Of a stretch of 64,000 bases of DNA, positions 1-64,000 are shown piece after piece. The notes under the pieces are model-generated. The model worked only from the letters and a program-made list of their open reading frames with translations, made no database searches and was not told the DNA's origin. This stretch comes from Candidatus Kryptonium sp. (GTDB taxonomy: Bacteria > Bacteroidota > Ignavibacteria > Kryptoniales > Kryptoniaceae): positions 186,001 through 250,000 of the forward strand of contig JANXBN010000002.1 in NCBI GenBank assembly GCA_025060635.1, in the 5' to 3' direction. Positions within the stretch are counted from its first letter, which is position 1. Every line of letters starts with the position of its first letter. The position numbers and the translations under genes were made by a program.

Positions 1-1
1 T

Positions 2-124
2 TTTGAAAAAGTCGCCCAGTTTTTGTATATTTTAGCGAAATTGGCAAACCTTTTGAAATCTCCCGAAGTAGGTTTTGATTTTACTTGGGAGAAAGAAATG
101 AAAAAGAAAACTAAAACAAATTAA
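2..124 (+). CDS. 3' end of an unidentified gene (partial)
   Basis: An open frame enters from the left edge and ends at a TAA 8 bases before the atpD start. The 40 visible residues are hydrophobic and then end in a Lys/Thr-rich tail. The close spacing to atpD suggests it is the end of the gene upstream in the same operon. I do not recognise the family, and so short a piece could also be a chance frame. Confidence 0.4.
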   Translation, partial: FEKVAQFLYILAKLANLLKSPEVGFDFTWEKEMKKKTKTN

Positions 125-129
125 GTTAA

Positions 130-1542
<1,413 letters not shown>

Positions 1543-1543
1543 T

Positions 1544-1873
1544 ATGGATAAATTAATCCAAGTTGAAATTTTAACACCTGAAAATGTTATATATCGTGGT
1601 AAGGTCAAGAGCATAACACTTCCTGGAGTAATGGGTAGCTTCCAAGTTCTCTATAATCATGCTCCGTTGATAAGTATACTTGAGGTCGGTAGGGTTAAGA
1701 TAGTAGAAGAAACTGGGAACGCGCTTTATTTTGTTATTTCTAATGGATTTGCCGAAGTTAAAAATAATGTTGTATCGGTCTTTGTTGATTCAGCGGAACA
1801 AGTTGAAAAATCTAAAGTCGCTGATCTCTTAAAGGAAAAGAGAAAGGAAATTTTTAGCAAAGATGTCTTTTAA
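1544..1873 (+). CDS. atpC: F1 ATP synthase epsilon subunit
   Basis: Central-stalk subunit that couples rotation to the F1 head and often inhibits ATP hydrolysis. The start is taken as the ATG at 1544, one base after the atpD stop. A TTG nine bases earlier is also in frame, but MDKLIQVEILTPENVIY is the usual epsilon opening. The protein is 109 residues. The N-terminal beta-sandwich (SITLPGVMGSFQVLYNHAPL) is complete. The C-terminal helical part is short compared with E. coli (about 139 residues), as in related phyla, so inhibition by an extended C-terminal helix may be weak. Confidence 0.95.
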   Translation: MDKLIQVEILTPENVIYRGKVKSITLPGVMGSFQVLYNHAPLISILEVGRVKIVEETGNALYFVISNGFAEVKNNVVSVFVDSAEQVEKSKVADLLKEKRKEIFSKDVF

Positions 1874-1891
1874 AATTAATTTTTCGTAAAA

Positions 1892-2230
1892 ATGTCTCAA
1901 GTTAACATAGAGAAACAAGCGACAAGGAAAAAAGTTAAACTTGTAGCTGTTGTTAATCCGGTTGGTTGCACAGGATGTGAGGTATGCATTGAGTTCTGTC
2001 CAGTTGATTGTATTTATAAGGTCAGAGGCCCAGAATACATTGATTCATTTGATGGTGTTAAATCAACGACTCTTGAAATTTTAAGAGAAAACATTTTGAA
2101 TGGAATAAATCCTTTTTCAAATGTTAACGGCATTGTGATAGTGGATGAGGAAATTTGCATAGGCTGCAAACTTTGCGCAAAGTATTGTCCCTGGGAAACA
2201 ATTGACATGGTTCAAAAAGATAATGAATAA
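1892..2230 (+). CDS. Two-cluster 4Fe-4S ferredoxin-like protein
   Basis: A 112-residue soluble iron-sulfur protein with two CxxCxxCxxxCP motifs, CTGCEVCIEFCP near residue 29 and CIGCKLCAKYCP near residue 90. Each should bind one 4Fe-4S cluster. About 50 residues lie between the motifs, much longer than the spacer of a compact bacterial 2[4Fe-4S] ferredoxin, so this is a ferredoxin-like subunit with an insert. It sits between atpC and the Rrf2 gene, 11 bases before the latter, at the head of the bc-complex cluster. It could donate to or accept electrons from that complex, or be an accessory. That role is inferred from position only. Confidence 0.85.
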   Translation: MSQVNIEKQATRKKVKLVAVVNPVGCTGCEVCIEFCPVDCIYKVRGPEYIDSFDGVKSTTLEILRENILNGINPFSNVNGIVIVDEEICIGCKLCAKYCPWETIDMVQKDNE

Positions 2231-2241
2231 TAAAGGCTTAA

Positions 2242-2679
2242 ATGATAGATATATCAAAATCACTTGGATACGCAATACACGCAATAGTTTATATGGCTAC
2301 AAGAAAAGATAAAAAACTTGTCCGTGCATCCGAAGTAGCACGTGAATGTGGATTATCGGTCAGCTATATGATGAAAATTCTTCAAGCCCTGCGCCGTGCT
2401 GGTATAGTTGACAGTACAATTGGTGTTAAAGGTGGGTATTTCTTATCTAAACCGCTTGAACAGATAACGCTATATGAACTCATATCCGCAATTGAGCCAT
2501 CAAGAGAGGAAATTTGTTATCTTTCTACCGCTATTGGATGTCGCTATAGGAAGGACTGTATCGTAAGAAATTTATTTTCGGATGTTAACGAGAAAATAAA
2601 ACTTTATCTTAAATCTGTAAACCTTCAGGAAGTGGTTGATTCAATAGGTGATAAAATTTGCGTGTATTCAAAAGTTTAA
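2242..2679 (+). CDS. Rrf2 family transcription regulator, probably Fe-S sensing
   Basis: A 145-residue Rrf2/IscR/NsrR-type DNA-binding protein. The winged-helix part is clear: AIHAIVYMA, then the recognition helix region VSYMMKILQALRRAG and the wing GVKGGYFLSKP. Three cysteines that could bind an Fe-S cluster are C92, C100 and C106. E. coli IscR uses C92, C98 and C104, so the pattern is similar but with a longer first gap. It lies directly after the ferredoxin gene and before the Rieske gene, with a palindrome at 2714-2732 as a candidate target. It probably controls the respiratory cluster in response to redox, NO or Fe-S status. The signal cannot be told from sequence. Confidence 0.9.
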   Translation: MIDISKSLGYAIHAIVYMATRKDKKLVRASEVARECGLSVSYMMKILQALRRAGIVDSTIGVKGGYFLSKPLEQITLYELISAIEPSREEICYLSTAIGCRYRKDCIVRNLFSDVNEKIKLYLKSVNLQEVVDSIGDKICVYSKV

Positions 2680-2713
2680 ATTTTTTTTGCACCTAAAAAG
2701 GATATTTTTTGTC

Positions 2714-2732
2714 TTAATTTGAGGCAAATTAA
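2714..2732. promoter_or_regulatory. Palindrome, candidate Rrf2 operator
   Basis: The sequence TTAATTTG-AGG-CAAATTAA is a perfect 8-base inverted repeat with a 3-base centre. It lies in the 74-base gap between the Rrf2 gene and the Rieske gene. Rrf2 proteins bind as dimers to such AT-rich dyads, so this is a reasonable operator for the downstream bc-complex genes. The T-rich run just before it (2703-2710) is compatible with a promoter. No clear consensus promoter was identified. Confidence 0.4.
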
Positions 2733-2753
2733 AAACTAAATTCAAAACCATAA

Positions 2754-3347
2754 ATGAGCGAGATCTTGCATCAATCCCAAAAACAAGAGAAAGCACAAAG
2801 GGAACCAAGAAAAGTAATTCCTAAACAGGATAAGCCTCCTGAAAATGACACGGGACTTTGGAAGTTTAATCGTCGTTCTTTTCTAACGCTTGCTGGATGG
2901 CTTGGCTTTTTGGGATTCATATTTACATCAATAATTGGCGCGATCAGATATATGTTTCCTCGTGTTCTTTATGAACCTCCAACAGCGTTCAAAGCAGGTT
3001 ATCCAGAGGAATATACAGTTGGGGAGGTAAGTGAAAAGTTCAAAGATTCTCAGCGTGTGTGGATAGTTCGCGAGGAAGATGGTTTTTATGCACTTCTTGC
3101 AGTTTGCACTCATCTTGGATGCACGCCGAGGTGGTTAAGCGGTGAGAATAAATTCAAATGCCCTTGCCATGGTAGTGGTTTCAGAAAATCTGGAATAAAC
3201 TTTGAAGGACCTGCTCCAAGACCTCTTGAGAGAGTCAAAATATCTCTTGCAGAAGATGGGCAAATTTTAATTGATAAAGGTGTTACATACAGATATGAGA
3301 AAGGAGAGTGGGGTAAACCAGGTTCTTTTCTACCATACAGAAGCTAG
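2754..3347 (+). CDS. Rieske 2Fe-2S protein of a bc-type complex
   Basis: Electron-transfer subunit that takes the first electron from quinol at the Qo site and passes it to a cytochrome c. It is 197 residues. A charged cytoplasmic N-terminus is followed by one membrane anchor (about residues 42-65, LAGWLGFLGFIFTSIIGAI) and the Rieske head. The cluster motifs are CTHLGC from residue 118 and CPCHGSGF from residue 136, giving two Cys and two His ligands plus the disulfide pair. It is followed after 27 bases by the cytochrome b6-like gene, so the two belong to one complex. The RRS sequence before the anchor may be a Tat signal, as is usual for Rieske proteins. Confidence 0.95.
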   Translation: MSEILHQSQKQEKAQREPRKVIPKQDKPPENDTGLWKFNRRSFLTLAGWLGFLGFIFTSIIGAIRYMFPRVLYEPPTAFKAGYPEEYTVGEVSEKFKDSQRVWIVREEDGFYALLAVCTHLGCTPRWLSGENKFKCPCHGSGFRKSGINFEGPAPRPLERVKISLAEDGQILIDKGVTYRYEKGEWGKPGSFLPYRS

Positions 3348-3374
3348 TTTAAAACAAAATTTAAAGTTTGAGAT

Positions 3375-4151
3375 ATGCTTGCTCAAATAAAAAAGAAGAT
3401 AAAAAACTCGGAAATCTATAAGTCAATCTTTCGTCATGGTTATGAAGACACTCAAAGAAATAGAGCTCTTATGGTCGTTGATAATGTTTTCCTTCATTTG
3501 CATCCGGTTAGAGTTTCAAGACATGCGGTGAACTATGGGTATACTTGGGGAATGGGTGGCATCTCGTTTCTTTTGTTTATAATTTTGACAATTACGGGGG
3601 TTATTTTGATGTTTTATTATCGTCCAGCTGCTGAATATGCTTACGAGGATATGAAATATTTGATGAACGATGTTCCATTTGGGGCATTGTTAAGAAATAT
3701 GCATCGCTGGGCTGCACATTTGATGGTTATAACTGTTATGCTTCATATGTTTAGGGTATTCTTAACAGGGTCGTATAAACCACCAAGACAATTTAACTGG
3801 GTAATTGGTGTTATACTTTTGCTTTTGACATTTCTTTTGAGCTTTACAGGATACCTCTTGCCGTGGGATCAATTAGCTATATGGGCTGTGACAGTTGGAA
3901 CAAATATGGCAGCTGCAACTCCGTTTCTTGGACATCAGGGACCTTTCGGACCCGAGCTTGGAATGAGACCTGATAATGATGTTAGATTTTTACTTCTTGG
4001 AGGAACTAAGGTTGGACCACCAACTTTGTTAAGATTTTATGTTCTACATTGTGTTTTTCTACCTCTTGTTACAGCAATTTTCCTTGCAGTTCATTTTTGG
4101 CGCGTGAGAAAAGATGGAGGCATCTCTGGTCCTAATCCAAAAAAGATTTAA
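3375..4151 (+). CDS. Cytochrome b6-like subunit (N-terminal half of cytochrome b)
   Basis: Inner-membrane di-heme subunit, 258 residues with four core helices. Helix B ligands are H110 and H124 (13 residues between). Helix D ligands are H225 and H240 with 14 residues between, which is the b6 spacing, not the 13 of mitochondrial-type cytochrome b. The Qo-region motif [13 protein letters not shown] is present. The cysteine that holds heme ci in chloroplast b6 appears to be replaced by glycine (GMGGISF against CLGGITL), so a covalent ci heme is not expected. An N-terminal extension of about 35 residues precedes the normal start region. It pairs with the separate subunit-IV-like gene 21 bases downstream. 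Confidence 0.93.
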
Positions 4152-4172
4152 AATAAAGTTGCAAATTCTACA

Positions 4173-5066
4173 ATGCAAAATCTTCTTAGAATTCTTGGAC
4201 ATCCAGATAACTTTCCAATTATAATCCTGCTTTTTACAGTTTATGGTTTTTTCATTTATGCTATGAGAAAAGCGAAGAGAAACGACGAGCGTGGAATTCC
4301 ATATGAAGCCGATGAAACAGATAAAGTTCAGGTTTGGCCTTATCTCGTTCGCGTTGAGTTTATCGCTGCTATTGCAGTGATGGCTTTCCTTCTTGTTTGG
4401 TCTATTGGGTTCAACGCACCGCTTGAAGAACCGGCGAATCCATCTCTTACGCCAAATCCATCAAAAGCGCCATGGTATTTTCTCGGACTTCAAGAAATGC
4501 TTGTTTACTTTGATCCTTGGATTGCAGGTGTTCTATTACCAGGACTTATAATAATTGGTTTAATGGCAATACCATATATTGATATAAATCCAAAAGGCAA
4601 CGGCTATTATACATTTAAAGAAAGGAAATGGGCAATCACAATTTTTGCGTTTGGATTTCTAATTTTATGGGTTCTTTTAATTGTCGTTGGGACATTTTTC
4701 AGAGGACCGGGTTGGAATTTCTTCTGGCCTTGGGAAGAGTGGGATCCACATAAAGTTGTTGCTATTACAAATGTTGACTTGAATGAACTTATTGGAATTC
4801 CAACTTATAATCCTGATGGCTCGCTAAATCCAGTTGCTTCTATTTTTGGTGGTATTGTTGTCATCGGATATTATGCAATTTTAATGCCTTTGGGATGGTT
4901 ATGGATGAAAAAGAAAATGCCAGATTTTGCAGAAAAATTTGGATTAACGAGATATTTGATTACCTCATATCTGCTTTTAACTATGATAGCTTTGCCGATA
5001 AAGATGATTTTAAGATGGACATTGAATGTTAAATATGTCTGGGTGACGCCGTGGTTCAATGTTTAA
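4173..5066 (+). CDS. Cytochrome b C-terminal half (subunit IV-like)
   Basis: Supplies the rest of the quinol-oxidation site of the bc-type complex. It is 297 residues, longer than the ~160 of cyanobacterial subunit IV. The Qo motif reads APWY (in PSKAPWYFLGLQEML) instead of PEWY, so the catalytic glutamate is missing. APWY/PPWY-type variants are known in several deep-branching bacteria. The rest contains a first N-terminal membrane helix (residues 8-28), a helix at about 66-85, and four or more further helices after the motif. Between two of them is a soluble loop (PWEEWDPHKV) not seen in subunit IV. It is followed 28 bases later by the octaheme cytochrome gene. Confidence 0.9.
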   Translation: MQNLLRILGHPDNFPIIILLFTVYGFFIYAMRKAKRNDERGIPYEADETDKVQVWPYLVRVEFIAAIAVMAFLLVWSIGFNAPLEEPANPSLTPNPSKAPWYFLGLQEMLVYFDPWIAGVLLPGLIIIGLMAIPYIDINPKGNGYYTFKERKWAITIFAFGFLILWVLLIVVGTFFRGPGWNFFWPWEEWDPHKVVAITNVDLNELIGIPTYNPDGSLNPVASIFGGIVVIGYYAILMPLGWLWMKKKMPDFAEKFGLTRYLITSYLLLTMIALPIKMILRWTLNVKYVWVTPWFNV

Positions 5067-5094
5067 CCTAAAAACAAAAATTTTATAGCAAACC

Positions 5095-7695
5095 ATGATC
5101 CTAAAATGGCTGAAAAAGCGGAAGGAAATACCGATTGAACAAAGAAGATATGATAAAATTTATCTTTTACTTGCGATCATTCTCTTTCTTGCAACATTAT
5201 GGGCTGTAATTGACGAGGTCTCAACACGAAGACCTTGGAAGGAATATCAGAGAAAATTTTATCAGTTGAAGCTATCTAAACTTGATTCGCTTTATAAGCT
5301 AGCTCTTGCGAATTTTGACAGCGCAAGATATAAAGAATTGTCTGAAGAGCTTGCAAAAGCGAAAGCAGGACTTGAATCAGACGAATACAAAAAAGCCCTT
5401 TCAGATTATAAAAGATACGAAAAGGAGCTTGCTGAGTTAAATAGGGAATTTCAATTTGCAAAAAGCAGATCCGACGAATACTATTACTTCTACCAAAAAG
5501 CTAAGCTTGAAAACAGCGGACAAAAAGAAACTCAAAAGTGGTGGGAAAGAATTCAGCGCGAAGAAAGGTTAATGAATGAACTTAACACAAAGATAGAAGA
5601 ACTGACAAGAAAGAGAGACGAAGCATGGGCAATAGTGAAAAGTTATAGGGCAAGGGTTGATGAGGTAGAGCGTGAGATTAGCAAACTTTTTGATGAAATA
5701 AACAAAATTAAAGATAGAATTCAAAAAACCAAGGAAGCACAGATAAAAATTATCCAAGTAATCTTGCCTGAATTTGAGCGCACTAACTTTGGGACTTTGA
5801 AATCTCGTGTTGACAGATGTCAAACTTGTCATCTTGGATGGAATGATCCACTTTTTGAAGATGCACCGCAACCTTTTAAAACTCATCCCAACCTTGAGCT
5901 TCTTGCGAAACATAATCCAGAAAAATTTGGTTGCACGCCATGCCACCGTGGTCAAGGTCCAGCTCTTACAGAAGGATATGCCCACGGCGATAAAGATAAA
6001 TACTGGGAATGGCCAATCTTAAAGAAGGAAAATATAGAAGCTGGATGCAATGATTGTCATTTCAACGAAATTAATTTGAAATGGGCGCCGAAACTCACGG
6101 CAGGAAAGCATATCTTGATAGAATCTGGATGTTATGGATGTCATGGTGTTGATGGTTATAATGATCTTCCAAAGATTGGTCCAAGTTTGAATAATTTGCT
6201 TGTTAAGACGACACCTGGCTGGATTTATCGCTGGCTTTTAAATCCACGGGAATATCTACCACATGGAAGAATGCCTAACTTTAAGTTAACACCTGAAGAA
6301 TCTGAAGCTATAACAGCTTATCTTGTCAAGATTGGTCAAGATAGTGCCAAGAATTGGGAATATAAATATAAATACTTGTCTGGTGGAAATCCAGCGCGTG
6401 GAAAAGAACTCGTTGAGAATATCGGTTGTCTTGGATGCCATGCAATTGGAGATAATAAAGTTGTTAGAGAAACGAGAGGTTTAAATTATGATGTCGCTCC
6501 TGAACTAACAAAAATTGGAAGCAAAGTTAATCCGCAGTGGTTGTATGATTGGCTTAAAAATCCACGACATTACCTGCCGAACACAAAGATGCCAAGTTTG
6601 AGATTAACCGATCAAGAAGCAAGTGATATCGTTGCTTATTTGATGACTTTGAAAGATACGGTTGATTACTCCGCCATAAAGGTAAATTATTCTGAAGCTA
6701 AAGCTGAACAAGGCTTAAGGTTGATAAAAATGTATGGTTGCTATGGTTGTCATGATATAAAGGGAACAGAGAAAGAGACGAAAGTAAGTGTTGATATTTC
6801 TGACTTTGCTCGTAAGAATCTTGAACAACTTGATTTTGGCTATAAAAAACACTTGCCAAAAGATCGTCTTGTATGGCTTGCTGAAAAGCTTCGCGATTCT
6901 CGTGGATTTTCAACAGAGAGAATTCAATTAAGGATGCCGCAATTTAATTTTACGGATAAAGAAGTAGATGCTCTTGTGACTTTAATTGCAAGTTTCAAGA
7001 AGAATGAAGTTGGTCCAAGCCATGTTCAAACATTTGATAAGAAGAGAAAAGAAATCAATGATGGAAGGAAGTTAGCGCTTTTGTATAATTGTACCAATTG
7101 CCATCAGATTGAGGAGCAAGGCGGATATATCCATCCAATGATTGAAGATCCTGGATTAAGACCACCGCTGCTTACAATTGAAGGAGCAAAGGTTCAAGAG
7201 CCATGGCTTTATGAATTTTTGAGAAATCCATCAATTATAAGACCATGGTTTAAATTAAGAATGCCGACCTTTCAACTTACAGATGATGAGATAACTACCC
7301 TTATAAAATATTTCCTTGGTTTGAGTAATCAAGAATTCAAAGTTAGAAGTTACGATGTTCCACTTGAAAAGAAATATGTTGACGCAGGAAAAGTTTTATT
7401 TGATAGATTACAATGTTTAAAATGCCATGTTGCTGGAAGTGATCTTGCTGCATCAATGCTTGCTCCCAATCTTGACCTTGCACCAAATAGATTAAAACCC
7501 GAATGGGTTATTGACTGGCTACGTGACCCTCAAGCAATTCAACCTGGCACAAATATGCCAACATTTTTCTATGAAGGGACAAGTCCAGTTCCGGATGTGC
7601 TCAATGGTGACGCAAATGAACAGATAAGGGCTTTGAGAGATTATATCTGGACATTTTCTCGTAGGAAAGGTTCAACTATCGTGATGGGGAAATAG
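5095..7695 (+). CDS. Octaheme membrane-anchored cytochrome c with coiled coil
   Basis: An 866-residue c-type cytochrome and the last gene of the bc-complex operon. One membrane helix (about residues 22-41) is followed by a long charged coiled coil (about 60-225). Then come eight CxxCH motifs with first cysteines at 242, 280, 318, 346, 445, 549, 666 and 774. The first three are close together in a multiheme segment without a nearby MP motif. Hemes 4-8 lie in five repeated class-I-like domains, each ending in a WLxxxLxxP...MP(x)F pattern whose Met is the likely distal ligand. It probably carries electrons from the Rieske head through the periplasm. The TM-coil-octaheme arrangement is not one I know by name. 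It replaces cytochrome f/c1, neither of which is seen here. Confidence 0.9.
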   Translation: MILKWLKKRKEIPIEQRRYDKIYLLLAIILFLATLWAVIDEVSTRRPWKEYQRKFYQLKLSKLDSLYKLALANFDSARYKELSEELAKAKAGLESDEYKKALSDYKRYEKELAELNREFQFAKSRSDEYYYFYQKAKLENSGQKETQKWWERIQREERLMNELNTKIEELTRKRDEAWAIVKSYRARVDEVEREISKLFDEINKIKDRIQKTKEAQIKIIQVILPEFERTNFGTLKSRVDRCQTCHLGWNDPLFEDAPQPFKTHPNLELLAKHNPEKFGCTPCHRGQGPALTEGYAHGDKDKYWEWPILKKENIEAGCNDCHFNEINLKWAPKLTAGKHILIESGCYGCHGVDGYNDLPKIGPSLNNLLVKTTPGWIYRWLLNPREYLPHGRMPNFKLTPEESEAITAYLVKIGQDSAKNWEYKYKYLSGGNPARGKELVENIGCLGCHAIGDNKVVRETRGLNYDVAPELTKIGSKVNPQWLYDWLKNPRHYLPNTKMPSLRLTDQEASDIVAYLMTLKDTVDYSAIKVNYSEAKAEQGLRLIKMYGCYGCHDIKGTEKETKVSVDISDFARKNLEQLDFGYKKHLPKDRLVWLAEKLRDSRGFSTERIQLRMPQFNFTDKEVDALVTLIASFKKNEVGPSHVQTFDKKRKEINDGRKLALLYNCTNCHQIEEQGGYIHPMIEDPGLRPPLLTIEGAKVQEPWLYEFLRNPSIIRPWFKLRMPTFQLTDDEITTLIKYFLGLSNQEFKVRSYDVPLEKKYVDAGKVLFDRLQCLKCHVAGSDLAASMLAPNLDLAPNRLKPEWVIDWLRDPQAIQPGTNMPTFFYEGTSPVPDVLNGDANEQIRALRDYIWTFSRRKGSTIVMGK

Positions 7696-7699
7696 GTTT

Positions 7700-7727
7700 A
7701 AACCGCAGGCATTTTCGCCTGCGGTTT
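7700..7727. terminator. Bidirectional Rho-independent terminator
   Basis: AAACCGCAGGC, loop ATTTTC, GCCTGCGGTTT form an 11-bp stem flanked by A and T runs. It sits 5 bases after the octaheme cytochrome stop and directly before the stop of the convergent small gene, so it can end transcription from both sides. Confidence 0.9.
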
Positions 7728-7730
7728 TAG

Positions 7731-7976
7731 TTAATTTTCCCCTTCTTTTTTGTAAATTCGCTTTAATCTTTGAGTTGAGGATATATTATTTGACAAAAAA
7801 GATGCTTTTACTGCTATCGTAGTGCCACAGAATTTCGTTTTGTGTCTAAAGAGTAAATATCCACCGCCGTAAACCCCCATATATTTTTGATATCCAACAA
7901 GTTGAACTTCTTCATCGGTTAAGAACTCTTCTCTTGTGTTCCATGTGTTGTTACACATCGGACACTTTTTAAACAT
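7731..7976 (-). CDS. Small Cys-motif protein, unknown function
   Basis: An 81-residue protein starting at the ATG at 7976; a GTG four codons earlier is a weaker alternative. It opens with FKKCPMCNNTW, a CxxC motif, followed by TREEFLTDEEVQLVGYQ. Later come FRHKTKFCGTT and a lone Cys before the C-terminus. I recall similar small proteins in many bacteria that begin CPxCGxxW, carry EFLxDPxIxLIGYQ and end with CGTT. This makes a true gene with a probable metal-binding or redox site likely. It stands alone between two convergent or tandem operons and shares the terminator at 7700-7727. Confidence 0.7.
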   Translation of the reverse strand: MFKKCPMCNNTWNTREEFLTDEEVQLVGYQKYMGVYGGGYLLFRHKTKFCGTTIAVKASFLSNNISSTQRLKRIYKKEGEN

Positions 7977-8039
7977 AAGGCAAAACACTTTCTTTTTGAA
8001 TTCTTCCAGATTATATTATCGGAAAATATTCAGGAAACA

Positions 8040-9182
8040 TTAGCTTTTCTCAATAACTTGCAGGTTTTTGATGCCTTTATATTTTCTTTCTTTCCATTCG
8101 GTCTTTCCACCGAGGAAAACAATAAACGGAAGAACAACGACATAAATTATGTAGTAAATTTCAAAGAAAGGAAGATATTTGAAAAGAGGAAGTTTTTTGA
8201 ACCTATTTAAGATTTTAAAGAGAAAGGAGCCATCAATTAAAAACTTTAAGAGCAAAACTATCGGGATAACAAGAAAGTTTTTTACGAAAAAGGGCGAAAT
8301 TAACAAAAGAAAATGGAAAATATATCCACCTAATAAAACGCCTATTCCAAGTAAACCGGTATCAAGTCCGCCGCTTCCCCATCTTTTTTTCTGATGATAA
8401 AGTTCTTTCCAAGTTTTTATTGGTTTGCTTATAACTAAGGTATCAACATCAACAGGGAATGAATATCCCCATCTTCCTTTATCAACTATCGCTTTTAAAA
8501 GAGCCAAATCTTCTGTTAGGCTAAATTTCAAATTTGGATAACCACCAAATTCAACATAAGCTTTCTTTCTAAACACCATATTGTTTCCAATACAGGCAAC
8601 TGGTTTAAAGAGTTTTGCTACAGAAGCAGCAACGCCAAGTAAGAATGCCCATTCAAGTGATTGTATCCCATAAAAAATTTTGCCTGATTCAACTATTGTA
8701 ATTCCAGATGCAACTCCTGTTTTCTCATCAAAATACTTCAACATACCTTTAATCCATGTCCTTGGAACGGCGCAATCAGCATCTGTCAAAAATATAAATT
8801 CACCGTTTGCTTTATCTATCGCTTGAGCAAGAGCATTAGCTTTCCCTTTGAGGTTATTTATCTGAGTTTCAATGTTTAAAATTTTGAGATTTGGATTATT
8901 TTTTTGAATATCCCTAAGAATTTCCTCGGTTCTATCAGTTGATCCGTCATTTGCGACGATGAGTTCAAGCTTATCTTTCGGATAATCAACATTTAGGATT
9001 GAAGTAACGCATCTTTCTATATTTTCTTCTTCGTTTCTTGCTGCAACGACAACGCTCACATTTGGTAGATTGTTATCATCAATACGTTTTAATTTTTCAG
9101 CTTTGTTCAAAGCGAAAAAAAACAAGAGTATCTCAAAAGAATAATAAATTGCGGAAGCGATTAAAATTAAATCAAACATCAT
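8040..9182 (-). CDS. Membrane glycosyltransferase, family 2
   Basis: A 380-residue inverting glycosyltransferase of the GT2 fold that moves a sugar from a nucleotide donor, probably onto a lipid or polysaccharide at the inner membrane. A membrane helix covers about residues 3-25. The catalytic domain has VSVVVAARNEEENIE, LIVANDGSTD, the metal-binding TDADCAVP and the acceptor-side motif QKKRWGSGG (QxxRW type). Three or four more helices follow near residues 265-360. The stop of the carboxylase gene upstream is 15 bases from its start, so the two are co-transcribed. Substrate unknown. Confidence 0.9.
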   Translation of the reverse strand: MMFDLILIASAIYYSFEILLFFFALNKAEKLKRIDDNNLPNVSVVVAARNEEENIERCVTSILNVDYPKDKLELIVANDGSTDRTEEILRDIQKNNPNLKILNIETQINNLKGKANALAQAIDKANGEFIFLTDADCAVPRTWIKGMLKYFDEKTGVASGITIVESGKIFYGIQSLEWAFLLGVAASVAKLFKPVACIGNNMVFRKKAYVEFGGYPNLKFSLTEDLALLKAIVDKGRWGYSFPVDVDTLVISKPIKTWKELYHQKKRWGSGGLDTGLLGIGVLLGGYIFHFLLLISPFFVKNFLVIPIVLLLKFLIDGSFLFKILNRFKKLPLFKYLPFFEIYYIIYVVVLPFIVFLGGKTEWKERKYKGIKNLQVIEKS

Positions 9183-9197
9183 CAGCGCTATTTTATT

Positions 9198-10742
9198 TTA
9201 TAACGGGATATTTCCGTGTTTTTTCTTCGGATTTGTATCAACCTTATTTTCAAGCATTCTTAAGGCTTTGATTATCATGGATCGCGTTTTCCTTGGTTCA
9301 ATCACATCGTCAATATAGCCTCTTTCAGCAGCAATGTATGGATGTGCGAATTTATCTCTATATTCCTGTATGAGTTTCTCCTCAAGTTCTTCTGGATTTT
9401 CTGCCTTTTCAATTTCTTTTTTGAAGATTATTTCTACAGCGCCCTTTGGTCCCATAACTGCGATTTCGGCTGTTGGCCAGGCATAGTTTATATCGCTTCG
9501 TATATGCTTTGAGCCCATGACATCATAAGCTCCACCATATGCTTTCCTTGTGATGATTGTAATTTTAGGCACAGTTGCCTCGCAGTAAGCGTAAAGAAGT
9601 TTAGCGCCATTTTTAATTATACCACGCCATTCTTGATCCGTTCCAGGCATGAAGCCAGGGACATCAACAAATGTTATAATCGGAATATTGAAAGCGTCAC
9701 AGAAACGAACAAATCTTGCAGCTTTTATAGAAGCGTCATTATCAAGAACTCCGGCTAAAACCGCAGGTTGATTTGCAACTATACCGACGGAATAACCATC
9801 AAATCGTGCGAATCCACAGATTATATTTTGAGCGAAGTATTCGTGAACCTCAAGAAATTCTCCATTATCAACAACTGATAAAATGATCTCTTTCATATCA
9901 TAAGGTTTGTTAGGATTATCGGGCACTATTGAGTCAAGTTTTGGATCTTCGCGATTTGGATCGTCATTTGTTTCAATTCGTGGCGGTTCTTCCATGTTAT
10001 TTGATGGTAAATAGCTCAAAAGTTTTCTTATATGCATTAGGCATTCAACATCATTATCGCATATAAAATGAGCTACACCGGTTTTCGTTGCATGTATCAT
10101 TGCACCGCCAAGTTCTTCAAATGTCACATCTTCGTGAGTTACCGTTTTAACTACATTTGGCCCAGTGACGAACATATAGCTTGTGTTTTTAACCATGAAA
10201 ATGAAATCTGTTATCGCTGGGGAATAGACAGCGCCTCCAGCACACGGACCCATAATTGCCGAGATTTGCGGGATAACGCCAGATGCAAGTGTATTTCGCA
10301 AAAAAATTTCAGCGTATCCACCTAAACTTGCAACTCCTTCTTGAATTCTTGCACCGCCTGAATCATTTAAACCAATAACTGGCGCACCAACTTTCATTGC
10401 AAGATCCATAATTTTACAAATCTTTTCGGCATGTGCTTCTGAAAGCGATCCACCAAATACGGTAAAATCTTGACTGAACACAAAAACAAGACGACCATCA
10501 ATTGTTCCATAACCTGTAACAACTCCATCGCCAAGTGGTCGTTGCTTATCCATACCAAAATCATATGTTCTATGCCTTACGAACATGTCTATTTCTTGGA
10601 AGCTCCCCTCATCAAGAAGAATATCAATTCTTTCACGTGCTGTTAATTTCCCTTTTTTGTGTTGTTCTTCAATTCTCTTTAATCCACCCCCAAGTTTTGC
10701 TTCTTCCCGGAGTTTGAGTAGATAATCAATTGTGTTTTTCAT
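9198..10742 (-). CDS. Acyl-CoA carboxylase carboxyltransferase (beta) subunit
   Basis: A 514-residue carboxyltransferase that transfers CO2 from carboxybiotin to an acyl-CoA, most likely propionyl-CoA to give methylmalonyl-CoA. The length and motifs fit PccB/Mmd[21 protein letters not shown] and [12 protein letters not shown] in the N-terminal half, and [12 protein letters not shown] and [15 protein letters not shown] in the C-terminal half. These glycine-rich turns form the acyl-CoA and biotin oxyanion sites. No biotin carboxylase or biotin-carrier gene is adjacent, so the partners are elsewhere. It could equally serve methylmalonyl-CoA decarboxylase; sequence alone does not separate them. 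Confidence 0.93.
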
Positions 10743-10887
10743 TTTGCTTTGCTCTCTTAAGGTTTTAATTTTTTTACAAGGTTCTATATGCTTCTTAAAT
10801 TTACAAAAAATGACCTTTTTTTTAAAGCAAACTTCAACTTTAAGATTACATCGCTAAGGTTAAACATTCGTTAAAGCCAAATTAAGA

Positions 10888-10915
10888 TTTGATAAATTGG
10901 TTGAATTTTATCAAA
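10888..10915. promoter_or_regulatory. Inverted repeat upstream of merR-like gene
   Basis: TTTGATA, 14 bases, TATCAAA form a 7-base perfect dyad ending 34 bases before the ATG of the MerR-type regulator. The position between divergent genes fits an autoregulatory operator. MerR-family dyads are usually longer, so this is only a candidate. The rest of the 207-base gap (10743-10949) is AT-rich without other recognisable signals. Confidence 0.3.
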
Positions 10916-10949
10916 GAAATGATTAAAATAAAACAAAAAAGTTTTTCGC

Positions 10950-11327
10950 ATGTCCAAGTTTAAGATTGAGCGACTTTACTATTCAATCGGTGAGGTAAGT
11001 AAATTAACAGGGCTTGAAAGGCATGTTCTAAGATATTGGGAAAAAGAATTTGATCTACTAAAGCCAGCGAAAAACAGGGGAGGTAACAGAATATACACGA
11101 ACCGAGACATCAAAATTATATTAATGATCAAACATTTGCTTTACGAAGAAGGTTATACTATCGCAGGTGCAAAAAAATTTTTGGACAGTTATAATCCTGA
11201 TGAAGACCCAACCGATATTATCATTGAGGATGGAAAAGCTAAATTACCTAAGATCTTTAATCCTGAACTTCGTCGTGATCTTGTGGAGGTAAAGAAAATT
11301 CTTGAAACTATTTTGAAAAAACTTTAA
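10950..11327 (+). CDS. MerR family transcription regulator
   Basis: A 125-residue regulator. The N-terminal winged helix (about residues 8-77) is clear: YSIGEVSKLTGLERHVLRYW, the EKEF-L-P turn, GGNRIYTNRD and a second helix with YEEGYTIAGAKKFL. The C-terminal part is short and helical (PELRRDLVEVKKILETIL) and has no cysteine cluster or known ligand domain. This is the Bacteroidota/Chlorobi single-domain MerR type, whose targets are largely unknown. It is divergent from the carboxylase operon and its stop overlaps the stop of the convergent barrel gene by 4 bases. Confidence 0.92.
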   Translation: MSKFKIERLYYSIGEVSKLTGLERHVLRYWEKEFDLLKPAKNRGGNRIYTNRDIKIILMIKHLLYEEGYTIAGAKKFLDSYNPDEDPTDIIIEDGKAKLPKIFNPELRRDLVEVKKILETILKKL

Positions 11328-13093
11328 AACGGGTTTGACAATCTCACAACGATAACAGGGGGCATTTTCTTATCCGTTCTCCAGGCAAAATAAATTCTCG
11401 TCTTCATGCTCTCCGTACCAAGCCCGAAACCAAAATCGGATTTTATTTCGCTTTTGTTTCTAATTTTAAATCCAGATGTAAGTTTCCCTTCGGTTGTATT
11501 TACATAGCCAGCGTCAAAAAAGATAAAGAAGTTAACAAAGTCAAAAATATCAACAGGATTTCTCAATATATATTCAATGTTTGTAAGTATCATTTTATTT
11601 CCCTCAAATGATTTATAGGGGAAAGCATAAAGCGTTCCGAAACCGCCAATTTCAAACGATTTTTGCTTTGGTAAAATTTTATCGGAACTGGCAAATCTAA
11701 ATCTAAAACCAAGGTTGTCATAACTTGATAAATTCAAACGGATTCTTAATTCAGAAATTATGATGTTGTAAGCAAAATTCCCGATTTCTCTTTCATAGTT
11801 TATAACCATCCAAAAGCCGGATTTCCTAAAACCTTCAATTAATTCCAATTTCCCTGTTTTGTAGCTTACGGAAATTGATTTCAGATTGCCTTCATAAACT
11901 GCGGGATTTTCGCGAAACGGACGTTTTCTATTCCATCCAAAATACTTGATATACCTTCTAGTCTCGCTTCCGTAGTTTGCGCTTGAATAAGCTATCTTTA
12001 AGTTTTGAATATCTGGAAAAAGATTTGTTTCAAGATATGAATCAAGATAAACATCAAAACCTTCGTGTTTAAAGTAATCTCTATAGTCATTGTTCCAAAC
12101 TAGCGCCGAAATCGTATTTGCGTTAGGTGATATAAGCCAATCGTCTTTTGTTCCAATTGTTGAGTAAACCTTCCCGCCAATAATTAAAAGAAATGATTTA
12201 GAATTTCCTTCATTTATGTTTATCAAAGATCTGTCAAGTCCAACGGAGAAAATCCATCTATGTATTTTGGTAGCATATCCGCCGTAGCCGTACATAGAAA
12301 TATGTTTGTTGACTATGTTTGTATACTTTCTGGGAAAGATCAGTCCAATTTTAAAACCACTCACTCTCTCAAATTCAAAATAGAAATTATCAAAACCGGG
12401 CTGTTCTTCATAAAATTGTTTATACTTTACTTGAACTGCTTGCCTTCTCCGACTGTAGGATGTTGCTTTATCAATTTCTGCAAGCAGGGAGAAATTTTCA
12501 TGTTTTTGACCTGTAAATTTCGCTTTTTCGCTTATTCTGATCTCTCCGTTGGTTGTATAGATATCTCCATTAACCTCTGCGCCGTTTTCAAGTATCACAT
12601 CACCATTTTCAACAAGTATATTCCCGTTGATGCGACCGTAAACGATTAAATCACCATCTTGGACAAATACATCTCCTTCAATAAAATCATCTTTGCCGAT
12701 CTCTGTTTTACCTTTAAATCTAAATGTAGGTGAAACCAAAGAGAGAATTTCGGATTGTTTTTCAATTATCTTGAGAAGTTCTTCGCTTTCTTTTTGAATC
12801 TCAATAGCTTGCTGTTGAATTTTTTGGATCTCACTTTGAAATTCTTCAGCGTCTATAAATTCTTTCTGTTTTCGCAAAATCTCAAGTTGCTTTCTTATTT
12901 TCTCCAGCTGTTTTTGTATTTCCTTTTGCTTCTGAATTTGTTGCTCTGTGATAAGTTCTTCGGAGGAGTAATAATCTTCAATCTTTTTCAAGATTTCATC
13001 AATTAAACTTTCAATTTTTTTCTCTTCAGGTTCTTGAGGAAATATTTGGTTGGCGAAAAAAGCAAATAACAAAATTATTAAAGTTTTTTTCAT
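11324..13093 (-). CDS. Secreted coiled coil + bactofilin-like beta-helix + outer-membrane barrel
   Basis: A 589-residue envelope protein of three parts. After a signal peptide (residues 1-19, ending FANQIFPQ) comes a Gln/Lys/Glu-rich coiled coil (about 22-118). A polymer-forming, bactofilin-like beta-helix follows (about 125-197), with repeating rungs such as GDVFVQDGDLIVYGRINGN and GDVILENGAEVNGD. The remainder (about 205-589) has alternating aromatic strands and ends in VVRLSNPF, as expected of an Omp85/surface-antigen-type outer-membrane beta-barrel. The likely site is the outer membrane with the beta-helix and coil in the periplasm. Function unknown; anchoring or scaffolding between outer membrane and cell wall is a guess. 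Confidence 0.8.
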   Translation of the reverse strand: MKKTLIILLFAFFANQIFPQEPEEKKIESLIDEILKKIEDYYSSEELITEQQIQKQKEIQKQLEKIRKQLEILRKQKEFIDAEEFQSEIQKIQQQAIEIQKESEELLKIIEKQSEILSLVSPTFRFKGKTEIGKDDFIEGDVFVQDGDLIVYGRINGNILVENGDVILENGAEVNGDIYTTNGEIRISEKAKFTGQKHENFSLLAEIDKATSYSRRRQAVQVKYKQFYEEQPGFDNFYFEFERVSGFKIGLIFPRKYTNIVNKHISMYGYGGYATKIHRWIFSVGLDRSLININEGNSKSFLLIIGGKVYSTIGTKDDWLISPNANTISALVWNNDYRDYFKHEGFDVYLDSYLETNLFPDIQNLKIAYSSANYGSETRRYIKYFGWNRKRPFRENPAVYEGNLKSISVSYKTGKLELIEGFRKSGFWMVINYEREIGNFAYNIIISELRIRLNLSSYDNLGFRFRFASSDKILPKQKSFEIGGFGTLYAFPYKSFEGNKMILTNIEYILRNPVDIFDFVNFFIFFDAGYVNTTEGKLTSGFKIRNKSEIKSDFGFGLGTESMKTRIYFAWRTDKKMPPVIVVRLSNPF

Positions 13094-13259
13094 ATGCCTT
13101 CAAATTTATGTTTTTTGCTTCTGTGATTAAATATACGAAAAGGCCAATTAAAAGTTACTCAGAGTTTATGTAGCGAAAACGCCGAGATGGAATTTAATCT
13201 TTGGAAAAAATAAAACGCTTTGTTAATTTCTAAAAGTCAAAGGTTCACAACATATAAAG

Positions 13260-13280
13260 TCGTTGAAAAAGTATCAACGA
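13260..13280. promoter_or_regulatory. Inverted repeat before ABC-2 permease
   Basis: TCGTTGA, 7 bases, TCAACGA form a perfect 7-base dyad 40 bases upstream of the preferred GTG start of the permease. It lies within the in-frame TTG-started extension, which supports the downstream start. It may be an operator. The remaining divergent gap (13094-13319) shows nothing else I can name. Confidence 0.3.
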
Positions 13281-13319
13281 TTTATTTGGGTTTTTAAAAA
13301 ATCTAATCAGGGATTTTCC

Positions 13320-14573
13320 GTGAAAAAAGTTTTCACCATCGCCTGGTGGGAGTATATAACCAAGGTAAGAACAAAAGCGTTTTTAATCTCTACTATTTTA
13401 ATGCCCCTCATTATAGCTGCCTTTTCTGTTCTTCCAACGATTTTGATGGATAAAGGAGATTTGAGACAAAAACATATCGGAATTATTGATCAAACTGGTT
13501 GGGTATTTGATGAATTTAGAAGGAAATTATCTGAGTTTAAACTTCCAGATGGAAAGCCAAATTATGTAGCTGTTAATATCAAGTCAAGTAGCGAAGTTCA
13601 AGATTTAACGAAATATAAAGAGATCGCAAATAAAGCAGTGATAAATGGTGAAATAGAAGGTTATCTTATCATTCCCTCAAACTTTGGGGTAGATACTTTT
13701 GCTTTTCAATATGTTGGGCAAAATGTTGGAAACATAAGAGACATTGAGCGATTTAAAAGCGTGTTGAATGAGATTGTTATAGAGGCAAATCTTGAAAAAT
13801 ACGGAATTAAAGAAAGTGAGATTGACAATATCCTCAGGTCAGTTAAATATACAACGATTAAAATTTCAAAAACTGGTGAAGAAGAAAAAACTGATTTTGT
13901 TGGTATATTTTTTAGTTCATATATCTTCATATTAGCCTTAATGCTTCTTGTGATGACTGGTGGACAGATGTTGATCAGAAGTGTGGTTGAGGAAAAATCA
14001 AATCGGGTTATTGAAGTTCTTCTCTCGTCGTGTACGGCGAACCAACTAATGGCAGGTAAGATAATTGGACTTGGTTTTGTTGGTTTGACGCAAATGTTGA
14101 TATGGAGTTTGGTTGCATTTTATTTTCTTTCAGGATTTGCTGCTACGCTAATAAATTTTGAAGCGATATTAATTTCTTTGATTTATTTTGTTCTTGGTTA
14201 CCTTTTTTATTCCGCCGTCTTTGTTGCAATTGGTGCTCCTGTGAATTCAGAATATGAAGCACAACAAGTTGCGGGATATGTTAGTTTGATAATGGTTTTT
14301 CCAATTGCCTTTGCTTTTCTTATAATGCAAAATCCAGATTTACTTTTGATAAAAATTTTATCATTTGTTCCATTTTTCACAGCTCCGTTTATGGTCGTGC
14401 GAATTCCTATTAAAATGCCCACATCTTGGGAGATTATCGGAACGACATTGATTTTATTGTTTTCTGTGATTGGAATGATATGGGTTGCTGGGCGAATTTT
14501 CAGGATCGCAATTTTAAGCTATGGAAAGTTTCCAACTTTTAGAGAGCTGATATCTTGGGTAAAAACAAAATAG
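13320..14573 (+). CDS. ABC-2 type transporter permease (NatB/YhaP type)
   Basis: Membrane subunit of an ABC exporter. The start is taken as the GTG at 13320, preceded by AGGGA at 13309-13313, giving the typical opening VKKVFTIAWWEYITKVRTKAF. A TTG at 13263 would add 19 charged residues and is less likely. The protein has 417 residues: one helix near the N-terminus, a periplasmic domain of about 150 residues, then five helices, the usual NatB layout. The motif VVEEKSNRVIEVLLSS is the cytoplasmic coupling region. No ATPase gene is adjacent, so its partner is elsewhere. NatAB exports sodium, but the substrate here is unknown. Confidence 0.88.
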   Translation: MKKVFTIAWWEYITKVRTKAFLISTILMPLIIAAFSVLPTILMDKGDLRQKHIGIIDQTGWVFDEFRRKLSEFKLPDGKPNYVAVNIKSSSEVQDLTKYKEIANKAVINGEIEGYLIIPSNFGVDTFAFQYVGQNVGNIRDIERFKSVLNEIVIEANLEKYGIKESEIDNILRSVKYTTIKISKTGEEEKTDFVGIFFSSYIFILALMLLVMTGGQMLIRSVVEEKSNRVIEVLLSSCTANQLMAGKIIGLGFVGLTQMLIWSLVAFYFLSGFAATLINFEAILISLIYFVLGYLFYSAVFVAIGAPVNSEYEAQQVAGYVSLIMVFPIAFAFLIMQNPDLLLIKILSFVPFFTAPFMVVRIPIKMPTSWEIIGTTLILLFSVIGMIWVAGRIFRIAILSYGKFPTFRELISWVKTK

Positions 14574-14584
14574 GGGAAAGTAAA

Positions 14585-15229
14585 ATGCAGGATGCTTCAT
14601 TTGTAGCATTGATTTTAAGCACGGCATCAATTGCATTTTTTCATGCTCTTGCTCCTGATCATTGGCTTCCTTTCGTAGCGATAGCAAGGGCGCGAAAGTG
14701 GTCAGTAAAAAAATTAACTTTTGTATCTTTTATTGCAGGAATAGGTCATGTTGCATCTTCAGTTTTGCTTGGGTTTATAGGTTTGTTTATAGGGATGGAA
14801 TTGAGTAAACTTGAGGGAATTGAAGCAATTCGTGCTGATGTGGGGCTGTGGCTTTTAATAGGATTTGGGGTAGCTTATGCAGTTTGGGGCCTGAAACATA
14901 TAAGGCATCCTCATAAACATGAAATAGTTGATGAGGAAATCTTGACGAAAAAAGTCGTCACCGTCTGGACTCTGTATGCTCTTTTTATTCTCGGACCGTG
15001 TGAACCTTTGATTCCATTGATCTTTGCTTCTCTTAAGTTTAAAACTGCTGGAGTGCTTACAGTAACTATAGTTTTCAGTGTCATAACATGGATCATGATG
15101 GTTGGACAAGCACTACTTGGTTATTTTGGAATTCGGCTCATTAATCTTGAGAAAATAGAAAGGTATTCTCACACATTAGCTGGCGTTGTGATTGTTCTTA
15201 CAGGTGTTTTTTTATATTTCTTGGGTTAA
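14585..15229 (+). CDS. NicO/UreH-like metal transporter
   Basis: A 214-residue protein with about six membrane helices. The ATG at 14585 is preceded by GGGGAAAG and lies 11 bases after the permease stop; an in-frame upstream codon at 14555 overlaps that gene and is less likely. The motif HALAPDH (H20 to H26, HX4DH) in helix I is the hallmark of nickel/cobalt permeases and UreH-like proteins. A further GIGHVASS in helix II and a His-rich cytoplasmic loop (KHIRHPHKHE) support metal handling. No urease or hydrogenase genes are near, so nickel, cobalt or another divalent cation is possible. Confidence 0.8.
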   Translation: MQDASFVALILSTASIAFFHALAPDHWLPFVAIARARKWSVKKLTFVSFIAGIGHVASSVLLGFIGLFIGMELSKLEGIEAIRADVGLWLLIGFGVAYAVWGLKHIRHPHKHEIVDEEILTKKVVTVWTLYALFILGPCEPLIPLIFASLKFKTAGVLTVTIVFSVITWIMMVGQALLGYFGIRLINLEKIERYSHTLAGVVIVLTGVFLYFLG

Positions 15230-15250
15230 ATAAATTTTTTCAATCTTGAA

Positions 15251-15452
15251 ATGATCAAAAATCGCAAGATTTTAGAAGAGTTTGAAAATGAACTTATTAG
15301 AAATACCGATGTTAAGGTTTGCAAAGGAGATTGGGAAATTTCCACTAGCGAATCGACTTGAGGGAATTGAAACGGATATAAAATACGCAAGAGCTATAAA
15401 TGGAGTTAAAAGAACTTATAAAGGCAGTCGCAAGAGAACTTTCAAAAAATAA
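15251..15452 (+). pseudogene. Degraded gene, partner of the nucleotidyltransferase remnant
   Basis: Two frames together make the remains of one small gene. The first (from ATG 15251) reads MIKNRKILEEFENELIRN and stops at 15358-15360. The second, readable from about 15309 to 15452, gives RFAKEIGKFPLANRLEG and then TDIKYARAINGVKRT. I recall a small protein, usually encoded directly upstream of AbiEii-like nucleotidyltransferases in thermophiles, with the same order of motifs, a middle segment being missing here. A frameshift and internal deletion are the simplest explanation. Its end overlaps the start of the next remnant, as expected of a former operon. Confidence 0.6.
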
Positions 15453-15779
15453 ATCAAATATATGATAATTGGCGGACAGGCAGTTATGGTCTATGGTGAG
15501 CCAAGGTTGACAAAGGATATAGATATAACTCTTGGGGTTGATATAAAAAACTAAATTAAAACCTCTGCCTGATGATGTTGAAAACTTCGTTCAAGAAACA
15601 ATGTTGTTACCTGTACAGGAAGAGAAAGGGACATTGAAGATGTCAAAGGTATTCTTTTGAAAAATCGTGTTTTTGATGAAAAATATGTTCTCAAATGGCT
15701 CGGGGCTTTTGAGAAAACACTTGATGAAAATTTTGTTGCGCTGTTTTTAAAAATTAAAAAGAAAGTTCTGAAACATTAA
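15400..15779 (+). pseudogene. Degraded nucleotidyltransferase (AbiEii-like/DUF6036-like)
   Basis: Fragments in several frames align end to end with one nucleotidyltransferase. ATG 15400 gives MELKELIKAVARELSKNKSN, then a stop. After a frame change comes MIIGGQAVMVYGEPRLTKD with DIDITLGVD, the catalytic GG...D-D motif. A further frame gives LKPLPDDVENFVQET and LLPVQEE. The last gives RDIEDVKGILLKN to VLKWLGAFEKTL and a stop at 15777-15779. The segment between LPVQEE and RDIEDVKG, normally holding the third catalytic Asp region, is deleted. The intact gene would resemble the toxin side of AbiE-type or minimal-nucleotidyltransferase pairs. Its tail overlaps the 3' end of the convergent MBL gene by 26 bases. 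Confidence 0.75.
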
Positions 15780-16614
15780 ATCTTTTATCAAGCTCAACAT
15801 ATTTTTTGCCTTGTTTCACGGTTGCGCAATCTGCATACGGATCGTGTTCAAAAAACAAGATCCAATTTTCTTCAACTGCTTGCTTTAAAAGTTTCTTCTT
15901 TTCTTCCATTGTCACTAAGGGTTGAAGGTCATAAGCCATCACATATGGAATAGGTATATGTGAGGAGGTTGGAATTAAATCCCCACAATAGACAAGCGTC
16001 TTTTCCCCATCCGAAACCTTAACGAGTTGTTGAGCGAATGTATGTCCGTCTGAAACTATTAATTCAATTCCATCAAAAATTTCAAATTCACCATCAACAA
16101 CTTCAAGTTGATTGAACTCTATCAAAGGTAGAAAATTTTCTGGTAGATAGCTGGCTCTATCTTTTTCATTTGGATTCATCGCAAGCTCAAGGTTGCGCTT
16201 TTGAACATAATAAGTCGCGTTTTTGAAAGTTGGTTTTATGATCCCATCGCTATCTTTCATCGTTGAGCCACCAGCGTGGTCAAAATGAAGATGAGTTAAT
16301 ATGACATCTGTTATATCATCAGTTTTCAAACCGAGTTTAGCAAGTGAATCTTCAAGTGTGTATTTCGTGTGGTCAATTCCATAGATATCAACATATTTTT
16401 CCTCCCATTTTTTGCCTATCCCAGTGTCAACGAGAATTTTTTTACCATCACCTATTATAAGCAAAGTTCTCAAAGCAAGCTCAATTCTATTTCTATCGTC
16501 ACTTGGATTTAATCTATCCCATATTGTTTTTGGGACGATCCCAAACATAGCGCCGCCATCAAGCTTAAATCGTCCCGTTTCAACTGCATATACTTCATAT
16601 TTACCTATTTTCAT
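15754..16614 (-). CDS. MBL-fold metallo-hydrolase
   Basis: A 286-residue metallo-beta-lactamase-fold hydrolase with the di-zinc motif HLHFDHAGG, the preceding strand LLIGDGKKILVDTGIG, later VSDGHTFAQQLVKV and CGDLIPT, and a final HDPYAD. The shape is that of lactonase/AHL-hydrolase-like members, but the substrate cannot be deduced. It overlaps the start region of the DUF309 gene by 4 bases (stop of one, start of the other), so the two are translationally coupled. Confidence 0.9.
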   Translation of the reverse strand: MKIGKYEVYAVETGRFKLDGGAMFGIVPKTIWDRLNPSDDRNRIELALRTLLIIGDGKKILVDTGIGKKWEEKYVDIYGIDHTKYTLEDSLAKLGLKTDDITDVILTHLHFDHAGGSTMKDSDGIIKPTFKNATYYVQKRNLELAMNPNEKDRASYLPENFLPLIEFNQLEVVDGEFEIFDGIELIVSDGHTFAQQLVKVSDGEKTLVYCGDLIPTSSHIPIPYVMAYDLQPLVTMEEKKKLLKQAVEENWILFFEHDPYADCATVKQGKKYVELDKRFNVSELSF

Positions 16615-16985
16615 TTTTCTTCAACAAATTTTATTTTCGGTAAGTTTTGAAAATCAAAATTTTTATCATTGTGATTTAGAGCGTTTTCAGCTTTTTCAAG
16701 CCAAAACCTTATATTAAGCAAGAGATCGTTTAGTTTGATATTCATATAAGTTTCGGGATAACCTTCAAGTTTTTGGACAGCTTTTTTAAGTTGGTTGGTT
16801 GCGCCCCGGAAGTTAAGGTTTGTAAGATGATAAAATCCAACGGCAGTGTGTATCAAACCGTGGTAAAATTTTTTAAGCTCCGGGTCTCTTTCATCGTTCC
16901 ATATTTCTTCAAGTGTGTCGTGACATTCAAAAAATAATTCAGAATTGAATTCTTCTATTCCCTTAAGAAATTTATCTATGGACAT
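16611..16985 (-). CDS. DUF309 family protein
   Basis: A 124-residue all-helical protein. The motif ELFFECHDTLEEIW, then YHGLIHTAVGFYHL, matches the DUF309 pattern FFEAHEVLE...GLIQ.A. Family members are small cytoplasmic proteins, some metal-bound by the conserved Glu/His pairs; their role is unknown. It heads the two-gene operon with the MBL hydrolase and is divergent from the MFS transporter. Confidence 0.88.
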   Translation of the reverse strand: MSIDKFLKGIEEFNSELFFECHDTLEEIWNDERDPELKKFYHGLIHTAVGFYHLTNLNFRGATNQLKKAVQKLEGYPETYMNIKLNDLLLNIRFWLEKAENALNHNDKNFDFQNLPKIKFVEEK

Positions 16986-17156
16986 TGTTGATTAAATTCA
17001 GTTTCGCTTTTTCATCTGTCTATCTCAACGCAATTTAAATATAACATTAATTTCTAACAAGTCAAAGCGAAGCTAAATAAGTTGCTAATTGATTTGATTC
17101 TGGTTTGCGATGTTTAAAAGTTTTGTGATAGCTATTAAAAATTTGGATTAGCGATT

Positions 17157-17187
17157 CTTTGTTTTTAAATTTTTTCTAAAAACAAAG
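17157..17187 (+). promoter_or_regulatory. AT-rich hairpin in front of the MFS gene
   Basis: CTTTGTTTTTA, loop of 9, TAAAAACAAAG is a perfect 11-bp inverted repeat ending 17 bases before the ATG of the MFS gene. It could be an operator, or an RNA hairpin near the ribosome binding site. The rest of the 219-base divergent gap (16986-17204) is AT-rich with no other recognisable signal. Confidence 0.35.
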
Positions 17188-17204
17188 CGAAAAGAATTTG
17201 CTTG

Positions 17205-18368
17205 ATGAAAAACCGAGTTGGTGTTATTTTTTTGACTGTTTTGATAGATTTAATTGGATTTGGTATCGTGATTCCACTTTTACCGTTCTATGCGCTCAAT
17301 TTTGGGGCGAAATCACATCAAATTGGATTGCTTGTTTCCACATTTTCGTTAATGCAGTTTATTTTCAACCCAATTTGGGGGAGGATTTCGGACAAAATTG
17401 GTAGAAGACCTGTTATACTTATCAGTGTTTTTGGCTCTTTCGTTTCGTATTTGATATTTGCGTTTGCAAATTCTCTTTGGCTTCTTTTTATTTCAAGAAT
17501 GCTTGCAGGTTTAATGGGAGCTAACATCGCAACAGCACAAGCGTATATCGCGGATATTACACCATCAAACGAAAGAGCAAAATGGATGGGAGTTGTTGGC
17601 GCTGGATTTGGTATAGGTTTCGTGGTGGGGCCATTTCTTGGAGGAATTTTAAGCAAGTTTGGGTATAATGTTCCTATATTTTTCGCCTCTGGGCTTTCAC
17701 TTTTAAATTTTATACTTGCATATAAATTTTTACTTGAACCTCAAAAGCATAAATCTAAAACAGACGGATTAAATTTTAGCAATAGTATCTCTCAAATTTT
17801 ACAAGATAAGGTTTTGCTTTTTCTTTACTTTACATTTTTCATCATAACATTTGGGATATCCATAAACTATGTTGTCTTTCCGCTTTTTACGAAAGATATG
17901 TTTGGTTTTGACGCGTCGCATAATGGTTTGTTGTTTGGTTATGTCGGGATGATAGGTGTTTTAACACAGGGTTATTTAATTGGTAAGTTGACAAAGAAAT
18001 TTAAAGAAGAAAAAATTTTAATTACGGGCACATTTTTGATGGCGATTGGTTTACTTGGAATGACATTTTCATCGCATTTCTTTGAGTTTTTAATTTTTGC
18101 GACCTTTTTCACATTTGGAAGTGGTATAACAACGCCAAGTGTATTAAGCTTAATATCAATGCAGGCAGGCACTGAAATTCAAGGTATGACGCTTGGATTG
18201 GGGCAATCGCTTTCAAGTTTAGCACGGGTGTTTGGTCCATCAACTGGTGGATTTTTTTATGGAAATTTTGGACAAAAATCTCCTTTCGCTCTCGGAGCGT
18301 TGGCTATGGGTTTAAGTTTCTTGTTGGCTGTCGGAATTTATTACAGAAAAAACTCAAAAATTAAGTGA
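17205..18368 (+). CDS. MFS transporter, TetA-like drug/H+ antiporter family
   Basis: A 387-residue secondary transporter with 12 predicted membrane helices. The start is the ATG at 17205; a TTG directly before it is in frame. VIFLTVLIDLIGFGIVIPLLP in helix 1 and the loop 2-3 motif GRISDKIGRRPVIL (GxxxDRxGRR type) place it in the tetracycline/multidrug antiporter branch. The motif C-like GAGFGIGFVVGPFLGG is in helix 5, as in DHA1 antiporters. The drug or metabolite is unknown. It is followed after 7 bases by the hydrolase gene. Confidence 0.92.
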   Translation: MKNRVGVIFLTVLIDLIGFGIVIPLLPFYALNFGAKSHQIGLLVSTFSLMQFIFNPIWGRISDKIGRRPVILISVFGSFVSYLIFAFANSLWLLFISRMLAGLMGANIATAQAYIADITPSNERAKWMGVVGAGFGIGFVVGPFLGGILSKFGYNVPIFFASGLSLLNFILAYKFLLEPQKHKSKTDGLNFSNSISQILQDKVLLFLYFTFFIITFGISINYVVFPLFTKDMFGFDASHNGLLFGYVGMIGVLTQGYLIGKLTKKFKEEKILITGTFLMAIGLLGMTFSSHFFEFLIFATFFTFGSGITTPSVLSLISMQAGTEIQGMTLGLGQSLSSLARVFGPSTGGFFYGNFGQKSPFALGALAMGLSFLLAVGIYYRKNSKIK

Positions 18369-18375
18369 AATAAAG

Positions 18376-19275
18376 ATGTTGACATTGCTTTTGAGCTTGA
18401 CTTTTGTTCTACTTTTGAGTTATTTTTTAATCGTTAATTTTATTGGTCCAGCGATGATTTTAAAACCTAAGCAAAAAAATTTTTTGATTGATGGAAAAGT
18501 AATCACATCGCCAACGGAGCTTGGACTTAATTACGAAAGCGTTGAAATAAAGTCGTTTGATGGCGTAACTTTAAAAGCATGGCTTATCTTGGCAAATCCT
18601 GAACCAATTGGCAATGTTATCTATATCCACGGAGCCTATACTAACAAAGCATTCGGTTTAAAGAAAGCAAAGTTTTTAAATGAGGCTTGTTTTAATGTTC
18701 TTTTGGTTGATTTGCGATATCACGGTGAAAGTGGAGGAAGGTTTTGCACATATGGTTATCTTGAGAAGTTTGATATCTCTGAATGGATAAGTTTCCTTGT
18801 GAAAAGATTTCCCAACCTCCCTGTTGCGCTTTTTGGAACTTCAGCAGGTGCTGCCATTGCGATTCAAACTGCTGGAATTGATAATAGGGTTTGCGCAGTT
18901 ATAGCAGAGGGAAGTTTTGCTAATTTTTATGACCTTGTTCTTGAGCATCAAAAGAAAAAGTTTGGATTTACTTCGGAATTTTTGATGAAAAAGGTTCTTG
19001 AAAGCGTTGAAAGAACATCGGGAATTAAAATTGATGAAATATCGCCACTTGAATATGCTAAAAAAATTTCATGTCCAGTTCTTTATATTCACGGAAAAGA
19101 AGATAAAACCGTTAAATCATGGCATTCGGTTGTTTTGCATCGGTATACCTTGAGAGGTGAAATCTTGCTTGTTGACGGTGCGGGGCATTTAAACAGTTGG
19201 GAAGTGCTTGGAGATGCGTATCGGGAAAATATAGTTGAGTTTTTAAGAAAAAACTGCATTAAAAACAAAACATAA
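18376..19275 (+). CDS. Membrane-anchored alpha/beta hydrolase
   Basis: A 299-residue serine hydrolase. One N-terminal helix (residues 1-24) anchors it. The lid strand VIYIHGAYTNKA precedes the nucleophile elbow GTSAGAA (GxSxG). Toward the C-terminus are CPVLYIHGKEDKTV with the acid and GAGHLNSW with the catalytic His. This BEM46/YfhR-like architecture (single TM plus hydrolase) is widespread, and substrates are mostly unknown. It is followed by purE after 6 bases. Confidence 0.88.
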   Translation: MLTLLLSLTFVLLLSYFLIVNFIGPAMILKPKQKNFLIDGKVITSPTELGLNYESVEIKSFDGVTLKAWLILANPEPIGNVIYIHGAYTNKAFGLKKAKFLNEACFNVLLVDLRYHGESGGRFCTYGYLEKFDISEWISFLVKRFPNLPVALFGTSAGAAIAIQTAGIDNRVCAVIAEGSFANFYDLVLEHQKKKFGFTSEFLMKKVLESVERTSGIKIDEISPLEYAKKISCPVLYIHGKEDKTVKSWHSVVLHRYTLRGEILLVDGAGHLNSWEVLGDAYRENIVEFLRKNCIKNKT

Positions 19276-19281
19276 TTGACC

Positions 19282-19740
19282 ATGCCGAAAGTAGCAATCC
19301 TAATGGGAAGCAAAACCGATGACGAAATAATGCAGAATTGCGAAAAATATCTTCAATACTTTGGGGTTGATTACGAGAAGAGAGTTCTTTCTGCTCACAG
19401 GAATCCGCTTGAGACAATTGAATTTGCACGAAACGCTGAGGCGAATGGTTATAAAGTTATAATTGCAGCTGCTGGAATGGCTGCGCATTTGCCTGGAGTT
19501 ATAGCTGCGAATACGACTTTACCTGTAATTGGAGTTCCTCTTCCTGCTTCAGAATTACAAGGGGTTGACGCTCTTTATTCCATTGTTCAAATGCCTCCTG
19601 GAATACCAGTGGCAACTGTGGCAATTGGAAAAGCGGGTGCAATAAACGCAGCTGTCCTTGCTGTGGAAATTCTTGCCTTGCAAGATGCTGAATTAAAGAA
19701 GAAACTTGAGGAGTTTAAAAAGCAAGGTTCAAAATTATGA
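19282..19740 (+). CDS. purE: N5-carboxyaminoimidazole ribonucleotide mutase
   Basis: Purine synthesis enzyme that moves the carboxyl group of N5-CAIR to C4, giving CAIR. It is 152 residues, the usual class I length. The start is the ATG at 19282; an in-frame TTG two codons earlier is less likely. Motifs are ILMGSKTDDEIM, RVLSAHRNP (the SAHR substrate loop), AAAGMAAHLPGV and MPPGIPVATVAIGKAGAINA. purK is not adjacent. The last 4 bases overlap the start of the sugar-kinase gene (ATGA). Confidence 0.96.
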   Translation: MPKVAILMGSKTDDEIMQNCEKYLQYFGVDYEKRVLSAHRNPLETIEFARNAEANGYKVIIAAAGMAAHLPGVIAANTTLPVIGVPLPASELQGVDALYSIVQMPPGIPVATVAIGKAGAINAAVLAVEILALQDAELKKKLEEFKKQGSKL

Positions 19741-20639
19741 AGTATGGAATTATCGGACATTTATGTTTAGATGTTATTCATTTAGCAGATGGAAGCGAGG
19801 TTCAAAGTTATGGTGGTATATTTTTCTCTCTTGCTTCGCTTGCGAATATAGTTGATGATGGTGATATTATATATCCTGTCTTCGGCGTTGGCGATGTTGA
19901 TTATGACAAGTTTATTGAAAGGATAAAAGTTTATCCAAATGTGGTGACAGACGGAATTTTTAAGTTTGAAGGTTTGACAAACCGAGTCCATCTTTTTTAT
20001 CAGGATAGGAAAGAAAGAACGGAGTGTTCAGTTCATATAGCAAAACCGATTGAGTTTGAAAGATTGAAAATTTTGCTTGATGTTGAAGTGGATGGAATTT
20101 TTATCAATATGATTTCCGGCTTTGATATTGAAGTTGAGACTTTGAAAAGATTGCGCAAAAATTTCAACGGATACATACACTTTGATGTGCATAGCGCAAC
20201 GCTTGGAGTAGATGATAAAAATTTGAGGTTTAGAAAAAAATTGGACAATTGGAAAGATTGGCTTATCAATGTTAACACTGTTCAGATGAATGAGTTTGAA
20301 GCAAGATCAATTGGGGATGAAAACTGGGATGACGATGAACTAGCAAAAAATGTTTTAGGTCTCGGTATTGAGGTAATGATTATCACAAGGGCAAATCTTG
20401 GAACTACAGTTTATTATTTTAACAACGGCTTTAAGAGAACAGATCTGAAAGCTTACGAGGTTATTGTGGTTGATCCGACTGGTTGTGGTGATGTTTTTGG
20501 TTCCGCATTTTTTTATAAGTATTCAAAGACACGAGATCCTATAATTTCTGCTGGATTTGCAAATTATGTTGCTGGATTGAATGCAACGATCCCAGGTTCG
20601 ACGCAGATTGACAAACTTAAGGATTTGGTGAAAAAATGA
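19737..20639 (+). CDS. PfkB family carbohydrate kinase
   Basis: A 300-residue ribokinase-fold kinase. The C-terminal signature DPTGCGDVFGSAFFY matches PfkB signature 2 (DTxGAGD), with the catalytic Asp and anion hole. The N-terminus (GIIGHLCLDVIHL) and the GTTVYYF strand fit the family. The usual GAG reads GCG here. The nucleoside or sugar is not predictable. It is translationally coupled to purE (ATGA) and to the RmlD-like gene (4-base overlap), which may favour a nucleoside or activated-sugar role. Confidence 0.88.
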   Translation: MKYGIIGHLCLDVIHLADGSEVQSYGGIFFSLASLANIVDDGDIIYPVFGVGDVDYDKFIERIKVYPNVVTDGIFKFEGLTNRVHLFYQDRKERTECSVHIAKPIEFERLKILLDVEVDGIFINMISGFDIEVETLKRLRKNFNGYIHFDVHSATLGVDDKNLRFRKKLDNWKDWLINVNTVQMNEFEARSIGDENWDDDELAKNVLGLGIEVMIITRANLGTTVYYFNNGFKRTDLKAYEVIVVDPTGCGDVFGSAFFYKYSKTRDPIISAGFANYVAGLNATIPGSTQIDKLKDLVKK

Positions 20640-21544
20640 AAGTTATGATAACAGGATGTCATGGATTATTGGGACAAGCTGTATTGAATATGTTTTTAAA
20701 AAGCACTGATTCTGAAATTTTAGCAACCGCTAAAGAACCAAGGACATTTCTTGATTTCGGTGGGTTTGATTATACTATGCTTGATATAACATCCAGAAAT
20801 GATGTTAAAAATCTCGTTGTTTACTTTCGTCCTGATGTTATAATTAACACTGCGGCGTATACGAATGTTGATGGTTGTGAGCAAAATCGCGAGCTTGCTT
20901 GGAGAGTTAATGTTGAAGGTGTAAGAAATCTTGTCCATTCTGCGAGAAGAGTTGATGCGAAATTAATTCATATTTCAACTGATTACATTTTTGATGGTAA
21001 AAATGGGCCTTATACAGAGGATGCAATTCCAAATCCGATTAACTATTATGGAAGGACCAAGCTTGCAAGTGAGAATGAAATAAAGATCGGTGGGATAAGG
21101 TTTGCGATTTTGAGGACAAATGTTTTATATGGCGTTGGAAAAAATGTGAAAAGTAATTTTGCCTTGTGGCTTTATCAAAAACTTTCAAATGGTGAGAAAA
21201 TAAGGGTTGTGACCGATCAGGTAGGGAATCCAACTTATGTTGATGACTTGGCTTTTGCAATCTTAAAGGTTGCCGAATTTGATAAAGAGGGAGTTTATAA
21301 TGTCGGGGGTAGGGATTTCGTAGATAGATACACCTTCGCTGTAAAACTTGCAGAAGTTTTTGGGTTTGATAAGGAACTTATAACTCCCGTTAAAACATCG
21401 GAATTAAATCAGATAGCCCCACGACCTTTGAGATCTGGTCTGATAACACTTAAGGCTGAATCTGAACTTGGCTTGAAACCATATGGAGTTGAAGATGGGA
21501 TTCGTGAATTTAGGTATCGTTTAAACGAGTTGAAAAATTTTTGA
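20636..21544 (+). CDS. RmlD-like dTDP-4-dehydrorhamnose reductase
   Basis: A 302-residue extended short-chain dehydrogenase. The Rossmann start is ITGCHGLLGQAV. Then VIINTAAYTNVDGCE, HISTDYIFDG and the catalytic YYGRTKLASE (YxxxK) follow, with VGNPTYVDDLA and a late APRPLRSGL, all RmlD landmarks. RmlD reduces dTDP-4-keto-rhamnose to dTDP-rhamnose for cell-surface polysaccharide. The other rml genes are not here. Some thermophile homologues act on other activated sugars, so the exact substrate is open. Confidence 0.88.
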   Translation: MKVMITGCHGLLGQAVLNMFLKSTDSEILATAKEPRTFLDFGGFDYTMLDITSRNDVKNLVVYFRPDVIINTAAYTNVDGCEQNRELAWRVNVEGVRNLVHSARRVDAKLIHISTDYIFDGKNGPYTEDAIPNPINYYGRTKLASENEIKIGGIRFAILRTNVLYGVGKNVKSNFALWLYQKLSNGEKIRVVTDQVGNPTYVDDLAFAILKVAEFDKEGVYNVGGRDFVDRYTFAVKLAEVFGFDKELITPVKTSELNQIAPRPLRSGLITLKAESELGLKPYGVEDGIREFRYRLNELKNF

Positions 21545-21651
21545 GTTTATTGATTATTTTTGGTAAAATTTTAAAAAGTGAAAATCTTGGAAGGATGAAT
21601 CAGCAAATTGATGGGCGAACCACAATAAATTAAAATAAAATCTTATGCAAA

Positions 21652-22920
21652 ATGTTGGATCTTAAATTCATTCGTGAAAATCCAGAGATCGTTAAGCGAG
21701 CTATTGAATTAAAAGGTGAAAAAGATCGGGTTGATGAAATTTTGAAACTTGATGAGAGAAGAAGAGAACTTATCAAAAAAGGTGATGCTTTAAAAGCAAA
21801 AAGAAACGATGTCACCGAAGAGATCGCAAATCTTAAAAAACAGGGAAAAGACGCGACAGAATTAATTGAAGAAATGAGAAAGGTTTCAGAAGAAATTAAA
21901 ATGATTGATTCAGAACTTAAGAGTGTTGAATCAGAATTAGAGAACCTTTTACTTTGGGTTCCAAACATTCCTCACGAGTCAGTCCCAGTTGGAAAGGACA
22001 AGGAAGACAATGTCGTTGTGCGATCATGGGGCGAGGTTCAGGAGTTTGATTTTGAGGTGATAGATCATTTAACGCTTGGGAAAAAACTTGGTATAATTGA
22101 TTTTGAGCGTGGAGCAAAACTTACAGGGAGTGGTTTTCCTCTCTACATTGGTAAAGGAGCGATGCTTGAAAGAGCTTTGATAAATTTTATGCTTGATCTT
22201 CACATTCAAAAACATGGTTATGTTGAAGTTTTCCCACCTTTTTTGGTAAATGAAGCATCAATGCGTGGAACTGGTCAAATACCAAAATTGAGAGAAGATA
22301 TGTATTATTGTCCTGAGGATGATTTATATTTAATCCCAACCGCTGAGGTTCCGGTCACAAACATTCATCGTGATGAAATTCTTGATATAAGTGAACTTCC
22401 AAAGAAATATGTTGCTTATTCGGCTTGTTTTAGGCGTGAGGCAGGTTCATGGGGGAGGGAAACACGCGGATTTTTAAGAGTCCATCAGTTCAATAAAGTT
22501 GAGCTTGTTAAATTCACAACGCCAGAGACATCCTATGATGAACTTGAGTCACTCGTAAATGATGCGGAGGAAGTACTTCAACTTCTTAACATTCCTTATA
22601 GAGTTGTCTTACTTTGTACAGGGGATATGAGCTTTTCGTCCGCTAAAACATATGATATTGAGGTTTGGTCTCCAGCGGAAAGGAAATGGCTCGAGGCGTC
22701 AAGTTGTAGTAACTTTGAAGATTTCCAGGCAAGGAGAATGAATATAAGGTTCAGAAGAGATAAAAAGTCAAAACCTGAATTTGTTCATACGCTCAATGGT
22801 TCAGGACTTGCTACATCAAGGTTGATGGTCGCGTTGCTTGAAAATTATCAAACCCCGGAAGGAAAGGTTATAGTTCCGAAAGCTTTACATAAATATACTG
22901 GCTTTACAATTATTGAATAA
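21652..22920 (+). CDS. serS: Seryl-tRNA synthetase
   Basis: Class II aminoacyl-tRNA synthetase, 422 residues. The N-terminal coiled-coil arm (about 27-105) is clear: [20 protein letters not shown] then [20 protein letters not shown]. The catalytic domain has [17 protein letters not shown] (motif 1/TAE loop), [10 protein letters not shown] (motif 2) and the C-terminal GSGLATSR (motif 3). The start at 21652 gives [18 protein letters not shown], the standard opening. The 107-base gap upstream shows no tRNA-like leader. Confidence 0.98.
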
Positions 22921-22945
22921 TCAAAAACAAAAGATCCGAGATTCA

Positions 22946-24931
22946 ATGAAAAAGAACATAGCTTTGATCCTGCTGGTTTTTGCTGTTTCAGGTTGTGCTT
23001 TCTTGAGGAACATCGGGCTAATTGAAGAAAAAGAATATGTCGCAAAAGTTGGACGAGAAATCATAACTCTTGATGAATTTGAAAAATCGTTCGCAAAGAA
23101 TAACGGTGGATTTACTAAAGCAAAGGAAAGACCACTTGATGAGAGGAAAAACTATCTTGATTTACTTGTGAAATATAAACTAAAAGTTCTTGACGCAAAA
23201 GCTCAAAACCTTGAAAAAGATCCGAACATTCAAAAAGAAATAAAAGATTACTACACGACGCTTGCTCTTTCGTACCTTACAAAGAAAGAAGTTGTTGAGC
23301 CAGGTTTAAAACAATTTTATGAACGGCGAAAGGAGGAAATAAGAGCAAGGCATATTCTGATTGAAATTTTCTATGGGGATACTTTGTCAGCTTATAACAG
23401 GGCTATGAGTATCATAAGGGAACTTGAAGCGAATGTTCCTTGGGATTCTTTAATTGGGCATTCAGATGATCCAACCGTTATTTTCAACAAGGGCGATCTT
23501 TATTACTTTACTGCTGGAACTATGGTTCCAGAGTTTGAAGATGTGTGCTATTCAATGAAAGTTGGCGAGAGGACGAAGACACCTGTGAGGACAAGGTTTG
23601 GATATCATGTGATTGAAATTCTTGATCGGAAACCTCGTGTTGAGATGGTAAGATTAAGTCATATCGGTAAAAAACTTGAAAGGGACGCGAAACCAGAAGA
23701 TACATTGAGAATTTATAATGAACTTAAAGCAATTCTTGATAGCATAAGACAAGGATATGACTTTAACACGCTTGCTGAACGCCATTCCGATGATAGATTT
23801 ACAAAAGAAAGACGTGGCGATATTGGATACTACAGCAGAGGTCAAGCGTATAGGGAAATTGAAGATTTCGCATTCAACGCAAAAGCTGGTGATGTAAGTG
23901 ATATAATTAGAACAAGATGGGGATATCACATCATTAAAGTGACTGAGGTCGTTCCAGTAAAACCTTTTGATGAAATAGTTGACGAATTGAACAGAACTTA
24001 TCAATCACAGCGACTTGAGTACGATTTCAAAAAATATATTGAAAAATTGAAAAAAGAATACAACTTCAAATTAAACCAGCAAACGCTTGAGATTTTCATT
24101 TCAAAGGCTGATACAGCTAAAACAGCATCACATTTTGAATGGGATACCAGTTATACAAAGGAAGACAGAGCGAAGATTTTATTTGAATTTGCTGATAGAA
24201 AAATAACCCTTGATTCAGCAATAAAGATAATTAAGAAAAGCCCTGAATTTACAGGCAGAAAACTTGATCGTCCTGGGATCACTGCGATGGTTGATAGAAT
24301 TATTGAGATGAAGTTAACAGAATATAGAGCGAGGAATGTTGAAAAGATTTATCCTGAATTTAAAGATGAATTGAGGGAGTTCGTGGATGGAATTTTGCTT
24401 TATCATATTGAGCAAAAGATGGTATGGGATAGGGTAGATTTAAGTGAGGAGAAATTAAAAGAGTTTTACAACAAGCATAAAGAAAACTATCGCTTTCCTG
24501 ATAGAGTAAGATTTAGCGAGATATGGGTGACAAGTGAGTCATTAGCGAAGGATATTTACTCACAACTTAAAAACGGAGTGCCATTTGATTCGCTCGTCGT
24601 AAAATATACGGAGAGGGCAGGAATGAAGGAAAAGAAAGGAGATTGGGGGCTTGTAGAAGCTTCAGAAAATGAACTTACATGGACTGCTTGGAACATGAAA
24701 GTTAATGAGATTTCGGAGCCGATAAAGTTTCAGGGAGGTTATTCAATAATAAAGGTGACAGGTAAAGAACCAAGCCGTGTGAAGACATTTGAAGAAGCTT
24801 TTGGTGAAGTTGCCGGCGCTTTGCAAGAACAAGAACTGAAACGACTTGAAAAAGAGTGGGTTGAAAATCTAAAAAAGAAATATAAAGTCGTTATAAATGA
24901 AAAAGCACTTGAAAAAGCTTTCAATCGTTAG
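22946..24931 (+). CDS. Lipoprotein peptidyl-prolyl isomerase with three parvulin-like domains
   Basis: A 661-residue folding factor for the periplasm. The ATG at 22946 gives MKKNIALILLVFAVSGCAF with lipobox AVSGC; the in-frame TTG at 22913 lacks support. A SurA/PpiD-like N-terminal region (about 30-130) is followed by a parvulin-like domain with ARHILIEIFYG and GYHVIEI, a second with HIGKKL, RRGDIGYYSRGQ and GYHIIKV, and a third at the C-terminus (about 530-630) with KKGDWGLV and GYSIIKV. The signature sets are weak in the first and third, which may be chaperone rather than isomerase domains. It is first of three similar genes in a row. Confidence 0.88.
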   Translation: MKKNIALILLVFAVSGCAFLRNIGLIEEKEYVAKVGREIITLDEFEKSFAKNNGGFTKAKERPLDERKNYLDLLVKYKLKVLDAKAQNLEKDPNIQKEIKDYYTTLALSYLTKKEVVEPGLKQFYERRKEEIRARHILIEIFYGDTLSAYNRAMSIIRELEANVPWDSLIGHSDDPTVIFNKGDLYYFTAGTMVPEFEDVCYSMKVGERTKTPVRTRFGYHVIEILDRKPRVEMVRLSHIGKKLERDAKPEDTLRIYNELKAILDSIRQGYDFNTLAERHSDDRFTKERRGDIGYYSRGQAYREIEDFAFNAKAGDVSDIIRTRWGYHIIKVTEVVPVKPFDEIVDELNRTYQSQRLEYDFKKYIEKLKKEYNFKLNQQTLEIFISKADTAKTASHFEWDTSYTKEDRAKILFEFADRKITLDSAIKIIKKSPEFTGRKLDRPGITAMVDRIIEMKLTEYRARNVEKIYPEFKDELREFVDGILLYHIEQKMVWDRVDLSEEKLKEFYNKHKENYRFPDRVRFSEIWVTSESLAKDIYSQLKNGVPFDSLVVKYTERAGMKEKKGDWGLVEASENELTWTAWNMKVNEISEPIKFQGGYSIIKVTGKEPSRVKTFEEAFGEVAGALQEQELKRLEKEWVENLKKKYKVVINEKALEKAFNR

Positions 24932-25691
24932 TTTGATTTTTCTGTTGATAAGCTGTGGTGGAAAAACTGAGAATGAAGATTATATCGCAAGAGTTGAAGA
25001 TGAATATCTTCTGAGAAGCGATCTTGTTGGCCTTGATTCAAATTTTGTCAAGGGTTACATTGATGAGTGGATAAAGAACAATCTTCTTTACGCCGAAGCA
25101 ATTAAAAAAGGATATGAGACGAATGAAAAAATTGAGCGAATGGTTAACGAATTTAGAAAATCTCTCATAGTTAAAAATTTTATCCAAAACGAGGTCTTGA
25201 GCAAGGCAATGGAGATATCAGATAAAGAAGTCAGAGAATTTTATGAAAAACATAAAGATGAATTTATTCTTGATAGACCTTTTGTTAAAATTGGATATGT
25301 TAAACTATCGTCTCGGGTTGATGCTGGCTCTTTGAGAAGCAAGATATTGAGAATGAAGGATTTTAAATCTGGGGTTTTGAGCTTATCTGCTGAACCTGGA
25401 GTTGTTGAGGTCGTGCCAGAGAAATACTATGATCAATTCAGCATTCCATCTTCTGAAATTTGGCGTGTCGCTTGGAATTTGAATAAAGGTGATGTATCTT
25501 TCCCGATACTTTCTGGTGGAAATTATTTTTTGGTTTATCTTTACGATAAGAAGGAGGCAGGAAGCAAAGCTGATTTTGAAATAGTCGCTGAAGATGTAAG
25601 GGAAAGAGCAATTGTTGAAAGACAAAATAATTTGCTTGATAGTTTAATAACAATCTTGAAAAGAAAATACAATTACGAAGTGAAATGGTGA
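24897..25691 (+). CDS. Lipoprotein, SurA/PpiD-like chaperone
   Basis: A 264-residue lipoprotein. The start overlaps the preceding gene by 35 bases and gives MKKHLKKLSIVSLIFLLISC with lipobox LISC. The central part (about 75-160) has the helical SurA-N-like linker ISDKEVREFYEKHKDEF, and the rest has a reduced parvulin-like fold (VGYVKLSS-like strand, then LNKGDVSFPILSGGNYFLVY). The isomerase catalytic residues are not evident. It is probably a chaperone or assembly factor that works with its two parvulin neighbours. Confidence 0.8.
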   Translation: MKKHLKKLSIVSLIFLLISCGGKTENEDYIARVEDEYLLRSDLVGLDSNFVKGYIDEWIKNNLLYAEAIKKGYETNEKIERMVNEFRKSLIVKNFIQNEVLSKAMEISDKEVREFYEKHKDEFILDRPFVKIGYVKLSSRVDAGSLRSKILRMKDFKSGVLSLSAEPGVVEVVPEKYYDQFSIPSSEIWRVAWNLNKGDVSFPILSGGNYFLVYLYDKKEAGSKADFEIVAEDVRERAIVERQNNLLDSLITILKRKYNYEVKW

Positions 25692-26962
25692 GGACAATTT
25701 TGTTTTTGCTTGCTTTTTTAAACATAGCGCTTGCACAGCAAAGGGTTCTGGATAGGATAGTTGCAATTGTTGGAAATGAAATAATTCTTGAATCGGATTT
25801 AAATTATCAAACCTACATCTTTGCAATTCAAAACAATTTGAGACCTGATGACCCAAATCTTAAAAGGTATGTTTTACAGGAAATGATAAATGATAAACTT
25901 GTTTTAACAAAAGCAATAGAAGACACGATTGTTGTTTCAGATGATGAAGTTGAAAGACAAATTGAGGCACAGATTCAGGCATTAGTCAGACAATACGGGT
26001 CTGAGAAAAGGTTAGAAGAAATCTACGGTATGCCGATCGGTAGAATAAAACGGGAAATAAGGGATGATGTTAAGAAAAGATTAATGATAGAAAAATTAAA
26101 ACAGCAAAAATTCGGGACGCTGACGGTTTCAGGATATGAGGTTGAGCAGTTTTACAATACTTATAAAGATAGTCTGCCCGAGGTTCCAGAATCCGTTGAG
26201 TTATACCACATAATGATGATTCCAAAACCTGTTGACTCGGTTGATCAAGCAGTTTATCGGAAGGCAAAAGCGATTCTTGATAGTATAAGAAATGGAGGAA
26301 ATTTTGAGTATTTTGCACGGACTTATTCAGAAGATAGAGCAACAGCAAGTGATGGTGGTGATCTTGGTTGGGTTAGACGCGGTTTGTTCGTTAAAGAATT
26401 TGAAGAAGCCGTTTTTAGATTGCAAGAAGGACAAATTTCTGATGTCGTGCGAACGCCATTTGGGTATCACATAATTCAACTTATTGAAAGGAGAGGTGAG
26501 CAAGTTCATCCAAGACATATACTCTTTAGAGTCCCGTTGACTGAGGAAAGTGATAAAATCGTCATCTCAAAGCTTGAAGAGATTAGATACAAAATCATTT
26601 CAAAGCAGGCAAAATTTGAAGAGATGGCGAAAAGATTCAGCGAAGATGAACAAACAAGGTTGCAAGGGGGATATCTTGGAATAATTGAGGTTGATGAGCT
26701 TGAACCAGAACTTAGAGAAGCATTGAGCACACTTAACAATGGCGAGATCACTCAACCGTTAAAGATGAGGTATGGAAACTCTTACGCTTATCATATCGTC
26801 CTTCTAAAAAGAAGAATTCCAGCACATAGAATGAATTTAAAAGATGACTATATGAAAATTTATCAGTTCGCTCTGATAGAGAAACAAAATCGTGAATATC
26901 AAAAATGGCTGGAAAAGTTAAGGGAAGAAGTTTATGTGTATGTTGATGAAAGTTTTAGATGA
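25685..26962 (+). CDS. SurA-like periplasmic chaperone/isomerase
   Basis: A 425-residue outer-membrane-protein chaperone. Signal peptide residues 1-18 (LAFLNIALA), then the SurA N-domain with DRIVAIVGNEIILESDL, the exact family opening, and two parvulin domains: ELYHIMMIP...GGDLGWVRRG...GYHIIQL and HPRHILFRV...QGGYLGIIEVDEL. It carries unfolded outer-membrane proteins through the periplasm to the Bam machinery. It overlaps the preceding gene by 7 bases, so the three folding genes form one operon. A surA gene symbol is reasonable but orthology was not tested. Confidence 0.9.
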   Translation: MVRTILFLLAFLNIALAQQRVLDRIVAIVGNEIILESDLNYQTYIFAIQNNLRPDDPNLKRYVLQEMINDKLVLTKAIEDTIVVSDDEVERQIEAQIQALVRQYGSEKRLEEIYGMPIGRIKREIRDDVKKRLMIEKLKQQKFGTLTVSGYEVEQFYNTYKDSLPEVPESVELYHIMMIPKPVDSVDQAVYRKAKAILDSIRNGGNFEYFARTYSEDRATASDGGDLGWVRRGLFVKEFEEAVFRLQEGQISDVVRTPFGYHIIQLIERRGEQVHPRHILFRVPLTEESDKIVISKLEEIRYKIISKQAKFEEMAKRFSEDEQTRLQGGYLGIIEVDELEPELREALSTLNNGEITQPLKMRYGNSYAYHIVLLKRRIPAHRMNLKDDYMKIYQFALIEKQNREYQKWLEKLREEVYVYVDESFR

Positions 26963-27002
26963 TGAAATCGTGATTTTTTAAAATAAACTTGAGGAGGTTG
27001 AA

Positions 27003-28334
27003 ATGAGATTGAAATTTTTAGTTTTTATGGTTTTCCCGTTAGCAATTTTATCAGCGCAGGGAAAGACAGGAAAAATAGAATTTATTGAATACGATCTACC
27101 AAATGGTTTGCATGTAATTTTACACGAGGACCATTCAGCGCCAATAGTTGCAGTTAATATATGGTATCATGTCGGCTCAAAGAATGAAGATACAAACAGG
27201 ACGGGTTTTGCGCACTTGTTTGAACATATGATGTTTCAAGGTTCGGCAAATGTGAAGAAAGCAGAACATATGGCTTACATTCAAAAGGCAGGAGGTACAT
27301 TTAATGCGTCAACAAGTTGGGATAGGACAAATTATTTCCAGGTTGTCCCATCTCATCAGCTTGAACTTGTTCTCTGGCTTGAGTCAGATAGAATGACAAG
27401 CTTAAATGTTAACCAGGAGAATTTTGACAATCAGCGTGAAGTTGTAAAAGAAGAGAGAAGATGGCGAGTTGACAATCGCCCATATGGAACACAGTGGGAG
27501 GAAACATTTAAACGACTTTTCAAAGTCCATCCTTACAGATGGCCAGTAATTGGATATATGGAACATTTGAACGCAGCAACGGTTGAGGATGCTAAAAAAT
27601 TCTTTGATACTTACTATGTCCCAAACAATGCCGTTCTTGTGATAGCTGGAGATATTGATGTTGAGAAGACGAAAAAGCTTATTGAAAAATACTTTGGTGA
27701 TATCCCGAGAGGGAAACATGAAATAAAAAGGCCAAATGTCGTTGAACCGCCTTTGACGCAGCAAGTTAGAGATACGATTTACGATAACATAAGATTGCCT
27801 GCTGTTTTCATCTCATTTAAAATTCCAAAGGATGGAGAAAAAGATTACTACGCTCTTGATCTTCTTGCCAATATACTTGGCTCTGGGAGAAGTTCACGGC
27901 TTTATCAGAAACTTGTTTATGAAAAAAGGATCGCGCAAAATGTTAATGTTTTTGCAATAGGTATGGAAGATGCTGGCGTTTTTAAAATAGATGCATATTG
28001 CGCAATTGGTCATACGCCTGAAGAAGTTGAAAAGGAAATATGGAATGAAATTGAGAAAATTCGCACTGAACTTGTTGCTGAGAAAGAGCTTCAAAAAGCA
28101 AAAAATCAGACTGAAGCGCAGATCATAAGCGGTTATCAAACCGTCCTACAAAAAGCAGATCAACTTGCTCGTTATTATGTAATTCATAAAAACACAAACA
28201 AGATAAATACCGAACTTGATGAAATTCTTTCAATAACTCGCGAGGATATTCGCGAGGCGGCGAACAAGTATCTAAAACCTGATAAATCTGTCGTTCTTTA
28301 TTATCTTCCCAGAGAACAGCGTGCTTCAAAATAA
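27003..28334 (+). CDS. M16 family zinc peptidase, catalytic
   Basis: A 443-residue secreted peptidase of the pitrilysin/processing-peptidase group. A signal peptide is followed by the inverted zinc motif HLFEH (H71, E74, H75), with the third ligand about 75 residues later in REVVKEERRWR. A second half (about 250-440) repeats the fold without the motif and contains LGSGRSSRLYQKLV. A strong ribosome site GAGGAGG (26991-26997) precedes the ATG. M16 enzymes degrade small or unfolded peptides in a clamshell chamber. It is followed by a close paralogue and a dead paralogue. Confidence 0.93.
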   Translation: MRLKFLVFMVFPLAILSAQGKTGKIEFIEYDLPNGLHVILHEDHSAPIVAVNIWYHVGSKNEDTNRTGFAHLFEHMMFQGSANVKKAEHMAYIQKAGGTFNASTSWDRTNYFQVVPSHQLELVLWLESDRMTSLNVNQENFDNQREVVKEERRWRVDNRPYGTQWEETFKRLFKVHPYRWPVIGYMEHLNAATVEDAKKFFDTYYVPNNAVLVIAGDIDVEKTKKLIEKYFGDIPRGKHEIKRPNVVEPPLTQQVRDTIYDNIRLPAVFISFKIPKDGEKDYYALDLLANILGSGRSSRLYQKLVYEKRIAQNVNVFAIGMEDAGVFKIDAYCAIGHTPEEVEKEIWNEIEKIRTELVAEKELQKAKNQTEAQIISGYQTVLQKADQLARYYVIHKNTNKINTELDEILSITREDIREAANKYLKPDKSVVLYYLPREQRASK

Positions 28335-28348
28335 ACATAACTTGAGAA

Positions 28349-29686
28349 ATGAGAATTTTAAAATTAATGTATTTGCTGTTTATGATGAATTTTCTAATTA
28401 GCCCGAATCAACTTCGTTCCCAAAGCGATGGGAAGATTAATTTTGTAGAATTTACGCTTGAAAATGGACTTCATGTCATACTCCACGAAGATCATTCAAC
28501 CCCAATAGTTGCAGTAAATATCTGTTATCATGTTGGCTCAAAAAACGAAAAGACAGATAAAACTGGCTTTGCTCATCTTTTTGAACATTTAATGTTTGAT
28601 GGCTCAAAAAATGTCAAGCGTGGTGAATTTGACAAGTACATATCTCAAGCGGGTGGTTATAGCAATGCTTACACGACCGAAGATAAGACAAATTATTATG
28701 AAGTTTTACCTTCAAACTACCTTGAGCTTGCTTTGTGGCTTGAGTCAGATAGAATGCTTGGTTTTTCAATTCAAGAGATAAGTTTAACTACTCAGCGCGA
28801 GGTTGTTAAGGAGGAAAGAAGATGGCGCTATGAGAATAGACCATATGGTTCCGCTTGGATAAAAATTTCAGAAAAAAGCTTCAAGAAACATCCATATCGT
28901 TGGCCTGTTATTGGTTATCAAGAGCATCTTGACAATGCAAGTATGGAAGATGTCCGAGAATTTTATGAGACATTTTATGTTCCAAACAACGCTGTCTTGG
29001 TAATAGCAGGAGACATCAACATAGAGGAGACGAAAAAACTTGTAGAGAGATATTTTGGTGAAATACCAAGAGGTCCTGAAAGAATTCCCCGTCCGTCTCC
29101 GGATGATGAACCACTTGATGGTGAAGTTAGGGAAGTTGTTGAAGATATCAATGCACCACTACCTGCCGTTTTTATGAGCTTTAGGATCCCAGAGGAGGGA
29201 AATCCTGATTCATATGCTCTTGCCTTGCTTTCGGGTATACTTTCTGTCGGCGAAAGTTCAAGATTGTATCAACGATTGGTTTATAAAGATAAAATCGCAA
29301 ATGAAGTTGAGACATATTCTGATTCCAGAGAACATCCGGGACTCTTTCTTATTTATGCAATCGCGAATCCCGGATTTAATTCTGATACACTTGAAAAAGT
29401 GATTGATGAAGAGATAGAAAAAATAAGAAACTATGGAGTAGAGGAGAGGGAGCTTGAGAAAGCGAAAAATAAAATTGAATCAGCGCTTGTTTCTGCAAGA
29501 CAAACTGTTCAAGGCAAAGCTGATCTTTTAGCACATTACTACACATTTTATAAAAAGCCCGAACTTATTAACACGGAGATAGAGAAATACAGAAAAGTAA
29601 CGGTGGAAGATGTTAAAAGGGTAGCTCAAAAGTATTTAGATCCTAAAAAGCGAGTAATTTTGCACTATCTACCAAAAGCGGATTAA
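28349..29686 (+). CDS. M16 family zinc peptidase, catalytic paralogue
   Basis: A 445-residue paralogue of the gene before it, with a signal peptide (FLISPNQLRSQS region) and the zinc motif HLFEH at H76-E79-H80. The third ligand is again in REVVKEERRWR. The two share long stretches such as NGLHVILHEDHS and HVGSKNE, so this is a recent duplication. Gap to the previous gene is 14 bases. Together with the third gene it likely forms secreted or periplasmic peptidase dimers. Confidence 0.93.
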   Translation: MRILKLMYLLFMMNFLISPNQLRSQSDGKINFVEFTLENGLHVILHEDHSTPIVAVNICYHVGSKNEKTDKTGFAHLFEHLMFDGSKNVKRGEFDKYISQAGGYSNAYTTEDKTNYYEVLPSNYLELALWLESDRMLGFSIQEISLTTQREVVKEERRWRYENRPYGSAWIKISEKSFKKHPYRWPVIGYQEHLDNASMEDVREFYETFYVPNNAVLVIAGDINIEETKKLVERYFGEIPRGPERIPRPSPDDEPLDGEVREVVEDINAPLPAVFMSFRIPEEGNPDSYALALLSGILSVGESSRLYQRLVYKDKIANEVETYSDSREHPGLFLIYAIANPGFNSDTLEKVIDEEIEKIRNYGVEERELEKAKNKIESALVSARQTVQGKADLLAHYYTFYKKPELINTEIEKYRKVTVEDVKRVAQKYLDPKKRVILHYLPKAD

Positions 29687-29719
29687 ATTTAGATAACAAA
29701 AATTTTGGAGGAAAAAGGT

Positions 29720-31144
29720 ATGTTTAAAAAAATTGGGACATTTTTCATGGTGATATTTCTAATATCAGCATTAAACGCACAGGAAAAAATTGATAGAACT
29801 AAACCACCGAAACCCGGCCCTGAAAGCAAAGTTAAATTTCCATCATATTTTGAGAAAACTCTACCAAACGGATTAAAAGTTATAGTAGTTGAAAATCACG
29901 AGCAACCAATCGTTTATATTAGTTTTGTTGTGAAAAGTGGCTCAACTTATGATGAGAATCTTCCGGGGCTTGCGAGCATAACAGCTGAACTTTTGACAAA
30001 GGGGACCAAGACGAGGACGGCAACTCAAATCGCTGAAGAAATTGATTTCGTCGGAGGAACTTTGAACTCAGCCGCTTCGTGGGATGCTACCAATGTGAAT
30101 GTTCTCGTTTTGAAAAAATATCTCAATGTTGGAATAGACATTCTTCAGGATGTCGTTTTGAATCCTACTTTTCCAGATGAGGAGCTTGAAAGAGTGAAAA
30201 CACAGCGACTTGCTTCCATCAAACAGTCCAAAGCAGAAGCTGGTTATCTTGCAGGCGTTAGATTTGCCAAGGAATTGTTTGCAGGTCATCCATATGGAAA
30301 TGAAAGTGGTGGCAATGAGGAATCAATTCAAAAGATAAAAAGAGATGAAATAGTAAAATTTTATCAAAAGCATTTCATCCCAAATAATTCATTTATAATT
30401 TTCGCTGGCGACATCACTCCTGCCGAAGCAGTTCCTCTCGTTGAGAAGTATTTTGGCGCTTGGAAAAAAGGACCGAACCCTCATAAGAAGTTCAAAGATG
30501 TTAAAAATATATCGCAGACGAGAGTAGTTATAGTTGATAAACCCGGCGCGGTTCAATCGGCTATAAGAGTTGGTCATCTTGGGATTGATAGAAAAAATAA
30601 AGATTATGTCAAAGTATTCACCCTTAACACTTTGCTCGGTGGTTATTTCAATTCAAGGATAAATATGAATTTGCGGGAGACGCGAGGTTATACATATGGA
30701 GCTTCAAGTTCCTTTGATGCGAGGTTCTATCCTGGACCATTTGTTGTTTCAACAGATGTAAGAAATGAGGTCACAGATTCATCTATCGTTGAAATAATCA
30801 AAGAACTGAAACGACTAATTGACGAACCTGTGCCGGAGGATGAACTTAAGATGGCAAAGGACTATATAGTTGGGTCATTTCCTTTACAAATAGAAACACC
30901 AGCTCAAGTCGCAGCGAGAATAATGACAATTGAAATTTATGGATTGCCGAAAGATTTCTATGACAGATTTAGAGAGGAAGTTAAAAAAATAACTGCAAAA
31001 GACATTCAAGAAACGGCAAGGAAGTATTTACATCCAGATAAACTTTTAATAGTTGTCTCTGGAAATTCAAGCCAGATAAAATCAAAACTTGATAAATTCG
31101 GACCAGTAATTGTCTATGATGCCGATGGAAAGAAGATTGAATAA
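29720..31144 (+). CDS. M16 family non-catalytic subunit
   Basis: A 474-residue secreted M16-fold protein. The ATG at 29720 is preceded by GGAGG at 29707-29711; a TTG at 29705 overlaps that site and is unlikely. The zinc motif is lost: the expected HLFEH reads SITAE in GLASITAELLTKGT. It keeps a conserved C-terminal-half sequence RETRGYTYGASSSF, the R/Y type that in known two-subunit M16 enzymes binds substrate on the non-catalytic partner. It probably pairs with one of the two active paralogues. This active/inactive layout matches mitochondrial-type processing peptidase and bacterial M16B pairs. Confidence 0.9.
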   Translation: MFKKIGTFFMVIFLISALNAQEKIDRTKPPKPGPESKVKFPSYFEKTLPNGLKVIVVENHEQPIVYISFVVKSGSTYDENLPGLASITAELLTKGTKTRTATQIAEEIDFVGGTLNSAASWDATNVNVLVLKKYLNVGIDILQDVVLNPTFPDEELERVKTQRLASIKQSKAEAGYLAGVRFAKELFAGHPYGNESGGNEESIQKIKRDEIVKFYQKHFIPNNSFIIFAGDITPAEAVPLVEKYFGAWKKGPNPHKKFKDVKNISQTRVVIVDKPGAVQSAIRVGHLGIDRKNKDYVKVFTLNTLLGGYFNSRINMNLRETRGYTYGASSSFDARFYPGPFVVSTDVRNEVTDSSIVEIIKELKRLIDEPVPEDELKMAKDYIVGSFPLQIETPAQVAARIMTIEIYGLPKDFYDRFREEVKKITAKDIQETARKYLHPDKLLIVVSGNSSQIKSKLDKFGPVIVYDADGKKIE

Positions 31145-31188
31145 AGATTCGTCAAGTTGTAATTTTAAAAACTTAAATTGGTTTTAAG

Positions 31189-32178
31189 GTGCAAAAAGAT
31201 AGAAGCGACATTGAACTTGTTCAGGAGCTTAGCGACGCGTATAAGAAAATAAAAAGCGAAATAGCCAAGGTAATAGTAGGTCAAGATAAGATAATTGAAG
31301 AATTGCTGATAGTTCTCTTCGCACGGGGACATTGTCTTCTCGTTGGGGTGCCAGGACTTGCTAAGACGCTTCTTATAAAGACACTTGCTCAAGTTCTTGA
31401 CCTTAAGTTCAGCCGAATACAGTTTACACCTGACCTTATGCCAAGTGATATAACTGGAACCGAGATAATTGAAGAAAATGTAAGCACAGGCGAAAAATTT
31501 TTTAAATTTGTTAAAGGACCAATCTTTGCAAATATAATTCTTGCGGATGAGATAAATCGCACTCCACCGAAGACGCAATCTGCATTGCTTGAGGCGATGC
31601 AGGAATACCGTGTGACCGCTGCGGGACAAACTTATGAACTTGAGCAACCATTTTTCGTCTTAGCTACGCAGAACCCAATAGAAATGGAAGGAACATATCC
31701 ACTTCCGGAAGCACAGCTTGACAGGTTTATGTTCAATATCTGGATAGATTACCCAAGTTTTAATGAAGAAGTTGAAATAGTTCGCAAGACCACAAGCTTA
31801 TATCAACCGGAAGTCAATAAAGTCCTCACTCGTGAAAAAATTTTGAAACTTCAAGATATAATTCGGAAAGTTCCCGTTGCTGATAATGTGATTGAGTATG
31901 CTGTTAAGCTTGTTACCTTGACAAGACCGAATTTAAATGGCGCACCAGATTTCATCAAACGATGGATAAGTTGGGGCGCTGGTCCAAGGGCTTCTCAGTA
32001 TCTTATACTTGGCGCAAAAGCTCGCGCTGTCCTTGATGGAAGATTTACCCCAGTAATTGATGATGTGAGAGCTGTTGCCTTACCAGTTTTAAGACATCGC
32101 CTTGTGACCAACTTCAACGCAGAAGCAGATGGGGTTTCAACAGCAGAAATAATTGAAAAACTTCTAAAAATAATTTGA
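31189..32178 (+). CDS. MoxR-type AAA+ ATPase
   Basis: A 329-residue chaperone ATPase. The Walker A reads GVPGLAKT, the MoxR form of the P-loop, then the Walker B ILADEINRTPPK, sensor 1 ATQNPIEMEGTYPLPEAQLDRF and sensor 2 GPRASQYLILGAKARA. MoxR proteins usually act with a DUF58/vWA protein to insert cofactors or assemble complexes. No DUF58 or vWA gene is next to it, so the partner is missing or elsewhere. Start is GTG at 31189; an ATG is not available near it. It is followed after 10 bases by the Yip1 gene. Confidence 0.92.
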   Translation: MQKDRSDIELVQELSDAYKKIKSEIAKVIVGQDKIIEELLIVLFARGHCLLVGVPGLAKTLLIKTLAQVLDLKFSRIQFTPDLMPSDITGTEIIEENVSTGEKFFKFVKGPIFANIILADEINRTPPKTQSALLEAMQEYRVTAAGQTYELEQPFFVLATQNPIEMEGTYPLPEAQLDRFMFNIWIDYPSFNEEVEIVRKTTSLYQPEVNKVLTREKILKLQDIIRKVPVADNVIEYAVKLVTLTRPNLNGAPDFIKRWISWGAGPRASQYLILGAKARAVLDGRFTPVIDDVRAVALPVLRHRLVTNFNAEADGVSTAEIIEKLLKII

Positions 32179-32188
32179 GGGGAAAAAT

Positions 32189-32956
32189 ATGTCAGAAAAT
32201 TTACAACAACCACAAGAACCAAGCTTTGCTGAAGAAGCAAAGCCAATGCCTTTTATTGACAAGTTAGTAGGTGTCTTCACAGCACCTGGTGAAGTTTTTG
32301 AAAATGTTGTGAAAGCAAAAGCGCAAACAACCGATTGGCTTTTGCCGATTTTGATATTGATTGTCTTAAGTATTGTTTCAAATTTCTTAAAATTTGGCAA
32401 TCATCAAATTAGAGATTCGTTGGTTATGTTTCAGGAGCAAAGAATAGACAAATTAGTTGAAGAAGGAAAAATGACAGAAGAGCAAGCTGAGATAGCAAAA
32501 GAAAGAATAAGTGAATTTGGTAGAGCGCAACAGATTTTCAGCGTGCTTGGAATTTTAATCGGAGTTCCGATTGTATTTTTGATTGTTACGCTTGTTTATT
32601 TCTTGCTTGGAAAATTGTTTTTCAAGGGGAGTGTTGAGTTTCTTACTATTTTTTCAATTTATTCGCTTTCAAGTTTAATTGGTTCAGTTGGGGTTATAGT
32701 TTCAACTCTTTTAGCCTTTTTGACTGGTTCATTTTTCGCGTCAGCAAGCCCTGCCATTTTTATGGAAGTTTCAACGAGCAAAGCATATGTGTTGGCTTCT
32801 AAAATTGAGGTCTTTACAATTTGGCAGTTAATCGTTTTTGCAATTGGAATGGCAAAAGGATTCAATAAAGATTATACTTCTACTTTTGCTCTCGTGTTCG
32901 GAGTATGGATAATATGGGTTTTGTTAAGTTTGTTTGTTCCATTTTTGGGTGGTTAA
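32189..32956 (+). CDS. Yip1 family membrane protein
   Basis: A 255-residue inner-membrane protein. The cytoplasmic N-terminus (MPFIDKLVGVFTAPGEVFENVV) matches the YIP1 opening, followed by about five helices from residue 45 on. The repeated pattern LLPILILIVLSIVSNF and SSLIGSVGVIVSTLLAF is typical. Function unknown in bacteria. It lies in the MoxR operon. Confidence 0.85.
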   Translation: MSENLQQPQEPSFAEEAKPMPFIDKLVGVFTAPGEVFENVVKAKAQTTDWLLPILILIVLSIVSNFLKFGNHQIRDSLVMFQEQRIDKLVEEGKMTEEQAEIAKERISEFGRAQQIFSVLGILIGVPIVFLIVTLVYFLLGKLFFKGSVEFLTIFSIYSLSSLIGSVGVIVSTLLAFLTGSFFASASPAIFMEVSTSKAYVLASKIEVFTIWQLIVFAIGMAKGFNKDYTSTFALVFGVWIIWVLLSLFVPFLGG

Positions 32957-32965
32957 TTTAACACA

Positions 32966-33871
32966 TTGAAAAATATCGTAATGCTAAATTTTCTAATTGC
33001 GTTGATCTTGCTTACAAACGCCCACGCCAGCGGTTTAAATGATTCTTCTGGCGTTGTATCAAAGAAAGCTCGCGTTGATAAATTAAAGCTCGGGATAGTG
33101 ATAGTTGGAACTGCTGGGCTTGGAGTTCTAACTTATAATTACTTTAACACCGTTTGGTGGAAGCCAACAAAGGTTAAAAAATTTATCTGGCGTGATGATT
33201 GGAACGATCTTTTAAGAGCTGATAAAGCGGGGCATTTTTATGTTTCCTATGTCATTTCAGATGCATACAAAAATATATTTAAATGGGTCGGTTTCAACGA
33301 AAAAACATCTGCTTTTATTGGAGCTGGAATAAGCACAGTTTATGAAATTGGAGTTGTTGAACTTACGGACGGATTTACAACGCAGTGGGGTTTTAGTCCA
33401 ACTGATGTCGTTATGAACTTACTTGGTGCTTTCTTCCCAGTTGCTCAGGAATATTTTCCAAGTTTAAAGAGCATAACTTTTAAATGGAGTTATACTCCAT
33501 CTGGTTATACTTGGTCTGATTATCTGCGTTTTGGAAGTTTCAAAGACGCTCTTTATAAAAAACAATTCCATACGGATTACGAAGGAATGACATTTTGGAT
33601 GAGTTTTGAATTTCAAAAATTACTACCTGAACAGATTGAAAAGGTAATTCCTGATTTTATAAACCTTGCGCTTGGTTATAGAGTGAGGGATATAAATTAC
33701 GCTGGTAGTGGTTATTCAGAACTTTACATCGCTATTGATTTCAATCTTTTGAAAATTGATACCAAGGTGGACATTTTGAATGTTTTTATTCGTGCTTTAA
33801 ACTATATTCACTTACCAGCTCCGACATTGAGAATCAAGCCCAAATTCAGGTTTTATTATTTTTATTTTTAA
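32966..33871 (+). CDS. DUF2279 family envelope protein
   Basis: A 301-residue exported protein. Starts at 32966 (TTG) or 32981 (ATG); both leave the signal peptide MLNFLIALILLTNAHA intact. The core (about 75-165) has the DUF2279/YfiM pattern RADKAGHFYVSYVISDA, then GAGISTVYEIGVVELTDG and FSPTDVVMNLLGAF, a set of conserved polar residues in a membrane-like segment. Its C-terminus is aromatic and barrel-like (FRFYYFYF). Function unknown; it is likely in the outer envelope. Confidence 0.8.
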   Translation: MKNIVMLNFLIALILLTNAHASGLNDSSGVVSKKARVDKLKLGIVIVGTAGLGVLTYNYFNTVWWKPTKVKKFIWRDDWNDLLRADKAGHFYVSYVISDAYKNIFKWVGFNEKTSAFIGAGISTVYEIGVVELTDGFTTQWGFSPTDVVMNLLGAFFPVAQEYFPSLKSITFKWSYTPSGYTWSDYLRFGSFKDALYKKQFHTDYEGMTFWMSFEFQKLLPEQIEKVIPDFINLALGYRVRDINYAGSGYSELYIAIDFNLLKIDTKVDILNVFIRALNYIHLPAPTLRIKPKFRFYYFYF

Positions 33872-33892
33872 ATAAAGATTTAACATTGTGCA

Positions 33893-34858
33893 ATGCGAAA
33901 GCACTTGTTCGCAATTTTAATTTTGCCATTTATAATTTCTTGTTCAAATAACAAAAATGGGGGAATCTTCAAAACTAGTGGAACAACTGAAGCCAAGGAA
34001 GTGGTTGTAAGTTCGGAGATTAGTGGTAAAATTATTTACATTAATTTTGATGAGGGGGATAAAGTTGATAGTGGTTTTGTGTTATGTCAGATTGATACCG
34101 AATTGACTTATCAAAAATATCTTGAGGCAAAAGCGCAAATGGAGGCATCATATTTGCAATATCAGCTTCTTTTAAAAGGAGCACGAACCGAGGAAATTGA
34201 AGCAATGGAAGAAGTCGTCAACCGTGCTAAAGTTAATCTTGAAAATGCGCAAAAGCAATTTGAAAGAATTAAAAGTCTATATGAGGATGGAGTTGCAACT
34301 CAAGAACAGTTTGATAATGTTAGAGCATTTTATGAAACAAGCAAAACTCAATATGAAGAGGCAAGAAAAAAACTTGAAGCTTTAAGAAAAGGGGCGAGGG
34401 AGGAAGAAATAAAAATTGCTTTTTCAAATTATAACAGAGCTGTTGCCTTGGTAAGAGCGATACAGATCCAGCTAAAAGATTCAAAAATCGTCGCGCCGAT
34501 TTCAGGATTTGTCCTTGAAAAATTCGTTGAAATTGGTGAATTTATCCCAGCTGGAGCACCTATCGCAAAGATCGCTAATCTTGAAGAGGTCTATGTTAGA
34601 TTTTTCATTCCTGAAAAGGAAATTGGAATCATAAAAATAGGTGATTCTGTAAATATCAAGGTTAATTCATATCCTGGTAAAATCTTTAAAGGAAAGGTAG
34701 TTTTCATTTCGCCGAAAGCCGAATTCACTCCAAAAAATGTTCAAACTGAAGAAGAAAGAGCAAAACTTGTTTACGCTGTTAAGGTCAAGGTAAAAAATGA
34801 AAACGGGGTTTTTAAATCAGGAATGCCTGTGGATGTTGAGATAATTAAACGGAGGTGA
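33893..34858 (+). CDS. HlyD-type periplasmic adaptor, lipoprotein
   Basis: Membrane-fusion subunit of the exporter encoded downstream. It is 321 residues with the lipobox IISC at about residue 17. The pattern is beta-barrel, lipoyl half, long coiled coil (about 88-185), second lipoyl half (IVAPISGFVLEKFVEIGEF) and C-terminal barrel. The coil would reach toward a TolC-like outer-membrane protein, which is not in this cluster. It is followed by ATPase, permease and permease, as in E. coli ybhGFSR. Confidence 0.9.
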   Translation: MRKHLFAILILPFIISCSNNKNGGIFKTSGTTEAKEVVVSSEISGKIIYINFDEGDKVDSGFVLCQIDTELTYQKYLEAKAQMEASYLQYQLLLKGARTEEIEAMEEVVNRAKVNLENAQKQFERIKSLYEDGVATQEQFDNVRAFYETSKTQYEEARKKLEALRKGAREEEIKIAFSNYNRAVALVRAIQIQLKDSKIVAPISGFVLEKFVEIGEFIPAGAPIAKIANLEEVYVRFFIPEKEIGIIKIGDSVNIKVNSYPGKIFKGKVVFISPKAEFTPKNVQTEEERAKLVYAVKVKVKNENGVFKSGMPVDVEIIKRR

Positions 34859-34859
34859 T
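34851..34859 (+). promoter_or_regulatory. Near-perfect Shine-Dalgarno sequence for the ATPase gene
   Basis: GGAGGTGAT is fully complementary to the usual 16S rRNA tail and lies 10 bases (measured from GGAGG) before the ATG at 34866. The stop codon of the adaptor gene (TGA at 34856-34858) is inside it. Most genes in the window have weak sites, so this one suggests strong coupling of ATPase synthesis to the upstream gene. Confidence 0.8.
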
Positions 34860-34865
34860 GAAGAT

Positions 34866-35801
34866 ATGTTTGAAATTGAAACATTTAATTTAACAAAGAA
34901 GTTTGGCGATCTTGTTGCTGTTAATTCTGTAAATCTTAAGATTGAGCAAGGTGAAATTTTTGGCCTTCTCGGTCCAAATGGTGCTGGGAAATCAACACTT
35001 GTTCGCTTGCTTTGTGGTTTGCTTCGTCCCACATCAGGAGATGCGATTGTCGGAGGTTATTCAATAAAAAATGAACCTGAGAAAATTAAGAAAATAATCG
35101 GATATATGTCCCAAAGGTTTGGACTTTACGATGACTTGACTGTTGAGGAGAATATAAGTTTTTATGCTGGGATTTATCTAAATGACAGAAAGCTTGCAAA
35201 ACAAAGAACTGAAGAAATAATTGAACAGCTTTCATTTCAAAAATATAGAAATGCACTTGCGATGCACCTTTCTGGAGGATTGAGACAAAGATTATCGTTT
35301 GCAACAGCAATAGTTCATGAGCCAAGAATTGTCTTTCTTGATGAGCCCACATCGGGTGTTGACCCAATTTCAAGAAGACAATTTTGGGATTTGGTATATA
35401 ACCTTTCCGCAAGGGGTAAAACAGTTCTTGTTACAACACATTATATGGATGAAGCAGAAAGATGTAATAGAATTGGTTTTATATCTCACGGAACAATTCT
35501 TGCTATTGATTCTCCAAGCGAGATAAAACAGAAGTATATGCGAGGAGAAGTTATCAGGATAATTCCCCAAGATTTGATGATATGTTATAAGGTTCTTTCA
35601 TCACTTGATTTCGTTGAAGATATAGGTATTTTTGGTGATTCAATCCATGTCGTAGTTCAAGATGCGGAGGCTAAGATCTCTGAAATTGAAAATTTTTTGA
35701 GAAGAAAAAATGTGACGATTGAAAAGATTGAAAAAATTTCACCGTCAATTGAAGATGTCTTTATTGCGCTTACCAAAAATGGAGAGCGAAGCTCTCCTTA
35801 A
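34866..35801 (+). CDS. ABC transporter ATP-binding protein
   Basis: A 311-residue ABC-2 ATPase (ABCA/NatA type). Walker A GPNGAGKST, signature LSGGLRQRLSFATA, Walker B RIVFLDEPTSGVDP and the switch His in TTHYMDEAERC are all intact. The C-terminal ~90 residues are an accessory domain. It powers the two permeases that follow. The last codons overlap the first permease start by 23 bases. Confidence 0.96.
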   Translation: MFEIETFNLTKKFGDLVAVNSVNLKIEQGEIFGLLGPNGAGKSTLVRLLCGLLRPTSGDAIVGGYSIKNEPEKIKKIIGYMSQRFGLYDDLTVEENISFYAGIYLNDRKLAKQRTEEIIEQLSFQKYRNALAMHLSGGLRQRLSFATAIVHEPRIVFLDEPTSGVDPISRRQFWDLVYNLSARGKTVLVTTHYMDEAERCNRIGFISHGTILAIDSPSEIKQKYMRGEVIRIIPQDLMICYKVLSSLDFVEDIGIFGDSIHVVVQDAEAKISEIENFLRRKNVTIEKIEKISPSIEDVFIALTKNGERSSP

Positions 35802-36915
35802 TATAATTTTGAAAGAATTTATTCAGTTGAGTCGCGACCCGAGGAGTATTATAATAATCATTTTTATCCCTCTGTTTCTTCTCATCGTCTTTGGTTATGG
35901 GGTTGTAATGGATGTAAGAAATGTCAATCTTATCGTTTGTGATCTTGATAGAACTCAATTGAGCAGAAAATTTATTGAAAAATTTACAGCTTCAGGATTT
36001 TTCAATTTGTATGGTGAAGTTGAGAGTATTAATAAAATTGATGATCTTTTGGTATCTGGAGAAGTGAAGGTCGGGCTTGTGATACCTTTTAATTTTTCTA
36101 AAAATATCACTTCTGGCAGACCTGTAAAAGTTCAAATCATAATTGACGGTAGTGATGCAAATATCGCAAGTGTTGTTTTAGGTTATGTTCAACAAATAGT
36201 TAGTGGTTTTTCAAACGAAATAATGATGAATTTTATTTTTAAAAAGACAGGGAAAACATTGCCAGAGGTTGATTTGAAGCAACGCATTTGGTTCAATCAA
36301 GAACTTAAAAGCGCAAATTTTTTTGTTCCAGGTTTAATCGGATTAATAATGATAATAATGACAGTGCTGATGACTTCCTTTTCAATATCTCGCGAAAGAG
36401 AGCTGGGTTCTTTTGAAAAATTAATATCAACTCCTTTAAACCCGCTTTTTATAATTACAGGGAAAATTATACCGTATGCAGCGCTTGCTTTTATTGATTC
36501 AATTTTAATTTTGATTGCGGGTATTTTTCTATTTGATTTGGAGGTGAAGGGAAATTTATTTTTATTCTTTTTGGTCACAATTGTTTTTATTTTTTGTGGC
36601 TTGAATCTTGGATTAATAATTTCAACTGTTGCTAAAACTCAACAATCAACTATTGCCTTGGGGTTTATATCAACGCTTGTTCCAACATTTATTCTTTCTG
36701 ATTTCGTTTTTCCGGTAAAAAATATGCCTTTGGTGTTGCAGTTTATTTCCCACCTTATACCTGCAAGATATTATCTTGAGGTAATTCGCGGTATTATTTT
36801 AAAGGGAAATGGATTCGCGGAGCACTATGATGGAATTTTGATTTTATGTCTTTTTATGTTCTTAACATTTGTAGGTGGAACGGCAAGATTAAAAAAATTA
36901 ATGCGAGAAGTCTAG
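35779..36915 (+). CDS. ABC-2 exporter permease 1
   Basis: A 378-residue permease. The start is taken as the ATG at 35779, giving MESEALLNIILKEFIQLSRDP, which matches the usual YbhS/YhhJ opening; codons further upstream lie in the ATPase frame overlap. One helix at 23-42, a periplasmic domain of about 140 residues, then five helices with SISRERELGSFEKLISTPL as the coupling loop. The second permease starts at its stop codon. Confidence 0.9.
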   Translation: MESEALLNIILKEFIQLSRDPRSIIIIIFIPLFLLIVFGYGVVMDVRNVNLIVCDLDRTQLSRKFIEKFTASGFFNLYGEVESINKIDDLLVSGEVKVGLVIPFNFSKNITSGRPVKVQIIIDGSDANIASVVLGYVQQIVSGFSNEIMMNFIFKKTGKTLPEVDLKQRIWFNQELKSANFFVPGLIGLIMIIMTVLMTSFSISRERELGSFEKLISTPLNPLFIITGKIIPYAALAFIDSILILIAGIFLFDLEVKGNLFLFFLVTIVFIFCGLNLGLIISTVAKTQQSTIALGFISTLVPTFILSDFVFPVKNMPLVLQFISHLIPARYYLEVIRGIILKGNGFAEHYDGILILCLFMFLTFVGGTARLKKLMREV

Positions 36916-38036
36916 TGCATAGAATTTTCGTTATATTAAAAAAGGAAATATCGCAGATACGAAGAAATCGCCTTTTTATGGGAATATTGGTAATCGCCCC
37001 AGTAATACAGCTTTTTGTTCTTGGATATGCAGTGACATTTGAGGTCAAAAATATGCCGATTGCGATTTTTGATGAAGATAAAAGTGTGTTAACCCGAAGG
37101 ATAACAGATGCACTTGATTTAACAGAGACATTTGAAGTCATAATGTATCTTGAAAGATTGGAAGAATTAGATGAGGTTCTTAAGAGGGGGAAAGCAAACA
37201 TGATTATAATTTTCAAAGAAGGTTTTGAAGAGAAAATTATAAGGGGAGAAAAAGTTGAACTTCCAATTATAATTGACGGCACGAACGCAAACTCTGCAAC
37301 AATCGCAATGGGCTTTGTGTCAAGTTTTGTAATAGATAAATCCATGAGCATCGTTAGAGATAAAATTTCAAGCATGGGAGTTAAATACATTCCAGTGTGT
37401 GAGCCTGAGATAAGAGTATGGTTTAATCCCGATATGAGATCAACATCTTTTATGATCCCTGGTCTAATAGGAATGATACTTATAACTGTGACATTAATAG
37501 TCACATCCCTGTCAATTGTAAAAGAAAAAGAGCAAGGCACAATTGAACTTTTGCTTGTTACGCCTGTTGAGCCTTATGAGCTTTTGCTTGGGAAAATTTT
37601 ACCTTTTGTTATAATAGGTTTATTTGATGCTGTTATAGTTACACTTGTTGGAAAGTTTTGGTTTCGCGTTCCATTAAGAGGTGATATTTTTTTGCTTTTT
37701 TTATCAACTTTTGTATTTCTTCTAACAACACTTGGACTTGGTATTTTTTCATCGGTGATATCTCGGACTCAGCAACAAGCGTTGATGACCGCTTATTTCT
37801 TTGCTATGCCAAATATAGTTTTATCTGGCTTTGTTTTCCCTGTGGAAAGTATGCCAGCTGTGATAAGGTTTCTCACAAATTTTATACCGTTGAAATATTT
37901 TCTTGTTATTCTTCGTGGAATTTTTCTAAAGGGGGCTGGGATTGAGATTTTGTATCCGCATATTTTAGCCATCCTTTGTTTTGGAGTTGTTATATTTGGT
38001 TTCAGCGTTTTTAGATTCAGAAAGTATATCGGTTAA
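36915..38036 (+). CDS. ABC-2 exporter permease 2
   Basis: A 373-residue paralogue of the first permease. The GTG at 36915 shares one base with the preceding TAG; an upstream in-frame ATG at 36846 lies wholly in the previous gene and is unlikely. Layout: one N-terminal helix (IAPVIQLFVLGYAV), periplasmic domain, five helices with SIVKEKEQGTIELLLVTPV. Together the four genes form a tripartite ABC-2 exporter. The substrate (drug, lipid or polysaccharide) is unknown. Confidence 0.9.
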   Translation: MHRIFVILKKEISQIRRNRLFMGILVIAPVIQLFVLGYAVTFEVKNMPIAIFDEDKSVLTRRITDALDLTETFEVIMYLERLEELDEVLKRGKANMIIIFKEGFEEKIIRGEKVELPIIIDGTNANSATIAMGFVSSFVIDKSMSIVRDKISSMGVKYIPVCEPEIRVWFNPDMRSTSFMIPGLIGMILITVTLIVTSLSIVKEKEQGTIELLLVTPVEPYELLLGKILPFVIIGLFDAVIVTLVGKFWFRVPLRGDIFLLFLSTFVFLLTTLGLGIFSSVISRTQQQALMTAYFFAMPNIVLSGFVFPVESMPAVIRFLTNFIPLKYFLVILRGIFLKGAGIEILYPHILAILCFGVVIFGFSVFRFRKYIG

Positions 38037-38177
38037 AACTACCGAAAAAAGATTTTATAGAAACTCATATTCTAAATTTCGTCTGTGATTACTACTTTGA
38101 AAGAGTAAAAGGGTCCATTTGTTGGAAAGCTTGACTTTGATTTTTGAATTGATTATATTGTGGTAGAATTCAAAATT

Positions 38178-38315
38178 AAGGACAGTTGCCATTGCGACTT
38201 CGTTAAAGGTTTTTATTCTTTGACTAATATGCCTTAACTTCAAAGCAAAAAACGAATGAACACGATATGCGAAACAAGATAGCCTTTAACGTAAGTTCGC
38301 TTGGCAACTGTCCTT
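38178..38315. repeat. Long imperfect inverted repeat over the porU start
   Basis: The left arm (38178-38208) contains AAGGACAGTTGCC then GCGACTTCGTTAAAGG. The right arm (38283-38315) contains CCTTTAACGTAAGTTCGC then GGCAACTGTCCTT. The outer 13 bases match perfectly; the inner part matches with two one-base bulges and one small internal mismatch. The 74-base loop contains the porU ATG (38267) and a smaller CTTTGA/TCAAAG dyad. The right arm codes for the first residues of the signal peptide and is followed by a T-rich run. The rest of the 230-base gap upstream (38037-38177) shows nothing recognisable. It may be an attenuator, an operator or a MITE-like insertion. Confidence 0.6.
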
Positions 38316-41300
38316 TTTTGTTTTTTCTCTGTTTAATTTTATCTGCTCAAATTTCCTTATCCCAAGGCATTTCCGATTTCAAAATCTTATCACAAAACAG
38401 CGAAGAAATTGTCATTGAATACAATCCATATCTTTTTAGAATAGACACCGCAATACACGATAACCAGCAACTTGTTTCATTTTTGTTCTTGAACGCGAGT
38501 TTTGAAAATCCCAAGCCGGGTGAACCTCAGCTTTCTGTAAGACTTTTCCCGATCGCCTTAAAATCTGAAGAGGGAAATTTGATTGATATAATTGAGACCT
38601 CTTATGTGGAGTATGAAAATGTAAAGTTAAAACCATTCCCTAATTTAATTCATGAGAAATTTGCTGGAGTTGAGGATTCAATTTCGTATGTAAAAGTGTT
38701 TGTTTTCAGCGACACTTACAATAAGAGCGTTTATATTCCGGAAAAAATTGTTGAGCTCGGGGATATTGGTAGAGCGAGAAATTACATCGTCTCAAACATC
38801 AAAGTTTATCCGTTACAATATAATCCTGCACTTGGAAGGGTTAGAGTTTATACCAAGATAAAGCTTGTGTTAAAATACGCTCAAAGTGTAAATTCATTTG
38901 CAAATCCTGATAAATTTGATTTAAAGGTTGCTCAAAGCTTTGTTAACCATGAGATAGCGAAGTTCTGGAAAATACAAAGTTTAACTCTTTCAAAGCCAAG
39001 TGCAAGTCAACTTGCAACAGGTGATTGGTATAAGATTCCCGTAACGGAAGAGGGAATCTATAGAATAACCTACGCTGATCTTAGAAATGCAGGCATAAAT
39101 CCTGACAACATTGATCCGAGGACAATAAAAATTTTCAACAATGGTGGTTTCCAACTACCTGAAAATGTTCAAAGTCCAAGACCAACTGGTTTAATTGAAA
39201 ACGCTATTTTCGTTTATGGTCAAGACGATGGTAAGTTTGATCAAGGGGATTATATAATTTTCTACGGCAGAGGCACAAGCGGTTGGAATTACGATCCGGT
39301 AAGTAGAGAATTTTCACATTACACTCACGATTACTCTGATGTCAATTTTTATTTCTTAACATTCGGAGGGACGAGAGGTAAACGAATTGAGATCATTCAA
39401 AGTTTAAATGTCGCTTCTCCATTTAGACCTGAACACACAATAGGACTCTATTTTAGGGATGATTTCAAAATTAATTTAACTGAATCGGGTCGTGATTGGT
39501 TCATGTCTTCTGTTGAAGCGAAATCAGGATTCAATATGGTAAGTTACACGGCGAGGCTTGATGAACTTGTGTTAGGTAAGCCAATTCAGTATAGAGTGCA
39601 GGTTGCTTCCAGATCAGCTTCGCGAAATTGGTTTGTCGTGAGAGAGGGGGACACCGATCTTGGTGTTATTGAACTTGGAACTGTTGTTTTATCTGGAATA
39701 TCTTCACTGCTTGATTTTTATGCTGTTAAATCAGGTCCAAGGAAGTTCATTTACAATGGAGATCTTAGAGATTCACGAAGCAACTTGAAATTTTATTTCA
39801 ATTGGATCGGTGAAGCTGTGGCTGGTTATGTTGATTGGTTTGAGATAATTTATCCAAGAAGGTTCAGAGCGGTGAATGATTATATCGCTTTTTATTCTTA
39901 CGACACAACCGCAGTTGTGGAATATAAAATTTCAGGTTTTTCATCAAACGATATAAGTTTCTTTGATGTCACTGATTTTTCAAATGTTAAGATGATTTCA
40001 GGGAATATCAACGCAGGTGAGTTCGTTTTTCAGGTTTCACAGCGAAGGGGCGAAATTAAACGATTTATAGGGGTTGGAACTAATGGATATAAAAAAGTTT
40101 CAAGGATTGAGAAGGTTAAAAACACGAATTTGCGCGGGGAAATTGAAGGTGCTGATTGGGTCGTGATTTCCCATTCTGATTTCATTGAACAAGCAAGAAG
40201 GTTAGCCAACTTTAGAGAGAGAAAGGACTCTTTGAAAACGCTTGTGATAGATGTTGAGAACATTTACAATGAGTTTTCGTGCGGAATTTTAGATCCAGTT
40301 GCCATAAGGGATTTTTTAAAATACGCTTTTGATAGATGGAACAGAAAACCTTTTTATGTTTTGTTGTTTGGCGATGGTGATTATGATTACAGAAATGTTG
40401 AAGTTGCTGACAAAAATTGGATTCCAGCTTATGAAAGTAAAGAGGGATTGCAACAGATTTTAACTTATACTTCAGATGATTTCTTCGTTCTTTTAACTCC
40501 AGATGTTTATATAGATATGGCGATAGGTCGTTTGCCCGTCCAAACATTAGATGAAGCTGAAACCGTTGTGAATAAAATAATTCAGTATGAAACCAGTAAT
40601 GATTTCGGATTGTGGAGGAATACAACTTTATTTGTTGCGGATGACGGTTTAGTCGCTGGAGGAATGACGGATGGATTAATTCATACTATTCAATCTGAAG
40701 TGCTTGCTAATTATTATACTCCCGATTTCATCAACAAGCGGAAACTTTATTTAGTTGCTTATCCAACGGTTTATACTTCAGTTGGAAGGCGAAAACCAGA
40801 ATCATCGCAAGCACTTGTTGATTTTATAAATCGTGGTGTCGCTATTGTAAATTGGATAGGGCATGGGAATCCATATGTTTGGGCTCATGAGAGAGTTTTT
40901 GAAATCGGTTATACTATCCAAAACCTCAAAAATGGTAAAAGGTTGCCTTTCATAATAGCAGCTACCTGTGACTTCGGTCGTTTTGACAATCCAAAATCGC
41001 AAAGCTCGAGCGAGATTCTAATGACACTTAAAAATGGGGGCGCTATCGGTGTTCTATCGTCGGCAAGGTTGGTCTATTCAAATGAAAATGCAGCTTTTAA
41101 TTACAAGTTTTTTGAAGAGTTGTTCAAATGGAGTGATGAATTTAAAACATCGCGCATCGGTGAAGCAATGTTTAGAGTTAAGCAGTACTATGCTCAATTG
41201 AATGATAGAAAATTTATCTTGTTTGCAGATCCGGCGATACGCCTCGTCATACCAAGATATTCAGCGTCAATTGATACCATAAATGGACTTAAGACAGATC

Positions 41301-42322
41301 ATATTGTTCAACTTAAAGCACTTGGAAAAGCGAATTTCTCTGGAAAAGTAAGTAAAAATGCAGGGACTGATTTGAATTTATCGGGCAAGGTTGAATTTAT
41401 CTTATTTGATGCTCAAAGGAATTTAAACTATGTAGATGAGATTGGTATGAACTTTAGTTTTGTTGATCAAGGAAACTTGCTTTTCAAGGGCGAGTATTCG
41501 TTGAGAAATGGAAAATTTAATGGTTCGTTTGTTCTTCCAAAGGATATATCTTTTTCAAACGAAAAAGCTAAGGCAATTGCTTATTTTTACGGAAACCAAA
41601 TAGATGGGGTTGGTTTCACGACAAACATAATAGTCAATGGTATTGATTCAAGCTTCGTCGCTGATTTCAAAGGGCCTGAAATTGATATCTATCTTAATAA
41701 CACTGGATTTAAATCAGGTGATATTGTTTCAAATGAGCCTACATTGATAGTTGAGATATTTGATGAGAGCGGTGTTAATGTGTCAACATCTGCGATTGGA
41801 CACAGAATTGAGGCATTTATTGATGATGATCAAACAGGAATTGATCTTTCTGAATTATATAAAACGAAGCTTGATGATTATAGAAGAGGTGAGATCGTTT
41901 ACAAACTTCCAAGGTTATCGCCCGGAAAACATACGCTAAAAGTTAGAGCGTGGGATGTTTTCAATAATTCATCTGTAAAGGAGGTGGAATTTAAAGTCGC
42001 TGAATCTGATGAGTTTGCAATATACAATGTTTTCAATTATCCGAATCCTTTGAAAGATAAAACTTATTTCACATTTCAAAAGGTTGCAACTTCTGAAGAT
42101 ACACCTGTTGATGTTGAGATAAAAATTTATACTTTGGCGGGGAAATTGATAAGTAAAATTGAAAGATATGGTTTAACTGGGAATTTCATTGCAATTGAGT
42201 GGGATGGCAGGGATATAGATGGCGATGAGATAGCGAACGGAGTTTATATTTATAAATTGATTGTTAAAACTTTTGATGGGAAAAAAGCTGAATCACTCGG
42301 AAAGATCGTTGTGATGAGATAA
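38267..42322 (+). CDS. porU: Type IX secretion signal peptidase/sortase PorU
   Basis: A 1351-residue gingipain-family (C25) cysteine peptidase. In type IX secretion PorU cuts the C-terminal sorting signal from cargo at the cell surface and attaches cargo to lipopolysaccharide. A signal peptide covers about residues 1-33 (LCLILSAQISLSQG). After a long N-terminal beta region comes the C25 domain (about 640-1005) with the catalytic pair H866 (NWIGHGNPYVW) and C901 (AATCDFGRFDN), 35 residues apart as in gingipains. The C-terminus (about 1250-1351) is FlgD-like, WDGRDIDGDEIANGVYIYKL. It is followed by porV, its known partner. Confidence 0.93.
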   Translation: MRNKIAFNVSSLGNCPFLFFLCLILSAQISLSQGISDFKILSQNSEEIVIEYNPYLFRIDTAIHDNQQLVSFLFLNASFENPKPGEPQLSVRLFPIALKSEEGNLIDIIETSYVEYENVKLKPFPNLIHEKFAGVEDSISYVKVFVFSDTYNKSVYIPEKIVELGDIGRARNYIVSNIKVYPLQYNPALGRVRVYTKIKLVLKYAQSVNSFANPDKFDLKVAQSFVNHEIAKFWKIQSLTLSKPSASQLATGDWYKIPVTEEGIYRITYADLRNAGINPDNIDPRTIKIFNNGGFQLPENVQSPRPTGLIENAIFVYGQDDGKFDQGDYIIFYGRGTSGWNYDPVSREFSHYTHDYSDVNFYFLTFGGTRGKRIEIIQSLNVASPFRPEHTIGLYFRDDFKINLTESGRDWFMSSVEAKSGFNMVSYTARLDELVLGKPIQYRVQVASRSASRNWFVVREGDTDLGVIELGTVVLSGISSLLDFYAVKSGPRKFIYNGDLRDSRSNLKFYFNWIGEAVAGYVDWFEIIYPRRFRAVNDYIAFYSYDTTAVVEYKISGFSSNDISFFDVTDFSNVKMISGNINAGEFVFQVSQRRGEIKRFIGVGTNGYKKVSRIEKVKNTNLRGEIEGADWVVISHSDFIEQARRLANFRERKDSLKTLVIDVENIYNEFSCGILDPVAIRDFLKYAFDRWNRKPFYVLLFGDGDYDYRNVEVADKNWIPAYESKEGLQQILTYTSDDFFVLLTPDVYIDMAIGRLPVQTLDEAETVVNKIIQYETSNDFGLWRNTTLFVADDGLVAGGMTDGLIHTIQSEVLANYYTPDFINKRKLYLVAYPTVYTSVGRRKPESSQALVDFINRGVAIVNWIGHGNPYVWAHERVFEIGYTIQNLKNGKRLPFIIAATCDFGRFDNPKSQSSSEILMTLKNGGAIGVLSSARLVYSNENAAFNYKFFEELFKWSDEFKTSRIGEAMFRVKQYYAQLNDRKFILFADPAIRLVIPRYSASIDTINGLKTDHIVQLKALGKANFSGKVSKNAGTDLNLSGKVEFILFDAQRNLNYVDEIGMNFSFVDQGNLLFKGEYSLRNGKFNGSFVLPKDISFSNEKAKAIAYFYGNQIDGVGFTTNIIVNGIDSSFVADFKGPEIDIYLNNTGFKSGDIVSNEPTLIVEIFDESGVNVSTSAIGHRIEAFIDDDQTGIDLSELYKTKLDDYRRGEIVYKLPRLSPGKHTLKVRAWDVFNNSSVKEVEFKVAESDEFAIYNVFNYPNPLKDKTYFTFQKVATSEDTPVDVEIKIYTLAGKLISKIERYGLTGNFIAIEWDGRDIDGDEIANGVYIYKLIVKTFDGKKAESLGKIVVMR

Positions 42323-42323
42323 A

Positions 42324-42353
42324 TTTGTTTTTCGTAAAAATTTTTTATATTTA
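42324..42353 (+). promoter_or_regulatory. Candidate Bacteroidota-type promoter of porV
   Basis: TTTG (42324-42327), 18 bases, TATATTTA (42346-42353) resembles the Bacteroidota -33 TTTG / -7 TAnnTTTG promoter at 7 of 8 positions of the -7 box. An 18-base spacer is slightly shorter than usual. It lies just after the porU stop and would give porV its own transcript with a leader of about 85 bases. That leader holds a weak stem (CGATCAAA with TTTGAGATCG). Confidence 0.35.
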
Positions 42354-42444
42354 AAAAACAAAAACAAAAGGACGACGACAAGCGATCAAATAGTTACCGC
42401 TTTGAGATCGTTTGTAAAAACCAAAACTCAGGAGGTAAAAAATT

Positions 42445-43536
42445 ATGTTGTTTAAAAAAGGCGCTATCCTTGGATTGAGCATCCTGTTGGTCTTTGCATC
42501 ATTTCATAGTTTGGTTTATGCGCAAGGTGGGGATGCAGCAGTTCCATTTCTCTTGATTGCTCCCGATTCGCGTGCCGGTGCTATGGGTGAGACAGGCGTT
42601 GCGCTTGCGGATAATGCGAATGCAATTTTTTGGAATCCAGCTGGCTTGGCATTTCAGAGAGGGACTGAAATAACTTTCACACACGCAAAATGGCTTCCTC
42701 AATTTAGTTCAGATCTTTCCTACGAATATTTAAGTGCAAAACATTATCTTAGCGTCATTGACGCTACAATTGGAGCAAACATAACTTTCTTTAATCTTGG
42801 ATCTTTTGAGAGAAGAGACGAAAACAACACCTATCTTGGGACTTTTAAAGCTTTTGAATATGCAGTCACTCTTGCATACGCGATGAAATTAACACAATCT
42901 TTAGGGTTTGGTTTAAATTTAAGATATATCCATAGCCAGCTTGCTCCATTCGGAACTGCAGAAGAGCAAGGTAGAGGAGTTGCTAATGGTGTTAGCTTTG
43001 ATATAGGATTTCTTTTTAGAGAGTATATCTTCGGTAGAAGGGTAAGCGCTGGGTTTAATCTTTCAAATCTTGGACCCATGATACATTACATTGATAGAGA
43101 ACAAGCAGATCCATTGCCCACACATTTAAGAGTTGGTTTCGCTTTTGATATAATTCAAACAAAGTATAATAATTTAACCGCAACTGTTGATTTTGGAAGA
43201 GTCCTCGTTAGAAGATATCCTGGGGAAAATAGGAAGCCAGATCCTTTGCCCAAATCCTTGATCACTGCTTGGGGTGAGCATGCGAGTTTGAGGAAAGTAA
43301 CAATAGGAACTGGGGTTGAATACTGGTATGGAAGCCCAAGGCTTATCGCTCTAAGAGCTGGATATTTCTATGAATCTCCACGCGCTGGAGGAAGAAGATT
43401 TGCAACTTTTGGAGCTGGAGTAAGATACAGCATTGTGGGGGTTGATTTTAGCTACATTTCAACCTTTGAAGAAAATCATCCACTTGCCAATACTCTTCGT
43501 TTCACGATTTCACTAAACTTCGGTAGTAAAGAATAG
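42445..43536 (+). CDS. porV: Type IX secretion outer-membrane protein PorV
   Basis: A 363-residue outer-membrane barrel of the FadL-like PorV/PorQ family. In type IX secretion PorV collects cargo from the SprA channel and delivers it to PorU. Signal peptide about 1-26. The opening PFLLIAPDSRAGAMGETGVALADNANAIFWNPAGLAF is divided here as PDSRAGAMGETGVA and NAIFWNPAGLAF, the PorV/Q signature. Barrel strands run to the end, LRFTISLNFG. A strong site AGGAGGTAA (42430-42438) precedes the ATG. It is followed by a terminator. Confidence 0.93.
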   Translation: MLFKKGAILGLSILLVFASFHSLVYAQGGDAAVPFLLIAPDSRAGAMGETGVALADNANAIFWNPAGLAFQRGTEITFTHAKWLPQFSSDLSYEYLSAKHYLSVIDATIGANITFFNLGSFERRDENNTYLGTFKAFEYAVTLAYAMKLTQSLGFGLNLRYIHSQLAPFGTAEEQGRGVANGVSFDIGFLFREYIFGRRVSAGFNLSNLGPMIHYIDREQADPLPTHLRVGFAFDIIQTKYNNLTATVDFGRVLVRRYPGENRKPDPLPKSLITAWGEHASLRKVTIGTGVEYWYGSPRLIALRAGYFYESPRAGGRRFATFGAGVRYSIVGVDFSYISTFEENHPLANTLRFTISLNFGSKE

Positions 43537-43540
43537 TCCT

Positions 43541-43570
43541 AAAAAGGGCGAGGTAACTCGCCCTTTTTTT
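43541..43570 (+). terminator. Rho-independent terminator after porV
   Basis: AAAAAGGGCGAG, loop GTAA, CTCGCCCTTTTT and a further T run. The stem is GC-rich and starts 4 bases after the porV stop (43536). Confidence 0.92.
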
Positions 43571-43592
43571 TAAAATAATTTTCTTCTGCGAA

Positions 43593-46523
43593 ATGAGGAT
43601 AATCTTTATATTTTTAATTACTTTGATCTTGGGGTCTACTTTTCTATTTTCACAAGCACAGCGAAGTTATAGGGTTCTTGCGGTGATGGTGGAGTTTCAG
43701 GAAGATAACGATCCTTTGACAAGTGGAAATGGAAAATTTAATTTAAGCTTCCCCTCGCGCAAGATCATAGATCCTCCACCTCACGATAAGAAGTATTTCA
43801 CGGCTCATCTCCAGTTTTTAAAAAACTATTTTTCAAAGTTTTCTATAAACATTGAATACGAAATCATTGATTCAGTTATCACTTTGCCAAAGCAAATGCG
43901 ACATTACTCACCGCCACAAGATTCGGGGCTTGAACGAATTTTAATGCTTGTTTATGACACATGGAAAATTGTTAAAGATTCTCAAGTCAGGACGAGATAT
44001 CCACTTTCTTCGTATGATTGTTATATCATTTTTCACGCTGGTGTTGGAAGAGACATAAATTTATCTGCAGAGTACGGTTATAATCCAACGCCATTTGATA
44101 TACCTTCGCTATTTGTAAATCAAGATTCAATAACTGCGTTCTTGAGAAAAAGAGGGATAACAGAAGGTTTTGAAGTGAAAAATTCAATTATTCTCCCCGA
44201 AACGGAATCAAGATACATTCAAAGCATAACTGGCGAAAGATTACTTCAAATTGGGCTAAATGGCTTGCTTGTTTCAAACTTTGCTAGCTTTCTTGGATTG
44301 CCAGATCTATTTGATACGAAAACTGGAAGGTCAAGAATTGGAAGATTTGGGTTGATGGATGGACCAGGAATTTTCTCATATCGTGGGCTCTTGCCACCAG
44401 AACCATCAGCGTGGGAAAAAATAAAACTTGGAATATGTCAACCTGTTGAAGTAAAGAACTTTAAAGACACAACTATTTCTGTTTCGGCTTTTCAATTCAA
44501 CCGGAACAATGCAATTTACAAAATACCGATCAACGCAAAAGAATATTTTCTAATTGAGAACCGAAATCGTGATGTTTTTAACGACGGTGTCAGATTGAAA
44601 TTTTATTGGCGTGATTCAACGGGAGAAAAAATAATTGAAAGGATCTTTACAAGAGATCAAACTGGATTTAATTATTTTGATGTTGATTCTGTCTACGGTG
44701 TTTTGATTGATGTTGACGAGCCAGATTGGGCTTTGCCTGGTTCGGGAATTTTAATCTGGTATATTGACGAAAATGTGATTGATGAAAATTTGAAAACAAA
44801 TTCAATCAATAATGATGTGAAACGGCTTGGCGTGAAGCTCGTTGAAGCAGATGGACCACAGGTGATTTTTGGCGATGAGATCGGCTGGGAATTTGATATG
44901 TGGTTCCGTGGAAATTCGGCACCTACTTATAGAAACGAATTTTCCATAAGCGCATACCCTTGGAATCCAACCAACAATTTATCAAACTTCAATTTTAAAA
45001 TTTACGATTTCAGCTTGCCATCACCTCTAATGACATTTAAACTTGGGATATCTGATTCACTAATTCTTTCAACTTCAACCTTTCCAAAACGAGCACCTGG
45101 ATTATCGGAAAGATCTTTTATTACAATTGCAAACATAGCTAACGATTCTCAAAGTGAGATAATTTTAAACTCAGCATCTGGAATTTTTGCTTTCAATTTT
45201 AATGGGGCATCTTTAACATTAAACGAAAGTGGATATTACTCAAACATTAAAAGCGATTTCGCTTGTGCTGTGTTTGATGTTGAGGGTGATGGAATTGGGG
45301 ATGTGATAGGAATTGATGGTAGAAGAGTTTATGCTCTCAGGACAAATGATTTTAATTTTGACGGTTTCGCTGATGTCGTGTGGAGCTTTAGCAACGAGGT
45401 TTCAATTTCAACGCCACCTGCGATTTTTCAAAATAAAATAGCTTTTGGTGATAGCAGTGGAAATCTTGTCATTTTAAACAAAAATGGGACATTAAATAAG
45501 AAAATAAAAATAGCGGATGATCTGATCGTTTCTTTAATTGTAAGCGATTCAATGTGGGTTGCGGTTTCAAAACGGAAAATAAAGACGGAAATGAACGAAT
45601 GGAACTTCAATGTTAATTTTATCTCTTCTGCTGGAATTGATCTGAAAAGAAATGGTCTGATTGAAATAGTCGTAGGTTTTTCTGAAAGCGGAGATGTAAT
45701 CATACTTAATACGGTGACCGGTGAAGTTAGACAAGCGAAAGTTCATCCTTTGCCAAGAACTTACAGTAGCCCAGCGATCGCCGATCTAAATCTTGATGGT
45801 TTTCCTGATATTGTTATAACTTCTGGAAATAAAATTTGGGCTTTTAATCACTTTGGATCAACGCTTGTAAACTTTCCGATAGAGGTTAAAAATGTAAGCA
45901 GTTTATCATCTCCTGTTATTGTTAATTTCGTTGGTGATACTTTACCAGAGATAATCGTTGGAACCGATGTGGGATTGATTTATGCTTTTGATGTATATGG
46001 CAAGGTAGTTTCTATGTTTCCAATTTCTATAAGTAATTCGTGTCTTTCATCCCCGGCAGTTTATTATGAAAGCAACATAGTTTATTTACTTGCCCCAAGT
46101 ATAGATGGATATCTTTATGCGTGGATTGTGAAGCCTAATACATATTCAGTCAACATCTTGTGGTCAAGCTATTTGCGCGACGAAAAACATTCAAACTATT
46201 CTTCAAAGTCTTTTGAGTTAACTTCATTTCCTTCTATGAAAATTCTTGATGATAAAGTAGTTTACAACTGGCCGAACCCAGTTTATGATGATTTCACTCA
46301 TATTCGTGTTAAAACATTTAGGGACGCAAGAGTAAACATCAAGATTTTTGATGTCGCTGGTTTTAAAGTTGATGAGATCAACACGAGCGTAAGCGCAAAC
46401 TTTGAATCAGACATAAAGTGGAGTGTAAAAAATGTTCAGCCGGGCATTTACTATGCAAGAGTTGAAGCAATCGCCGATGGAAGAAGCGAGGTAAAAATAA
46501 TAAAAATTGCAGTGGTGAGATGA
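43593..46523 (+). CDS. Secreted M6-like pseudopeptidase with FG-GAP repeats and type IX tail
   Basis: A 976-residue exported protein. Signal peptide about 1-21. Residues about 25-480 follow the M6 (immune inhibitor A-like) fold: RVLAVMVEFQ, DKKYFTAHLQFLKNYF, then LGLPDLFDTKTG and SAWEKIKLG. Where M6 enzymes have HEFGH directly before LGLPDLYD, this protein has S228-N-F-A-S232, so all three catalytic/zinc positions are lost. Four or more VCBS/FG-GAP-like blades follow (for example DVEGDGIGDVIGIDG and DLNLDGFPDIVITSG). The end (NWPNPVYDDF to IYYARVEA) is a type IX sorting domain. It is presumably displayed at the cell surface as a binding protein. It overlaps the next gene (ATGA). Confidence 0.85.
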   Translation: MRIIFIFLITLILGSTFLFSQAQRSYRVLAVMVEFQEDNDPLTSGNGKFNLSFPSRKIIDPPPHDKKYFTAHLQFLKNYFSKFSINIEYEIIDSVITLPKQMRHYSPPQDSGLERILMLVYDTWKIVKDSQVRTRYPLSSYDCYIIFHAGVGRDINLSAEYGYNPTPFDIPSLFVNQDSITAFLRKRGITEGFEVKNSIILPETESRYIQSITGERLLQIGLNGLLVSNFASFLGLPDLFDTKTGRSRIGRFGLMDGPGIFSYRGLLPPEPSAWEKIKLGICQPVEVKNFKDTTISVSAFQFNRNNAIYKIPINAKEYFLIENRNRDVFNDGVRLKFYWRDSTGEKIIERIFTRDQTGFNYFDVDSVYGVLIDVDEPDWALPGSGILIWYIDENVIDENLKTNSINNDVKRLGVKLVEADGPQVIFGDEIGWEFDMWFRGNSAPTYRNEFSISAYPWNPTNNLSNFNFKIYDFSLPSPLMTFKLGISDSLILSTSTFPKRAPGLSERSFITIANIANDSQSEIILNSASGIFAFNFNGASLTLNESGYYSNIKSDFACAVFDVEGDGIGDVIGIDGRRVYALRTNDFNFDGFADVVWSFSNEVSISTPPAIFQNKIAFGDSSGNLVILNKNGTLNKKIKIADDLIVSLIVSDSMWVAVSKRKIKTEMNEWNFNVNFISSAGIDLKRNGLIEIVVGFSESGDVIILNTVTGEVRQAKVHPLPRTYSSPAIADLNLDGFPDIVITSGNKIWAFNHFGSTLVNFPIEVKNVSSLSSPVIVNFVGDTLPEIIVGTDVGLIYAFDVYGKVVSMFPISISNSCLSSPAVYYESNIVYLLAPSIDGYLYAWIVKPNTYSVNILWSSYLRDEKHSNYSSKSFELTSFPSMKILDDKVVYNWPNPVYDDFTHIRVKTFRDARVNIKIFDVAGFKVDEINTSVSANFESDIKWSVKNVQPGIYYARVEAIADGRSEVKIIKIAVVR

Positions 46524-49500
46524 AATTTTTTGTGAAGATAAATTTACTGTTGTTATTTTGTTTTATCACTATCTCTTCATTTGCGCAAGATGAGGAATAC
46601 ATTCATCCTGAACTTGAATGGTACACTATTGAAACAGAACATTTTCTAATTCATTTTCATAAAGGAGCGGAGAGAACCGCTAAAGTCGTTGCAAAAATTG
46701 CTGAAGAAATATATGAACCGATAACCTCACTCTATGAGCATAAGCCAGATCAAAAAGTTAACATAATCATAAAGGACTATGACGATTTCTCAAACGGCGT
46801 GACTTATTTTTATGACAATAGAATTGAAATATGGGCAAGTGCTCTTGACTTTGAGCTTCGGGGTGTACATAACTGGTTAAGGGATGTTGTCACTCATGAG
46901 TTCACTCACAACATTCAAATGCAAGTTGCGATGAAGTTTGGCAGAAGAATTCCAGCGGTTTACTTTCAATGGCTTGGCTATGAAAAGGAAAATAGACCTG
47001 ATGTGCTTTATGGTTTCCCAAATGTAATTGTATCTCATCCGATTGCTGGGATAAATGTCCCTGCATGGTTTGCTGAAGGAACTGCTCAATTTAATCATCC
47101 CGACTTAAATTATGACTACTGGGATACGCATAGAGATATGATCTTGAGAATGCAAGTTGTTGATAATAAACTTTTATCCTGGGATGATTTAAATTATTTT
47201 GGAAAGACAAGCTTGGGAAATGAATCGGTCTATAATTCGGGCTTTTCCTTGGTTGAATTCATCGCTAAAAATTACGGCGTTGATAAACTTAAAGAGATCT
47301 CAACGAACTTGAAATCTCCACTTCGCTTGACTATTGATCAAGCTGTGAAGAAATCGCTTGGGATAGACGGTGTTGAACTTTATAACCTTTGGAAGGAACA
47401 TATCAAGGAAAAATATAGAAATCAGATTGAAGCAATTGGGGAAAAAGTTGAAGGAAGAATTATCATAAGCGAGGGTTTTGCTAATTTTTATCCTAAGTTC
47501 TCTGCCAGTGGTAAAATCGTGGCGTATGTTTCAAATAAGGGAAGTGACTATTTTTCTCCTTCCGCAATTTACATTTATAATCTTGAAACCGGAAAAGAGG
47601 AGAAGCTTATCAGCGGGGTTTCATCATCCATCGCTTGGTCTTCGGATGGTAAGAAGATTTTTTATTCAAAAAAGACGAGAAGAAATAAAAATTGGCGAAG
47701 TTTGTATGATATTTTTGTTTACGACTTTGAGCTAAAAAAAGAAAAAAGGTTAACATACGGATTTAGAGCAAATAATCCTGCTGTTTCACCGGATGGAAGA
47801 ACGATCGCATTTGTTCTCTATTCGGATGGAACTGCGAACATAGGGATCGCAAAGATTGATGAACCAGCAAAGGTGAAAATGTTAACTGAATTTAAAAACG
47901 GAGAACAGATCTATAACCTCTGTTTTTCTCCAGATGGAAAGAAAATTTTATTTGACTACTCACTTAAAAACAATCGCGACATCGGTATTATTGACATTGA
48001 AACGCTTGAGTTTAAACCAATTATCGCAACGAGAAGTGATGAGAGAAATCCAACTTTTTCTGAAAATGGGATGAAAATTTACTTTTCTTCCGATAGAAGC
48101 GGTATTTTTAACATTTATGAATTTGATGTTTTAACTGGGGAAACTTATCAAGTTACGAATGTCATCGGTGGGGCTTTCATGCCGAGCGTAAGAGATGGCA
48201 AATTGGTCTATTCAATTTACACTTCGGATGGCTTTAAAATTGCGTATTTTCAAAAGATAGAGAGAATTAAACCTCTGAAAGATGTAAATTTGCTCGCCTA
48301 CGAAAATAATCTTGGGGAAATTTCACAAATTTCAAATTCAAATGAATATGATGATACGATTCTGCCAGAGTTTGAGATCAAAGAATATAAAAATGTTTAC
48401 ACTTCACTTTCATTTTATCCTGTTTTTCGGTTTGATAACTACAACCGGCATGAAAAGGGGATAGATCATTTGAAATTTGGGCTTTACACATATTCAACTG
48501 ATGTGGTTGGTAAGTATAGTTTCTTCGCAGGTGCACTTGTGAATAGAAAACTTGAGCGTGATTTGTTTTTGCAGCTTGAGTTTAACGATAAATTTCCAAT
48601 TCTTTATCAACTTGGACTTAAACCTAAATTTTCTGTTGAAGCATATAATGTGACGAGAAGAACGAAATTTATCCTTGAACTTGGGCTGAATTTAATTCCA
48701 GTTGATGTAATTTATCACTTAACAGAAGTTGATCTCTCTTTTAGTTGGAAAATTTTTCTGCCGTCTTTGAACTTGCGAAGCGGATTCACATTTTCAAGAT
48801 ATTCCGCTGAAATAAAAAGCTTCGTCATACCAGAGACGAAAGCACATGTCCCGTCCTCCGATGATGTGTATTTTATAGGTCGCGTTTTCTATTTGGATTT
48901 TCTCTTTAAAAGCATAAAGCCACGGGTCAACGCAGATATAAATCCAGTTGGTAGAAAAATTAATCTGCGTTTGAATTATGAACTTAACAAATTAAATCCT
49001 GATGGAACTTACGAATTTAAAGACGGGATTCTCGTCCCGGTCTATAAGAGGTTTAATTTTTTGAGATTTGAGGTCGGTTGGAATGAGTATTTAAGCCTGC
49101 CTTTCAAGAATCACACATTAGGTCTTGTGGTAAGATATGGAACTATCTTAGGAAGACCTGTCAATGAGTTTTTCAATTTTTATGGTGGTGGATTAATCGG
49201 GATGCGTGGATATTCATTTTATTCTCTCGGTGGGAATGAGATCTTCACAGCAAAATTAGTTTACAGATTTCCGATCGTTGATAATTTCTCACATCAAATT
49301 TTACACTTCGGTTTTCAAAGGGTTTATGCTGGAGTGTTTTTTGATTTTGGAAATGCCTGGGATGAAAGAGCGCGCTTAAAGGATTTCAAAAGAGACGCAG
49401 GAATTGAATTAAGAATTGATGGAAACTCTTTTTATCTTTTCCCGATGAAAATTTTTGCAAGCGTTGCTTATGGTTTTGATAAGTTTGATAAAACCATAAG

Positions 49501-49576
49501 CAAGGTTAAATATAATTTCGGTCGTGAGGTTAGATTTTATTTTGGCGTCGTTTTTGATTTTGATTCAATTGAATAA
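46520..49576 (+). CDS. HEFTH metallopeptidase + beta-propeller + outer-membrane barrel
   Basis: A 1018-residue protein with signal peptide (about 1-20). An N-terminal gluzincin-like (peptidase MA-type) domain has H126-EFT-H130 with the third ligand E186 in AWFAEGTAQF, so it should be active. From about 310 to 600 come TolB/PD40-type propeller blades, e.g. SPDGRTIAFVLYSDG, FSPDGKKILFDYS and FSENGMKIYFSSD. From about 640 to the end are amphipathic aromatic strands ending in YFGVVFDFDSIE, consistent with an Omp85/surface-antigen barrel. This places the peptidase in the periplasm or at the surface, tied to the outer membrane. The substrate is unknown. Confidence 0.85.
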   Translation: MKFFVKINLLLLFCFITISSFAQDEEYIHPELEWYTIETEHFLIHFHKGAERTAKVVAKIAEEIYEPITSLYEHKPDQKVNIIIKDYDDFSNGVTYFYDNRIEIWASALDFELRGVHNWLRDVVTHEFTHNIQMQVAMKFGRRIPAVYFQWLGYEKENRPDVLYGFPNVIVSHPIAGINVPAWFAEGTAQFNHPDLNYDYWDTHRDMILRMQVVDNKLLSWDDLNYFGKTSLGNESVYNSGFSLVEFIAKNYGVDKLKEISTNLKSPLRLTIDQAVKKSLGIDGVELYNLWKEHIKEKYRNQIEAIGEKVEGRIIISEGFANFYPKFSASGKIVAYVSNKGSDYFSPSAIYIYNLETGKEEKLISGVSSSIAWSSDGKKIFYSKKTRRNKNWRSLYDIFVYDFELKKEKRLTYGFRANNPAVSPDGRTIAFVLYSDGTANIGIAKIDEPAKVKMLTEFKNGEQIYNLCFSPDGKKILFDYSLKNNRDIGIIDIETLEFKPIIATRSDERNPTFSENGMKIYFSSDRSGIFNIYEFDVLTGETYQVTNVIGGAFMPSVRDGKLVYSIYTSDGFKIAYFQKIERIKPLKDVNLLAYENNLGEISQISNSNEYDDTILPEFEIKEYKNVYTSLSFYPVFRFDNYNRHEKGIDHLKFGLYTYSTDVVGKYSFFAGALVNRKLERDLFLQLEFNDKFPILYQLGLKPKFSVEAYNVTRRTKFILELGLNLIPVDVIYHLTEVDLSFSWKIFLPSLNLRSGFTFSRYSAEIKSFVIPETKAHVPSSDDVYFIGRVFYLDFLFKSIKPRVNADINPVGRKINLRLNYELNKLNPDGTYEFKDGILVPVYKRFNFLRFEVGWNEYLSLPFKNHTLGLVVRYGTILGRPVNEFFNFYGGGLIGMRGYSFYSLGGNEIFTAKLVYRFPIVDNFSHQILHFGFQRVYAGVFFDFGNAWDERARLKDFKRDAGIELRIDGNSFYLFPMKIFASVAYGFDKFDKTISKVKYNFGREVRFYFGVVFDFDSIE

Positions 49577-49597
49577 AAATCAAAGATTGTTTAGAGC

Positions 49598-50452
49598 ATG
49601 GCTAAAAAGTTAGTTTTTTTGCTTATCATTTTCATTTGCGCTGTGTATTCGCAGGAAATAGAACTTACAACTGGTCAACTTGGGCTTGATTTTTCTGTTT
49701 TTTCATACAAAGGCGAAGATAAATTGGAGCAAAAAAGATATTCACCTCTGAAGGCGGGATTGATGTCTGCTTTGGTGCCAGGAAGTGGAGAGTTCTACAC
49801 GAAAAGTTATCTTAAATCAGCCTTATTTTTCACCGCGGAGGTAGTTTTATGGGTTGTCTATTTCAACTATACGAAAAAAGGGGATGAGCAAACGCGATGG
49901 TATAGGCAATACGCCGATGAAAATTGGAGCGTGGTTGATTATGCATTATGGATGAACGAATGGATGAGAAGATATGGTGGACAAGATGCGCCGATGATTT
50001 CAATAAATCCAAATGAAAATTTAAAACCTTGGCAAAGAGTTGATTGGTCAAGATTGAACGAGGCAGAAAGATATATAAGCATTCGCGCAGGTGGATTCTC
50101 ACATACGCTTCCATCCTATGGCGAACAACAATACTATGAATTGATTGGAAAATATCATCAATATTCACCTGGCTGGAATGATTTTGATCGGAATTTCGTA
50201 CCGAGAGATGTTTCTGAACTAAAACCAACTCCAAAGTTTAAATTTTATTCACGGGAAAGAGGAAAAGCAAATGATTTTTATTCAGTTGCAAGTATATCTG
50301 CTTTCGTTATAGTTGCGAATCATATTTTAAGTGCAGTTGATGCGTCAATGACAGCGATATTGAAAAATCGTGAGTTGAGCTCTAATTTAGGTTTTGAGTA
50401 TAATTTGGATATCGGATTGATCGCAAAATTAAAATTAAGTTTTGAGTTTTAA
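49598..50452 (+). CDS. DUF5683-like envelope protein
   Basis: A 284-residue exported protein. Signal peptide about 1-18. The motif KAGLMSALVPGSGEFYTKSYLKSALF, here noted as LVPGSGEFYTKSYLKSALFF and the next helix EVVLWVVYFNYT, is typical of Bacteroidota DUF5683 proteins (P-G-x-G-x-x-Y at helix edges). Further hydrophobic segment near residues 228-245. Function unknown. It lies 21 bases after the peptidase-barrel gene and one base before the phosphatase-like gene, inside one operon. Confidence 0.8.
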   Translation: MAKKLVFLLIIFICAVYSQEIELTTGQLGLDFSVFSYKGEDKLEQKRYSPLKAGLMSALVPGSGEFYTKSYLKSALFFTAEVVLWVVYFNYTKKGDEQTRWYRQYADENWSVVDYALWMNEWMRRYGGQDAPMISINPNENLKPWQRVDWSRLNEAERYISIRAGGFSHTLPSYGEQQYYELIGKYHQYSPGWNDFDRNFVPRDVSELKPTPKFKFYSRERGKANDFYSVASISAFVIVANHILSAVDASMTAILKNRELSSNLGFEYNLDIGLIAKLKLSFEF

Positions 50453-50453
50453 A

Positions 50454-51341
50454 ATGTCTGTTGCTCTTTTATTTTTTGATGGAATAGGCATAGGTGAGAA
50501 CGATCCGGAGAAAAATCCGTTTGCGAGATTTAGATCAAAATTCTTTCGTGCGTTTACGAATGAAGATAATCACACAGCAGAATATGACGGCATAATTGTT
50601 CCAACTGATGCAACTATGAACATCACAGGCTATCCACAGAGTGCAACTGGGCAGACGACAATTTTCACTGGTGTAAACGCGTCCGAGATAATGCAAGGAC
50701 ATATTAACGGCTTTCCGACGCCTACTTTGAGAAAGATTCTTCTATCAGAAAGTATATTTTTGAAGCTAAAGAAACTTGGCAAAAGAGTGACATTTGCGAA
50801 TGCTTACTCAAGACATTATTTTGAACTTCGTGGGGAAAAGCTTTCAGCTTCCACTTACGCTGTCTTGGCTTCGCAAGTTCCATTTAGATGGTATGATATT
50901 GAATTAAAAGAAGGCAAAGCAGTGCCAGCTGATTTAACAGGGGAATTTATGAAAAAGTTTTATCCGGATGTTAAAATAATAACTCCTGAAGAATCTGGAA
51001 AAATAATCGCAAGATTGATTGACGAATATGATTTTGTTATGTATGAATTCCCATTCACGGATGAAGCAGGACATAATCAGGATTTTGAACTTGCTTTGGA
51101 ATATATCAGCAGAATTGAACGATTTCTTGATTCGCTGTTAACAACACTTGACCTGTGCAAACATCTTGTGATATTGACGAGCGACCATGGAAACATTGAG
51201 GATCTTTCCGTTAAAACCCACACGCTGAACAAAGTTCCAACCATCATCTGGGGAAAGGGGAAAGAGAAGGTCGCAAGCGAGATAAAATCACTCCTTGATA
51301 TAACGCCTGCGATAATCAAATATCTCACCGACCGATTTTAG
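50454..51341 (+). CDS. Alkaline-phosphatase-superfamily metalloenzyme (iPGM-like)
   Basis: A 295-residue metal-dependent phosphatase or mutase. The ATG at 50454 follows the previous stop by one base; a TTG at 50442 overlaps that gene. Metal and nucleophile positions are intact: FFDGIG, SATGQTT (nucleophile Thr/Ser region), FTDEAGHNQD, TSDHGNIED and KTHTLNKVP. This is the set of iPGM and phosphopentomutase, but the iPGM insertion domain is absent and the protein is about 200 residues shorter, so ordinary glycolytic iPGM is unlikely. Substrate unknown. Confidence 0.85.
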   Translation: MSVALLFFDGIGIGENDPEKNPFARFRSKFFRAFTNEDNHTAEYDGIIVPTDATMNITGYPQSATGQTTIFTGVNASEIMQGHINGFPTPTLRKILLSESIFLKLKKLGKRVTFANAYSRHYFELRGEKLSASTYAVLASQVPFRWYDIELKEGKAVPADLTGEFMKKFYPDVKIITPEESGKIIARLIDEYDFVMYEFPFTDEAGHNQDFELALEYISRIERFLDSLLTTLDLCKHLVILTSDHGNIEDLSVKTHTLNKVPTIIWGKGKEKVASEIKSLLDITPAIIKYLTDRF

Positions 51342-51496
51342 GTCCGCTAGAATTGTTAAAGTTTTGTTAAGTTTTTGCTTTGATTGTGAATTTCAAGGGA
51401 AAAAGATTTACAAATTTTTAACATTAATTTCATCTTTACTTTAAACTAGCCGTTTAATTTGGGGGTGAGCATTAAAATAAAGAGCTTGCGCAAATT

Positions 51497-54190
51497 ATGC
51501 TTAAAAAGTTATTAATTCTTTCCCTGCTTTTAATAAATCTCCTGCAAAGTCAATATCAGATCTCCGGAAAAGTTTACGATTCAAACACGAATGAACCGCT
51601 TGCTGGGGCAAATGTATTTGTGAAGGAATTGAATACTGGAACAACAACAAATTTTGATGGCGAGTTTACGCTCAGGTTAAATACCAGGGGAAAATTCAAT
51701 TTAAAGATAAGCTATGTTGGTTACAAATCTGTTGACACACTGATAGATCTTAACAGGAGCGGAATAGTGCTAAGCATCGGAATGAAACCTGATGTCGTTA
51801 AGCTTGGCGAAGTTGAAGTTAGCGGCTCTGTTGAAAAAAATGGGATTTCTTTGAAAAATTATGTTGCAGCAAAGCAATTGAGCAGAGGGATATTTGACGG
51901 ATTAAGTTATGAGCAAATTAAATTAACAATTGCCTCAACCTCATCTGAACTCATGAATAAAATCGTTGGGGTTTCAGTAAAGCAGGGGAAATTTGTAAAT
52001 GTGCGGGGGGTTTATGAAAGATATAATTTAGCTACGCTTAATGGTTCGTTTTTACCAAGCCCGGAACCAGATCAAAAAGCTTTCACATTTGATTTAATCC
52101 CAGCTGGTTTAATTCAAGAAGTTAAAGTCATAAAAACATTTTCACCAGAGCTTCCAGGAAACTTTGGAGGTGGAATAGTTGATATTAAAACGATAGAATT
52201 TTCCGAAGCGTTATCTAATTCTTTAAATTTGTCAGTTGCAGGAATTCCGGATGCTACTTTCAGAAGGTTCTTTGTTTATGGGATGAACAGATTGAATGCA
52301 TTTGGACCTTCAAATATAACCACGGGGCTTCCTTCAAGTTTACCTGAAGATTTAAGCAAATTACCGCACGAGCAAAGGATACTCTTTGCGAAAGATATCA
52401 AGAACCTCTGGAACAGAAATACATTTTATTATATCCCGAATTTCAGAATGAACTTTTTAAGCATGGGGAAAATTCCGTTTGGCGGATTAAGTTATTCGTT
52501 TGGAGTTATATATAGCGGCGAATCATCTAAAAGAAACCTTGAGGTTTATGAGTATGAATGGGATGGCTCAAAACGATTTGAGTATACTGGAGATAGAATT
52601 TCGCGGGCATCTCAATTAACGGGATATTTTGATTTGAAAACGAAATTTTCTGAACAGATCGTAGGTTTTAGAGGGATGATCGTTGGTATATACGAAGATG
52701 AATCGGCAAATTTAAGAGGTTTTCAGTACACTGATCAATGGGCTGAACAAAATCAAATGTCAATAAAGTTTAATCAAAGAAATCTTTACTTTTGGCAACT
52801 GTATGGGGAACATTTATTTGGTGATGTGAAAATTAATTGGCAAGGTTCTACATCATCCATCTTGAACACTGAACCAGATTCAAGACGCCTCGTATATCAG
52901 CGAGATATTGATAATCCAAATTCAAGGTTTTCTATTTTGCTTGGACCGCAAGCCAGTTTCAAAAATGGGGGGATTTTGTACTCATATCTTAAAGATAATT
53001 TGAATGAGGTCAAAGCAGATGTAAAATTTCCTATTTTGGGTATAGATTTAAGAAGCGGTGTTAATTTCTGGGAGACCAAGCGTAATTTCAAATTCCGATT
53101 GATTGGAGTTGTAGTGACTCCGTTTATGAATTATCAAATGTATTATCTGCCACCTGATTCCATATTCTTGCCTGAAAACTTCAAACGAGATGGTTTTTCA
53201 TTAGATGAATATGTTTCGGGAACAAATAGATATAAGGCTTACGATAGGGTTTTAGCATATTACCTTCTTGCTGAAATACCGTTTAGAATCGGAAATCAAA
53301 GATTTAACTTCGCATCTGGCCTTAGAGTTGAAAATTCATCTCAAAACATCTATACGAGAGATTTTACAAATACTAAAGATGAGATAATAATTCGGAAACA
53401 TTACGAGATCTTCCCATCAGTTGAGTTAAAGTATTCTCCGACGCATATGATAAATGTTAAACTTTCATATAGTCAAACTGTTAACAGACCTGAGTTAAGA
53501 GAAATTGCTCCGTTTGCATATTATGACTTCTATTCGCAAACTACAATCGTAGGGAATCCACAGATTCAAAGGGCGTTGATTTTCAACTACGATTTGAGGG
53601 CAGAGATTTTCAGCTTGGGTGAGGACATGTTATCCATTGGGGTTTTTCATAAGCATATAAAGTCGCCGATAGAGAAAGTGATAATTACAGGGGTTGCGCT
53701 TGGGAAGTTAAGAACATTTATGAATGGTAAATTCGCAAAGGTCTCTGGCCTTGAAGTTGAGTTTATAAAAGATCTAAAATTTTTAAAGGTTGTTGGTAAT
53801 GTTTCAGTTCTTAAATCAAGTGTTGATGTTGAAAAAACTGAAACAACTGTAGAGCGCAAGGGTAGAAGCCTACAGGGACAGCCCCCGTACCTTGTTAATT
53901 TGCTTTTGGTGCACGAAAAGCCAGAATCAAGATTTAGCGCAAGCATATCATATAATCTCACTGGGCCGAGAATTCACGATGTAGCAACTGAATATACCGA
54001 AGATATAATTGAAATAGCAAGACATCAAGTTGATTTCAGATTTGGGTATAGACTGAATAGAATAATTAGCCTTAGTTTAAGTGGCAAAAACATCACTGCG
54101 TCACCGATCGTATTGAAGCAAGGCAAGGAGATAAATCAAAAGATAACAACAGTAGCAAGCATTTCTTTCGGCGTGAACGTTAAGTTTTAG
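51497..54190 (+). CDS. TonB-dependent receptor with carboxypeptidase-regulatory-like domain
   Basis: An 897-residue outer-membrane receptor. Signal peptide about 1-18. A carboxypeptidase-regulatory-like domain (about 20-105) has ISGKVYDSNTNEPLAGANVF and TTTNFDGEFTLRL. The plug (about 130-240) includes VNVRGVYERYNLATLNG and GGGIVDIKTI, then a 22-strand-type barrel to the C-terminal NVKF. Substrate unknown. It is followed after 39 bases by a type IX cargo gene. The preceding 155-base gap (51342-51496) is AT-rich with no clear signal. Confidence 0.93.
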   Translation: MLKKLLILSLLLINLLQSQYQISGKVYDSNTNEPLAGANVFVKELNTGTTTNFDGEFTLRLNTRGKFNLKISYVGYKSVDTLIDLNRSGIVLSIGMKPDVVKLGEVEVSGSVEKNGISLKNYVAAKQLSRGIFDGLSYEQIKLTIASTSSELMNKIVGVSVKQGKFVNVRGVYERYNLATLNGSFLPSPEPDQKAFTFDLIPAGLIQEVKVIKTFSPELPGNFGGGIVDIKTIEFSEALSNSLNLSVAGIPDATFRRFFVYGMNRLNAFGPSNITTGLPSSLPEDLSKLPHEQRILFAKDIKNLWNRNTFYYIPNFRMNFLSMGKIPFGGLSYSFGVIYSGESSKRNLEVYEYEWDGSKRFEYTGDRISRASQLTGYFDLKTKFSEQIVGFRGMIVGIYEDESANLRGFQYTDQWAEQNQMSIKFNQRNLYFWQLYGEHLFGDVKINWQGSTSSILNTEPDSRRLVYQRDIDNPNSRFSILLGPQASFKNGGILYSYLKDNLNEVKADVKFPILGIDLRSGVNFWETKRNFKFRLIGVVVTPFMNYQMYYLPPDSIFLPENFKRDGFSLDEYVSGTNRYKAYDRVLAYYLLAEIPFRIGNQRFNFASGLRVENSSQNIYTRDFTNTKDEIIIRKHYEIFPSVELKYSPTHMINVKLSYSQTVNRPELREIAPFAYYDFYSQTTIVGNPQIQRALIFNYDLRAEIFSLGEDMLSIGVFHKHIKSPIEKVIITGVALGKLRTFMNGKFAKVSGLEVEFIKDLKFLKVVGNVSVLKSSVDVEKTETTVERKGRSLQGQPPYLVNLLLVHEKPESRFSASISYNLTGPRIHDVATEYTEDIIEIARHQVDFRFGYRLNRIISLSLSGKNITASPIVLKQGKEINQKITTVASISFGVNVKF

Positions 54191-54229
54191 GCAAAATAAA
54201 AATTAAAAACAAAATGGAGAGAACAAAAT

Positions 54230-55888
54230 ATGTTGTTACGCTTTAACAGATTGATTGCTTTAATCATATTTAATTTGCTTATTTTTCAGTTAATTGCTAT
54301 GGCGCAACCGCCGGCAAATGTTGTAGTGATTCAAGGAAGAATTACGAGGGATTCTACACTTACCGCCGATAAGCAATATCTTTTGCGTGGATTTGTTACA
54401 GTAGAGCGAGGTGCAACATTAAGAATTGAACCTGGAACAGTTATATATGGTGATAAAGAGACAAAAGGAACATTGATAGTTAAAAGAGGTGGAAAGATAA
54501 TTGCGAACGGAACAAAGGACAAACCGATAGTATTTACAAGTGCGCAACCTGTTGGAAGGAGGGCAGCAGGTGATTGGGGAGGGATTATAATACTTGGTGA
54601 AGCTCCGGTTAATACTCCAACGGGAACTGCAGTAATTGAAGGTGGAATACCACCGGAGGATGGAACATATGGAGGTACAAATCCAGATGATAGCAGTGGA
54701 GTTTTTAGATATGTAAGAATTGAATTCCCAGGTATAGCATACACACCTGATAATGAGATAAACGGGTTAACTATGGGTGGTGTTGGTAGGAAAACTTTAA
54801 TTGAATATGTACAAGTTAGCTTCTCTGGCGATGATGCTTTTGAATGGTTTGGTGGTAATGTGAACGCTAAATATTTAATCTCATACAAAAATCTTGACGA
54901 TGATTTTGATTCAGACCTTGGTTGGAATGGTAAAGTTCAATTTGCAATTGCCTTGAGAGATCCGGCTATTGCTGATATAAGTGGTAGCAATGGCTTTGAG
55001 TCGGATAATGATCCAACTGGTTCATTTAATAATCCCAGAACTTCGCCGATATTTAGCAATGTCACCTTAGTTGGTCCGATGCCGGATACAAACTTTACAG
55101 GTTATAATGCTAACTATAGAAGGGGGCTTCACTTAAGACGCGCAACCCTAACAAACTTGTATAACGGTGTTATAATAGGATGGCCAACTGGGATATTTCT
55201 TGATGGTTCAGCGGTTGCAAGAGCAGCTCAAAATGATACTCTTCAAATAAGAAATACTGTTATCGCAGGCATAAGAGCAGCAAGCCAAGTTACAACCAAT
55301 GTTTCTGGTTTTGATGCAAGAGCTTGGTTCTTAACTTCTGGATATGCAAATCGTATTTATCCGATCGTTGATTCAATAAGAATGTGTGCTGCATTTGATC
55401 TCGCAAATCCGCGCCCATTGCCCTGTCCCGGATCACCGCTAATTGGAATGGCAAGCTTCGCAAATCCAAGATTACAAGATCCTTTCTTCACGAATGTTAA
55501 TTGGGTTGGTGCTTTCGGACCAGATGCAGCTCAAAGATGGGACATTGGTTGGACAAATTATGACCCGCAAAATACGGACTATTCAAGATTTCTAAAAGTT
55601 TACGAGAAAGTCTCTGATCTTCCTACGCAATTTGAATTGAAGCAAAATTATCCTAATCCATTCAATCCAGAAACAGTGATAGAATTTAGTATTCCAAAGA
55701 GTGGTAGGGTAAGCCTTGTAGTTTATAATGCTATAGGTCAAGAAGTCGCAAGGTTAATTGATGAAAATCTTGAATCTGGTTCTTACAAAGTGAAATTTAA
55801 TGGGGGGAACTTGCCAAGCGGGATTTATATCTACAAGTTAAGCGCTGAGGGAAGATCAATTTCAAGAAAAATGGTTCTTGTTAAATAA
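54230..55888 (+). CDS. Type IX cargo protein, secreted beta-rich partner of the receptor
   Basis: A 552-residue exported protein. Signal peptide about 1-25 (LIFQLIAMAQ). Residues about 30-450 form a beta-rich body with right-handed-helix-like repeats (RGFVTVERGATLRIEPGTVI, IVKRGGKIIANGT, WGGIIILGEAPVNT). It is known as a conserved secreted partner family next to TonB receptors in Bacteroidota, sometimes misannotated as a multidrug transporter. The C-terminus (NYPNPFNPETVIEFSIP to PSGIYIYKLSAEG) is a classic type A sorting domain, so PorU should process it. A polysaccharide- or mineral-binding role is a guess. Confidence 0.88.
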   Translation: MLLRFNRLIALIIFNLLIFQLIAMAQPPANVVVIQGRITRDSTLTADKQYLLRGFVTVERGATLRIEPGTVIYGDKETKGTLIVKRGGKIIANGTKDKPIVFTSAQPVGRRAAGDWGGIIILGEAPVNTPTGTAVIEGGIPPEDGTYGGTNPDDSSGVFRYVRIEFPGIAYTPDNEINGLTMGGVGRKTLIEYVQVSFSGDDAFEWFGGNVNAKYLISYKNLDDDFDSDLGWNGKVQFAIALRDPAIADISGSNGFESDNDPTGSFNNPRTSPIFSNVTLVGPMPDTNFTGYNANYRRGLHLRRATLTNLYNGVIIGWPTGIFLDGSAVARAAQNDTLQIRNTVIAGIRAASQVTTNVSGFDARAWFLTSGYANRIYPIVDSIRMCAAFDLANPRPLPCPGSPLIGMASFANPRLQDPFFTNVNWVGAFGPDAAQRWDIGWTNYDPQNTDYSRFLKVYEKVSDLPTQFELKQNYPNPFNPETVIEFSIPKSGRVSLVVYNAIGQEVARLIDENLESGSYKVKFNGGNLPSGIYIYKLSAEGRSISRKMVLVK

Positions 55889-55898
55889 AAAATTAATA

Positions 55899-55927
55899 GG
55901 GGCAGGAAAGCACACACATCCTGCCCC
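55899..55927 (+). terminator. Stem-loop terminator after the cargo gene
   Basis: GGGGCAGGA, 11-base loop, TCCTGCCCC, then ACAATTTT. A 9-bp GC-rich stem 10 bases after the stop codon; the T run is weak, so efficiency is uncertain. Confidence 0.75.
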
Positions 55928-55969
55928 ACAATTTTAAATTAAGTGAAAACTAAAGAAGGAAATTAAAAA

Positions 55970-56140
55970 ATGGAGCAAAAAATTAGCGTTATTCTCGTGG
56001 TAGTGTTTCTTGTCTTAACGCTTGCTTCAGTTTTTCTTTCTGCTGTAAATAAAATTTTCTTACTTCTTGGTCTTTCAATGGGTATTTCAATGCTTTATTC
56101 ACTGCTTGCGATCATTTCAAGCAGGCAAAGCCAAGAATAA
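55970..56140 (+). CDS. Small two-helix membrane protein
   Basis: A 56-residue open frame with ATG at 55970 and a nearby AAGAAGGA (about 55953-55960). It reads MEQKISVILVVVFLVLTLAS, then a second hydrophobic stretch (KIFLLLGLSMGISML), and ends SSRQSQE. Two membrane helices with a short turn. The hydrophobic pattern and the ribosome site suggest a real gene. No family recognised. It is convergent with the aldo/keto reductase gene. Confidence 0.6.
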   Translation: MEQKISVILVVVFLVLTLASVFLSAVNKIFLLLGLSMGISMLYSLLAIISSRQSQE

Positions 56141-56148
56141 GGTAGATT

Positions 56149-57054
56149 TTATAAGTTTTTCCACCAAAGTATAGAAGTTGATGTGCTGTTTTTAGTTTTC
56201 TCTATAAATCGTTCCATTTCTGATTTAGTCATTGGAACAAAATTTTTAGCAATTTCAACATTTTGCTTTAATTCGTCTATCGTTTTCACTCCGACAATAG
56301 CTGTGCTTATTGGAAGAGAAAAAACATATCTTAAACTTTCGGAGACGAAATTCGTAAATCTTCCGTCCGATAAAACTTTCATTGCAATTACGCCGATGTT
56401 TTTCCTTTTAGCAATTGGGAAAATTACTTCACCAAAATCATTTAGAAGTTTATCTACGGAGCTCAAGGGGACAAGCACAGTTTCAAAATCAAATCTGTTA
56501 AGTGCTTCTTTTATTACTTCAGGTCTTGTATGACCTGTGATTCCGATGTGTTTACAAAGCCCTTCCTCTTTCGCTCTGATCACAGCATATAGAGAACCGT
56601 TCTTTGATGTGATTTTGTTAAGTTCGTAAATTGTATTTACAGAATGAATTTGTAGAATATCAACATAGTCGGTTTTTAACCTTTCAATGCTTGTGTTAAT
56701 TTCGCGCCATGAATCATCTTTATCTCTTTGCAAAGTTTTCGTTGCAAGTATAACTTCATTTCTTCTTGTTTTCATTACCTCTCCAACTTTTTCCTCAGCG
56801 TTTCCGTATGTGCTTGCGGTGTCAATATAGTTTATACCAAGATCAATCGCAGTTTCAATAATTTTAACTGCTTGTTTGAAGTTTCTCATCCCTCCTATTT
56901 GAGCACAGCCGAGACCAAGGATTGTGACTTCAAGACCTGTTCTGCCAAGTTTCCTTTTTTCTATTTCGGATTTATTATCATTTATCCCGACCAACCCGAG
57001 ACCGATAATTGATGCGCTTGTTTTCTTAAGAAATTCTCTCCTTGTGAGTTTCAT
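56149..57054 (-). CDS. Aldo/keto reductase with possible Tat signal
   Basis: A 301-residue NADPH-dependent carbonyl reductase. The N-terminus LTRREFLKKTSASIIGLGLV resembles a Tat signal (RREFLKK), so it may be exported folded. The barrel has the AKR catalytic set: D and Y in DTASTYGNAEEK, K in LATKT and H in LQIHS. The cofactor strand VLVPLSS and helix end with SLPISTAIVGVKTIDEL follow. The substrate is unknown. The start region overlaps the coiled-coil gene by 4 bases, so the two are coupled. Confidence 0.88.
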   Translation of the reverse strand: MKLTRREFLKKTSASIIGLGLVGINDNKSEIEKRKLGRTGLEVTILGLGCAQIGGMRNFKQAVKIIETAIDLGINYIDTASTYGNAEEKVGEVMKTRRNEVILATKTLQRDKDDSWREINTSIERLKTDYVDILQIHSVNTIYELNKITSKNGSLYAVIRAKEEGLCKHIGITGHTRPEVIKEALNRFDFETVLVPLSSVDKLLNDFGEVIFPIAKRKNIGVIAMKVLSDGRFTNFVSESLRYVFSLPISTAIVGVKTIDELKQNVEIAKNFVPMTKSEMERFIEKTKNSTSTSILWWKNL

Positions 57055-57569
57055 GGCATTATCTCCTTGGATTCTTCAAATTTTAATTCTTCTTCTCCAA
57101 TTGCTTTTCCAAATACGAAACCTTCGCTATCAAACTTAAGCTCGGCAAGTTGTTTAATCATCTCCTCAATTTTCATTGTTCTATCCTCAAATTTTTCTTC
57201 TATTTTGGCAACTCTTTCTTCAAGTAGTGTTATTCTTTTGTCAAGTCGTATGATAATTTCATCAAGTTTCTCAATTCTCTCCTCAAGTAAAGTTATTCTT
57301 TGATCAAGCTTTACGATGACTTCCTCAAGCTTTGTGATCCTTTTTTCAAGTTTCTCAATCCTTTCTTCAAGTAGTGTAATTCTTTGATCAAGTTTTACAA
57401 CAATTTCTTCAGGTCGTGTGAGCCTATCTTCAACAGGCGAAAGGCGTTGTTCCATCTTAACTATCAAATCGCAAAGTAAGTTAAATTCCTTACGGCTAAC
57501 TTTTATATTTTTAACTCTTTGTTCAATTATTTCATTAATCAGCCTTATGTCCTCGGCAGTTAATCGCAT
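57051..57569 (-). CDS. Heptad-repeat coiled-coil protein
   Basis: A 172-residue, highly charged protein. Residues about 40-135 are a continuous coiled coil built from near-identical units LDQRITLLEERIEKL, the first two starting 28 residues apart, the next after 21, both multiples of seven. The DNA repeats as well, so the array grew by duplication. The C-terminus (KFDSEGFVFGKAIGEEELKF) is not repetitive. No signal peptide or membrane helix. It may be an oligomerisation scaffold. Its stop overlaps the start of the reductase gene by 4 bases. Function unknown. Confidence 0.75.
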   Translation of the reverse strand: MRLTAEDIRLINEIIEQRVKNIKVSRKEFNLLCDLIVKMEQRLSPVEDRLTRPEEIVVKLDQRITLLEERIEKLEKRITKLEEVIVKLDQRITLLEERIEKLDEIIIRLDKRITLLEERVAKIEEKFEDRTMKIEEMIKQLAELKFDSEGFVFGKAIGEEELKFEESKEIMP

Positions 57570-57609
57570 GACTTTTTGAGATTTGGCTTACCAAAAAAAT
57601 TTTCAATCT

Positions 57610-58875
57610 TTATGTTTTTAACTTTTTCTTTTTTGCTGCAGGGAATAAGATATTGTTCAAGATCAATCTATAACCAGGCGAGTTTTTATGAAGTGAAAGA
57701 TCAGTTGGTGGATCACCAACAGCGTGTTGATAATCTTCTGGATCATGACCACCAAGAAATGTGAAGGTTCCACGTCCATAATTACCGTGGATATACTTTA
57801 CTTCGTCAGTTCCTTCTTTTTCGGCAAGAATGACGACCGATTTTTTTATCAATTTTCTATTAAAAGATGTCGTTTGTCCCATAAAATTGCGAATTACATT
57901 AACATGATTTTGAGTTAGCATCGTCGGAACGGGATCATACTTTGCTGAAAATTCAAAAAGTGTGAAATAATCGGTTGATGGATCACGAAGAGGTGGTGGA
58001 TCGCTTGGAGGAAGATCAATATCGGAATATTCGTATCTGTATGGGTTCATTTCAAGTTTAAAGTTTTCAAAAGCAAGTGTTTTTGAGTAATCAAGTTTTT
58101 GTTGACAATCGGGATCTGGAGGATCGCCGTCGTACATGACATCGCAGATGTCTGTATTTTCAGCTGCAAGTGCGATATCAAGCGCATCTGTTGCAGAGCA
58201 CATAGCAAATACAAAACCACCTGAAGCTATGTATTCCTTAATTCCGCGAGCGACAGCTTTCTTAAGTTCAGAAACTTTTTTAAATCCGAGTCGTTTGGCT
58301 TCTCTCTCATACATCATTTGTTCCTCAATATACCATTGTGTTCTTCCAAACGAAGCATAAAACTTCCCATATTGACCAGTGAAATCTTCATGGTGCAGAT
58401 GTAGCCAATCATACTCATAAACTTTCCCATTTAAAATTTCTTCGTCCCAAATTTTATCATATGGAATTTCTGCATATTCAAGCGCAAGGGTCACGGCATC
58501 ATCCCAAGGTCTAAAGTTTGGGGGAACATATACGGCAATTTTAGGGGCTTTTTCAAGGCGAACGACATCCATATTGTTATTTTCGTCTTGAATCTGCGCA
58601 TAGATTTGCATTGCCTCTAAAGATGAGATCACATCAAAAGCAACACCACGAATCCTACATTCGTTTGCGATCACATCGTGATAATCCATCATAAATGAAC
58701 CACCACGATAATTTAAAAGCCAATCAACATCAACACCATGCTTTAGCGCGAAATATGCTATGCCATATGCTTTGAGATGGTCGGTTTGTTTTAAATCCAT
58801 ATATATCAAAATTTTGTCCTGTCCAGATAAAAATTGGTAAAGAAAAACGATCAAGATCAAAATCTTTCGCATCAT
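57610..58875 (-). CDS. Secreted class-I glutamine-amidotransferase-like protein
   Basis: A 421-residue exported protein conserved in Bacteroidota and often named asparagine synthetase B, though it lacks that fold. Signal peptide about 1-18. The opening ILIYMDLKQTDHLKAYGIAY, then VDWLLNYRGGSFM and a Cys elbow FVFAMCSATDALDIALA, suggest a DJ-1/GATase1-like fold. The second half has PFG-type loops and the end GTFTFLGGHDPEDYQHAVGD. It overlaps the TPR gene by 4 bases (ATGA). Function unknown; an envelope amidase or binding role is a guess. Confidence 0.75.
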   Translation of the reverse strand: MMRKILILIVFLYQFLSGQDKILIYMDLKQTDHLKAYGIAYFALKHGVDVDWLLNYRGGSFMMDYHDVIANECRIRGVAFDVISSLEAMQIYAQIQDENNNMDVVRLEKAPKIAVYVPPNFRPWDDAVTLALEYAEIPYDKIWDEEILNGKVYEYDWLHLHHEDFTGQYGKFYASFGRTQWYIEEQMMYEREAKRLGFKKVSELKKAVARGIKEYIASGGFVFAMCSATDALDIALAAENTDICDVMYDGDPPDPDCQQKLDYSKTLAFENFKLEMNPYRYEYSDIDLPPSDPPPLRDPSTDYFTLFEFSAKYDPVPTMLTQNHVNVIRNFMGQTTSFNRKLIKKSVVILAEKEGTDEVKYIHGNYGRGTFTFLGGHDPEDYQHAVGDPPTDLSLHKNSPGYRLILNNILFPAAKKKKLKT

Positions 58876-60695
58876 TGTATCTCGCCTCTTAATTCTCTAA
58901 TTCTTTTTCTCGCTTCGCTCACAAATATAGAATTTGGAAATTTTGAAATAAGTTTCGTGTATGAGTTAATTGCGAGATCGGGCTTTCCAAGTTTCTGATA
59001 AATCAATCCCATTTCCATCAATGCGTCGTCTGTGTAAATGCTTTCAGGATATTCGTTCATCAAAACCTCAATGTATTTCAACGCTTCGTCAAGTTTTTTT
59101 ATAGATTGATATGTTTTTGAAATCGTAAAAATGGCATCGTCACTTATTTGACAATTTTTACATTTTGATATTATGCTTTCAAGGATGGAAATTGCTTCAC
59201 CAAATTTCTTCTGTCTTATTTTTAATTCAGCTATCGCAAACATTTTGAGATATTCGTCGGCGGGGAAGCGATTTGATTGAATCTTCATCATAAGTTCAAT
59301 AGCGTCGTTTGAAAAGTCAGATGAAGTAGATTTTGAAACTTCTTCAAGAGTTTTGATTGCGGAATTAAAATTTCCATCGTAATAGTCAAGTTGAGCAAGC
59401 AAAAATTTAACTCTGAGGGTATCCTGAAAGTTTTTGATTTTTAACAAGTGAAGATATTTCTCTCTTGCTAAATTTAAGTCGCCTTTCAAAGTAAATATCT
59501 CGCCGAGCTTTAATATCGCATCTTTGCCGATGTAGAGCATGAATTTTTTTTCAATCTCTTCAAAATATCTCTGGGCTTGGTCAAGGTCAAAATAAATGTC
59601 AAGCTTTATAAGCCCGAGGCGAAACAAAGAATTGGCCTCATACTTAGTTCCAGCGTATTCGTTTGAAATCTTAATGTATTCGTTTTCAACTTTTTTTAGT
59701 TCAGAGAAGAAAACTGAGTCGGGTTTTTCAAGTGTGGAAAATTTTAATCTAAGCATTTCTTCGTTTGAGCGAACAAATCCAAATTTCGCTTCAGGTAAAA
59801 TTTTTGAATTGGGATAACTTTCAATTATCGTTGCATAGGCTTTGCTGGCTATATGATAAATTCCTTGACTGAACATATCTTGTGCAAAATTTAGCAAAAT
59901 CTCACCGTTTGCGAATGTAATTTTATCAAGTTGCTTTTGGACTTCAAGAGCTTTTTGATAATCCTTCGCTTCTATCAAAATCCACGAGTAAAGTTCAACT
60001 ATACCGATGTTTTGTTTTGAAATTCTCGCTTCAGATTCAAGAATAGGCAAAATTTGTTTTTGAACATCTGCTCTGTCAATGTAGGAGGACATTCTATGTT
60101 TAACGCTTGGGATCATGCTTGGTGTCCTTCGTAAAACCTTGATGTATTCTTCCACTGCTTTATCAAATCTCATCGTAAATTCGTAAAGCATTGCTATTTC
60201 AAGTGAATATAGTTCGGGGACTCCTGAGATCTTTTGAGCGGTTGCAAGGTATTCAATGGCTTTATCGTAAAGTCGGTTTTGAATCAAATAATCCGCTATC
60301 ATTCTATAAACTCCTGGATTATTCTTGTAAGTTTTGACGGTTCTATCCCATATTTCAATTGCTTCTTTTTCTTTTCCAGATTTGAAATAAGCATCTCCAA
60401 GTTTTCCTCTAATATCAATATCATCTGGATGGGTTGTTAACCATGATTGTGCAAGTTTAATGGCTTTGTCATAATTTTTGGTTTGAATGTTTAAGCGAAC
60501 GAGGGCTTCAAGGTAAACTCTGTTTTCTGGGTTTTGTGAGTAGAGTTCTTCGTAAATTTTTAAAGCTCTTTCGTATTCACCGCCCCTTTCAAAAGATTGA
60601 GCAAGTCGTAATAAATTAAGTTCGCTTTGAGTTTGTGCGATGGCAAAATTAATTATTAAAAACAGGCAAATTGGCTTCAAAAAATTTATCTTCAT
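58872..60695 (-). CDS. Exported TPR protein
   Basis: A 607-residue protein with signal peptide about 1-20 (LIINFAIAQTQS) and many tetratricopeptide repeats, e.g. ALKIYEELYSQNPENRVYLE, DKAIEYLATAQKISGVPELY and DDALMEMGLIYQKLGKPDLA. It likely binds other envelope proteins. It lies 3 bases after PBP1A and is followed by the amidotransferase-like gene. The YfgC/BepA-like peptidase motif is absent. Confidence 0.9.
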   Translation of the reverse strand: MKINFLKPICLFLIINFAIAQTQSELNLLRLAQSFERGGEYERALKIYEELYSQNPENRVYLEALVRLNIQTKNYDKAIKLAQSWLTTHPDDIDIRGKLGDAYFKSGKEKEAIEIWDRTVKTYKNNPGVYRMIADYLIQNRLYDKAIEYLATAQKISGVPELYSLEIAMLYEFTMRFDKAVEEYIKVLRRTPSMIPSVKHRMSSYIDRADVQKQILPILESEARISKQNIGIVELYSWILIEAKDYQKALEVQKQLDKITFANGEILLNFAQDMFSQGIYHIASKAYATIIESYPNSKILPEAKFGFVRSNEEMLRLKFSTLEKPDSVFFSELKKVENEYIKISNEYAGTKYEANSLFRLGLIKLDIYFDLDQAQRYFEEIEKKFMLYIGKDAILKLGEIFTLKGDLNLAREKYLHLLKIKNFQDTLRVKFLLAQLDYYDGNFNSAIKTLEEVSKSTSSDFSNDAIELMMKIQSNRFPADEYLKMFAIAELKIRQKKFGEAISILESIISKCKNCQISDDAIFTISKTYQSIKKLDEALKYIEVLMNEYPESIYTDDALMEMGLIYQKLGKPDLAINSYTKLISKFPNSIFVSEARKRIRELRGEIQ

Positions 60696-60698
60696 AAC

Positions 60699-62951
60699 TT
60701 AAAACATAATCCTTGGTTTTTGTTCGGAGGTATGGATATCGCATTCCTTCGTCGGGAGGTATTTCCTGATGAAAAGATCTGTTATCTTTTGGGGGCAATA
60801 TGGAGTGGCAAGTTTTTGAGATTCAGCACAAATAGTTGCAGATACGACATCTGGAGGTTGTTCAAAATCAAGAATTGGCATATTTATCTCTGGATCGTCA
60901 TAGACATATTTCATAAATCTGCCCCACAAAGGTGCTGCAGCTCTTCCACCTTGACCGAATGTTCCGCCGAAGGTTATTCTTCTATCGTCAAATCCAAGCC
61001 ATACGCCAGCTACGAGATTTGGAGTATAACCAATAAACCAAGCATCGGCGAAATCTTGAGTTGTTCCAGTTTTGCCAGCGCAAGGTAAATGGAAGAACTG
61101 TCTAACTCTTGTTCCAGTTCCTGAATTAACTACATCTTCAAGCATATTTGTGATGATGTAGGCAGTTTCTCTGCTTATGACCTCTTTCTTTTCTGGTTGT
61201 GCTTCTTCAATCACATTTCCAAATCTATCTTCAATTCTTAAGATCGCAATCGGCTCAACATAAATACCTTCATTTGCAAAAACTCCGTAAGCTGAGGTAA
61301 TTTGTAAAGGTATCACTTCAGCTGTTCCAAGGGCGATTGACTCATATGGTGGTATTTCTGTTTTTATTCCCATCCTATGTGCGTAGTCAATTACTTGATC
61401 TATTGGAGCGAGTTCTTGTAGAACTCTAACAGCTACGACATTGATTGACATTTTAAGCGCTTCCCTTAAAGTCACCTTTCCTCCGAAAGTACCGTCAAAG
61501 TTTGAGGGCGTCCATTTCTCTCCATTTGCCATTATGACCGTGATTGGTTGATTCAAAAGTTGATATGCTGGTGAATATCCATTGTCAATTGCGACTGCGT
61601 AGACAAAGGGTTTGAAGGCCGAGCCAGGTTGCCTTTTTATTTGAGTCACATGGTTAAGACCATATTTAAAAACTTCAAAGTTTGAACTACCTACCATTGC
61701 TTTTATGTATCCAGTTTGCGGTTCAATTGCAACAAATCCTGCTTGAATTCGTGTTGTTTCCCTTTTAACCGAATCAACGAACGCTTTATTGTTAAGTAAC
61801 TCGTGATAAATTTTACTTTTTTCTTCAGGATTTGCTTCAACATATCTTGGATCTTGCTTTATTGCCTTGTCAAGAACTGCGTTCAAAAGCTCTTTGTCCC
61901 ATTTCCACGCTTTATCAAATTCTTTTTGTAATTCTTCAAGTTGTTCTTTTACTGCTCTTATTGCGTATCTTTGCATTCGTGCATCAAGTGTTGTGTAAAC
62001 AACGAGGCCATCTTTGTAGATGTTAAATCCATATTTTTCGGCTTTCCTGTGAAGAATAAATCTTATGTATTCAAGAAAATGGGGGGCAATTCCAGAATAA
62101 ATATATTCACGACCGCGATTGAGGTTGAGTGGTTCTTTTCTGGCTTTCTCATATTCTTCTTCAGTTATAAAACCAGTGACGAGCATATTTTTCAAGACGA
62201 CATCGCGAATTTTTATAGCTCTGTCTGGATATTCAAACGGATTATATCTTGCAGGTGATCTTAACATTCCAACTAATAAAGCGCATTCAGCGAGTGTTAA
62301 TTCACTTGGGCTTTTGCCGAAATAGATGAACGAGGCAGATTCAACTCCATATGCGCTCATTCCAAAATAAGCAATGTTAAGGTACATCTCAAGGATTTCT
62401 TCCTTTGTATAAGTTCTCTCAATTTGAATTGCTGTTATCGCTTCACGAATTTTTCTTGTAAGCGAAAGCTCTTGTGAAAGATAAAGATTTCTGGCAAGCT
62501 GTTGAGTAATTGTGCTCGCACCCTCGCGAATTCTCAAACTTAAAATGTTCTTCACCATTGCTTTTATAATTCTATCTAAATCAATTCCCCAGTGTTTGTA
62601 AAATTTTCTATCCTCAGTTGCTATTAAAGCGTTTATCAAATTTTTAGGTATGCTATCTATCGGAGTGTAAGATCTTTGTTTGATGTAAAATTGTCCGAGG
62701 AGTTCTCCGTCGTATGAATAAACCTTTGTCGCGAGCTCTGGAGTTGGATTTTCAAGCTGCTGAAGCGATGGTAGACCTAAAACCAAATAGATAACATATG
62801 CGACAAATAAAACTGCAACTGAAATTAAAATTATTCTTTTTATCTTCTCACGCCGTTTCAATTTCTCAAGTATCGTTTTTCTGTAATCAGGATCGTTGAA
62901 ATATCGCTCCTTGTCAATTTCACTTTTGAAGTAATCTCTGAACTTCCTCAT
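60699..62951 (-). CDS. Penicillin-binding protein 1A (bifunctional transglycosylase/transpeptidase)
   Basis: A 750-residue enzyme that polymerises and cross-links peptidoglycan on the outer face of the inner membrane. After a cytoplasmic tail and a membrane helix (about 37-58) comes the GT51 transglycosylase with EDRKFYKHWGID and GASTITQQLARNL. The transpeptidase has SxxK in PGSAFKPFVYA, SxN in SINVVAV and KTGT in CAGKTGTTQDFADAWF. All active-site motifs are intact. It overlaps the lpxH gene by 32 bases, so the two are coupled. Confidence 0.96.
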   Translation of the reverse strand: MRKFRDYFKSEIDKERYFNDPDYRKTILEKLKRREKIKRIILISVAVLFVAYVIYLVLGLPSLQQLENPTPELATKVYSYDGELLGQFYIKQRSYTPIDSIPKNLINALIATEDRKFYKHWGIDLDRIIKAMVKNILSLRIREGASTITQQLARNLYLSQELSLTRKIREAITAIQIERTYTKEEILEMYLNIAYFGMSAYGVESASFIYFGKSPSELTLAECALLVGMLRSPARYNPFEYPDRAIKIRDVVLKNMLVTGFITEEEYEKARKEPLNLNRGREYIYSGIAPHFLEYIRFILHRKAEKYGFNIYKDGLVVYTTLDARMQRYAIRAVKEQLEELQKEFDKAWKWDKELLNAVLDKAIKQDPRYVEANPEEKSKIYHELLNNKAFVDSVKRETTRIQAGFVAIEPQTGYIKAMVGSSNFEVFKYGLNHVTQIKRQPGSAFKPFVYAVAIDNGYSPAYQLLNQPITVIMANGEKWTPSNFDGTFGGKVTLREALKMSINVVAVRVLQELAPIDQVIDYAHRMGIKTEIPPYESIALGTAEVIPLQITSAYGVFANEGIYVEPIAILRIEDRFGNVIEEAQPEKKEVISRETAYIITNMLEDVVNSGTGTRVRQFFHLPCAGKTGTTQDFADAWFIGYTPNLVAGVWLGFDDRRITFGGTFGQGGRAAAPLWGRFMKYVYDDPEINMPILDFEQPPDVVSATICAESQKLATPYCPQKITDLFIRKYLPTKECDIHTSEQKPRIMF

Positions 62952-63690
62952 TTGCGAAGTTCCATTTTTTTATTTCAAACTCTTCCGAAAAAACTCCGTA
63001 AGTGAAGTTCCACAGCCAGTCGCCGGTGTTGATATAAAATCCATTTCCGATCTTTAAAACAGCAGGTTTATGCAAATGTCCCATCACAACATAATCAAAA
63101 CCTTCTTTAATTTTCTCTGTTGCGAATTCAATTATATCTTTTTCGTCGTTCTTTGAATCCCTATTGATTGAATATTCTCTGCTTTTTCTTGATGAAGCGC
63201 TAGCAAGCCAGAGCCCAAAATCAGGATGAAGTAGAGAAAACAAAGCGATGTTTGTCTTGTTGCGCAAAATCTTTTTGAGAATTTTATATCCCTTATCGCT
63301 TTTTGAAAGCCCATCGCCGTGAACTATGTAAAATTTCTTCCCGTTGATTTCAATTTTCAATTCATCTTTGAAAATTTTTATGCCTATTTCCGATTCAAAA
63401 TAATCGCGAACCCAGAAATCATGATTCCCGAGCACATAAAAGATTTCCACTCCATTATCGGAAAGTTCAGCGAGTTTTCCAAGTGTTCTTGTAAAACCCT
63501 TTGGCACAGCAAGTTTATATTCAAACCAGACATCAAAAAAATCACCCAAGATAAAAAGTTTTTGTGCGGTTTCGCCAACGAGATTAAGAAAACGAACAAG
63601 CTCTATTTCTTTTGCACGATTAGATTCCTTGCTTCCATGCCCAAGATGAACATCAGATATAAAAAATGCTTTTTCCAAATGAAGAACCAA
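62920..63690 (-). CDS. lpxH: UDP-2,3-diacylglucosamine pyrophosphatase
   Basis: Lipid A pathway enzyme that splits UDP-2,3-diacylglucosamine to lipid X and UMP at the inner membrane. The calcineurin-like motifs are intact: ISDVHLGHG, LGDFFDVWFEY, LGNHDFWVRDYFE, VHGDGLSKSDKGY and VMGHLHKP. It is 256 residues if the TTG at 63690 is used; the start codon is uncertain because no ATG lies near it. The catalytic core is secure. It follows folD by 43 bases. Confidence 0.92.
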   Translation of the reverse strand: MVLHLEKAFFISDVHLGHGSKESNRAKEIELVRFLNLVGETAQKLFILGDFFDVWFEYKLAVPKGFTRTLGKLAELSDNGVEIFYVLGNHDFWVRDYFESEIGIKIFKDELKIEINGKKFYIVHGDGLSKSDKGYKILKKILRNKTNIALFSLLHPDFGLWLASASSRKSREYSINRDSKNDEKDIIEFATEKIKEGFDYVVMGHLHKPAVLKIGNGFYINTGDWLWNFTYGVFSEEFEIKKWNFANEEVQRLLQK

Positions 63691-63733
63691 ATTTTGTTTG
63701 TGTTAAATTTAATCTTCCGGATTTACCGTTAAA

Positions 63734-64000
63734 TCAAGTGAAACTTTCAACTCCTTTGAACTTAACTTGATTCATTGTTGCTTTTAGGGTATTTTTCATA
63801 AGCATTGCGATCGTCATAGGACCGACTCCGCCAGGCACTGGGGTTATAGCTCCGGCAACTTCGTAAGCTGATTCAAAATGGACATCTCCGACGAGTTTAT
63901 AACCTTTTTCAGAGGTTGGATCGTCAACACGATTAACGCCGACATCAATGACAACGGCTCCAGGTTTTATCATATCGCCTTTTATGAACTCTGGGCTTCC
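63734..64000 (-). CDS. folD: Methylenetetrahydrofolate dehydrogenase/cyclohydrolase, C-terminal part
   Basis: The C-terminal 88 residues of FolD, which interconverts methylene- and formyl-tetrahydrofolate. The frame is open to the right edge. [13 protein letters not shown], then [20 protein letters not shown] and [16 protein letters not shown], are the family signature. The gene begins beyond the window. Confidence 0.96.

Follow-up and report, generated by a model that had tools for sequence, protein, structure and literature searches.

Described complexes and the Kryptonium locus

In Nitrospina gracilis, a Rieske/split cytochrome b operon was described in which the sole c subunit is an "atypical octaheme" cytochrome, and the same operon was found in Kuenenia and Methylomirabilis (PMC3578206). 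For the Kustd1480-1485 complex of Kuenenia stuttgartiensis, the octaheme subunit Kustd1485 was modelled with long alpha-helices, and the combination of Ser and Phe at the tuning positions of the Rieske protein was reported for Kustd1480 (PMC12954380). The Geobacter ext cluster encodes a Rieske protein (ExtO), a cytochrome b (ExtP), ExtQ, and a cytochrome c, ExtS (PMC5877670). In the actinobacterial bcc-aa3 supercomplex, a multi-domain class-I c subunit feeds CuA without a soluble cytochrome c.

We analyzed a stretch of 64,000 nucleotides from Candidatus Kryptonium sp. (hereafter, the window), which encodes an octaheme c-type cytochrome next to Rieske and cytochrome b genes (Table 1). We consider it probable, at roughly 0.8, that this protein serves as the c-type subunit in a Rieske/cytochrome b complex with a split, b6-type cytochrome b, which oxidizes menaquinol and in which the octaheme protein stands in place of cytochrome c1/f, with a path from a triheme segment to a cupredoxin/CuA and with a helical hairpin. 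The sequence support comprises the eight heme sites, the membrane anchor, the conserved Rieske-b6-subunit IV-octaheme operon, and the linkage to genes of a cupredoxin-like protein and an aa3-type oxidase (CuA). We infer the electron path, the redox potentials and the heme ligands; menaquinol is the likely electron donor on the basis of the lineage.

The window operon has the Rieske, b6, subunit IV and octaheme c composition published for Nitrospina, Kuenenia and Methylomirabilis (PMC3578206), and fits the description of this already known kind. The original prediction had named, as a finding that would speak against it, an already known family whose layout is identical, and the published operons (PMC3578206, PMC12954380) largely constitute such a family. 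Compared by text with Kustd1480-1485, the window shares a b6-like four-helix cytochrome b, a subunit IV-like protein, a Rieske protein and a large multiheme c protein with long alpha-helices; the window Rieske protein also carries Ser with Phe at the tuning positions, as in Kustd1480. However, the Kuenenia complexes also possess an NAD(P) oxidoreductase and heme cN, whereas the window has a small ferredoxin-like neighbor and no cN Cys, and the linked partners of its complex are a cupredoxin and an aa3 oxidase. No NAD(P) oxidoreductase gene of the Kuenenia type adjoins the window operon, and the Cys at the heme cN position, as in cytochrome b6f, was absent from all 17 aligned cytochrome b sequences.

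The profile matches of the b subunits and of the c protein were to ExtP/ExtQ and QcrC-type models. The split b subunits are related to those of the Geobacter ext cluster, with scores of 285.9 bits for ExtP (cut-off 290) and 64.3 bits for ExtQ (cut-off 150), and the c protein matched ExtS in part. ExtS, unlike the window protein, is a four-heme lipoprotein, and the ext cluster adds 5-, 10- and 12-heme proteins and a porin. The likeness to the actinobacterial supercomplex lies in residues 335-530, for which the PDB sequence matches were mycobacterial bc1 cytochrome c subunits; the diheme QcrC, however, has two hemes and neither a triheme segment nor a helical hairpin, and the match of the octaheme protein to the QcrC model (58.6 bits) was far under the cut-off of 200.

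Table 1. Coordinates of the octaheme gene, its parts and the associated genes (window positions unless a locus is given)
Feature	Position	Strand	Remarks
Octaheme c-type cytochrome, proposed c subunit of Rieske/cytochrome b complex	5095..7695	+	866 aa, ATG start
N-terminal transmembrane helix, residues 19-45	5149..5229	+	AlphaFold2 secondary structure; N-in/C-out predicted by positive-inside rule
Helical segment with two limbs (residues 48-138, 143-214) and a turn at 139-142	5236..5736	+	Missing in coil-less homologues
Triheme segment	5818..6060	+	CxxCH at residues 242, 280, 318
Five class-I-like monoheme domains	6130..7572	+	CxxCH at 346, 445, 549, 666, 774; MP at 393 (MPNF), 499 (MPSL), 614 (MPQF), 723 (MPTF), 821 (MPTF)
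Cytochrome b C-terminal part, subunit IV-like	4173..5066	+	Qo motif KAPWY
Cytochrome b6-like subunit	3375..4151	+	Both b hemes have conserved His pairs; heme cN position lacks Cys
Rieske [2Fe-2S] protein	2754..3347	+	CTHLGC, CPCHGSGF
Rrf2-family regulator	2242..2679	+	Inside gene run in Kryptonia
2x[4Fe-4S] ferredoxin-like protein	1892..2230	+	Adjoins octaheme operon in most relatives
Second Rieske/cytochrome b operon, in Kryptonia genomes other than that of the window	L061:16937-19863; L062:1495-6988; L063:1694-7198

The operon and its octaheme protein

The genes follow one another on the + strand in the order ferredoxin-like, Rrf2, Rieske, b6-like, subunit IV-like and octaheme. The gaps among the last four are 21-28 bases, which suggests that they form a single transcription unit. 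Pfam matches were obtained to Rieske (PF00355), Cytochrome_B (PF00033, 3.7e-46) and Cytochrom_B_C (PF00032), and the His pairs of both b hemes were retained in the cytochrome b alignment. An LHxHP motif near the N-terminus of the b6-like subunit is kept in most aligned sequences; it could be the extra b-heme ligand predicted for the Kuenenia complexes. No other gene for a c1/f-type subunit lies between the cytochrome b genes and the octaheme gene. With Rieske and cytochrome b genes upstream, the octaheme protein would serve as the outlet for electrons from the Rieske protein.

Eight CxxCH motifs had been noted, and all of them were found at exactly the residues named (Table 1). They account for 16 of the 16 cysteines of the protein; in 20,000 shuffles of its sequence, the mean number of such motifs was 0.005 and the maximum was 1. 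Pfam recognized Cytochrom_C (PF00034) in five stretches. Each of the last five heme units had been said to end in an MP(x)F site: the MP is present in all five, but the full MPxF in four, the remaining one reading MPSL. In the alignment of 35 homologues, all eight CxxCH motifs and the Met-Pro of the first four monoheme domains were invariant. The fifth Met is kept within the class to which the window belongs, but the more distant proteins listed have E-P or Q-P in its place. His 264 and His 273 were also invariant among the 35 sequences and His 297 was 97% conserved; these three residues are candidates for sixth ligands in the triheme segment.

A positive flank (KKRK...RR) precedes the membrane helix, and all eight CxxCH motifs are C-terminal to it; the placement of the heme part on the positive side of the membrane rests on the charge rule. 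An octaheme enzyme of the HAO type, with eight hemes packed in one domain, was ruled out by the division into a triheme part and five class-I-like domains that are separate and carry Met sites.

A recent origin of the five monoheme domains by tandem duplication was also rejected. Pairwise scores between domains at the same position in different organisms averaged 157-222, as opposed to 27-139 for domains at different positions. Since same-position domains of different organisms are far more alike than domains at different positions within one protein, the five-domain array predates the split of these lineages; judged by these sequence comparisons, it is old and its positions are specialized.

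The ferredoxin-like protein and the helical segment

A second Rieske/cytochrome b operon bears on the small ferredoxin-like protein. A five-heme relative of the octaheme protein was found in most other Kryptonia genomes searched and had no match in the genome of the window. In the three loci read, its operon comprises genes for an Rrf2 regulator, a GltD-like NAD(P) oxidoreductase, a Rieske protein, a fused cytochrome b and the five-heme c protein; the oxidoreductase has about 640 aa and a C-terminal 2x[4Fe-4S] part. In locus L075, such an NAD(P) oxidoreductase occurs together with an eight-heme subunit that lacks the coil. The ferredoxin-like protein of the window is 26-36% identical to the Fe-S part of the oxidoreductases (E values of about 3e-4 to 2e-6 against a small database), and is possibly a cytoplasmic-side subunit of the complex. 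This raises the alternative that the complex also sends a low-potential electron to the ferredoxin-like protein on the cytoplasmic side, i.e. bifurcation as proposed for the Kuenenia complexes, which possess such a reductase (PMC12954380). The Fer4 gene adjoins most of these operons, and the resemblance of its product to the Fe-S tail of the oxidoreductases in sister operons fits the proposal; however, small 2x[4Fe-4S] domains are widely alike, Fer4 was not found beside the operon in four loci (L065, L067, L072 and L073), and the cytochrome b lacks the Cys for heme cN. On balance, we regard bifurcation as unlikely. Also unlikely is the compound picture of a complex III-IV unit in which the octaheme arm and a dedicated cupredoxin would replace c1 and soluble cytochrome c, the hairpin would form a belt, the ferredoxin-like protein would be a subunit, and menaquinol oxidation would be bifurcated between O2 and a cytoplasmic acceptor.

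The charged stretch of 165 residues that had been noticed between anchor and hemes is present and is predicted to be helical. As a simple continuous heptad coil it was rejected: heptad-like periodicity was matched by 0 of 1000 shuffles for residues 146-230, but by 553 of 1000 for residues 48-138, so only the second limb passed. AlphaFold2 models were obtained for the full protein (pLDDT 77.9, pTM 0.59; 35 sequences) and for residues 1-237 (pLDDT 88.1, pTM 0.61; 34 sequences). The predicted topology is a membrane helix, helices up to residue 138, a four-residue turn and a single helix; the block-mean pLDDT of the turn is about 90 or more, within a segment at 94-98, and the limbs on either side measure about 91 and 72 residues. 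Foldseek returned mainly hairpin-type coiled coils (segments of SMC, Rad50 and EmrA), all of them weak matches, with none at E < 0.001.

The homologues without the coil, namely the eight-heme protein of L075 and the paralogues with five hemes, agree with the modelled turn. In the alignment, these proteins have the WKxYQ motif, which follows the membrane helix, nearly joined to the IKQ..RVDRC motif that precedes heme 1, and the spacing from WKxYQ to the first heme is about 39-47 residues, compared with about 185-195 in the coil-bearing ones. A segment inserted between two neighboring points has to return to where it started, which makes a hairpin alongside the complex likely; such a hairpin would come back to the membrane, where the Rieske protein could reach the first heme. 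The coil had been suggested to lift the hemes off the membrane, which these results do not support. About 165 charged helical residues do separate anchor and hemes, as a long stalk or a rodlike parallel dimer raising the hemes would demand; yet the turn splits them into two limbs, the flanking motifs almost adjoin where the coil is missing, and a rod of about 100 A or more would presumably put heme 1 beyond the Rieske head. We therefore consider a stalk or rod improbable. In the tree of the core region, the coil-less L075 fell among coil-bearing rows with weak support, so that either a gain or a loss of the coil would fit the tree.

Distribution, electron acceptors and significance

The nearest named relatives are Candidatus Kryptonia, and a contig scan matched Kryptonia only. 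The full-length protein was found at 84-88% identity in five of six genomes of the same genus; the sixth, 71% complete, gave no match. Homologues at 35-49% identity occur in several families of the class; outside the class, one large family of the phylum has homologues at about 30-35%. A plasmid search returned only weak matches to cytochrome domains. The order Rieske-cytbN-cytbC-octaheme, with all eight hemes aligned, is kept in relatives from the genus, the class and the phylum, and is interrupted by extra genes in L074.

Upstream of the octaheme operon lie atpC and atpD, still in the window, and then, outside it, the oxidase run, which in Kryptonia is found just upstream of atpD and consists of genes for a cupredoxin-like protein, CoxB, CoxA, CtaA, CtaB, two CoxC and Sco, with DUF420 as well. 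In the genome of the window, the cupredoxin and aa3-type oxidase genes are about 6-13 kb upstream of the octaheme gene. CoxB contains the CuA motif, and CxxCH is absent from it. Among the PF13442 matches of the genome, there was no small soluble cytochrome c of class I. A separate observation concerns a 695-aa protein with nine CxxCH motifs and a T9SS type A sorting domain, whose gene lies some 18 kb upstream of that for the octaheme protein (L083:3371-5458); it is a probable secreted or surface multiheme cytochrome.

In seven loci of the class, a cupredoxin-like gene with a type-1 Cu motif (H...CxxHxxM) lies downstream of the octaheme gene, directly followed by oxidase genes in six (L065, L066, L067, L070, L071 and L073). 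Such a cupredoxin-like gene is also near the octaheme gene in five loci of the phylum-level family, where genes for a small monoheme cytochrome and for a cupredoxin-like protein (CNVHSEM motif) follow it; by their motifs, both products would be electron carriers. Oxidase genes were absent from the stretches searched in this family, so the acceptor there may be other than an aa3 oxidase.

As a membrane-anchored periplasmic multiheme conductor, with a triheme part and five class-I-like domains, the protein agrees with the periplasmic wire of the original prediction; the Rieske/cytochrome b operon argues against a stand-alone wire. A free-standing wire or conduit for extracellular electron transfer, outside any Rieske/cytochrome b complex, is very improbable: it would suit the eight hemes, the N-terminal anchor and the fact that the b subunits take their closest NCBIfam names from the Geobacter ext cluster, but every coil-bearing full-length locus with flanks has the cytochrome b genes before the octaheme gene, and Rieske too unless the contig ends, no other c1/f-type gene intervenes, and no porin or outer-membrane cytochrome gene adjoins the octaheme gene in the window.

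For the octaheme protein as the c subunit of the complex, we propose the following path. The triheme segment, which would lie close to the membrane and whose hemes are probably bis-His, would receive one electron from the Rieske head, and the five His/Met monoheme domains would carry this electron outward. The octaheme protein would then pass it to the cupredoxin and/or straight to CuA of the oxidase, and from there to oxygen, a route that would substitute for cytochrome c1 and soluble cytochrome c. A Q cycle would take the second electron through both b hemes. The helical hairpin would pack alongside the complex and would not lift the hemes away; perhaps it embraces the Rieske protein, an arrangement modelled for the octaheme of Kuenenia.

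This class of complex III is little studied and has been discussed mainly for nitrite oxidizers, anammox and NC10 bacteria; our analysis would extend it to Kryptonia and other lineages of the phylum. Gene order names the probable acceptors, namely the conserved cupredoxin and the aa3 oxidase. Sister complexes carry either a small ferredoxin-like protein or an NAD(P) oxidoreductase, and this difference makes the bifurcation proposal testable by comparison.
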